32,552 nt of DNA. Origin: Anaerolineae bacterium. GTDB lineage: Bacteria; Chloroflexota; Anaerolineae; B4-G1; SLSP01. Positions within the stretch are counted from its first letter, which is position 1. Each line of letters starts with the position of its first letter. The position numbers and the translations under genes were made by a program. This document shows positions 1-32,552 of the stretch, piece by piece. The stretch lies in contig JALOOJ010000033.1 in NCBI GenBank assembly GCA_025454475.1, positions 1 to 32,552 of the forward strand. Reading direction: 5' to 3'. The notes beneath the pieces are model-generated. The model was not told the origin of the DNA. It saw nothing but the letters and a program-made list of their open reading frames with translations, and made no database searches.

Positions 1-1539
1 GTGATGTCGGCGGCGATGTTGACGTGGGTGGACGAGGAAACTGCGACGCTCGATGTACCGAGGGAGCAGGCGTCGCGCGTTATGACCTGGCTGCGCGCGC
101 TGGTGGATGGCTACGCCGCTACCGACGATGCCTTCGGGCGCCTGACTTTCCTAGATTCAGTGCGCGACTTAGGCGCGGCGCCCGCACCCGCGCGACCGCT
201 CCAGATCGATATAGGCCCCTATACCAAGCCCTACTTCGTCGGCGCGTGGTCGCGCAGGGAGCCGGCCGGGCCCGCCTTGCCCAAGTTCGTTTGGCGGGAG
301 CCGGATCAGGCTACGCCGCGTAAGACACTGCTCCACGCGACACACCGAGAGATGGGTGCGCGGATGGTCCCCTTCGGGGGCTGGGATATGCCGGTGTGGT
401 ACACCGGCAACCTCGACGAACATCATGCGGTTCGCGAGGCTGCGGGGCTTTTCGACGTGAGTCACATGGGTTGCTGGGATGTGCGCGGGCCTGAGGCCGC
501 AGCGTTCCTGAACATGGTGTGCGTCAACGATATCTACCTGCTGGATGTCGGCGATTCCCAATACACAGCGTTCTTCGACGTAGATGGTCTGCCGATGGAC
601 GATCTTCTGATCTACCGGCTCGGCGTCGAGCATTACTTTGTGGTGGTCAATGCGGCCAACAACGACAAGGACTGGGCGTGGGTCAACAGCGTGCTCAAGG
701 GTGAGGTGATGATCGACCCCCAGCGCCCCTGGGTGCGCTGGGAAGTCCCGGACGGCGCCGTGGTGCTCCGCGACTTGCGCCAGCCGGGGGCGGGCGCGGA
801 TATGCGCAACGAGCTCGCGATCCAGGGACCCAAGTCGAAGGACATCCTCCTGGCTTTGGGCGGGGCGGCTGGGGACTTGGCCAAGGTGCGGACGCTGCCC
901 TGGTCGGGAATCACGCACGTGGTCCTCGGGGGTCTCGACCTCATTATCAGCCGCACCGGCTACACGGGCGAGCGCGTGGCGTACGAGGTCTTCGTCCACC
1001 CCGATCAGCTCGTGACGCTGTGGAAGGGGCTTATAGAGATCGGTGGGCCGGTTGGGCTGAAGCCGTGCGGGCTCGCGGCGCGGGACAGCCTGCGCATCGA
1101 GGCTGGGCTCCCGCTCTATGGGCATGAGCTTGCTGGTCCGCTCAACCTGACGATGGGTGAGGCAGGGTTCGGCACCTACCCCAAGGTCTACAAACCGTTC
1201 TTTGTGGGGCGCGAAGCGTATCTGGCGCTTGAGGCGAAGCGCGATGCCGGCGTGGTCCGCTTCCGTGTTCCGGAGAAGGGACAGCCGATGCCGCAGCCGC
1301 TCGATCCCGTCGTCGACGATCGGGGGCGCGTGGTGGGACGCGTCACGAGCTGCAGCGTCGATACCGAGGGGTACCTGTTAGGGCAGGCCTATCTGCGGGA
1401 CGCGTACACCAAGCAGGGCACAGCACTGGATGTACTGGTCGCGCCGCGTCGTGAGCCCAAGCCGCATCAGGCGCTGGAGATGGGCGATCGCGTGGCATTG
1501 CCCACACGGATCGAGGTGATCAGCCGCTTCCCGAAGTAG
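1..1539 (+). CDS. gcvT: Glycine cleavage system T protein (aminomethyltransferase), 5' end probably outside window
   Basis: Aminomethyltransferase of the cytoplasmic glycine cleavage complex. It moves the methylene group from the lipoyl arm of H protein to tetrahydrofolate and releases ammonia. The T-protein core starts near residue 105 with a GGWDMPVWY segment. It continues with DVSHMG (about 151), the MDDLLIY stretch that carries the conserved acidic folate-site residue (about 199), AIQGPKS (about 269), SRTGYTGE (about 314) and [20 protein letters not shown] (about 357-376). The C-terminal barrel ends in RFPK. About 104 residues precede the core, although family members are usually about 360-370 aa. 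The frame is already open at base 1 (GTG ATG), so the gene may begin upstream or carry an N-terminal fusion. A hairpin follows the stop. Function is confident; the start is not. Confidence 0.9.
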
Positions 1540-1550
1540 GTCCCACATAG

Positions 1551-1584
1551 GGACGGGGCGCTCAGAAGCGAGGGCGCCCCGTCC
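1551..1584 (+). terminator. Hairpin after gcvT, probable terminator
   Basis: Perfect 11-bp arms, GGACGGGGCGC (1551-1561) and GCGCCCCGTCC (1574-1584), with a 12-nt loop, starting 12 nt after the gcvT stop. No T-run follows, so it may be a processing or stability hairpin. A second hairpin (GGGCGCAC 1644-1651, GTGCGCCC 1658-1665) lies in the same 200-bp gap. Nothing else is recognisable between 1585 and 1739. Confidence 0.5.
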
Positions 1585-1739
1585 AAGGCGGCAAGGCGCC
1601 TGGCGACGAAGCAACCCTCGCACATCGCGCGGCGTCTTGCCGTGGGCGCACAAGACAGTGCGCCCCACATCCGGACGTACGGCGACCCTCCCACAGGCAG
1701 ACCGGACGGGATCTTGCTCGTGCGCCATTGGCCGCTAGA

Positions 1740-2555
1740 ATGGCCTCCGTGCCAACGCCATTCCAGCATCTGACCTATGCGCAAAGGGTTCTCAGCGTGC
1801 CGAGCCTTCCTGCATGGCTGGTAGATCGAATGGAAGCGGAATTCGGCGCATTCCTGCTCGGCAACACAGCAGGCGACGTGCAGTCGATAACAGGCCAGCC
1901 GAGGCTCGAGACGCATTTCTACTCCCTGTCGGATCTTCAACACAGCCCTGCGGCTGGCAGGCTGTTATCGGCGTATCCGGAGTTGTCGGACCCTGCATTG
2001 CTTTCCCCACCCCACGCTGCGTTTTTGAGCGGTTACCTGGTGCATCTGGTATGGGACCAGATATGGGCCGAGGATATCTTCATCCCGCTTTACCGCGATG
2101 CGGAGTTCTGGCCGGATAGGGTAGCACGCTACGTTCATCACAACGCGCTTCGCATTCATCTGGATCGTGAATCCTACGACAGTCTCGACCGCGCGCGGCT
2201 GGTTAGGCTCTTGGATGGCGTTACACCGGCACGGTGGCTGCCTTTCGTGGCTGATGTAGCTCTGGAGGACTGGCGCGATTGGCTCGTTGAGCAGCTCGTG
2301 GATCCCGACAGAGTGCAGACGGCGGCTGTGTTTTCCGAGCGAATGAAAACACCCGTATCCGCCCTGGAGGAAATCGTCGATGTGATGGCGCGTGGCGACT
2401 ACGCGGACGTGCCGGACTTGGCGCCGGCCCTGGCGCAGTACGAGGACCGGGGGTTGACCGAGAGCGGGCTCGTGCTGTTGCGCTATTGGGGCGTCGGGCC
2501 TAGACTTGTGCCGACCGCATCAGAGGTGGTGCACAGGGTGAGGGGGGAGTCATGA
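1740..2555 (+). CDS. Zinc-dependent phospholipase C-like protein (hypothetical)
   Basis: All-helical protein of about 271 aa with the pattern of the zinc-dependent phospholipase C superfamily as it occurs in Chloroflexi. An FLLGNTAGDVQ segment (about residues 38-48) is followed by a THFYSL segment with a conserved His. Then comes a GYLVHLVWDQIW segment whose HxxxD spacing fits metal binding. Substrate and activity are unknown and it may not be a phospholipase. No signal peptide is seen, so it is probably cytoplasmic. The start is uncertain: ATG 1740 is preferred, but TTG 1728 and GTG 1749 are in frame and none has a clear ribosome binding site. The last four bases overlap the galE start (ATGA), so the two are translationally coupled. 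Confidence 0.6.
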   Translation: MASVPTPFQHLTYAQRVLSVPSLPAWLVDRMEAEFGAFLLGNTAGDVQSITGQPRLETHFYSLSDLQHSPAAGRLLSAYPELSDPALLSPPHAAFLSGYLVHLVWDQIWAEDIFIPLYRDAEFWPDRVARYVHHNALRIHLDRESYDSLDRARLVRLLDGVTPARWLPFVADVALEDWRDWLVEQLVDPDRVQTAAVFSERMKTPVSALEEIVDVMARGDYADVPDLAPALAQYEDRGLTESGLVLLRYWGVGPRLVPTASEVVHRVRGES

Positions 2556-3550
2556 GGGTCTTTGTCGCGGGAGGCGCGGGCTACATCGGCAGTATCGTCA
2601 CGCAGCGGTTGCTTGATGCGGGCCATCAGGTGACCGTGTACGACAGTTTGGTGAAGGGGCATCGGCAGGCAGTCCCCCTCGAAGCGCAGTTTGTCCTCGG
2701 AGACATTCTTGACCGTCCAACGCTGGATGCCGCGCTTGGCGCTGAGCCCTACGATGCCATCATCCACTTTGCGGCCTTTATCGAGGCCGGACTGTCGATG
2801 CAGCAGCCGGGGACGTTCTTCAGGAATAACGTGGCGGGCAGTATGACGCTGATCGAGGCCGCCGCCGCCCACGGGGTGAAGAAGCTTGTCTTCTCCTCCA
2901 GTGCCGGCGTCTATGCTAGCAAGGACACTCCGCTGGTCGAGGATGATCCGATCGGACCCGTCAGCGTCTACGGACACACGAAGCGCATGATCGAGGAGAC
3001 ACTGGTGTGGTACCACCGGATCCACGGGCTGCGCTTTGCAGCCCTGCGCTACTTCAACGCCGCAGGCGCGACCCCGCCCGTGCGCGGCGAAGCCCATCAT
3101 CCCGAGACCCATCTGATCCCTTTGGTGCTGCAGGTGGCTCTTAACCAGCGTCCGCGCGTCCTGATCTTTGGTGACGACTATCCCACATCCGACGGCACGT
3201 GCATCCGGGACTACATCCACGTGCTAGACCTCTCGGCGGCGCACATCCTGGCCCTGAGAGCGCTCGACGAGTATCCGGTGCTGATCTGCAATCTCGGCAA
3301 CGGCGCGGGTTACTCGGTCAAGGAAGTGATCGATACCGCACGGCAGATCACGGGGCACAGCATTCCGGCGAAGGTGGTGGACCGCCGCCGCGGTGACGGT
3401 CCGGTGCTGGTGGCGGACGCGTCGCGGGCAAAGGCATTGCTGGGGTGGGTGCCGCAGATCCCTGAGCTGCGTGATATCATTGCCAGTTCGTGGGCGTGGC
3501 ATCAGGCGCATCCCAAAGGGTATGATTCTGACGAGCAAGGGGATAAGTAA
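2552..3550 (+). CDS. galE: UDP-glucose 4-epimerase
   Basis: Extended short-chain dehydrogenase/reductase of 332 aa that interconverts UDP-glucose and UDP-galactose, feeding galactose into glycan synthesis or catabolism. The N-terminal Rossmann fold has the GGAGYIG nucleotide motif (residues 7-13). A SSSAGVYAS segment (about 114-122) supplies the catalytic Ser. The catalytic Tyr-x-x-x-Lys is YGHTK (Y140, K144). RYFNAAGA and GTCIRDYIHVLDL are typical GalE signatures in the substrate domain. Length is normal for GalE. The start overlaps the stop of the preceding PLC-like gene by ATGA. Related sugar genes (rmlD, GT2) lie 4.5 kb away on the other strand. Confidence 0.93.
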   Translation: MRVFVAGGAGYIGSIVTQRLLDAGHQVTVYDSLVKGHRQAVPLEAQFVLGDILDRPTLDAALGAEPYDAIIHFAAFIEAGLSMQQPGTFFRNNVAGSMTLIEAAAAHGVKKLVFSSSAGVYASKDTPLVEDDPIGPVSVYGHTKRMIEETLVWYHRIHGLRFAALRYFNAAGATPPVRGEAHHPETHLIPLVLQVALNQRPRVLIFGDDYPTSDGTCIRDYIHVLDLSAAHILALRALDEYPVLICNLGNGAGYSVKEVIDTARQITGHSIPAKVVDRRRGDGPVLVADASRAKALLGWVPQIPELRDIIASSWAWHQAHPKGYDSDEQGDK

Positions 3551-3620
3551 CAAGGGAGCAGGGAGAAGGTGACAGGGCCGAGTCGCTCTGCGTACATTGG
3601 CGGGGCGATGATAGGGTGGG

Positions 3621-5504
3621 ATGGTCATCTTGGACGCAGGTAAGCGCAGTTGCAGGAATGCCTCTCAGTGCCGGGGACTTTCCGAAGTCCCCGGCACTTT
3701 TTGGATCGGGCAACTGCCTCTCGGCGCCCGTGTCGGTCCTACGCTGTGGCGAAGCGCGGTCGTCCTCTTCGTCGTGCTGTGTGGGCTCATCCCACCCGCT
3801 GCCGGGACGGTCGCCGAACCCAGCGCAGCAACGCCGCCGGATGTGGCTTCCTATACCATCGAGGCGCGCTACGACCCCTTAGACCATACAGTCGTCGCGA
3901 CGCAGACGCTGACCTACACTAACCGCACCGACACTGCCATCCCCGACCTGGTCTTGCACCTCTATCTGAACGCCTTCCGCAGCGAGGAGACACTGTGGAT
4001 GCAGGAGGCTGGGCCTGAGCACCGTGGGTATGGCTTCGATGCCGATGCACCGGGGTGGATCCGGATCGATGATAGCCGCCTAGCCGACGGCACGCCGCTC
4101 AGCTTCCTGGCCGTAGACGCGGACGAGACACTCGTGCGCGCTGAGCTCCCCGCACCCGTGGCGCCGGGGTCGGCTCTCGTCGTCGAGCTTGTGTTCACCG
4201 CGCAGCTTCCCAGGGTCTTCGCGCGTACCGGATGGGCCGATGACGGCGACTTCGTGATGGCGGGCCAGTGGTTCGAGTTCTACGCCGACTTTGGCGGCTA
4301 CACTGTCTCGCTGACGCTGCCCGAGGGCTGGGTGGTGGGGACAACTGGGACAGCCGCGGGCGGGCCACAGCCGCAGGGCGACGGCGCCGTCACGCAGCGG
4401 TTTGCGGCGGCCCACGTGATCGACTTCGCGTGGGCGGCCTCGCCGCACTTCAGGGTTCGAACGAAGACCGTCGATGGGATACGTGTGGAGGTGCTTGCCT
4501 ATCCAGAATCGCGAGCTGCGGCGCGCAGGGCGATGCAGGCCACGGTGAGCGGGCTGGGCCTCTACGGCGATTGGTATGGGCCCTACGGCGGCGGCCTGTA
4601 CCCTGAGCTGACTGTGATTCTGACACCTGAAGACGCGGGTGGCGCTGGCGGGATGGAGTACCCCACGCTCTTTACCGTGGGAGCGATCAGCTCGCAGTTC
4701 GCCCCGACGTGCCTCAGGATGCTCGAGGCGGAGACCGTGCACGAGCTGGCCCACCAGTGGTTCCAGTCGGTCATCGCCACGAACGAGGCGGAGGCGCCGT
4801 GGCTCGACGAGGGTTTCGCCGACTACAGCACGTCGCGGGCCTTCGATGCGCTCTACGGGGGTGTGTTGTCTACCTGTGGCGGCTGGTCGCTCTCGTACTT
4901 GTCGACTCGCCGGTTGGAGTACGTCATGACTCCCGAGACGCCGATGACGGGGTTGGCTTGGGATCTAGGCGACGGGTATGTCATCGCCACCTATTCCAAG
5001 CCGGTGCTGGCTCTGACCACGCTTGAGCGGCGCGTCGGTGACGTGGCGATGCGGGAGTTCCTCGGTGAATATGCCGGGCGCTACGCCTTCGCGCATCCTG
5101 CGGAGGCGGATCTGCACGCCGTGATGGCAGACACGCTGGGTGTAGAGATCGCGACTTGGTTCTTCGAGAGCTTCGTCGAGGGTAAGGAGACGGTCGACCT
5201 GCAGGTGGTCAATGCGGCGTCCGGGGCTCTCGCGGCGATTCGTGAGGGTAGCCTCTGCGTTCCTGTGAAGGTCCAAGCGGTTGAGGATGGCGACGTGGTT
5301 GAGTCGGAATGGTCGTGTGACGCCTCGCTGGACGCCAACCTTGAGGAGACTTCGTCCGTGGTGATTGATCCGGGACAGGACTCACTGCTTGACCTGAATC
5401 TGGCCAATAACGGGCTGCGACGGACGCCTGATCGGGCGGCGTGGCTGGGGTTTGCCGTGCGTGCTGTACGGGTGTTGCAGATGCTCTTCGGTGTGGGCGG
5501 GTGA
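3621..5504 (+). CDS. Secreted M1 family zinc aminopeptidase
   Basis: Gluzincin metallopeptidase predicted to remove N-terminal residues from peptides outside the cytoplasm. The zinc site is HELAH (H374, E375, H378), then exactly 18 residues, then E397 in LDEGF; this is the M1 pattern HExxH-x18-E. Upstream, GGMEYP (about 342-347) stands where M1 enzymes have the substrate-binding GxMEN loop. Residues 70-250 look like the N-terminal beta saddle domain. After about 505 there is a beta-rich tail and a short hydrophobic end. A hydrophobic signal core (LWRSAVVLFVVLCGLIPPAAG, split here as two halves LWRSAVVLFVV and LCGLIPPAAG) begins near residue 42, after an unusually long n-region encoded partly by the palindromic element. 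ATG 3621 is the only good in-frame start. The last codons lie within a 72-bp tandem repeat. Confidence 0.85.
   Translation: MVILDAGKRSCRNASQCRGLSEVPGTFWIGQLPLGARVGPTLWRSAVVLFVVLCGLIPPAAGTVAEPSAATPPDVASYTIEARYDPLDHTVVATQTLTYTNRTDTAIPDLVLHLYLNAFRSEETLWMQEAGPEHRGYGFDADAPGWIRIDDSRLADGTPLSFLAVDADETLVRAELPAPVAPGSALVVELVFTAQLPRVFARTGWADDGDFVMAGQWFEFYADFGGYTVSLTLPEGWVVGTTGTAAGGPQPQGDGAVTQRFAAAHVIDFAWAASPHFRVRTKTVDGIRVEVLAYPESRAAARRAMQATVSGLGLYGDWYGPYGGGLYPELTVILTPEDAGGAGGMEYPTLFTVGAISSQFAPTCLRMLEAETVHELAHQWFQSVIATNEAEAPWLDEGFADYSTSRAFDALYGGVLSTCGGWSLSYLSTRRLEYVMTPETPMTGLAWDLGDGYVIATYSKPVLALTTLERRVGDVAMREFLGEYAGRYAFAHPAEADLHAVMADTLGVEIATWFFESFVEGKETVDLQVVNAASGALAAIREGSLCVPVKVQAVEDGDVVESEWSCDASLDANLEETSSVVIDPGQDSLLDLNLANNGLRRTPDRAAWLGFAVRAVRVLQMLFGVGG
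3646..3722. repeat. Palindromic element flanked by 8-bp direct repeats inside the peptidase leader
   Basis: A perfect 13-bp inverted repeat (GTGCCGGGGACTT 3669-3681 and AAGTCCCCGGCAC 3686-3698, loop TCCG) is followed by TTTTT, so it also has terminator form. It is bounded by direct repeats TGCCTCTC at 3659-3666 and 3715-3722. An outer inverted pair, GCAGTTGC (3646-3653) and GCAACTGC (about 3710-3717), encloses it. The element lies within the first 35 codons of the peptidase reading frame. Confidence 0.7.
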
Positions 5505-5647
5505 GAGGCCCGGAGCGGGCAGGGATGCCCGCGGTCCATAGCAGTTGTGCAGATGCTCTTCGGTGTGGGCGGGTGACAGGCCGGAGCGGGCAAGGATGCC
5601 CGCGGTCCATGGTAGTTGGGCGGGTGTTCTTAGGTATGGGCGGGGGA
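5476..5647. repeat. 72-bp tandem direct repeat, two full copies and a degenerate third
   Basis: Copies begin with TGCAGATGCTCTTCGG at 5476 and 5548. A third, degenerate start (GTGTTCTTAGGTATGGGCGG) lies at about 5624-5643, so the period is 71-72 bp. Each full copy includes the last codons and stop of the peptidase frame plus a 7-bp hairpin, GCGGGCA / TGCCCGC (about 5515-5532 and 5587-5604). The third copy supplies the GGGGGA that acts as ribosome binding site of the next gene. Copies 1 and 2 differ at only a few positions, which suggests recent duplication. Confidence 0.85.
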
Positions 5648-5649
5648 AG

Positions 5650-6543
5650 ATGGTGCTGGCGACCTATGTGATTCGTGTGTTGCGCAGGCCTGGCCCGTGG
5701 GTACTGCGGTACCTACTTACAGCTGTGCCTGCGGCGACCCTGGGGCTGTTGATTGCGTCGCCGCTGGCGCCATGGTTTCGGTTGCCGTTGTTTACAGAAG
5801 CGTTGGACAGCCGATCGCTCGACGGCTTGCTTGAGGTCCTGATGGCTCGGTCCGATGCCAAGTCATCTGGCCCCTGGTTGCCGATAGCCCTGCTGCTGGT
5901 ACCCCTCGTGTGGGCCGGCATCCGGTTGGTTGGCATATGGCTCGAGGGCGGTATTTTGGTGACCTATGCGCTGCCGGCGGCGCCGTCGTGGCGTGCCTTC
6001 GTGCGTGTCTCGACTCGGACGTTTGGTAGGTTCTTGCTTCTGTCATTCCTCGGCGTCGGCATTGTAACCGTACTCATTGGTGGAACGGTAGGGTTGGCGC
6101 TCCTGGGACGCACGGTGCGGCGTCCTCTCGGAACCGCGATCGCCGTCGTGGGGCTGGGAGTCGCGTTCGGCGTGGGTGCGTGGGTGCGCCTGGCGCGCGC
6201 GTCGATTGTCGTGCGCGAGGACGGCAACGCACTTCTCGCGCTGCAGGAGGCGGGGCGCATTCTCGTGCGTAGACCGCTGCCGATCCTGGCGCTAGTGGTG
6301 GGTGCGCTGGCGTTGCGTGTGCTGCTCACCTGGCTGGCAGGCGCCTTGGGAGAGTGGGTGCCGCTGCGCGCGTGGCTGCTTACCTTGGGTACCCAGCAGC
6401 TGGTGCAGATCGCGCTCGTAGGCGTAGGCCTGGCGCGCCGGGCAGTCGAGGTGGGGCTGGTGCGACTGACACCGCGAGCGCCCAAGGCCTTTCCGGAGGC
6501 ATTGGGCGTTTCTCATATCAACACACCATCCTCGGATGCCTGA
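5650..6543 (+). CDS. Polytopic membrane protein of unknown function
   Basis: About 297 aa with roughly five to six hydrophobic segments: about residues 18-40, 75-97, 130-160, 165-180, 212-232 and 240-262. Short Arg-rich cytoplasmic-looking loops separate them. I recognise no catalytic motif. The layout resembles the uncharacterised integral membrane proteins (glycerophosphoryl-diester-phosphodiesterase-type membrane domain / DUF families) common in Gram-positive and Chloroflexi genomes, but I cannot assign a family. The start is chosen at ATG 5650; GTG 5653 is one codon on and sits at a better distance from GGGGGA (5642-5647). The open frame extends upstream to 5545, but only through the tandem repeat. 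The 3' end overlaps the ParB-like gene by 8 bp, so the two are probably co-transcribed. Confidence 0.65.
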   Translation: MVLATYVIRVLRRPGPWVLRYLLTAVPAATLGLLIASPLAPWFRLPLFTEALDSRSLDGLLEVLMARSDAKSSGPWLPIALLLVPLVWAGIRLVGIWLEGGILVTYALPAAPSWRAFVRVSTRTFGRFLLLSFLGVGIVTVLIGGTVGLALLGRTVRRPLGTAIAVVGLGVAFGVGAWVRLARASIVVREDGNALLALQEAGRILVRRPLPILALVVGALALRVLLTWLAGALGEWVPLRAWLLTLGTQQLVQIALVGVGLARRAVEVGLVRLTPRAPKAFPEALGVSHINTPSSDA

Positions 6544-6958
6544 CCCCTTCCGGCTTTCACTTGCGCAGATTCAGCCGAGTCAGCTCTACATCAACACGGC
6601 GAAGCTGGCGGACGTAGTTGCGTGGTGGGACCCGCCACAGCTTGGGGCGCTGCCGCCCATCCCCGTCAAGGCTCTTGACGGACGCATCGTTGCCACCGAC
6701 GGCCACACGCGAGCCTTTGCGGCCTATCGCAACGGCTTCCGCGAGGTGCCTGTGGTCTGGGACGAGGACGATCTCGACTGGGAGGCTTACCGGATCTGCG
6801 TCGACTGGTGTCTGGCCGAGGGGATCCACACGGTGATGGATTTGGAGGGGCGGCTGCTTGCTCCGAAGGACTATGACCTGTTGTGGCTGGGGCGGTGTGC
6901 TGCGATGCAGGATGACCTTGCGGCGCGGCGTGCTGGCTCCCCTACGGGAGCAGTGTGA
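6536..6958 (+). CDS. Small ParB/sulfiredoxin-fold protein
   Basis: 140-aa cytoplasmic protein. The segment LAQIQPSQLYINTAKL, then PIPVKALDG, then IVATDGHTRAFAAYRNGF and EVPVVW, matches the ParB/Srx N-terminal fold: a beta strand with a ‘pI.v' core followed by a DGHxR box like the ParB GxxRxxA box. There is no helix-turn-helix or dimer domain, so it is not a chromosome-partition ParB. The C-terminal half (DDLDWEAYRICVDWC…) is helical and Trp/Cys-rich and appears conserved in relatives annotated only as ParB-like. Start ATG 6536 overlaps the membrane-protein gene by 8 bp. The biochemical role is unknown; nucleotide binding is an inference from the fold. Confidence 0.6.
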   Translation: MPDPFRLSLAQIQPSQLYINTAKLADVVAWWDPPQLGALPPIPVKALDGRIVATDGHTRAFAAYRNGFREVPVVWDEDDLDWEAYRICVDWCLAEGIHTVMDLEGRLLAPKDYDLLWLGRCAAMQDDLAARRAGSPTGAV

Positions 6959-7006
6959 CCTGGTAGCCGTGCGAGGTCCTCGACAGAGGTACTGCAGTCT
7001 GCCTGG

Positions 7007-7072
7007 TCGCCGCACAGCGGAGGCGAACACGACAGTTCGCCGCACGGCGGAGGTGCGGTCTACGAGACCGCA
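7007..7072. terminator. Repeat-derived hairpins between convergent genes, probable bidirectional terminator
   Basis: Two near-identical 19-mers (starting TCGCCGCACAGCGG at 7007 and TCGCCGCACGGCGG at 7037, period 30, two mismatches) lie between the ParB-like gene and the oppositely oriented GT2 gene. Two hairpins are built from them and their flank: GGCGAAC / GTTCGCC (7022-7028 / 7035-7041, 6-nt loop) and TGCGGTCT / AGACCGCA (7054-7061 / 7065-7072, 3-nt loop). The second includes the GT2 stop codon. No T-run is present. Confidence 0.5.
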
Positions 7073-8061
7073 GGTGAAAGCCGGGTGTCGATGCGGATCT
7101 CGTAGGGCGGTTGCATCAGGCGTTCCAGGTACACCCGATCCACGATCCCCCGAGTGGCTTGGACGATGCGGCGTTTGCGTAGCATCCGCGGGATGCCCAG
7201 AATCCCTGCCGCGATGCCGCGGAGCGTGGCCCGTGCGGCGGGTCCGCGCCAGGCCTTTGCCGCGGCTATGACCAGGTCCCATTGCGCTGCCACGACCTCG
7301 CGCCGGTGGGTTCGCCAAAGATCGGCGGGGTAGTTCTTCACGAGTGTGTAAATGCGGTTGCGTCCGTCGTAGTAGGAGGCTGTGGCACCGCCGCCTGACG
7401 CCTTGAGCTTGTGGTAGACAACGGCGCTGGGCTCGAAGACGCAGCGCCAACCAGCGAGTTGCGCACGCCACGCAAGGTCCACGTCCTCGAAAGAGAAGAA
7501 GAAGTCCTCGTCGAGCAGCCCGATCTCGTCGAGCATCGTTGAGCGATAGGCCGCGCTGCCCCCGCAGGCGCTGAAGACGTATCCCCGGTGGTTGTACTGG
7601 CCCATGTCCTTGACCCACACGCCGCGGTTGTGAGCTAGCCCGTCGGGCGTCACATAGTCGCCGGCGGTGTGGAGCATGTCGCGGCGGTCGAAAAGCAGCA
7701 TCTTGGACGCGACCAGCCCCGCCTCGGGATGGTCGGCAAAGGTCTTGACGATGGCTGCGATCCACTCGGGGTGCGCCTCGGTGTCGTTGTTAAGGAGGAT
7801 ACGGATGGTACCCTTGGCAGCGCGCAGCCCGGCGTTGCAGCCGCCGGTGAAGCCCAAGTTGGTGGTCTGCGGCAGGACACGGACCTCCGGGTAGCTGCGA
7901 AGTATCGACAGGGACGCATCCTGTGAGGCGTTGTCGACGACGATTGTCTCGGTGACGGGATAGGTTTGGCGACGCAGGCTGTCAAGGCACACCGGGAGGT
8001 GCTGGGCGCCGTTCCAGTTGGGGATGATGACCGAGACGCGCGGCAGGTCGTCGTGGTTCAT
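7060..8061 (-). CDS. Family 2 glycosyltransferase (rhamnosyltransferase-like)
   Basis: GT-A fold inverting glycosyltransferase of about 333 aa. It probably transfers a sugar from a nucleotide donor to a surface polysaccharide or lipid acceptor at the inner face of the membrane. VSVIIPNWNG opens the Rossmann-like donor domain. VDNASQD and NLGFTGGCNAG follow, then LLNNDTEAHP, which gives the metal-binding DxD equivalent. Further on, GGSAAYRSTMLDEIGLLDEDFFFSFEDVD carries the ED acceptor-site motif. These fit the rhamnosyltransferase-like WcaE/Rfb subgroup. It lies directly behind rmlD, which makes dTDP-rhamnose, so rhamnose is the likely donor (inference). ATG 8061 is preferred; an in-frame TTG at 8109 overlapping the rmlD stop (TTGA) is an alternative with a GGTGA upstream. 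Confidence 0.85.
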   Translation of the reverse strand: MNHDDLPRVSVIIPNWNGAQHLPVCLDSLRRQTYPVTETIVVDNASQDASLSILRSYPEVRVLPQTTNLGFTGGCNAGLRAAKGTIRILLNNDTEAHPEWIAAIVKTFADHPEAGLVASKMLLFDRRDMLHTAGDYVTPDGLAHNRGVWVKDMGQYNHRGYVFSACGGSAAYRSTMLDEIGLLDEDFFFSFEDVDLAWRAQLAGWRCVFEPSAVVYHKLKASGGGATASYYDGRNRIYTLVKNYPADLWRTHRREVVAAQWDLVIAAAKAWRGPAARATLRGIAAGILGIPRMLRKRRIVQATRGIVDRVYLERLMQPPYEIRIDTRLSPAVS

Positions 8062-8105
8062 CGCCGGTTCGCCTGCGTCCGAGACCGTTGAGCTTTCCCG
8101 GAAGC

Positions 8106-8972
8106 TCAAAGCGCGTCACCGTCACGGCGACGGTATCCCGCGGCGTCGATGAACGCCGCGACGGCGTCCTGCCACGGGCGCAGGCGGATGCCCAGTGCCG
8201 CTGCTGCCGTGTTGGCGAGCGGGGCATAGGCTGGCGGCGTGCTGGCGCGCTGGAAGGCGTTTGACGCGATAGGGGTCAGGGAGACGGCACCGCGACCACT
8301 GCTGTCCAGGAGCAACTGGGCGAACTCGTAGCGCGACGCGGCGCCGTCGTTGACGAGGTGATAGATACCGTACGCATGAGTCTTGATCAGCTTGGCGATG
8401 GCTTCCGCTAGGTCGACGACATAGGTTGGGTTGCCGACCTCGTCGGTGACGACGCTGAGTGCGCCGTGCTCGTCTGCGAGCTCGAGAATACGATGGGGAA
8501 AGTTGCGTCCCTCGCCCGCGTAGAGCCAGGCTGTACGGACGACGTAGAACCGGGTCAGCAGGTGCTGAGCGTACCACTCGCCGGCGAGCTTGGAACGGCC
8601 ATAGGCATTGATCGGACGGCACGCGCCCCACTCGTGATAGGGTTCGGTGGCAGTGCCGTCGAAGACCTCGTTGGTGCTGACCTGTAGAAACTCGGCGCCG
8701 ACGCGGGCTGCAGCGAGCGCCAGATTCTGCGTCCCCATGCCGTTGACGCGATAGGCGAGCCCAGGGTCACGGGCGCAGCCGTCAACGTTTGTCATCGCCG
8801 CCGAGTTAAGGATCAGGTCGGGCCGAAACCGGGCTGCCAGCTCGAGCATTTCAGCGCGGTCGGTGATGTCGTGCGCCGGAAGGTCAATCCCCTCCACTGT
8901 GTGATCACGAGCCAGCAGCGGCATCAGGGTTCGGCCCAGTTGGCCTAGATGGCCCGCAAGCAGAATGCGCAT
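8106..8972 (-). CDS. rmlD: dTDP-4-dehydrorhamnose reductase
   Basis: 288-aa NADPH-dependent reductase that makes dTDP-L-rhamnose in the last step of the RmlABCD pathway. The N-terminus has MRILLAGHLGQLGRTL, the Rossmann glycine motif in its RmlD form. NSAAMTNVDGCARDP is the family signature, followed by STNEVFDG and the catalytic YGRSK (Tyr-x-x-x-Lys). TDEVGNPTYVVDLAEAI and a C-terminal LRPWQDAVAAFI are also typical. ATG 8972 is chosen because GAAGGAG lies 8 nt upstream and the Rossmann strand starts at once; the frame is open upstream but adds only unconserved residues. rmlA, rmlB and rmlC are not in this window. It heads a two-gene unit with the GT2 gene. Confidence 0.92.
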   Translation of the reverse strand: MRILLAGHLGQLGRTLMPLLARDHTVEGIDLPAHDITDRAEMLELAARFRPDLILNSAAMTNVDGCARDPGLAYRVNGMGTQNLALAAARVGAEFLQVSTNEVFDGTATEPYHEWGACRPINAYGRSKLAGEWYAQHLLTRFYVVRTAWLYAGEGRNFPHRILELADEHGALSVVTDEVGNPTYVVDLAEAIAKLIKTHAYGIYHLVNDGAASRYEFAQLLLDSSGRGAVSLTPIASNAFQRASTPPAYAPLANTAAAALGIRLRPWQDAVAAFIDAAGYRRRDGDAL

Positions 8973-9103
8973 GGGTAGCGCTCCTTCCCCAAGGGTGTTC
9001 GTATACATGCACTCTACCATGTGTCGCGGATTGCGCTATCGGTGGCGGAGAACCTTCCGGGTCGCTCAAAGCTGCTAAGAAGGTGAGGCGGAATGACTGC
9101 GTA

Positions 9104-9131
9104 TGGACAATCGGTTCGTTAGCCGTATACT
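9104..9131 (+). promoter_or_regulatory. Sigma-70-type promoter for the DUF362 gene
   Basis: TGGACA (9104-9109) and TATACT (9126-9131), each one base from consensus, with a 16-bp spacer. It sits in the 240-bp divergent gap between rmlD and the DUF362 gene, about 80 nt ahead of the DUF362 start. A 7-bp inverted repeat (ACTTCCG 9129-9135 / CGGAAGT 9148-9154) overlaps the -10 end and expected start point and could be an operator. Confidence 0.55.
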
Positions 9132-9153
9132 TCCGATCCGGGGAATCCGGAAG

Positions 9154-9174
9154 TCCGTGTCATCCGTGATTCAG
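9154..9174 (+). repeat. Dispersed 21-mer, copy upstream of the DUF362 gene
   Basis: TCCGTGTCATCCGTGATTCA(G). The reverse complement recurs with two mismatches at 10464-10484, just downstream of the same gene, so the gene is bracketed by an inverted pair about 1.3 kb apart. The core contains an internal direct repeat of ATCCGTG/TCCGTG. Confidence 0.65.
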
Positions 9175-9212
9175 ACAACTTCACCTTGCGCGTCTGCGCT
9201 GGAGACTAGCAT

Positions 9213-10448
<1,236 letters not shown>

Positions 10449-10463
10449 AGGGTAGGGCGATAT

Positions 10464-10484
10464 CTGAACCACGGATGGCACGGA
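10464..10484 (-). repeat. Dispersed 21-mer, inverted copy downstream of the DUF362 gene
   Basis: CTGAACCACGGATGGCACGG(A) matches the reverse complement of 9154-9174 at 19 of 21 positions. The remainder of the 135-bp gap to the next gene shows no clear promoter or hairpin. Confidence 0.65.
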
Positions 10485-10583
10485 TTCTGGGTTTGCGCGG
10501 ACTGCAGCCAAGTAGTGCCGCTCTCGACTGTGAAGTCGTGGGCATTTGCGCCTGATACCGCCCTCGGTCTAGGGGGATAGAGC

Positions 10584-11597
10584 GTGGTCCTGAGCGGATT
10601 GCTGATCTTGGTCTTGAGCTTCGTGCCGATGCTGCTGTATGCCGCGGTCTTGTGGTGGCTCGACCGCTATGAGAAGGAACCTCTTGCCCTGCTGTCGGTG
10701 GCCTTTCTTTGGGGGGCTGTGCCATCGATCATCCTGGCGTTGATCATGCAGATCGTGCTCGATGCGCCGCTGATGACGATCCAGGGCTCCAGCCAACTGA
10801 CCTATGAGCTGATTGGCGCTTCGGTCGTGGCCCCCCTGACGGAAGAAGGTGTCAAGGCACTCGCACTTATCATGCTGCTGTTGCTGTTCAGGCGTGAGAT
10901 CGACAGCCCATTGGACGGCCTCATCTACGGAGGGATGGTCGGGTTCGGGTTTGCATCAGTAGAGAACGTCTTCTACCTCTTCGGCGCGCTGACCGAGGGC
11001 GGGGTCGGGGATGTGCTGGGTCTGGCGTTTCTGCGCGCAGGTATCTTTGGGCTCAACCATGCAATGTACACGGGGTTTGCCGGTCTGGGGGTAGCGCTAT
11101 TCCTCGAGGTCAGGAACAAGGCGCTGCGATTCGTTCCGCTTGTGGTCGGGTTCCTGATGGCTCTTGGGGCGCACGCGCTGCACAACGCGTTGGCTACCTT
11201 TACTGGGATCAACGGCGCAGGCGTGTTGGTGGCGGCAGCGCTGGTCGATTGGGCGGGGGTAGCTGTTCTTCTCGCGGTTGCTGCGGGTACGTTCTTTGTA
11301 GAGCGGCGGCGAATCCTCTCCTATGCGGAGGCGCTGGTGCAGGGGCACGTCATCTCTGAAGGCGAGGTGGCGACGCTCAAGTCAACGTTTCAGCGGCGGC
11401 TTGCCCGTCTCGACTTGCTGCTGCGCGGCGACGTTCGCCGCTGGTGGGCGCTGCAGCGCTATCATCAGAAGGTAACGGAAGCGGCTTTTTCCTGGCATCG
11501 CCTGCGACAGGGGGATATGGCGGCGCAGCCGCGCCTTGCACGGTTGGAACGCGAGTACCGAGGGCTGCGGGTGGTGGCTATTCCCGGCCCAGAGTAG
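10584..11597 (+). CDS. PrsW-family intramembrane metalloprotease
   Basis: 337-aa membrane protein with about eight hydrophobic helices in the first 235 residues, then a charged cytoplasmic tail of about 100 residues. PrsW-type signatures are visible: EEGVK (E87, E88, K91) at the start of a helix, GLIYGGMVGFGFASVENVFY (E-x-x-x-Y type box near 127), FGLNHAMYTG (His near 160) and GAHALHN (His near 200). The two acidic residues and two histidines are the presumed zinc ligands of the CPBP/PrsW superfamily. In Bacillus PrsW performs site-1 cleavage of an anti-sigma factor; the substrate here is unknown. GTG start with AGGGGGAT about 6 nt upstream. The 3' end overlaps the convergent deoxyribosyltransferase-like gene by 20 bp. 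Confidence 0.82.
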   Translation: MVLSGLLILVLSFVPMLLYAAVLWWLDRYEKEPLALLSVAFLWGAVPSIILALIMQIVLDAPLMTIQGSSQLTYELIGASVVAPLTEEGVKALALIMLLLLFRREIDSPLDGLIYGGMVGFGFASVENVFYLFGALTEGGVGDVLGLAFLRAGIFGLNHAMYTGFAGLGVALFLEVRNKALRFVPLVVGFLMALGAHALHNALATFTGINGAGVLVAAALVDWAGVAVLLAVAAGTFFVERRRILSYAEALVQGHVISEGEVATLKSTFQRRLARLDLLLRGDVRRWWALQRYHQKVTEAAFSWHRLRQGDMAAQPRLARLEREYRGLRVVAIPGPE

Positions 11598-11979
11598 GCC
11601 CGAGCAGGCGCGGTAGATCGGTGGTCCGATCGTAGAGTAGCACTGCTGTCGAGATACCTCGCAGGGTCGCTGAGATGTCCGATCCGCGCTGGGCAATTGT
11701 CAGGATCTGCTTGCCTTGGGCATAGGCGTACCCGGCCTCGATTCCCACCCCCACGCCTTTCTCCGTCAGGTCGACGATGACCAGGTCGCACCCGTCGATC
11801 GCCAAGAAAGTGCGCACCATCAGCTCGTGAGAGGAGAGGTCGACCTCTCCCCAGCCCTCGACGTCGCGCGCGATGCACACTGTTTCAAACCCGCAAGCCT
11901 CCAGCGCCTGGGCAATGGCCTCGATCCGGGCACGGTTGCTGTTGTCCTCGTGGTACTTGATGGCGATGTAGGCGCGCAT
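11578..11979 (-). CDS. Nucleoside 2-deoxyribosyltransferase-like protein
   Basis: 133-aa single-domain cytoplasmic protein. MRAYIAIKYHED begins the fold, CDLVIVDLTEKGVGVGIEAGYAYAQGKQI gives the central strand, and GxExGYAxAxGK is the signature of the nucleoside 2-deoxyribosyltransferase superfamily (the conserved Glu is the usual nucleophile). DLTEKG and IEAGYAYAQGK are the decisive pieces. Its substrate is uncertain; relatives include DNPH1/RCL-like hydrolases and TIR-like NADases. ATG 11979 is preceded by GAGGAGA, a good ribosome binding site. It converges on and overlaps the PrsW gene by 20 bp, so transcription of either could affect the other. Confidence 0.72.
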   Translation of the reverse strand: MRAYIAIKYHEDNSNRARIEAIAQALEACGFETVCIARDVEGWGEVDLSSHELMVRTFLAIDGCDLVIVDLTEKGVGVGIEAGYAYAQGKQILTIAQRGSDISATLRGISTAVLLYDRTTDLPRLLGPTLGRE

Positions 11980-12045
11980 CTTCTCCTCTGGATGTACGCC
12001 CGTTATACTCGGAAACCTGCATGCCGCCAGGACCGCAGCGTTTTT

Positions 12046-12073
12046 TTGACGCTTTGCCGGGCGGGTGTAGACT
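12046..12073 (+). promoter_or_regulatory. Promoter for the comM-kinase operon
   Basis: TTGACG (12046-12051, five of six) and TAGACT (12068-12073) with a 16-bp spacer. The -35 hexamer emerges from a run of seven Ts. The leader to the chosen comM start is about 110 nt. The 211-bp gap 11980-12190 holds no other feature I can support. Confidence 0.5.
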
Positions 12074-12191
12074 GATGGACGTCCTATGGCAGTAGCGTCA
12101 AGCGGTAGGGAGGGAACCCAATGGCCCTGTGCCGTGTTGCTGTGACCGCGATGTGTCCCGTTTGCCCTCGTCCGGCTGGTGGAGACTTCCT

Positions 12192-13718
12192 GTGCTAGCC
12201 AAGATCCACAGCGCCGCCGTCATCGGACTGGAGGCGGAACCCGTTGATGTGGAGGTTGACGTGGGACGCGGCATGGTTTCGCTGACGTTGGTAGGGCTGC
12301 CTGATGCCGCGGTGCGCGAGAGTGGGGAGCGTATGCGCGCTGCGATCCGGAACAGCGGCTGCAGGTTTCCGTACGATCAGCGTATCACGATCAACCTCGC
12401 CCCGGCGGACCTGCGTAAGGAGGGCCCCGCGTATGATCTTCCGATCGCGATCGGCGTCTTGGTCGCCAGTGGGCAGATCACGCCGGACTGCCTGGACGAT
12501 GCGCTGGTGATGGGCGAGCTCTCGCTCGACGGGGTAGTGCGCCATGTACGGGGCGTTCTGTCGGTCGCCGATATGGCGCGCCATAGTGGGATCACATCGC
12601 TCTTCGTGCCAGTCATTGACGCTCCTGAGGCGGCGCTCATCCCTGAGCTGACGGTGTATCCCGTTGCATCGCTCGCTGCGTTAGTGGCCCACTTGCAGGG
12701 CGCGGAACAGATCGCGCCGCTTGATCCGGGATGGGGGATGGCCACGCAGACGCCGCCTCCCGCTACCGACTTTGCCGAGATTCAGGGTCAGGAACACGCA
12801 AAGCGTGCATTTGAGGTGGCTGCGGCAGGTTCGCACAATCTGCTTCTGGTCGGCCCGCCCGGCGCAGGTAAGACGCTGATGGCCCGCGCGATGCCGGGCA
12901 TCCTGCCCCGGCTGACCCTCGAGGAGGCGCTGGAGGTCACTCGGATCTACAGCGTAGCCGACATGCTGCCACCTGACACGCCCCTCATCCAGATGCGGCC
13001 CTTCCGCGCGCCGCACCACACCATCAGCAACGCTGGGCTCGTGGGCGGCGGTCAGTGGCCACGTCCAGGCGAGATCAGCCTGGCTCACCGCGGCGTGTTG
13101 TTTCTCGATGAGATGCCGGAGTTCAACCGGCGGGTGCTCGAGGTGATGCGGCAGCCGCTGGAGGATAAGTCGGTGACCATAAGCCGTGCGCAGGGCGCGC
13201 TGACATTTCCCGCGAACTTCTGTCTGGTCGCGGCGCTCAATCCTTGCCCCTGCGGCTATTATGGCGATACGGAGCGTGTTTGTACGTGCTCACTGGGTAT
13301 GATCCAGAACTACCGCAAGCGCATCTCGGGGCCGCTGCTGGACCGGATCGATATCAACATCGAGGTGCCGCGGGTCGATTACGAGAAACTGACACGGACG
13401 ACGCTAGGAGAGACATCGGCGACGATCCGCGGTCGTGTGGAGTCAGCCCGATCTCGGCAGCAGGTGCGTTTCGCCGGAACGTCGCTCACCTGCAACGCCG
13501 ATATGGGACCGACGGAGATCCGTGAGTTCTGTATCCTGCCGCCCGAGGGCCAGGCGCTCATCCGGTCGGCGATGCGGCAGATGCATCTCAGTGCGCGTGC
13601 TTATCACCGCGTGCTCAAGGTCAGCCGTACGATTGCCGATCTGGCGGATATTGACGTCATCCAGACGCACCATCTAGCCGAAGCGCTGCAGTACCGGGCC
13701 CGAGTACTGGATCTATAG
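12192..13718 (+). CDS. comM: ComM/YifB-family Mg-chelatase-like AAA+ ATPase
   Basis: 508-aa cytoplasmic AAA+ helicase-type ATPase. In naturally transforming bacteria ComM drives branch migration during integration of donor DNA; YifB is its usual annotation elsewhere. Order of domains: an S5/Lon-like ChlI domain (residues 1-190), then the Mg-chelatase AAA+ core with Walker A GPPGAGKT (about 221-228) and Walker B VLFLDEMPEF (about 303-312), then a Cys-rich NPCPCGYYGD…CTCS zinc-type insert (about 350-370), the LLDRIDI arginine region, and a C-terminal helical domain. GTG 12192 gives the usual family start (V/M-LAKIHSAAVIGLEA) and has GGAG 7 nt upstream; an open frame from 12129 adds only unconserved residues. 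The kinase gene follows after 9 bp, so the two form an operon. Confidence 0.9.
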   Translation: MLAKIHSAAVIGLEAEPVDVEVDVGRGMVSLTLVGLPDAAVRESGERMRAAIRNSGCRFPYDQRITINLAPADLRKEGPAYDLPIAIGVLVASGQITPDCLDDALVMGELSLDGVVRHVRGVLSVADMARHSGITSLFVPVIDAPEAALIPELTVYPVASLAALVAHLQGAEQIAPLDPGWGMATQTPPPATDFAEIQGQEHAKRAFEVAAAGSHNLLLVGPPGAGKTLMARAMPGILPRLTLEEALEVTRIYSVADMLPPDTPLIQMRPFRAPHHTISNAGLVGGGQWPRPGEISLAHRGVLFLDEMPEFNRRVLEVMRQPLEDKSVTISRAQGALTFPANFCLVAALNPCPCGYYGDTERVCTCSLGMIQNYRKRISGPLLDRIDINIEVPRVDYEKLTRTTLGETSATIRGRVESARSRQQVRFAGTSLTCNADMGPTEIREFCILPPEGQALIRSAMRQMHLSARAYHRVLKVSRTIADLADIDVIQTHHLAEALQYRARVLDL

Positions 13719-13727
13719 GAGAGCACC

Positions 13728-15407
13728 ATGGCACTCGCATCAGGGGAGATGCTCCAAGAACGCTATCGGGTTGTCGCCCTATTGGGTCAGGGTGGGATGG
13801 GTGCCGTATATCGCGCCTGGGACACGCGGCTTGGCGTGGCGGTGGCGCTCAAGGAGATGACGCCCGAGCCGGGGTTGGACCAGGCCAGGCTGCTTGCCGC
13901 CCGCGAGCAGTTCCACCAGGAGGCCTCGGTACTCTCACGGCTGAATCACACACATCTCGTGCGGGTATCGGACTTCTTCGACGAGGGTGGCAGCACCTAC
14001 CTGGTCATGGCCTTCGTTGAGGGCGAGAGTCTGGCTGCCCATATCAGTCGAGTTGGCGCGGTGAATGAGACACAGGCGCTAGCATGGGCCGACCAGTTGC
14101 TGGACGCCTTGGCCTATTGCCATCGTGAAGGAGTGTTGCATCGTGACATTAAGCCCCAGAACGTCATCCTGCGGCCTGATGGCAGCGTCGTCCTGGTAGA
14201 CTTCGGGTTGGTGAAGCTATGGAATCCGAACGACCCGCGGACGCGGACTGTGATCCGGTCGATGGGGACACCTCAGTATGCTCCGCCTGAGCAATACGAA
14301 CCGCAGATAGGGCACACCGATCCACGAAGCGACCTCTATAGCCTTGGAGCGACGCTCTACCATGCCCTCACGGGGCAGGCGCCTCCGACCGCTACCACAC
14401 GGATCGTGAACCCCGGAGCGCTCGTGCCGGCCCGGCAGTACAACGCCGGAGTAAGCACTCGCGTCGAGTGGGCGCTCGAACGGGCTATGGCGCTGCAGCC
14501 TGATGCCCGATTCCAAACAGCCGAGGAGATGCGGCAGTCCCTCGGTGGAGCGTCGGCGGCGCGGGCGTCCGAGATGGAGAAGACGAAGGTCATGAATGGA
14601 GGCGCTTCGGCGCCGATCCGCAGATTCCCTCTAGGGATAGCGGGCATTGTCATTGCAGCCGTGCTCGTGTGTGGAGGCGTCGTGGGGATCGCTGCCGGAG
14701 TGGCCTACTGGATCAGCAACCGCGATGGAACCGCGACCAGCGAGGTGCTGACGCAGGACGATGAGCCAACATCTCTCGCGCCTGGTGAGACACGCAATCC
14801 CACAAACACCCCGGAGTCGAAGGTGATTCCAGGGGCGAGTCCGACAACGCCTGCCAGCGCGACTCTGCCCCCTACGCCTACTACGCGTCCGTCTAGCACG
14901 CCAGAGCCTACACCCTCGAACACTCCCACGCCATCCGTGACGCCTACACCATCGCTTACCCCCACGCCGTCTTGTCCTCAGGTCTCCGGGCCCTTCGCCG
15001 GAGTATGGCAGGCACATCGTGACGAGCTGGGATGCGCCCAGGGCGGGGCCTACGACAGTTGGGTCGCCCAGGAGCACTTCGAGAGCGGTATGATGACCTG
15101 GCGCCAGGACAACGATCGCATCTATGCCCACTACGCCAACGGGGTATGGGCCTCGTATGCGGACATATGGGCCGAAGGCGAACCGGATTTCTCTTGCGGC
15201 ACTCCCCAGAACCCACCGACGCCAATGCGTGGGTTCGGAAAGATCTGGTGCACTTACGACGCGGTGCGCAACGGGTTGGGCAATGCCACCGGGCCCGAGG
15301 TAGGGCAGACGGCTATTCTTCAGATGTTTGACCGCGGGTTTGCCCTGCGCTCGCAATCCGGCGATGATTACGTTTTCCTCAACTCAGGGCAGTGGTGGGT
15401 GGAGTAG
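13728..15407 (+). CDS. Membrane Ser/Thr protein kinase (PknB-like) with secreted LG-repeat tail
   Basis: 559-aa bitopic receptor kinase. The catalytic domain (1-265) is complete: glycine loop LGQGGMGAVY (19-28), K42, HRDIKPQN with catalytic D140, DFG D158, and a PPEQY activation-segment end. A basic juxtamembrane segment and one transmembrane helix (about 299-328) follow. A Thr/Pro-rich linker of about 85 residues (TPTPS-type repeats) comes next, then an extracytoplasmic domain from about 420. That domain appears to contain two related LG-repeat halves (LGCAQGGAYDSW… and LGNATGPEVGQ…, each ending in G-x-W). It probably senses an envelope ligand, which is not identifiable. ATG 13728 has AGGAGAG 5 nt upstream. 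It is the second gene of an operon with comM. Confidence 0.9.
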   Translation: MALASGEMLQERYRVVALLGQGGMGAVYRAWDTRLGVAVALKEMTPEPGLDQARLLAAREQFHQEASVLSRLNHTHLVRVSDFFDEGGSTYLVMAFVEGESLAAHISRVGAVNETQALAWADQLLDALAYCHREGVLHRDIKPQNVILRPDGSVVLVDFGLVKLWNPNDPRTRTVIRSMGTPQYAPPEQYEPQIGHTDPRSDLYSLGATLYHALTGQAPPTATTRIVNPGALVPARQYNAGVSTRVEWALERAMALQPDARFQTAEEMRQSLGGASAARASEMEKTKVMNGGASAPIRRFPLGIAGIVIAAVLVCGGVVGIAAGVAYWISNRDGTATSEVLTQDDEPTSLAPGETRNPTNTPESKVIPGASPTTPASATLPPTPTTRPSSTPEPTPSNTPTPSVTPTPSLTPTPSCPQVSGPFAGVWQAHRDELGCAQGGAYDSWVAQEHFESGMMTWRQDNDRIYAHYANGVWASYADIWAEGEPDFSCGTPQNPPTPMRGFGKIWCTYDAVRNGLGNATGPEVGQTAILQMFDRGFALRSQSGDDYVFLNSGQWWVE

Positions 15408-15416
15408 GGGCGACCT

Positions 15417-15450
15417 GTGCCTATGGGCTTGTCCTGCGTGGCATAGGCGC
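15417..15450. terminator. Hairpin between convergent kinase and ferredoxin genes
   Basis: GCCTATG (15419-15425) pairs with CATAGGC (15442-15448), extended by a G-U and a G-C pair to nine, with a 16-nt loop. It is the only stem in the 62-bp convergent gap. No T-run; assigned by position. Confidence 0.4.
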
Positions 15451-15469
15451 CGGCCTACACACGCGCGAT

Positions 15470-16597
15470 CTACTTCCTTGCCAAGAGGCGATCCACAGCT
15501 GACTGCGTGGCCAACCGAACCATCTCCAGCGGACCCAGTCTACCTCGAGCGTGCGCCAGGCGGATCATGGTCCGAGCAATGTCAACCGGTACATCGCGTT
15601 GCTCCGCTCGGGGCTTGCGCTCCAGGATCAGGGCGCCGGTCGGGCATGTGCTGACGCAAAGACCACAGCCGATACAGCGCGCGAGGTCGAGCGCCGCCCC
15701 GCTGTCCTCAAGCGTCAGCGCATCCATCTGGCAGCGATCGACGCAGATTCCGCAGCCGATGCACAGGTTTGGATCCAGGTGTGCTCGAAATGGCGTAGAG
15801 ACCAAATTCGCCGGCTCTGGGTAGCGCTTGAGGTTCGTCAGGATGCCGCAGCAACAGCCACAGCAGGCACAGATGAAGGTGGCCTTCTTGGAGTTGCTAG
15901 GCTGTAGCACAAGGCCTGTCTCGTTGGCGAGGGCGATGACGCCTAGCGCCTCCTCGATGTCGATGTAGCGTCCCATCCCGTTGCGCACGTAGAAGTCGGC
16001 TCCGCCGTCGAAGGAGAGGCATGTTTCGCTGGGCTTGTCACACGCCTCGCCCAACAGAGCCTTTTCCTGACGGCAGATACAGGGAGCCACAGCGATCCGG
16101 TCATGGGCGCGGATCAATGTCTCGACCTGTTCGTATGCCATGACCTCGGGCACATAGGTAACACTCTCGTGAACGGGGATTGTGCGGAGCTGCGGCGCGT
16201 TCTTCCAGATCTCAGGTCTGAAAAGCGTGGGCCAGTAGGCCTCCAGATCACGGATGAGGTCCACATCCATCTTGCCCAGTTGGTATTCATAGATGCCGAC
16301 GACAAACTGAGCTGCTTGGTATGTCGGCGAGTTGCCTGGATGGTGAATACTGTAGATGAGGCCCTTCTGGGCCATGGTTGCAAGCACAGGGTCCAGTTCC
16401 GCGGTCGTACTGCCGACCCGACGTGCGATGACGCGGGCGGTCTCAGGGATCAGGGTGAGATGACAGGCTACGACGGCTTCCTCCGGAGTGAAGAGTCGTC
16501 GCAAGATCCGCATCTCCAGTCCGTCCCCTGTGGCTGGGTAGCCTCCGGGTAGGCTATCCAGGTGCTTGCGCAGAGCCCTATAGGTTGCGTCGCTCAC
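15470..16597 (-). CDS. Cysteine-rich protein with two C-terminal 4Fe-4S clusters
   Basis: About 375-aa cytoplasmic iron-sulfur protein. The N-terminus (MRILRRLFTPEEAVVA, then a winged-helix-like region) precedes a cysteine set CIC…C…C (about 172-195). A dense CACCGCCC cluster of six cysteines follows (about 243-250). Two classical 4Fe-4S motifs end the protein: CIGCGICVDRC (C279, C282, C285, C289) and CIGCGLCVSTCP (about 307-318). Electron transfer is the likely role; the redox partner is not encoded nearby. Related proteins are annotated only as 4Fe-4S binding proteins in Chloroflexi and Deltaproteobacteria. GTG 16597 is preferred because GGAGG lies just upstream and the family begins near here; ATG 16636 is in frame, giving 388 aa. 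Confidence 0.75.
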   Translation of the reverse strand: MSDATYRALRKHLDSLPGGYPATGDGLEMRILRRLFTPEEAVVACHLTLIPETARVIARRVGSTTAELDPVLATMAQKGLIYSIHHPGNSPTYQAAQFVVGIYEYQLGKMDVDLIRDLEAYWPTLFRPEIWKNAPQLRTIPVHESVTYVPEVMAYEQVETLIRAHDRIAVAPCICRQEKALLGEACDKPSETCLSFDGGADFYVRNGMGRYIDIEEALGVIALANETGLVLQPSNSKKATFICACCGCCCGILTNLKRYPEPANLVSTPFRAHLDPNLCIGCGICVDRCQMDALTLEDSGAALDLARCIGCGLCVSTCPTGALILERKPRAEQRDVPVDIARTMIRLAHARGRLGPLEMVRLATQSAVDRLLARK

Positions 16598-16678
16598 CAC
16601 ATCCTCCTCGAACTTGGCGTCTCGACCAGACTTCATCTTAACACCATTCGCCGGAGCTGCGCCGTAGATGCGCCTCCT

Positions 16679-16706
16679 TTGACATACCCCCTGCCTTCTC
16701 TACAAT
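16679..16706 (+). promoter_or_regulatory. Near-consensus promoter for the sugar symporter gene
   Basis: Perfect TTGACA (16679-16684) and TACAAT (16701-16706, five of six) with a 16-bp spacer. The expected start point is about 50 nt ahead of the transporter ATG. Confidence 0.7.
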
Positions 16707-16763
16707 GGCCTGGAGTGGTAGATCGGCGACTGACAGGACATTTGGGTCAAATCGGAGTCATCT

Positions 16764-18167
16764 ATGTCTGATCGCGCACCTAGACTCTCTCTCTGGCAGA
16801 AAATGGCGTACGCCATCGGAGACCTGGGCAACTCAGTAGGGCCTGGGACTATTATCCCCTTCTGGTACAGCTTTTTCCTGACCGACATCGTGCGGCTGGA
16901 CCTACGGTTGGTCAGCCTCTTCTGGATTATCGTAACGCTCTGGGATGCGGTGAATGATCCTCTGTTTGGATATCTCTCGGACCGTACGCGAACGCGTTGG
17001 GGACGTAGGCGTCCCTATCTGCTCTTTGGGGCGATCCCCTTCGGTTTGTCCTTTGCGCTGCTCTGGGTGATTCCCGACACGCGTAGCCAGATCCTGCTTT
17101 TCCTGTTCTATACGGGTGTCTACATTTTGTATGAGGGTGCGTTCACGGCGGTAAGCTGCCCTTATTCGGCGCTCACACCCGAGTTGACCGATGACCATGA
17201 TGAGCGCACCTCGCTGATCACTTACCGGATGGCTGTGTCCATTGGCGCAGGTCTGGCTGCACCCCTGCTGCTGGGCCTAGTGATCTTCCCTATGTTCCCC
17301 GCGCGCGATCCGCGGGCATATCAGACGATCGGCTACGCAAGCGGCCTGGCGTTCATCCCCCCTCTGCTTATCGCGTTTCTGGGTACCCGAGAACGTGCGG
17401 AGTTCCAGGCCGCGGCCCCGCTGCCGCTCAGGACATCTATCGGTTTCATCCGCCGCAACTCGGCTTTCCGCTCCACCGTCGCGCTTCGCCTCCTTAGCTG
17501 GATCCCCGTTGTCATCGTGCAGGCTGTTTTCGCCTACTACCTGGCGTACTGGATCGGCATGACTGAAGATGAGACCTCGATCGTTCAGGGCGTGATCCTC
17601 GCAGTGGCATTCCTGTTCCTTCCACTGGTCAGCTATCTTTCGCATCGATTCGAGAAGCGTCAGGCCTTCGTCATCAGTGTGGTAAGCTGGGCCGTGGTGA
17701 TGCTGCTCATTTTCCTGGTTCCCCAAGGGGCCAAGCTCCCAGTGTATGTTCTTGGGGCCCTGGCGGGCTTCGGAGTGTCTGCCGCGCACGTGATTCCCTC
17801 GGCTATGACGCCCGATGTGATGGAGGTGGATGAGTTGATGAGCGGGCGGCGACAGGAGGGCGTCTATGCCGGCATCATGATCTTTATCGACAAGCTGGCG
17901 CGGATGGCTGCACTGGCTGTCCTGCCGCTGGTTCTCCGCTGGGCGCGCTATGTGCAGCCAACAGTGGCTAACCCGACACCTATCCAGCCCGCCTCTGCGC
18001 TGATGGCGCTGCGGATCTTTGTCTCGGTTGTGCCAGCCCTGCTGCTGATTGCCTCGATCCCCGTGGCCCGCGCATATCCGCTCACGCGGGAACGTTATGA
18101 GGAGATCAGGCAGACGCTGGTGCGCAGGAGAGTCTGCGAGCAGGTTCAGGCCGAAGGCGACGCCTGA
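16764..18167 (+). CDS. GPH-family (MelB-like) sugar:cation symporter
   Basis: 467-aa inner-membrane transporter with 12 hydrophobic segments of the major facilitator fold. LSLWQKMAYAIGDLGNS near the N-terminus is the hallmark of glycoside-pentoside-hexuronide:cation symporters. WDAVNDPLFGYLSDRTRTRWGRRRPYLLFG, in two parts WDAVNDPLFGYLSDRT and RTRWGRRRPYLL, carries the family's cation-site Asp (WDAxNDP) and the MFS loop-2 motif. The second half has LMSGRRQEGVYAGI, also typical. It probably takes up a glycoside or oligosaccharide with Na+ or H+; the substrate cannot be read. ATG 16764 has GGAG about 7 nt upstream. No glycosidase is adjacent. The TetR gene follows after a palindrome, which suggests ligand-linked control of this region. 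Confidence 0.88.
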   Translation: MSDRAPRLSLWQKMAYAIGDLGNSVGPGTIIPFWYSFFLTDIVRLDLRLVSLFWIIVTLWDAVNDPLFGYLSDRTRTRWGRRRPYLLFGAIPFGLSFALLWVIPDTRSQILLFLFYTGVYILYEGAFTAVSCPYSALTPELTDDHDERTSLITYRMAVSIGAGLAAPLLLGLVIFPMFPARDPRAYQTIGYASGLAFIPPLLIAFLGTRERAEFQAAAPLPLRTSIGFIRRNSAFRSTVALRLLSWIPVVIVQAVFAYYLAYWIGMTEDETSIVQGVILAVAFLFLPLVSYLSHRFEKRQAFVISVVSWAVVMLLIFLVPQGAKLPVYVLGALAGFGVSAAHVIPSAMTPDVMEVDELMSGRRQEGVYAGIMIFIDKLARMAALAVLPLVLRWARYVQPTVANPTPIQPASALMALRIFVSVVPALLLIASIPVARAYPLTRERYEEIRQTLVRRRVCEQVQAEGDA

Positions 18168-18177
18168 TCCGGATGGG

Positions 18178-18205
18178 TTGTCCTTTCTATCACCCTTGTT
18201 ATACT
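18178..18205 (+). promoter_or_regulatory. Promoter for the tetR gene
   Basis: TTGTCC (18178-18183) and TATACT (18200-18205) with a 16-bp spacer, starting 11 nt after the symporter stop. The -10 end overlaps the first arm of the palindrome at 18203-18234. Confidence 0.55.
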
Positions 18206-18234
18206 GACCCCGGTCATAATTGACCGGGGTCAGT
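18203..18234. promoter_or_regulatory. 32-bp palindrome: probable TetR operator, possibly also a terminator
   Basis: Two perfect 14-nt arms, ACTGACCCCGGTCA (18203-18216) and TGACCGGGGTCAGT (18221-18234), are separated by TAAT. The palindrome overlaps the -10 and the predicted start point, as expected for autorepression by the TetR protein encoded 16 bp downstream. As RNA it would form a very stable hairpin behind the symporter gene, but no T-run follows. Confidence 0.65.
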
Positions 18235-18249
18235 TATTGACCGACGCCA

Positions 18250-18918
18250 ATGCTGGATGGAGTTGCCTTGAAAGATCAGCTATCAGGGGCTCAGACGCGA
18301 TGGGATCGACGTAGGGAGCGGACGCACGGTCGCCTTCTCCACGCGGCTGAACACCTGTTTCGGACGCATGGGTTCGACTCGACCACCGTGGAAGAGATTG
18401 CGGCTGCCGCTGATGTGGCGAAGGGCACCTTCTTCAACTACTTCAGTAGCAAGGAGTCGCTGCTCGGTGAGTTGCTCTATCTGCGTATTCGACCGCTGCT
18501 CGAAATTCCGCCACCAGCGGGAGCAGCGACGGATCGAATCTGGGCGCTCCTCGATGGTGTACGGAAGGAGCTGAGTCCCTATACGCATCTCTGGCAGCGC
18601 ATGGCGATGTACGTGTTGGCTAACCCGCTTCCCGAGCTCCTCCCAGAGGGCCATGTGTCGCTGGCAGATGCGTTATCGCGACTGGTGCGTGAGGGTCAGG
18701 GAGAAGGTGCTTTCAGCCCTGCCTTGGATGCGGATGCGGCAGGGGCACTTATCGCAACCTACTTCTTCCGTCTTAGCGTCCTGGAGTGCCTGGGGACGTC
18801 GCAATCCGCGATCTTGTGGGAAGATCGGATGCAGGTGGCCCTTGAGATTCTGTATCGTGGGCTCTGCGTGGCTACCCGTGACCCACTTTGTCCCGACTCG
18901 GCCTCACCAGGGCGCTAG
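18250..18918 (+). CDS. TetR/AcrR-family transcriptional regulator
   Basis: 222-aa one-component repressor. The N-terminal DNA-binding domain is complete: RLLHAAEHLFRTHGFDST, then TVEEIAAAADVAKGTFFNYFSSKESLL, given here as TVEEIAAAADVAKG and TFFNYFSSKESLL, the standard TetR helix-turn-helix. The C-terminal ligand domain (about 75-222) is helical and not assignable to a ligand. ATG 18250 has no evident ribosome binding site. In-frame TTG 18268 has GGATGGAG 5 nt upstream and may be the true start, giving 216 aa. It probably binds the palindrome just upstream and so controls itself. Whether it also controls the upstream symporter is open, because the symporter's own promoter lies 1.5 kb away. Confidence 0.88.
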   Translation: MLDGVALKDQLSGAQTRWDRRRERTHGRLLHAAEHLFRTHGFDSTTVEEIAAAADVAKGTFFNYFSSKESLLGELLYLRIRPLLEIPPPAGAATDRIWALLDGVRKELSPYTHLWQRMAMYVLANPLPELLPEGHVSLADALSRLVREGQGEGAFSPALDADAAGALIATYFFRLSVLECLGTSQSAILWEDRMQVALEILYRGLCVATRDPLCPDSASPGR

Positions 18919-18954
18919 TTCGCTGACACTTGCGCCCATCGTTTTAACCATATC

Positions 18955-18983
18955 TTGACAGTATTCCATACCTATGGTACTCT
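18955..18983 (+). promoter_or_regulatory. Promoter of the roadblock/V4R/response-regulator operon
   Basis: Perfect TTGACA (18955-18960) and TACTCT (18978-18983) with a 17-bp spacer. The spacer contains a small inverted repeat, CCATA-CC-TATGG, placed where a regulator could sit. The leader to the roadblock ATG is about 115 nt and includes a long-range complement, GCTTGCC (19015-19021) with GGCAAGC (19076-19082). Confidence 0.65.
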
Positions 18984-19105
18984 CTTACTGAACCAGATAT
19001 GTGTTTGTGCAGGCGCTTGCCTCAACGGAGCTTGCACCTCTTGTACCCGGTTCTCTGTGGATCCGTTCCTGGACGGGCAAGCACCAGTATCGGAGGGCTG
19101 AAGCA

Positions 19106-19480
19106 ATGGCGAACAGGTCTCGAAACGAGCGGATGATTGAACGACTGCGGGAGTTACAGGTGAGCAGCCCAGACGTTGAGGCGGCCGCGATCGTCAGTGT
19201 GGATGGGCTCCCGATTGCCACATCGCTTCCTCAGGGAGTCGAGGAGGACCGGGTCTCGGCGATGTCGGCCGCCATGCTATCGTTGGGTGAGCGCATCGCA
19301 GGCGAACTGGGGCGTGGTCTGCTGGATGAGGTCTATGTGCGGGGTGAGCGGGGCTATGTCATCTTGCGCGCTGTAGGTCAGGACGCGGTGCTGACTGTGC
19401 TAGCCCGACAGCAGGCCAAACTCGGTCTCCTTTTTCTGGACATGCGGCGCGCTGCTGAGGAGTTTGCGCGCATCCTCTAG
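19106..19480 (+). CDS. Roadblock/LC7 domain protein
   Basis: 124-aa single-domain cytoplasmic protein. MIERLRELQVSSPDVEAAAIVSVDGLPIATSLP, quoted in part as SPDVEAAAIVSVDGLPIA, is the first helix and strand of a roadblock/LC7 fold. ERIAGELGRGLLDEVYVRGERGYVILRAVG and a closing helix ARQQAKLGLLFLDMRRAAEEF complete it. In bacteria such proteins (for example MglB) act as GTPase-activating or scaffolding partners of small Ras-like GTPases, but no GTPase gene is seen here. ATG 19106 is chosen because GGAGGG lies 8 nt upstream; an upstream open frame to 19001 is leader sequence. It is the first gene of a three-gene operon with V4R and receiver proteins. Confidence 0.85.
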   Translation: MANRSRNERMIERLRELQVSSPDVEAAAIVSVDGLPIATSLPQGVEEDRVSAMSAAMLSLGERIAGELGRGLLDEVYVRGERGYVILRAVGQDAVLTVLARQQAKLGLLFLDMRRAAEEFARIL

Positions 19481-19503
19481 GCGCGGACCGAAGGAGGTTG
19501 TCA

Positions 19504-20142
19504 GTGGCTGACGCTCCGCAACCCAGCGGTTATCTTTACCCTCACCGTTTCGGCCTGATCCTCTTCGACGCACTCGAGGAGATCATGGGGCGCAATGGGC
19601 TCAATGCGATCCTCAATATGGCGCGTCTCGGGCAGTTTATCACCAATCCCCCGCCCGATACAATGGACAAAGGATTCGACTTCGCCTATATTTCGGCCCT
19701 GAACCGGGCACTCGAGGATATGTATGGACCTCGGGGTGGTCGCGGATTGCAGTTGCGATTGGGTCGGGTGTTGTTTGTGAGGGGGCTCTCCAACTTCGGC
19801 GCGTTGGTGGGCGCCAGTGATCTCGCTTTCAGGGTGCTGCCGTTGCAGTCAAAGGTGCGAGCGGGGCTTCCTGCCGTGGCAAAGGTGTTTGATTCCCTGA
19901 GTGATCAAACTTCCTTCGTGCGCGATCCCGGCGGTGAGCAGTACCACTATATCATTGAGCGCTGTTCTATGTGTTGGGGACGAAGCGTTGACCGGCCTGG
20001 CGGCTTTATCGCCGCGGGTATAATAGAGGAAGCATTGCGATGGATCAGCGGTGGGCGCACGTTCCGGGTGGATCAAACGTCCTGCATCGGTATGGGACAC
20101 AGCAATTGCACGTTCCAGGTGTACAAAGAACCGCTTGACTAA
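19504..20142 (+). CDS. V4R (4-vinyl reductase superfamily) domain protein
   Basis: About 212-aa protein made of one V4R-type domain. LYPHRFGLILFDALEEIMGRNGLNAIL starts the domain (LYPHRFGLILFDALEEI is diagnostic enough to place it). RGLQLRLGRVLFVRGL is the central segment. RCSMCWGR, then FIAAGIIEEALRWISGG, and a final SCIGMGHSNCTFQV close it, with the paired cysteines usual at the end of V4R domains. V4R domains are thought to bind small hydrophobic ligands or metals and occur as sensor modules in XylR-type regulators and in BchJ. Here it is probably the sensory part of the signalling operon (inference). GTG 19504 has AAGGAGG 6 nt upstream; TTG 19498 is in frame but too close to that site. 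Confidence 0.82.
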   Translation: MADAPQPSGYLYPHRFGLILFDALEEIMGRNGLNAILNMARLGQFITNPPPDTMDKGFDFAYISALNRALEDMYGPRGGRGLQLRLGRVLFVRGLSNFGALVGASDLAFRVLPLQSKVRAGLPAVAKVFDSLSDQTSFVRDPGGEQYHYIIERCSMCWGRSVDRPGGFIAAGIIEEALRWISGGRTFRVDQTSCIGMGHSNCTFQVYKEPLD

Positions 20143-20166
20143 GGCCGGCTCTCAGTACTTCAGAGA

Positions 20167-21102
20167 ATGAACGATCAGGTGACCATGGGACTATCGAATG
20201 AGTCGACGCAGGGCGCGGCGGCAGAGGACGATCGCGACGATCCGTGCCACATTCTCATTGTAGAGGACGAAGTGAGCACGGCGGAGATGCTGACGGCCTA
20301 TTTCTCATCGCTGGGGTACCAGGTGTCCCACGCCGGATGGGGTCAGGATGCCGTCAACTTGGCGACACGGATTCAGCCGGACTTGGTCGTGCTTGATATC
20401 CATCTCCCGGATATCGACGGCTATGAGGTCTGCATGCAGCTGCGCAACCAGCCAAGGACTGAGCACACGCCGGTGATCTTCCTGACGGAACGCCGGGAGC
20501 GGGTTGACCGGCTGACCGGCCTAGAACTGGGCGCCGTAGATTACATCACCAAGCCCTTTGATGTACAGGAGCTTCGTTTCCGTGTGCGCAACGCACTGCG
20601 CCGCAGCAGTCGCGAGACGTTGCTACACCCCATCACCGGACTTCCCACTACCTTGTTGATCGAGGAGGAGATCGCGCGCGTGGCGCGACACCCTGAGCTC
20701 GCGATGATTGGCGTCACCATCAGCGGGATGCCAGAGTTCAGCGATGCCTATGGGTTCCTGACTCACGACGATGTCTTGCGCGCTGTCGCACTCATTCTCA
20801 GGAATACCGCAACGGAGTCTCTAGGGGCCGAGCTCTTTGTCGGGCAGCTTGATTTGTACCAGTATGTCATCGTCACCCCGGCAGGGCAGGACACGTTCGT
20901 GGTGATCGGTCGACTCGATGAACGCCTCAACGAGGCTGCCTCCTTCTTCTACCCGCATCGAGATTGGGAACGTGGGACGCGTAGCGATGGCACGGAGATT
21001 CCCAGGCTCGGCTTTGATATTCGGCTGGTCGACGTTGCATCTTTCACGGCGCCCGGTGGGCTCAACGCGCTGCGACAAGCGCTGATGGGGCCGAGAGTCT
21101 AG
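20167..21102 (+). CDS. Response regulator: receiver domain plus degenerate GGDEF domain
   Basis: 311-aa protein. Residues 30-150 form a complete receiver: acidic pair in LIVEDE, phospho-acceptor D77 in VVLDIHLPDIDGYE, T107 in FLTER and K129 in ITKPFD. From about residue 155 a diguanylate-cyclase-like domain begins with the usual linker HPITGLPTTLLIEEEI and continues through DDVLRAVALILRN. The expected GGDEF loop reads VGQLDLYQYVIV instead, so the metal and catalytic residues are absent and c-di-GMP synthesis is not expected. It may bind nucleotide or a partner. Start ATG 20167 has only a weak ribosome binding site; ATG 20185 is an alternative. Third gene of the roadblock/V4R operon. Confidence 0.85.
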   Translation: MNDQVTMGLSNESTQGAAAEDDRDDPCHILIVEDEVSTAEMLTAYFSSLGYQVSHAGWGQDAVNLATRIQPDLVVLDIHLPDIDGYEVCMQLRNQPRTEHTPVIFLTERRERVDRLTGLELGAVDYITKPFDVQELRFRVRNALRRSSRETLLHPITGLPTTLLIEEEIARVARHPELAMIGVTISGMPEFSDAYGFLTHDDVLRAVALILRNTATESLGAELFVGQLDLYQYVIVTPAGQDTFVVIGRLDERLNEAASFFYPHRDWERGTRSDGTEIPRLGFDIRLVDVASFTAPGGLNALRQALMGPRV

Positions 21103-21130
21103 CTCCTCAGTTCTGCGTGGTTGTCGGTTG

Positions 21131-21162
21131 AACGGGGCCCGAGTACATCGTGGTCCCGTTTT
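21131..21162 (+). terminator. Rho-independent-type terminator after the signalling operon
   Basis: AACGGGGCC (21131-21139) pairs with GGTCCCGTT (21152-21160), nine pairs including one G-U, loop 12 nt, followed by a short T-run (21159-21162). It lies 28 nt after the response-regulator stop. It also argues against GTG 21150 as the start of the next gene. Confidence 0.6.
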
Positions 21163-21179
21163 CGTCCGTCGGAACGGCT

Positions 21180-21207
21180 TTGCGCATTGCCGGTTGCATG
21201 TTAGGAT
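21180..21207 (+). promoter_or_regulatory. Possible promoter for the YfhO-flippase gene
   Basis: TTGCGC (21180-21185) and TAGGAT (21202-21207) with a 16-bp spacer, just after the terminator at 21131-21162 and 60 nt before the preferred start. Matches are moderate, so this is tentative. Confidence 0.3.
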
Positions 21208-21266
21208 GGCGACGTGTACCCGGAAGGCGATGCATCATCTTGCTTACCACGGCCTGGGCACGTCTG

Positions 21267-24200
21267 ATGAACCCGGTTGCTGTTGAGAAGCCTATGCGAC
21301 GACGGTGGCGTGACTGGCTGTGCGTGGGGCTATTGTTGGTGTTTCCCCTGTTGCTCTTCGCGCCGGTCTCGCTAGGCCGCAAGACACTTCTCCCAGTGGA
21401 CGCGCTTTTCCTCTCGCAGCCCTACCGCGCTGCCGCGGCTGCTAACGGCGTCGATACAGCTCACAATCCTCTGCTGGCTGACCTGATCCTTGAGAACTAT
21501 GGCTGGAAGCAGTTCCTGGTGGATGCGGTTGAGGATCGGATCCTGCCGCTGTGGGATCCCCTACTGTTCTCAGGGCATCCTTTCCTGGCGAATGGGCAGC
21601 ACTCAGGCCTTTATCCTCTGACCTGGGTGTTCTTCTTGTTCCCGATTCCCCGCGCCTTCGGTGTCTTCACTGTCCTTCAGCTGGGGCTTGCCGGGGTCTG
21701 GATGTACACGCTGGGCCGGGTCCTCAAAGCCGGATCTCTGGGCGGTCTGGTCGCAGGGATCGTGTTTCAGTTCAGCGGCTTTATGGTCGTGTCCGTTGTG
21801 CACCCGATGATTATCGCAGGAGCATCGTGGCTGCCCCTGCTACTGGCACTGGTTGAGTGTACGATCAGCCGACGTCACTTCTGGGCACAGCAGCGGGCGA
21901 TGCTGCCGTGGGCGCTGCTGGGAGCTATTGCCCTCGGGCTGCAGTCACTGACGGGGCACCCTGAGACCACGTACTTCGTTCTGTTGGTGGTCGTCGCCTA
22001 TGCGGGCTGGCGCCTTCTACACCGACTCCTGACGTTCCCCAAGGCCATGTGGCGCTCAGAGGTGTTGAGCGCAGCCTTCGGTGTGGCGCTGATTCTGGGC
22101 CTGGGATTGATGCTAGGCGCTGCTCAGTTACTTCCCTTCTACGAGGTCGCCCGAGAGAGCTTCCGACAGGGCGCCGTCACGTTGCAGGAGGTCCTGGGTT
22201 GGGCCTACCCGATGCGCCGGCTCATCACGTTCCTGATCCCGAACTTCTTTGGCAATCCGACCCATCGCACCCTTATCGATGTCTTCAGCGGCGAGGTGCT
22301 CCAGGCGGGTGCAAGCGCGCTGGGAGACGTGGTATCGTCTTTCGATTGGGGGATCAAGAACTACGTTGAGGGGGGGGCCTATCTCGGCATCCTTCCATTG
22401 CTCCTCGCTGCGATCGCTGTGCTTAGCCCGGGTCTGACCTCCGGAGCCCAAGGGGGCACCCCCCCGCCTGACGTGCGTCGCCCGATTTGGGCAACGCTGG
22501 GGTGGTTGCGGCAGCCCTACACGCCGTTTTTTGTAGCACTCGCGGCCTTTTCCCTGGCTTGCATGTATGGCACCCCTGTCTATGCGTTGGTCTATGCTCT
22601 GCCCTTTATGGGCCAGTCACACTCCCCCTTTCGGTGGGTCTTTCCATTGACGGTGGCGGTTGCCGCCCTAGCAGGTCTCGGTGTGTCCGCTGTCTCGACC
22701 CTTACCCGGCGGCGGTTGACGGAGGGGGCGTTATCACCGGCGCCTGAATCGGTGTCAGGAGCCGCGGCCATGGCGCCGTCCGACATGATGGGGAAGCCAT
22801 CATGGCTGGTCAGGCTTGCCCTTCTTGACGGCCCCACGGACCTGACCACCATCATCGGAGCGATCGCGATTTGGGGTGGGCTCCTGGTGGGCGGCGGAGT
22901 GCTCGGCAGTCGCTTAGCGTTTGACTGGATCGAGCCTCTTGTCGAGCGAGCCTTCAGATCGCTGGCACTAGCAGCGCACGTCTTCCCCAGTGCCCGGGCC
23001 TTCTACTCCTATCTGGTGCCCTGGGTGCTGTGGTTCGGTGCGTTTCTACTGAGCAGCGGCATTGTCCTGCGTGTATCCGGATGTCGCATCTATCTGCCCA
23101 AGATGCTGGGGCGTCGGCCTGTGTGGGTGCTCCTCCTGGTGGTCGTCGTGTTGGTGGATCTCGTTGCGTTCGGGGTCGGGTTCAACCCGGAAGTCGATCC
23201 GGCGCTGCTGGACTACACGCCCCCGGTCGTTGACTTCCTGAGAACGGACTCCGGGCTGTGGCGTTTCTCCACATTCGATCCTGAGGGACGCAACACGATG
23301 CCCATGAATAGCGGGATGGTCTACGGATTCCAGGACGCGCGTGGCTATGACAGCTTGTTCTCGGCGCAGTATGCGCGCTATATGGGTTGGATCGAGTCCC
23401 AGGGGATGTTGCCTTACAACCGGATCGCCCCCTTCCGCAGCTATGCAAGCCTGGACAGTCCCCTCACCGACCTGCTCAACGTGAAGTATATCATCACCGA
23501 GCACGAGATCCCGCTGCCGAAGTTCCGCCAGGTGTATCAGGACGATGCTGTGCGCGTCTATGAGAATCTTGGGGTGACGCCGCGTGCCTTCACGTTACCC
23601 CTAGCGACGACGGTCGTGGTGCCGGATGCGGACTCTGTTGGGGCAGCGGTGCAGACGTATGACCCGCGATATTACGTGATCATTGAGTCAGGTCCTGGCG
23701 CGCGGACGGGGCCGAACGTCGAGACCGCGGCCGTAACGGGTGTCGCTCAGGCAGGCACGCCGATGTTGCAGCCCATCACCCACTATGGGCTCAACGAGGT
23801 CGTCATCGAGGTCAGCGTTGGGGGGCCTGCGTGGCTAGTGCTGGCTGATGCCTTCGCGCCAGGTTGGAAGGCCTTTGTTCGACCCCCAGGTGCGGGCGCC
23901 GATGCAGAGACGGAGGTAGGCATTCTTCGTATTGCCGGTAACTTCCGGGGGGTGCGGGTGGATGGCGCAGCCGTCATCAGGTTCAGATACACGCCGGACA
24001 GCGTCAAAGTAGGGGTTTTCACATCATTCCTCGGTGGCATGGTCATCCTATTTCTCGCGGTTGTCTGGGTCTGGCGCCTCACGTATCGCGACCGCGGTGA
24101 TCAGAGTACCGTCCAGCGACTGGCCAAGAACAGCATCGTGCCCATTCTCCTGACCTTGTTTAACCGCGGAGTGGATTTCGCGTTCGCGGCACTGATGCTG

Positions 24201-25622
24201 CGCATGCTGGGCCCGAGCAGCGCCGGCGACTACTACTATGCCACCAAGATCTTCGTCTGGTTCGATATCCTCACGAACTTTGGCCTGAACACTTATCTCA
24301 CGCGGGAGGTATCGCGAGACCCGCAGCACGCCCGACGGTACCTGACTCACACGACGTTGATCCGCCTCGGCCTGAGCATCGCCGCTGTCCCCATTCTGCT
24401 TGGTTTCCTTGGGGCTCGGCAGACGGTCATTGCGGGTATAACGGCGGCGGCTTCCCCGCAGGTGGTGCTGGCGATCGTGCTGTTGTATGTGGGCCTGGTG
24501 CCGAACTCGATCTCAACTGGGCTGACGGCACTCTTCTACGCCTATGAGAGAGCAGAATATCCGGCAGCGATCACGAGCGTGACCACCCTGCTTCGTGTCA
24601 CAGTCCAGACGCTGGCGTTGGTGGCTGGGTGGGGCATCGTTGGGCTCGCCGGCTCCTCGATCCTGATAAACATCGCGACGCTGGCGATTCTGGCGGTGCT
24701 GGCGTGGAAACTCTTCCCTGCGCTTCGTCGTCCACCGGAGGATGAGGCCGCAATCCGTTCACCTCAGACGCGCAGACTACGGCGTGACATGATTGGGGAG
24801 TCGTGGCCACTGATGCTCAATCATCTACTGGCGACGCTTTTCTTCACGGTCGACGTTTTCCTGATGGAGCCCATACTCGGCCCGGAGGCTGTGGGCTTCT
24901 ACAGCATTGGCGGCAAGCTTGTCGATGCGATGATGGTTGTCCCGTCGATGTTCACGATGGCGCTCTTCCCCATCCTATCGCGTCAGGTGCGGGGCGACCG
25001 CAACTCGACGGTACGCTTCTATCATCTGGGGGCGAAGATCCTGTTCCTGATCGCGCTACCGGTAGCGGTCGTCGCGACCATTCTGGCGCGTGAGATGGTG
25101 CTGCTGTTGGGGGGCGCAGCGTACGTACCTGGCAGCGTGCGGTCGCTCCAGATCATGGCTTGGCTGATGCCGGTGAGCTGGCTAAATGGGATCACGCAAT
25201 ACGTGCTCATTGCACTGGATCAGCAGCGCTACCTGACCCGAGCCTATGCCATGGCGTTTGGGTTCGCTCTGGCTGCGAACCTTGCCGCGCTGCCCCTTTT
25301 TGGTTACGAGGCGTCTGCGGTGGTCCACGTGCTTTCAGAACTGGTACTGCTCGTGCCATTTACCATAGGTGTGCGGCGGCATTTGGGCGACATCGGGTGG
25401 AGCGACATTGTCGTCAAGCCGGCGGTTGCCGCTCTCGTGTCAGGTGGATTCGGCATAGGTGCGGCCTGGCTTGTGAGCCCCGCACTAGGATTCGTCGTGA
25501 TGGGGGTGCTCTACCCGGTGCTCGTTCGGCGGCTCAAGGTGCTCTCATTGGAGGAGCGGGCGCTGTTGGCGCCGCTGCTGGGCCGATCTGGCGCCACGAA
25601 GGCTGAGGTAACTACGGTATAA
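21267..25622 (+). CDS. Giant membrane protein: YfhO-like domain fused to an oligosaccharide flippase
   Basis: About 1451 aa with two parts. Residues 1-930 are YfhO-like: FPLLLFAPVSLGRKTLLPVD, then LPLWDPLLFSGHPFLANGQH and ISGLYPL-type sequence, many helices, and from about 640 a large soluble segment (SGLWRFSTFDPEGRNTMPMN…YGFQDARGYDS) closed by one helix near 920. YfhO proteins are thought to be GT-C-type enzymes that glycosylate lipoteichoic acid or similar. Residues 950-1450 form a Wzx/MurJ-like flippase (NSIVPILLTLFNRGVDFAF, GPSSAGDYYYATKIFVWFD, GPEAVGFYSIGGKLVDAM) with 12-14 helices. The fusion suggests that one polypeptide modifies and flips a lipid-linked sugar (inference). ATG 21267 or ATG 21294 is likelier than GTG 21150, which lies inside a terminator. 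The reading frame shows no break at the junction. Confidence 0.82.
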   Translation: MNPVAVEKPMRRRWRDWLCVGLLLVFPLLLFAPVSLGRKTLLPVDALFLSQPYRAAAAANGVDTAHNPLLADLILENYGWKQFLVDAVEDRILPLWDPLLFSGHPFLANGQHSGLYPLTWVFFLFPIPRAFGVFTVLQLGLAGVWMYTLGRVLKAGSLGGLVAGIVFQFSGFMVVSVVHPMIIAGASWLPLLLALVECTISRRHFWAQQRAMLPWALLGAIALGLQSLTGHPETTYFVLLVVVAYAGWRLLHRLLTFPKAMWRSEVLSAAFGVALILGLGLMLGAAQLLPFYEVARESFRQGAVTLQEVLGWAYPMRRLITFLIPNFFGNPTHRTLIDVFSGEVLQAGASALGDVVSSFDWGIKNYVEGGAYLGILPLLLAAIAVLSPGLTSGAQGGTPPPDVRRPIWATLGWLRQPYTPFFVALAAFSLACMYGTPVYALVYALPFMGQSHSPFRWVFPLTVAVAALAGLGVSAVSTLTRRRLTEGALSPAPESVSGAAAMAPSDMMGKPSWLVRLALLDGPTDLTTIIGAIAIWGGLLVGGGVLGSRLAFDWIEPLVERAFRSLALAAHVFPSARAFYSYLVPWVLWFGAFLLSSGIVLRVSGCRIYLPKMLGRRPVWVLLLVVVVLVDLVAFGVGFNPEVDPALLDYTPPVVDFLRTDSGLWRFSTFDPEGRNTMPMNSGMVYGFQDARGYDSLFSAQYARYMGWIESQGMLPYNRIAPFRSYASLDSPLTDLLNVKYIITEHEIPLPKFRQVYQDDAVRVYENLGVTPRAFTLPLATTVVVPDADSVGAAVQTYDPRYYVIIESGPGARTGPNVETAAVTGVAQAGTPMLQPITHYGLNEVVIEVSVGGPAWLVLADAFAPGWKAFVRPPGAGADAETEVGILRIAGNFRGVRVDGAAVIRFRYTPDSVKVGVFTSFLGGMVILFLAVVWVWRLTYRDRGDQSTVQRLAKNSIVPILLTLFNRGVDFAFAALMLRMLGPSSAGDYYYATKIFVWFDILTNFGLNTYLTREVSRDPQHARRYLTHTTLIRLGLSIAAVPILLGFLGARQTVIAGITAAASPQVVLAIVLLYVGLVPNSISTGLTALFYAYERAEYPAAITSVTTLLRVTVQTLALVAGWGIVGLAGSSILINIATLAILAVLAWKLFPALRRPPEDEAAIRSPQTRRLRRDMIGESWPLMLNHLLATLFFTVDVFLMEPILGPEAVGFYSIGGKLVDAMMVVPSMFTMALFPILSRQVRGDRNSTVRFYHLGAKILFLIALPVAVVATILAREMVLLLGGAAYVPGSVRSLQIMAWLMPVSWLNGITQYVLIALDQQRYLTRAYAMAFGFALAANLAALPLFGYEASAVVHVLSELVLLVPFTIGVRRHLGDIGWSDIVVKPAVAALVSGGFGIGAAWLVSPALGFVVMGVLYPVLVRRLKVLSLEERALLAPLLGRSGATKAEVTTV

Positions 25623-25718
25623 TGACTGGTGATGGGCTGAAGGGGCGAGCTCCCCAGCGACACTTGGTGTGTGTCCGTGCCGTGTGAGGTGTGTCCCGCT
25701 TGGTCAGATTGTGGTGAT

Positions 25719-25741
25719 CGATGTCTGCTTGGGTGACATCG
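25719..25741 (+). promoter_or_regulatory. Hairpin ahead of the coiled-coil gene
   Basis: CGATGTC (25719-25725) and GACATCG (25735-25741) with a 9-nt loop, ending 10 nt before the GGAGGA ribosome binding site. It may be a binding site or a leader structure; no convincing -35/-10 pair is visible in the 144-bp gap. Confidence 0.3.
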
Positions 25742-25766
25742 TTCAAGTGCGGAGGAATGAGTACGG

Positions 25767-26978
25767 ATGGAAACCACGCAGTTGGAGCAGATGATCCGTT
25801 GGCTGGACGAGGAGCGTAAGCGCGATAGGGCTCAGATTGCCGTGCTACAGGAGCGCCTGGAGCAGCAATCCCAGCAGATGCAGACCCAGGCCACAGAGAT
25901 CGAGCACTTGCGTCAGGACCTGGTCATCGTGGCGACCGATATCCGCCGCACGGACGCCTATCCAGGTATGGTTGAGACCACGCAGCGCGATCTCACCAGC
26001 GCCATCGAGGCTATCAAGGTCCAGACCCGCCGTGAGAAGCTCGAGTCGGATCAATCCCGCCGAGGTGACATTGAGCTGCTCAATGGCATGATCGCCGATC
26101 TGGACAAGCGCATCCGTCCGATGGTGCGGTACGAGGAGCAGCTAGAGGCGCGTGCTGCGGGCGAGCAACGTCTGCAGGGACAGGTGCAGACGGTCTCTAA
26201 CACGTTGGCCGACCTGTCTAAGCGCACGGAGGATCGGCTACAGTCGATCGTTTACCTCGAGGAGCAGCGCCGGGCAGACACCCGCCGCATCAGCGAGGTC
26301 GAGGGCGAACTGCCTGGGCTGCGCAAGCGTCTGGATGAGTCGGTTGCCCGATTCGCGCGTCTGGAGGATAGCATCCGCAAGTTGCCATCCCGTATCGATG
26401 AGGCGATCGAGATCGCCAAGTCCTACGATCCACGGATTGAGGCGTTGCGCGTGGCCGACTTCCAGCGCGAGCAGCGAGTCAAGAAGTATATGGAGCAGGC
26501 CGAATTGGTCGAAGGCGAGGTTCAGCGGTTGGTCGAGCAAACGCAGAAGTACGCGCTACTTTACAACCAGAACAAGCAGGCGCTCGATAGTCTTGTTGCG
26601 TTTGAGGAGCGCCTCGAGAAGCGCCAGAACGAGATCTCGGAGATGCAGCGCTTGACTGAGGAGCGCCTGTTACGCCAATGGGAGGAATGGCAGACGGCGT
26701 TTGCGCGCGACTGGCAGAAGCGCATGGTTACTGAGGAGGATCGTTGGCGCCGGCAGGATCTGGCGAACCAGAGGGCCATGGAGCTCTTGGCAGAATCGGA
26801 TCAACAGGCAGCAATGCAATTTCAGGAGATCCTGGCCCTGTGGGAGGAATTGCTTGCGAGCGTTGAACGGTGGAATCGCGCGCTTGCCGATGCAGTCAAG
26901 CCAGGGCAGGCTACGCCGGCAGAGCACCTGAAGGAGCTTCGTCGTTACGCAGACGAGAAACGCAAGCAGCCGTTGTAG
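25767..26978 (+). CDS. Long coiled-coil protein of unknown function
   Basis: 403 aa, almost entirely charged and helical with heptad-like spacing. It is rich in Gln, Glu, Arg and Leu and has almost no Cys or Gly. Blocks such as LQERLEQQSQQMQTQATEIE (about 28-47), VEGELPGLRKRLDESVARFA (about 177-196) and LVAFEERLEKRQNEISEMQR (about 273-292) suggest several coiled-coil segments separated by short hinges. There is no signal peptide, transmembrane helix or ATPase motif, so it is a cytoplasmic structural or scaffold candidate. I do not recognise the family. ATG 25767 has GGAGGA 10 nt upstream. It lies 144 bp behind the YfhO-flippase gene on the same strand, so it may be co-transcribed. The hairpin at 26998-27039 follows its stop. 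Confidence 0.75.
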   Translation: METTQLEQMIRWLDEERKRDRAQIAVLQERLEQQSQQMQTQATEIEHLRQDLVIVATDIRRTDAYPGMVETTQRDLTSAIEAIKVQTRREKLESDQSRRGDIELLNGMIADLDKRIRPMVRYEEQLEARAAGEQRLQGQVQTVSNTLADLSKRTEDRLQSIVYLEEQRRADTRRISEVEGELPGLRKRLDESVARFARLEDSIRKLPSRIDEAIEIAKSYDPRIEALRVADFQREQRVKKYMEQAELVEGEVQRLVEQTQKYALLYNQNKQALDSLVAFEERLEKRQNEISEMQRLTEERLLRQWEEWQTAFARDWQKRMVTEEDRWRRQDLANQRAMELLAESDQQAAMQFQEILALWEELLASVERWNRALADAVKPGQATPAEHLKELRRYADEKRKQPL

Positions 26979-26997
26979 AGGTTGATGCGGACAATGA

Positions 26998-27039
26998 CCG
27001 GAGCCCCGGGGACGCATAGGTGCGTCCCCGGGGCTCCGG
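26998..27039. terminator. Perfect 19-bp hairpin between convergent genes
   Basis: CCGGAGCCCCGGGGACGCA (26998-27016) and its exact complement TGCGTCCCCGGGGCTCCGG (27021-27039) with loop TAGG. It fills the 64-bp gap between the coiled-coil gene and the convergent amidohydrolase gene, so a bidirectional terminator is likely. It shares the CCGGGGAC/GTCCCCGG core and 4-nt loop with the palindrome at 3669-3698. Confidence 0.65.
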
Positions 27040-27042
27040 ATT

Positions 27043-28620
27043 TCAGGGCAACGCTTGCCATACGCCGCCTACCATCACACGGCTGACATGCGTCTCCAGA
27101 AGCGCCTCGGGCGGCAGCGTGAAGATGTTGTGGTCCAGCACGACCAGGTCCGCGTGGTACCCCGGGAGGAGCCGTCCGAGGCGGTCCTCGAGCCCTGCAG
27201 CATACGCCGCACCAATGGTGTAGGCCTCAAGGGCGTGCCTCAGCGTTAGCCGTTGCTCAGGATACCAACCCTCCGGCCCCGGTGATCCATCGGTCTCAGA
27301 GCGGCGGGCCACCGCCGCGTAGAGGCCAAGAAAGGGATCGAAGACCTCGATGGGGGCATCGGAGCCGAAGGCCAGGGTCGCGCCTGCTTCCCGGATCGAG
27401 CGCCAGGCGTAAGCCAGGCGGCTGCGCTCGCCCCAGTAGCGATCCGACATCCGCATGTCGTGAATCGCGTGCGTGGGCTGCATCGAGGCCACAAACCCGT
27501 TGCGCGCCAAGCGTGCCTGGTCTTCCTCGCGGATCATCTGGACGTGCTCGACGCGGTGCCGGAGCGTGGGGTCGAGATCACGCACGGATTCCAGGGCATC
27601 GAGTGCGACGGCGTTCGCCCGGTCGCCGATCGCGTGGATAGCTATGGCCAATCCACTCAGCACCGCACGGTGGGCGATCTCGTGCAACTGCCCTGGATCG
27701 AGCGTGAGCAGGCCAACATTATCAGGTTCGCCCACATACGCGTCGAACAGCGCGGCGGTGCGCGCCCCCAGTGCCCCATCGGCAAACAGCTTGAGGCCAC
27801 CGAAGCGAAGCATATCGTTGCCATACCCCGTGCGTAGTCCCGCTGCCAGAACACCGTCCAGCGCCTCCAGACGAACGTACTTCACGATGCGGATCCGTTG
27901 CCGTCCCTGACGTCTCAGTTCCTGTTCTGCGGCGAAGGCCGGACTGCCATCCACGTCGTGCACGCCCGTGATGCCCTTCGCTAGCAGGCTCTGCTGAGAT
28001 TCATCGAGCAGATCGACAAGGGTCTGGAAATCGGGTTCGGGCCTGGCTCGGCTGATCAGGCCCGAGGCCTCCTCGAAGAAGACGCCAGTGGGTCGTCCGC
28101 GATCATCTCGTGCGATCCTCCCATAGACAGGGTCCGGTGTCTGGGTCGTAATACCCGCTGCAGCCATCGCCGCAGTGTTCGCGACTGTGGCGTGGGCGTT
28201 TTTCGCGATAAGTGCTACAGGGTGTTGGGGCGCGACACGATCCAGTTCGGCGGCAGTTGGGAAGGCTGTGTCGCTCCAGATGTTTTGGTCCCAGCCGCGG
28301 CCTGTGATCCAAGTCCCGTTCGGCAGCTCGCGTACCCTGGCAGCGACTGCTTCTACAGTTGCCCTGCGATCGAGATCGCGCAGATCCAGCTCTCGCAGAC
28401 CCCGAGCACACCACATTAGGTGGATGTGGGCGTCGGTAATTCCAGGAATGATGAGGACGCCACGCATATCCTCCACGGTAACATTGGGAGCCTGTTGCCA
28501 TGCAAGTGCGGCGTGATCCAGTGCGACGATTTTTCCGTCAACGATAGCTGCAGACTCGGCCCAGGGATGAATCGCCGCACCCGTAAAGATGCGGGCGTTG
28601 TGCAGCAGTTGGACCTTCAT
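27043..28620 (-). CDS. YtcJ-type amidohydrolase
   Basis: About 525-aa cytoplasmic metal-dependent hydrolase of the amidohydrolase superfamily (amidohydrolase 3 / YtcJ group). The N-terminal beta part with IVDGKIVALD leads to VLIIPGITDAHIHL, where H65 and H67 are the first metal ligands. Further on, AIAIHAIGDRANAVALDAL and RVEHVQMI supply later His ligands, and FGSDAPIEVFDPFLGLYAAV supplies the conserved Asp. The YtcJ group includes exoenzyme-regulatory and imidazolonepropionase-like annotations, but substrates are mostly unknown. ATG 28620 is chosen because conserved sequence starts here (MKVQLLHNARIFTG); an in-frame GTG at 28656 would overlap the upstream recombinase-like gene. It is downstream of that gene by 19 bp and shares its promoter. 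Confidence 0.87.
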   Translation of the reverse strand: MKVQLLHNARIFTGAAIHPWAESAAIVDGKIVALDHAALAWQQAPNVTVEDMRGVLIIPGITDAHIHLMWCARGLRELDLRDLDRRATVEAVAARVRELPNGTWITGRGWDQNIWSDTAFPTAAELDRVAPQHPVALIAKNAHATVANTAAMAAAGITTQTPDPVYGRIARDDRGRPTGVFFEEASGLISRARPEPDFQTLVDLLDESQQSLLAKGITGVHDVDGSPAFAAEQELRRQGRQRIRIVKYVRLEALDGVLAAGLRTGYGNDMLRFGGLKLFADGALGARTAALFDAYVGEPDNVGLLTLDPGQLHEIAHRAVLSGLAIAIHAIGDRANAVALDALESVRDLDPTLRHRVEHVQMIREEDQARLARNGFVASMQPTHAIHDMRMSDRYWGERSRLAYAWRSIREAGATLAFGSDAPIEVFDPFLGLYAAVARRSETDGSPGPEGWYPEQRLTLRHALEAYTIGAAYAAGLEDRLGRLLPGYHADLVVLDHNIFTLPPEALLETHVSRVMVGGVWQALP

Positions 28621-28639
28621 GATATGTGCTCTGGGCTCC

Positions 28640-29623
28640 TTAGTGTGTATGCCCACGCTGTCTGGCGAGCATATCCAGCCGAGTCTCTACCTCGTACCAG
28701 CTAATCTCGGAGAGGCCCAGCTTTCGCCGCAGTGCGTCAGGGTCCATACCCTCGATGAAATCGCGCAAGGCGCAGGTCCAGCGGAGTATCTCAAATGTGA
28801 GCCGTGAGACAGCCGCTGTCTCAGCAACCCCAGTGAGCACATACTCCAGATTCCGACCGGTCCACGGGAACAGGGATTGCCGGGTGGGATATTGGAGCAG
28901 ATACTCGTTAAGGGGCGGCACCAAGGCTGCGGGCAACGGAATCCGGCGTTCTTTGTGACGACGGCGGGTATTGCGGTAGCGGATCCAGACTGCCGGGTGC
29001 TCGGGATCGGCAAGGTCGAGGTGATTCAGATGGATCCCCACGCACTCACTCTTCTTTATGCCGGTGCTAAGAATCAGGTTCAGCAGCAGATGCGGTCGTG
29101 CATCTGGCCCGTGGATGTCGTCGCCCTGACGCAAGGCCTGGGTCACGCCCAGTAGTGCCGAGATCTCCTCATCATTCAAGGTCTCCGGAAGCGGCGCGGA
29201 CACGGCGCGATGGATGAGAGGGGCTGATACGTCACGAGGCAGCACCTCCTCATCGGCTAACCACCCGAAAAAGACTTTCAGTGTGGTGACTCTGCGCTCC
29301 AGTGTCTTCGGGCTACACGGAATGCCCCTCCCGCTCTCCATCCATCTCAGAAAGGCATTGAGTGTTGCGGTGCTGATGTCCCCAATAGCGGCTGCCGGTC
29401 CCAGGTAGTCGTGCAGCAGTTGGATATCAAGGCGGAACGCCTGTCGGGTATGACCAGTAAACCCACGGTCCTCCATATGCTTAAGGAACGCCCCGATCAC
29501 AGATTCCAGGGTCGCATTCTGTGGGAGCTCGAGTCCCGTCATTCTGTCCTGTTGCTCGGACGCACGTTCCTCCACCGCGAAGAGCTGGAGCTGCTGAGGC
29601 TCAGAGGCGTGGTTGTCTGCCAT
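28640..29623 (-). CDS. Tyrosine-recombinase-fold protein lacking most catalytic residues
   Basis: 327-aa protein with XerC/D-type layout. A SAM-like N-terminal core-binding domain spans about 36-125 (FLKHMEDRGFTGHTRQAF, AFLRWMESGRG, TTLKVFFGWL). A catalytic-fold domain spans about 147-320. In ungapped comparison with the XerD motifs, Arg I is K190 (TGIKKSE), the beta-hairpin Lys is kept (K224), the HxxR histidine is E278 while Arg II is kept (R281), the LGH histidine is L304, and the Tyr position is E313 with Y310 nearby. Recombination activity is therefore doubtful; DNA binding may persist. ATG 29623 has AGGGGGT just upstream. First gene of a two-gene unit with the amidohydrolase. No att sites or other phage genes are seen. 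Confidence 0.8.
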   Translation of the reverse strand: MADNHASEPQQLQLFAVEERASEQQDRMTGLELPQNATLESVIGAFLKHMEDRGFTGHTRQAFRLDIQLLHDYLGPAAAIGDISTATLNAFLRWMESGRGIPCSPKTLERRVTTLKVFFGWLADEEVLPRDVSAPLIHRAVSAPLPETLNDEEISALLGVTQALRQGDDIHGPDARPHLLLNLILSTGIKKSECVGIHLNHLDLADPEHPAVWIRYRNTRRRHKERRIPLPAALVPPLNEYLLQYPTRQSLFPWTGRNLEYVLTGVAETAAVSRLTFEILRWTCALRDFIEGMDPDALRRKLGLSEISWYEVETRLDMLARQRGHTH

Positions 29624-29672
29624 TGGGACACCCCCTATCATCGCTGCTTCGAACTGGCCACGATCCGATGTC

Positions 29673-29700
29673 ATTATAACCAAGTCCCTACGGATGGTAA
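29673..29700 (-). promoter_or_regulatory. Promoter of the recombinase-like/amidohydrolase unit
   Basis: On the minus strand, TTACCA (29700-29695) and a perfect TATAAT (29678-29673) with a 16-bp spacer, about 50 nt ahead of the chosen start. Confidence 0.6.
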
Positions 29701-29783
29701 GCTCGCCTCACCTGTCATACGTCGAGCAAGAGCATCGCGCTCGGGCTTGGCGCAGTAATGCTAACAGTTTTCTTCTTTTTATG

Positions 29784-29792
29784 TGGTATACT
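29784..29792 (+). promoter_or_regulatory. Extended -10 promoter of the sufSU operon
   Basis: TGGTATACT (29784-29792) gives the TGn extension plus TATACT, in an AT-rich stretch unlike its surroundings. No good -35 is seen, which fits an extended -10 promoter. The leader is about 35 nt. Confidence 0.5.
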
Positions 29793-29833
29793 TTGGGTCT
29801 GTTAGGATCAATGCTCTCTGTGGGAGGACCTTC

Positions 29834-31063
29834 ATGCCCCTGGACGTTCCGGCGATTCGTAGTGAGTTCCCGATTTTCCGGCGCACCATCAATGGCAAGC
29901 GGCTGGTGTACCTGGACAGCGCAGCCAGTTCACAGAAACCTCAGGCTGTGATTGATGCGATGGTCCACGTGTGGAGCCACAGTTACGCCAATGTGCACCG
30001 GGGGCTATACACGCTGGCCGAGGAAGCGACAATGGCTTACGAGGACGCGCGAGCCAAGGTCGCCCGTTTTGTGAATGCCTCAGATGTCGCCGAAGTCATT
30101 AACGTGCGCAACGCTACTGAAGGCATCAACCTAGTTGCCTATAGTTGGGGTGAGCAGCACGTCCACGCAGGGGATCGGATCGTCATCACGGAGCTCGAGC
30201 ACCACGCGAACCTGGTACCGTGGCAGCAGTTGGCGAAGCGCAAGGGCGCTAAGCTAGCCTACATTCCCGTGACTGATGATGGCCTCCTGGACATCACAGT
30301 GCTCCCAGGTCTTCTAGATGACGGTCGCACGAAGGTGGTTGCGTGTTCGGTAATGTCGAACGTACTGGGCACGCTACCCCCGGTGGTCGAAATCGCTGCC
30401 ATGGCGCATGCGGCCGGTGCGTTGGTGGTCATGGACGGAGCGCAAGCGGCGCCGCACATGCCCATCGACGTTCAGTCGATTGGAGCTGACTTCCTGGCCT
30501 TCTCAGGGCACAAATTGTGTGGCCCTGGTGTCGGTGTGCTCTGGGGGCGCCGTGAGCTGCTGGAGGCGATGCCACCCTTTCTCTTTGGCGGTGACATGAT
30601 CCTCACGGTGAAGCGCGAGGACTCCAAGTGGAACGCTCTGCCCTACAAGTTCGAAGCGGGGACACCGGCAATCGCCGAAGTCGTGGGCCTGGGGGCTGCG
30701 ATCGATTACCTCACAGGGATCGGAATGCCGGCGATCCAAGAGCACGAACGGCGTCTGTTACCCTATGCGATCGCCCGGCTCAGTGAGATTCCCGAGCTTC
30801 GTGTCCTCGGTCCCGGTCCTGCAGAGCGGGGCGCCGTGGTCTCCTTCACGCTGGAAGGCGTGCATCCGCATGACATTGGGGCGCTCCTCGACGAGGAAGG
30901 TATTTGTGTGCGTGCTGGGCATCACTGCGCCCAGCCGATCCACGATCGGTTCTGCATACCAGCGAGCGCGCGGGCAAGCTTTTACATCTACAACGATGAG
31001 AATGACGTTGATGACCTTGTTGCTGCTCTGCGCAAGACGGTGAGCCTACTCGCGCGGCGCTGA
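29834..31063 (+). CDS. sufS: SufS-type cysteine desulfurase
   Basis: 409-aa PLP enzyme that takes sulfur from cysteine and holds it as a persulfide for Fe-S cluster assembly. YLDSAASSQKPQAVIDAM and NVHRGLYTLAEEAT near the N-terminus are the SufS (class II) signatures. DGAQAAPHMPIDV and FSGHKLCGPGVGVLWG hold the PLP-binding lysine (K227). RAGHHCAQPIH holds the active-site cysteine (C365) in the short loop typical of SufS rather than IscS. ATG 29834 has GGAGG 6 nt upstream; the frame is open to 29783 but that part is leader. sufU follows after 29 bp, so the two are one operon. SufB, SufC and SufD are not in the window. Confidence 0.94.
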   Translation: MPLDVPAIRSEFPIFRRTINGKRLVYLDSAASSQKPQAVIDAMVHVWSHSYANVHRGLYTLAEEATMAYEDARAKVARFVNASDVAEVINVRNATEGINLVAYSWGEQHVHAGDRIVITELEHHANLVPWQQLAKRKGAKLAYIPVTDDGLLDITVLPGLLDDGRTKVVACSVMSNVLGTLPPVVEIAAMAHAAGALVVMDGAQAAPHMPIDVQSIGADFLAFSGHKLCGPGVGVLWGRRELLEAMPPFLFGGDMILTVKREDSKWNALPYKFEAGTPAIAEVVGLGAAIDYLTGIGMPAIQEHERRLLPYAIARLSEIPELRVLGPGPAERGAVVSFTLEGVHPHDIGALLDEEGICVRAGHHCAQPIHDRFCIPASARASFYIYNDENDVDDLVAALRKTVSLLARR

Positions 31064-31092
31064 TATGTGGCGAACTGATGGAGGAGATGCGA

Positions 31093-31479
31093 ATGAGCCA
31101 TGATCTGTATCGAGAGCAGTTGTTGGATCACTTTCACAACCCAGCGAATTTCGGCGTGTTGGAGCCTGCAGATGTCGACATCGAGATGGATAACCCCACC
31201 TGTGGAGATATGATCCACCTGACTGCCCGGCTGGGTCGCGATGGTCGAATCGCCTCAGTGATGTTCGAGGGCCAGGGATGTGTGGTTAGTATGGCGGCTG
31301 CGTCAATGCTGACTGAGGCAGTGGTGGGCAAGACGCCGGCAGAGATCGATGAGATGGATCTGGGACAGATCGAGGAGATGATGGGAGGCGTCAAGCTAAG
31401 TATGGGGCGTGTCAAATGCGCACTGCTCTCCCTTAATGCGATGAAACAAGGACTGCGCGACGCAGGCAGATTGGCTTAG
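31093..31479 (+). CDS. sufU: SufU, zinc-dependent sulfurtransferase of Fe-S assembly
   Basis: 128-aa IscU-fold protein that accepts persulfide sulfur from SufS; in Bacillus it works as a zinc-bound sulfur carrier for SufBCD. YREQLLDHFHNPANFG is the family N-terminus. The metal and sulfur ligands are all present: C37 and D39 in NPTCGD, C63 in GQGCVVSMAAASM, and C109 in VKCALL. The stretch between C63 and C109 is longer than in IscU, as is usual for SufU. ATG 31093 has GGAGGAG 6 nt upstream; ATG 31078 is in frame but lies ahead of that site. It directly follows sufS and is followed by a strong terminator hairpin. Confidence 0.92.
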   Translation: MSHDLYREQLLDHFHNPANFGVLEPADVDIEMDNPTCGDMIHLTARLGRDGRIASVMFEGQGCVVSMAAASMLTEAVVGKTPAEIDEMDLGQIEEMMGGVKLSMGRVKCALLSLNAMKQGLRDAGRLA

Positions 31480-31498
31480 GCCGCTATCAGTAGAACTG

Positions 31499-31531
31499 CA
31501 CCGCGCCCGCGAGGTCCTCGCGGGCGCGGTG
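31499..31531. terminator. Perfect 15-bp hairpin between sufU and the YbbR gene
   Basis: CACCGCGCCCGCGAG (31499-31513) and CTCGCGGGCGCGGTG (31517-31531) with a 3-nt GTC loop, in the 71-bp gap between convergent genes. A bidirectional terminator is likely, although no T-run is present. Confidence 0.65.
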
Positions 31532-31550
31532 TCGTCCCAAGCATTCCGCG

Positions 31551-32552
31551 CTACTCCGGGCTATCTGGAGTGGTTGTCGGTGGTGTATACGTCGCGATCT
31601 TGACCGGAACCGCCTGTGGCGTGATGTTCTCTATCTCGATGTCGGCGGGAAGCTCGATCTCGGGTGTGATGGTGTAGTCGCCCAGCGATAGACCTTTGAC
31701 GTCAAGGATGACTTCGACTGCGATGGGATCCAGAGCTTCCATCGATGCCATAGGCCCGCTGAGAATCACAAGAACCGTGTCGAGACCGACAGTTGCTGTG
31801 AGGTTGGGTCCAAGGCCGCGAATCGTGGGCGTGACCTCCAAGGTAAGTCCACTACGTATCGTCTCAACCGTCAATGTCACGGTCACGGTTGACTGGGCGG
31901 AGAAGACGAAGAGTCCCATGGGAAGTCGCAGCGGCACCGAGACCTGAAGCGTCTGCGTGATACCATCGTAGTTGATGGGTTCGGTCTGCAGGGTCGTTGT
32001 TGACGCCAGCACGTCGGACCGACCATACACGGTCAGTATCTGCGGATCGATCTCGAGGTCAGCGACGCGGTATCCGGGTGCTGGTTGCCCAACAAGGCTT
32101 GGGTTCACCGGGATATCGCGAGTGTCGAGCCACTGTAGTATGGGTACGAGAATTGTGACGGACTTCGGGATGGTCTCCACCAGGGAGACTACAGCCTCAT
32201 TGACGTCGATCGCGACTGGTTCGTAATCAGTGCGCAGGTCACTCTGACGGTCGGCAATTGTCACTTCGGCAAGGGCGCCGACGACCTGCGACACCCTGGA
32301 CTCCGGCCCGCGAATCCTGACGGACTGGGGAGCTACTTCAGGGCTCCGGGCGGTGAACCCAAGGGCCGGGTTGCCCTGAACTCGAACGCTTATGCCGACC
32401 TCTTTCTCCGCGATGGCCTCAACGGTGAGCTCGATCTCGCGCGGCGCGATGCTGGTGATGGTCGAGGGCTCGAGCGCAAGGAACGCCTGAACGGGTACCC
32501 GAATCTTCCCGGTCAGTCCATTCGAAAGGTCAACATAGGCATCGATATCCTC
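31551..32552 (-). CDS. YbbR-repeat protein, 5' end outside window
   Basis: 334 codons including the stop are visible, and the frame stays open through the right edge of the window (the first visible residues read EDIDAYVDLSNGLTG). The protein is made of repeated beta-rich units of about 80-90 residues with YbbR-domain character. Each has a strand pattern like VPVQAFLALEPSTITSIAPREIEL, given here as VPVQAFLALEPS, ending in VRIRGPESRV; a later unit has LTVYGRSDVLASTTTLQTEPI. YbbR proteins are membrane-anchored in Firmicutes and are often encoded next to cdaA (diadenylate cyclase) and glmM; the N-terminal anchor and any cdaA gene would lie beyond the right edge. The visible C-terminus ends in a short Thr/Pro tail. 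Treat as partial. Confidence 0.78.
   Translation of the reverse strand, partial: EDIDAYVDLSNGLTGKIRVPVQAFLALEPSTITSIAPREIELTVEAIAEKEVGISVRVQGNPALGFTARSPEVAPQSVRIRGPESRVSQVVGALAEVTIADRQSDLRTDYEPVAIDVNEAVVSLVETIPKSVTILVPILQWLDTRDIPVNPSLVGQPAPGYRVADLEIDPQILTVYGRSDVLASTTTLQTEPINYDGITQTLQVSVPLRLPMGLFVFSAQSTVTVTLTVETIRSGLTLEVTPTIRGLGPNLTATVGLDTVLVILSGPMASMEALDPIAVEVILDVKGLSLGDYTITPEIELPADIEIENITPQAVPVKIATYTPPTTTPDSPE

Follow-up and report, generated by a model that had tools for sequence, protein, structure and literature searches.

A 32,552-nucleotide stretch of DNA from an Anaerolineae bacterium (the window) contains a gene for a 1451-aa membrane protein in which a YfhO-family half with a GT-C fold is followed, in a single chain, by a Wzx/MurJ-type flippase half. 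By family and fold, the flippase and the GT-C enzyme of a three-component extracytoplasmic glycosylation system are both present in this one chain, and we consider it likely that the fusion serves as the flippase and the transferase of such a system. The features discussed below are listed in Table 1.

Table 1. Features of the window that bear on the fusion protein
Feature	Residues	Positions	Strand	Basis or remark
Epimerase gene		2552-3550
Window GT2 gene		7060-8109	minus
rmlD		8106-9020	minus
Roadblock/LC7, V4R, response-regulator genes		19001..21102	+	Directly upstream of the fusion; order conserved in the window's relatives
Fusion gene, GT-C (YfhO-family) and Wzx/MurJ-type flippase halves	1451 aa	21267..25622	+	One open frame
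Transmembrane core of GT-C half, including first extracytoplasmic loop	1-639	21267..23183	+	AlphaFold2 model, GT-C matches
First-loop acidic residues, candidate catalytic acids	D45 (21399-21401), D72 (21480-21482)	21399..21482	+	Invariant in 46/46 fusions
Large extracytoplasmic domain between last two membrane helices of GT-C half	about 640-908	23184..23990	+	Model
Terminal membrane helix of YfhO half	911-940	23997..24086	+	Model; common to stand-alone YfhO proteins
Joint, short predicted cytoplasmic linker	941-947	24087..24107	+	Model and DNA check
MOP-superfamily flippase half	948-1451	24108..25619	+	Pfam PF01943; model compared with MurJ and WzxE
Gene without Pfam match, weak SMC-like NCBIfam matches	403 aa	25767..26978	+	Directly downstream of the fusion

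The two halves share one reading frame

The open frame starts at either GTG 21150 or ATG 21267 and ends at 25622; translation from the ATG runs for 1451 aa without a stop and agrees with the start of the relatives. The DNA is clean across the joint (24086-24108), which is modeled as a helix, a short linker, and a second helix, and the flanking residues are conserved among the 46 aligned fusions (W936 in 43, R951 in 44, and N955 in all). The initial annotation, which had read the gene as a single frame with a YfhO half and a flippase half, was right in this respect: both halves are encoded in one open frame, with the same joint, in at least 58 genomes from 20 family-level groups. These counts cover Chloroflexota, with other phyla sampled by one pattern scan of contigs. 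The idea that the relatives are always two separate proteins is rejected by the same 58 genomes.

That an assembly error or frameshift at the joint fuses two genes, a concern raised with the initial annotation, has a negligible probability: the joint recurs in all 58 genomes and 20 family-level groups, including one genome (G056) that consists of a single contig. No support for an artefact was found; the named relatives are metagenome assemblies. In the few copies that are split, this is due to contig ends (G032 and G038) or to a frameshift near residue 805, away from the joint (G003). A chance or artefact origin of the fusion is excluded. Plasmid records returned no match, and no published description of such a fusion was found in the open-access papers searched.

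Both halves retain conserved polar and charged residues

Sequence profiles of either half found no match in the PDB, where only fold comparisons gave matches. For the N-terminal half, the AlphaFold2 model of the transmembrane core (pLDDT, 90.4; pTM, 0.92) matched AftD (E = 3e-7) and ArnT with bound undecaprenyl phosphate (E = 6e-5) in Foldseek, and it aligned with STT3, AftD, PMT, AftA, and ArnT at Z scores of 15 to 23 in VIA-align. The modeled N-terminal half thus has a GT-C glycosyltransferase fold over its membrane core. The model also has the layout of the YfhO family, with many membrane helices, a large outer domain, and then a terminal helix. The Pfam YfhO model reached only residues 662-776 of the window protein, with 24.4 bits against a cutoff of 28.5, whereas all 43 aligned N-terminal halves of the fusion family matched it (PF09586) at E values of 1e-3 or lower, the best being 2e-32. 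Ten residues of this half (D45, N67, D72, N77, H231, E233, R300, E368, Q450, and R456) are invariant in 46/46 fusions, and the stand-alone YfhO paralogs compared also carry an aspartate at the position of D72.

The C-terminal half belongs to the MOP-superfamily flippases by Pfam and by modeled fold, and translocation of a lipid-linked sugar is its predicted role. Polysacc_synt (PF01943) matched residues 952-1239 (E = 2.3e-29), Polysacc_synt_3 matched as well, and Polysacc_synt_C was absent from the Pfam matches of the window protein. Among solved flippases, the model came closest to MurJ (Z = 29.9) and WzxE (Z = 29.8), at 9-16% identity in the structural alignments. Since the terminal helix of YfhO runs from outside to inside, and MOP flippases begin on the inner side, the topology fits a fusion of the two.

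Five residues of the flippase half (R979, R1013, R1033, N1307, and N1338) are likewise invariant in 46/46 fusions, so that neither half looks decayed. It is nevertheless conceivable that only one half is active while the other acts as a membrane anchor or an assembly scaffold. Stand-alone flippases do exist, and in one relative (L085 in genome G307) the GT-C half has shrunk to about 370 aa, lacking the H231/E233 motif, while the flippase is intact. However, the full-length family keeps invariant polar and charged residues in both halves, at about equal mean conservation, which makes this explanation highly improbable.

A DPM1-like GT2 gene adjoins the fusion in many relatives

Fifty-one genomes have readable DNA upstream of the fusion, and in 24 of them, from nine family-level groups, a DPM1-like GT2 gene on the same strand adjoins or overlaps the start of the fusion gene, at distances of -49 to +52 bp. 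These linked GT2s mostly group together, and their best match among solved structures is the dolichol monophosphate mannose synthase 5mlz (E = 1.6e-31). Enzymes of the DPM1 type are the kind that makes lipid-monophosphate sugars. By homology, a putative polyprenyl-phosphate-sugar synthase is thus linked to the fusion in the family as a whole.

No GT2 lies directly upstream of the fusion at the window locus, and in the window's own genus the linked GT2 is neither upstream nor found in the assemblies; the window's genome (95.7% complete) has only a paralogue of it, at 51% identity, which is located elsewhere beside other glycan genes. This was counted against the three-component reading. Given that linkage to the GT2 is usual rather than required, its absence at the window locus lowers the probability that the window protein is part of a three-component system but does not exclude it.

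The surroundings of the fusion do not point to a galactose- and rhamnose-containing surface glycan, which the initial annotation had proposed on the basis of galE, rmlD, and a GT2 gene. These genes lie 12-19 kb from the fusion, with unrelated genes between, and rmlD and the GT2 gene are on the opposite strand. Moreover, the solved structures that best match the window GT2 are those of chondroitin synthase and other GT2s rather than DPM1-type synthases, and the conserved neighbors of the fusion are other genes. Among these, the Roadblock/LC7, V4R, and response-regulator genes may be functionally linked to the fusion, as suggested by synteny only, and the 403-aa downstream gene is conserved in most relatives of the window whose flanks could be read.

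A predicted route from donor synthesis to transfer

A GT-C enzyme requires its donor on the outside of the membrane. The conserved DPM1-like GT2 immediately upstream in 24/51 genomes argues for a three-component donor route. In such a route, judging from the homology of the GT2 and its upstream place in relatives, the cytoplasmic DPM1-type enzyme would load one sugar onto polyprenyl phosphate; the flippase half would, by its fold, flip the resulting lipid-phosphate-sugar outward; and the GT-C half, by fold and family, would transfer the sugar outside to a separate acceptor. Candidate acceptors are a surface polymer, a glycolipid, or a protein, which the large outer domain may hold. The fusion would keep donor export and donor use within one complex, and with the adjoining GT2 the three-component system would be encoded by two genes.

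The initial annotation had instead suggested that the protein both decorates and translocates one lipid-linked glycan. Its coupling of translocation to glycosyl transfer stands, and the two intact, fused halves speak for its reading. Yet the outside donor that the GT-C half needs makes the flippase more simply a donor exporter, and the upstream GT2 fits a donor route, pointing to flipping of a monosaccharide donor and to a separate acceptor. A single decorated and translocated glycan is therefore improbable.

A somewhat stronger alternative, although still unlikely, is that the flippase half behaves like Wzx and translocates a repeat unit linked through pyrophosphate, with the GT-C half then acting on that unit on the outer side, whether as an oligosaccharyltransferase, a ligase, or a polymerase. 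Several observations were counted in this direction and against the three-component reading. The closest solved flippases, MurJ and WzxE, move pyrophosphate-linked glycans, not lipid-phosphate monosaccharides; the GT-C fold is common to oligosaccharyltransferases that use pyrophosphate-linked glycans, and one of them, STT3, counts among the top GT-C matches; and the stand-alone relatives of the f65 group adjoin an O-antigen-ligase/polymerase-like (Wzy_C-type) gene and a GT4 gene, a Wzx-like setting. On the other hand, the conserved partner of the fusion is of the DPM1 type, which makes lipid-monophosphate sugars, the recurring neighbor families that were identified include neither a polymerase nor an initiating transferase, and a C55-P-sugar is the presumed substrate of those YfhO proteins whose role is known (PMC5836110).

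Stand-alone flippases and the history of the fusion

In the flippase tree, the fused proteins never form one clade, and in some stand-alone flippases the terminal helix of YfhO persists as a scar, suggestive of an old fusion that was later lost. A profile of the joint scored 20-31 bits only in L080, L081, L084, L092, and L105 (control maxima: shuffled, 8.5; other windows, 6.8); L082 was marginal and the rest were not significant. With significant scores in only five, the scar was rejected as a general feature of stand-alone flippases. Nor are these flippases halves of a split gene, since tblastn with the N-terminal half detected no YfhO next to any of them; the only copy it picked up is a distant one, about 6 kb from the flippase at L086 and on the opposite strand. 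A further flippase in the window's genome, L145, is extended at its N terminus; its translation gave no indication of a YfhO half.

The fusion is old in Chloroflexota and has probably been lost on several occasions, with stand-alone flippases as the result. It is tempting to speculate further, though with distinctly less confidence than in the three-component assignment, that the lipid-phosphate sugar passes, inside a single chain or oligomer, from the flippase to the GT-C active site (substrate channeling), and that this arrangement was ancestral to much of Chloroflexota and was repeatedly reduced to a stand-alone flippase, in some cases with the YfhO helix.

Comparison with known glycosylation systems

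In many three-component systems the flippase has been assigned by inference. It has been called putative or predicted (PMC8035078, PMC11127046), and one of these two papers notes that there is no direct evidence of flipping by the transporters it covers. The catalytic residues of the YfhO family have been reported as hard to predict (PMC5836110). The fusion now supplies invariant first-loop acids as candidates for the latter. With the donor synthase gene next to it, a natural flippase-transferase fusion ties the three parts together at the sequence level. It singles out a Wzx-type protein as a strong candidate exporter of a lipid-phosphate monosaccharide, and flipping and transfer could be examined jointly in one protein. 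It also provides a starting point for work on glycosylation of the Chloroflexota surface, on which a literature search returned a single paper, unrelated to the fusion.

A close parallel is lipoteichoic acid glycosylation by CsbB, GtcA, and YfhO in B. subtilis (PMC5836110, PMC7389260, PMC8035078), which has the same three functions of lipid-sugar synthase, flippase, and transferase. As in the fusion loci, a GT2 gene (csbB) adjoins yfhO, and B. subtilis YfhO is a GT-C enzyme with the same layout, in which a large outer loop separates the terminal membrane helix from the one before it (PMC5836110). However, its flippase GtcA is unlinked, small, and of the GtrA type, whereas that of the fusion is of the Wzx/MurJ type and fused to YfhO (PMC5836110, PMC8035078). 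In the multicomponent GacI/GacK/GacL system of S. pyogenes, GacK, a flippase of the Wzx type, has been proposed as the supplier of the GT-C enzyme, as in the fusion, but the proteins are separate and GacL is of the PMT-2 rather than the YfhO type (PMC8035078). Citrobacter ORF15/ORF14/ORF12 (GT136) similarly combine a lipid-sugar synthase, a separate transporter, and a GT-C enzyme acting outside the membrane, yet ORF14 has four membrane helices and is EmrE/ArnE-like rather than Wzx-like, and no fusion is described (PMC11127046). Finally, MurJ and WzxE share the fold of the C-terminal half (Z about 30) but are stand-alone proteins.

A conserved YfhO-flippase fusion

The fusion gene is uninterrupted over 1451 residues (see table). 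The initial annotation had described its product as a YfhO-like half followed by a flippase half, and a Pfam domain search of the translation bore this out for the flippase half, with Polysacc_synt matching residues 952 to 1239; the YfhO match (residues 662 to 776) was sub-threshold in the window protein, but all 43 aligned N-halves of the family matched the YfhO profile (best 2e-32), the low score thus reflecting divergence. Among 60 relatives, 300 genomes from across the phylum, and the named genome contigs scanned, both halves lay in the same order within one open frame in 58 genomes from 20 family-level groups, as the single polypeptide of the annotation would have it. Complete fusions measured about 1340 to 1560 residues, and the named-contig matches were Chloroflexota metagenome assemblies (Anaerolineae, Thermoflexales, and Ardenticatenia). 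Some groups of the same class (f16 and f18) gave no match at E <= 1e-60. A frameshift or assembly error at the joint was rejected: besides the single frame in these genomes, the apparent splits in genomes G032 and G038 are contig ends, and the G003 split comes from a frameshift close to residue 805, off the joint. The fusion is real and conserved.

Coordinates of the fusion, its neighbors, and related loci
Feature	Location	Coordinates	Strand
Fusion gene (ATG start)	Window	21267-25622	+
Further in-frame start candidate (GTG)	Window	21150	+
Roadblock/LC7, V4R, and response-regulator genes, directly upstream of fusion	Window	19001-21102	
403-aa gene, directly downstream of fusion	Window	25767-26978	
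Shortened fusion, 884 aa	L085	6930-9584	
Long flippase, 861 aa	L145 (window's own genome, contig C302)	11-2596	minus
Stand-alone flippase of the fusion's subfamily	L088	7812-9389	
PMT-type GT-C gene	L088	9386-11686	
Stand-alone YfhO gene, then two GT2 genes	L111 (genome G021, contig C26)	5628-9815	

Predicted structure and conserved residues

Two overlapping AlphaFold2 models, built on alignments of 43 homologues, covered residues 1 to 960 (pLDDT 90.4, pTM 0.92) and 640 to 1451 (pLDDT 90.0, pTM 0.82). The first has a predicted GT-C fold; its top Foldseek matches were AftD and ArnT, and VIA-align gave Z scores of 15 to 23 against STT3, AftD, PMT, AftA, and ArnT. The second reached Z of about 30 against MurJ and WzxE. 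A large outer domain (about residues 640 to 908) precedes a terminal helix (911 to 940) in the model, an arrangement also reported for B. subtilis YfhO (PMC5836110). A linker of about eight residues then leads into the flippase. Since MOP flippases begin on the inner side of the membrane and the terminal helix runs from outside to inside, we infer that the join is topologically sound. Residues invariant in 46 of 46 fusions occur in the GT-C half (D45, N67, D72, N77, H231, E233, R300, E368, Q450, and R456) and in the flippase half (R979, R1013, R1033, N1307, and N1338), and selection appears to act on both.

Evolutionary history and other arrangements

In other groups of the phylum, closely related flippases stand alone; K1217, N1307, Y1312, Q1320, and similar residues are mostly common to these close relatives, whereas of four more distant flippases in the comparison, three lack them. 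Near the base of the flippase tree, where placement is weak, lie rows that are fused or partly so (L073 and L085). In L085, the YfhO half has shrunk to about 370 residues and lost the H231/E233 motif while the flippase is intact; this protein looks like an intermediate in transferase loss. The N-terminal helix of five stand-alone flippases fits the joint profile (20 to 31 bits, versus at most 8.5 in shuffles), and stand-alone YfhO proteins have the same kind of terminal helix. Because fused rows formed a single clade in none of 200 bootstrap trees, and given the L085 remnant and the five helix-bearing flippases, the sequences tentatively favor a fusion that arose long ago and was lost several times rather than one gained several times, with deep branches weak.

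Other arrangements were also seen. The first 250 or so residues of L145, its translation judged by eye, resemble a secreted domain unrelated to YfhO, and it looks like a different flippase fusion. In L088, the flippase gene overlaps the start of the GT-C gene, probably another flippase-transferase pairing. The second GT2 of L111 is DPM1-like, and this locus is a putative separate glycosylation set within the same family-level group. At L075 to L077, stand-alone flippase relatives lie beside NAD epimerase-like, Wzy_C-type, and GT4 genes, a polysaccharide locus.

Gene neighborhood and proposed role

The order of upstream trio, fusion, and 403-aa gene is kept in most window relatives with readable flanks, and the same three kinds of genes precede the fusion at L143, in another family-level group; these surroundings are a possible regulatory module. 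The suggestion that the glycan contains galactose and rhamnose was not sustained, the underlying genes lying 12-19 kb from the fusion and two being encoded on the opposite strand.

Many relatives carry a GT2 of about 240-290 aa directly before the fusion, often overlapping its start. Among solved structures, this GT2 is most closely related to dolichol monophosphate mannose synthase (5mlz, E 1.6e-31). Counting one locus per genome, the GT2 stood in this place in 24 of the 51 genomes with readable upstream DNA (same strand, -49 to +52 bp from the fusion's start); these span 9 family-level groups, some within the window's class and some beyond it. Most fusion-linked copies cluster in the GT2 tree, along with unlinked ones of G021, G022, G329, G056, and G299. 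The GT2 is absent from the position directly upstream of the fusion in the window's genus, and a search of the window's genome for it found only a 51%-identity paralogue adjoining other glycan genes.

The extracytoplasmic glycosylation systems B. subtilis CsbB/GtcA/YfhO, S. pyogenes GacI/GacK/GacL, and one in Citrobacter have three parts: a synthase for the lipid-phosphate sugar, a flippase, and a GT-C transferase (PMC5836110, PMC8035078, PMC11127046). Because the second and third parts are fused here and the first is often an operon partner, we read the fusion as a putative donor flippase plus transferase: the GT2 would be the synthase, the flippase half would export the donor, and the GT-C half would use it. 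The leading alternative is that the substrate is pyrophosphate-linked, as for Wzx: the solved flippases closest to this one are MurJ and WzxE, and an O-antigen-ligase-like gene adjoins some stand-alone flippase relatives. Among the titles and abstracts found in searches of an open-access library, none described a YfhO-flippase fusion. Whereas the B. subtilis, S. pyogenes, and Citrobacter systems keep flippase and transferase apart, here they are one protein, with the synthase often encoded beside it.

Follow-up and report, generated by a model that had tools for sequence, protein, structure and literature searches.

The 32,552-nucleotide stretch analysed here (the window) is a whole contig (C72) of a 4.8-Mb draft genome. 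Near one end it carries an intact reverse-strand gene for a protein with a tyrosine-recombinase fold (Table 1). As the sequence-only reading of this DNA had described, the frame is uninterrupted and is preceded by a ribosome-binding site and a promoter with a TATAAT box. Pfam recognizes both domains of the protein, Phage_int_SAM_1 at 1.2e-6 and Phage_integrase at 7.4e-6, the latter with 26.3 bits, just below the 27.1 cut-off. Against the NCBIfam equivalog models the protein scores 79.6 bits for XerD (cut-off 329.6) and 66.6 bits for XerC (cut-off 335.15). An AlphaFold model built on a 64-row alignment (mean pLDDT 89.4, pTM 0.80) predicts a complete two-domain fold, in which a core-binding four-helix domain and a catalytic-fold domain together make up the arrangement of tyrosine recombinases. 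The best match to this model among the PDB structures listed is XerH (Z 20.9, rmsd 2.8 over 282 residues), with weaker matches to SroF (Z 14.6) and MrpR/YopR (Z 12.6-13.2); a PDB sequence search with the window protein alone returned none. Elsewhere in the window, Roadblock/LC7, V4R-domain and response-regulator-like proteins are encoded consecutively at 19001-21102. Separately, the recombinase profile hits chain 14 of PDB entry 9i5v (401 aa, 8.7e-10), whose label, ribosome-associated inhibitor RaiA, is probably wrong.

Table 1. Features of the recombinase-fold gene, with window coordinates and the evidence or family conservation for each
Feature	Position	Strand	Evidence or conservation
Tyrosine-recombinase-fold gene, catalytically dead, 327 aa	28640..29623	-	Pfam, alignments, AlphaFold, structure matches
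Core-binding (SAM-like) domain, N-terminal, residues 39-124	29252..29509	-	Pfam, AlphaFold, family alignment
Catalytic-fold domain, C-terminal, residues 151-322	28658..29173	-	Pfam, AlphaFold
Ribosome-binding site GGGGGTG	29629..29635	-	Sequence reading
Sigma-70-type promoter TTACCA-16-TATAAT, 10/12 matches	29673..29700	-	Sequence
K190, Arg I position	29054..29056	-	K in 124/124 members, both groups
K224, hairpin Lys kept	28952..28954	-	K in 92/92 class members; R in 30/32 of second group
E278, HxxR His position	28790..28792	-	Class (n=92): E 54, D 34, other 4; second group Q 32/32
R281, Arg II kept	28781..28783	-	R in 124/124
L304, LGH His position	28712..28714	-	L, V or I in 124/124
Y310, Thr column of active enzymes	28694..28696	-	Arg in 60/92 class members
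E313, nucleophile Tyr position	28685..28687	-	Variable across family

The catalytic set of active Xer proteins, R-K-H-R-H-Y, is not found in the window protein. Alignment with 61 active Xer proteins and integrases places K190, E278, L304 and E313 in the columns of the active R, H, H and Y, exactly the assignment that the sequence-only reading had made by comparing motifs. A second alignment with 17 active Xer proteins of the phylum and a HMMER alignment of the family profile with XerA (PDB 5hxy) give the identical result. K224 and R281 remain, as had been claimed, and so does E193. The substitutions are shared across the family, since all four positions are replaced in 91/92 class members (L020, where Lys occupies the position of the first His, stands apart), in 32/32 members of the second group and in 7/7 distant members; here the labels order, class, second group and far denote bands of profile score and not named taxonomy, and the top band includes a few families beyond the window's order. 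The class-member alignment leaves out two fragments (L051, L052), L002, L105_+ and L001, a duplicate of the window, and the second group comes from larger genomes than the class members. Orthologues bearing the standard R-H-R-Y set had been named as a finding that would overturn the reading; the orthologues carry the same four substitutions instead, which favours it.

A still-active recombinase working through displaced residues such as Y310 is barely credible. Seventeen of 92 class members share Y310, and all 32 second-group members do have a Tyr a few residues downstream of the nucleophile position; however, the replacements affect Arg I, the two His positions and the Tyr column jointly, and Y310 lies in the Thr column, where most class members carry Arg, so that it cannot be regarded as a conserved nucleophile of the family. 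Decay, which had already been doubted from the intact frame, is likewise rejected: the substitutions are family-wide, and comparison with the 79%-identical orthologue of G003 gives dN 0.147 and dS 1.80, a dN/dS of about 0.08, which denotes strongly purifying selection. The catalytic replacements are thus confirmed to be the product of neither chance nor decay.

Two paralogues with 32-34% identity (L054:3430-4429(+) and L055:5876-6929(+)) keep Arg I, carry Asn/Leu at the His positions and have no Tyr; this subfamily is likely another dead form. A distant group from other families of the phylum (L160-L165) has T, S or K in place of Arg I, Q in place of the first His and mostly L in place of the second, with the Tyr displaced downstream in most, and is apparently dead as well.

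The family is nearly class-wide. In a survey of 200 class genomes, each at least 90% complete, 174 contain it at E<=1e-50, nearly always as a single copy. A search across 60 genomes of relatives gave matches in 56; the strong ones, mostly one per genome, share about 38-79% identity, and the weaker ones are ordinary recombinases. At 1e-25 the family profile matches 124 of 400 phylum genomes, the weakest rows being ordinary Xer proteins, and a search of viral contigs for family relatives found none. In a tree of 60 sequences, the dead proteins form one clade (support 0.959) separate from the active ones. As a further observation, no canonical Xer-like gene reaches E<=1e-50 in 51 of the 200 class genomes, single-contig G056, G064 and G170 among them.

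Conservation includes residues expected to face DNA. Invariant in all 124 sequences of both main groups are D66, K106, R110, R111, T113, R176, K190, K191, E193, R226, F252, R257, R281 and G303. Among these, K106, R110, R111 and T113, together with K116 (122/124), belong to the helix where active Xer proteins have R-K/R, and the phosphate pocket retains its surrounding basic residues (K190, K191, K224, R226 and R281). The loss of catalysis, the conserved basic residues of the DNA-facing helix and the low dN/dS together argue that selection maintains a DNA-binding surface and not the chemistry. Binding without cutting is mechanistically plausible, because Cre and Flp with Arg I mutated to Ala continue to occupy their sites and to synapse them (PMC4381057).

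The sequence-only reading had cast the protein as a possible regulator or architectural factor for the adjacent amidohydrolase or the divergent sufSU operon, and had looked to a conserved position beside them. Gene context, with neighbours named by Pfam, was recounted by tblastn because a clustering step had skipped 10 of 110 loci. The 24 loci closest to the window have sufS nearby in 6 cases, sufU in 6, the amidohydrolase in 9 and a coiled-coil gene in 8. At 44 other class loci sufS, sufU and the amidohydrolase did not turn up nearby, and tilS (22), an LCP gene (13) and a glyoxalase (12) are found; 27 second-group loci show a zinc-ribbon protein (16), ComEC (16), ComEA (14) and a single sufS. 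The coiled-coil-like neighbour itself (window 25767-26978, 403 aa) has no Pfam match. The gene is retained whatever its neighbours, and the neighbouring gene is often convergent, which suggests a stand-alone unit. Local regulation of sufSU or the amidohydrolase draws on the adjacent, divergent arrangement in the window and on the persistence of these neighbours in part of its family, but in almost every other group different genes surround what is still the same kind of protein. Since the arrangement is only local, these genes are unlikely targets; as a general role neighbour regulation is rejected, and even for the window we consider it very improbable.

A more widely shared feature lies in the leaders of the orthologues. 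The element CTAYRCGAA occurs there on the coding strand, either overlapping the -10 box or immediately downstream of it and before the ribosome-binding site, in most cases about 42-47 nt after the start of the -35 box (27-28 nt in family f16). Its relaxed pattern is present in 40 of 87 class leaders, covering 10 of 21 families, against 1 of 551 leaders of other open reading frames at the same loci, these controls deriving from a crude ORF caller; in f21 the element is on the opposite strand (2/2). The strict pattern occurs in 32 of the 87, whereas 200 shuffles gave 0.74 on average and never more than 4. The pattern was defined on these 87 leaders and fixed before 40 held-out leaders, picked from the 174 positive class genomes and mostly from families unseen before, were scored: 21 of the 40, from 15 of 26 families, contain it against 1.0 expected from shuffles; of these 21 matches, one includes the start codon (L362) and one lies further upstream (L363). 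Because the orthologues are related, such leader counts do not represent independent events. Among active tyrosine recombinases, 1 of 35 leaders contains the element.

The element is unevenly distributed. It is found in 0/15 leaders of the window's own family, in none of those of f6 (0/7) and f12 (0/2) and, as the strict pattern, in 0/28 second-group leaders. The window contains only two matches, at chance level and neither in the gene's leader, and inspection of the window-family leaders for palindromes and shared 9-mers revealed nothing clear beyond the -10 box and the divergent sufS promoter.

Judged by its letters, CTAYRCGAA comes very close to the XerC half-site of dif. Published XerC arms of dif (PMC2731167) include ATTTCGTATAA and ATTTCGCATAA, which differ at 1 of 11 positions from the element's reverse complement, ATTTCGTATAG or ATTTCGCATAG; for instance, the reverse complement of CTATACGAAAT is ATTTCGTATAG, identical to ATTTCGTATAA at 10 of 11 positions. 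A XerD-like half-site, TTATGTNWA, is seen in 4/87 class leaders, 6/40 held-out leaders and 1/551 controls. The resemblance to these published arms could fit an inactive partner of canonical Xer, a silent protomer modulating dif recombination, and the dead gene does co-occur with a canonical Xer-like gene (E<=1e-50) in 127 of the 200 class genomes. However, 47 have only the dead gene, 22 only Xer and 4 neither, a distribution close to independence, and we find this partnership decidedly improbable. The element may instead act at the RNA level, although an Rfam scan of 20 loci returned only two tRNAs and no family matching the element.

Beyond the leaders, neither 12 genomes nor, subsequently, 200 showed a general enrichment of the element over a reversed-pattern control. 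A genome-wide regulon is not supported on this ground. A few genomes stand out in their counts (G028, G130, G154, G428, G459 and G470), and many matches in the 12-genome search fall inside long open reading frames. Local accumulations of GRCTACACGAAA were observed. In G028, 7 copies lie within about 750 bp beside an active tyrosine-recombinase gene (L326:5140-5920), with one further copy about 1.3 kb away, and an intergenic stretch upstream of an S1-domain-like gene (L327:3960-4372) contains 6 copies within 400 bp; G024 carries paired inverted copies (L329, L330). A mobile or Xer-like recombinase may use these clusters and pairs as its sites.

The same clusters bear on the possibility that the protein is a DNA-bridging, architectural factor, which would bind Xer half-sites, synapse distant copies without cutting and organise the chromosome instead of controlling transcription. 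The near universality of the gene in the class and the synapsis retained by cleavage-dead Cre and Flp mutants (PMC4381057) are in keeping with it, as are the two G028 clusters; yet the site lacks general genome-wide enrichment, and clusters beside an active recombinase are equally explained as that enzyme's own sites. We consider a purely architectural role unlikely.

The lost cutting residues, the single intact copy and the leader half-site together point to what is probably a self-regulating DNA-binding protein. Our preferred reading, which we hold to be reasonably probable, is an autoregulated, non-cutting, Xer-derived DNA-binding protein, MrpR-like in its working and of its own chromosomal lineage. 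What the sequence-only reading saw as a recombinase-derived DNA-binding protein is borne out by the missing catalysis, the retained DNA-binding residues and the intact Xer fold, whereas its proposed targets are not; the gene's own promoter region appears to be the better-supported one. As described in PMC10516654, MrpR (YopR; PDB 8A0A), the master repressor of the Bacillus subtilis prophage SPbeta, has a two-domain tyrosine-recombinase fold with 3 of 7 catalytic residues kept, is without recombinase activity, and binds a repeated DNA element to repress transcription. By analogy with that element, the leader half-site would serve as an operator. In such a scheme, a non-cutting descendant of an Xer-type recombinase, kept for sequence-specific DNA binding, would grip the half-site at or just after the transcription start with its C-shaped clamp, leave it uncleaved, and through its occupancy shut down or tune its own transcription; it could act at a few other sites as well. 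The absence of the element from the window family, f6, f12 and, by the strict pattern, the second group counts against autoregulation, as do the shortness of a single half-site for a dimeric clamp and the rarity of the second half-site. In the window family, the operator would have moved or changed, or autoregulation would have been lost. A wider proposal is offered tentatively: that the non-cutting Xer proteins of Chloroflexota are an ancient single-copy class, inherited vertically from before the classes split, which turned a dif-type half-site into an operator to control itself and perhaps bridges a few chromosomal half-sites.

A dead recombinase-fold repressor is in itself a known kind, MrpR being the proven precedent. 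Our literature search retrieved no description of a dead Xer-derived Chloroflexota family that is chromosomal, nearly class-wide and single-copy and has a candidate operator. The family would add a chromosomal, nearly class-wide case of a recombinase-derived DNA-binding protein and, if the wider proposal is true, a recombinase turned host-chromosome regulator before the classes parted. The candidate operator makes the autoregulation idea directly testable. Such genes are also easily labelled XerC/XerD or integrase, though they are unable to carry out the reaction, and annotation should take this into account.

Several known systems share the fold and differ in what they keep of it. The active XerC, XerD, XerA and XerH proteins share with the dead family the fold, the core-binding helix residues and a related half-site, but they retain R-K-H-R-H-Y, in which the dead family has replaced R, H, H and Y. 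The streptococcal XerD-like protein (HAMAP XerD-like) is a chromosomal Xer homologue that is said not to take part in dif recombination. SroF, by the titles of its PDB entries (9rd5, 9rgl) the DNA-bound repressor of phage phi3T, has the same fold (Z 14.6) but is a phage repressor; no paper naming it was found in our literature search. MrpR is alike in combining a recombinase fold with an incomplete catalytic set, the relation here being one of fold similarity (Z 12.6). MrpR is a phage protein that keeps its Tyr (Y304) and has lost Arg I and Arg II, whereas the dead family is chromosomal, nearly class-wide and closer to Xer, and has kept Arg II and lost the Tyr.
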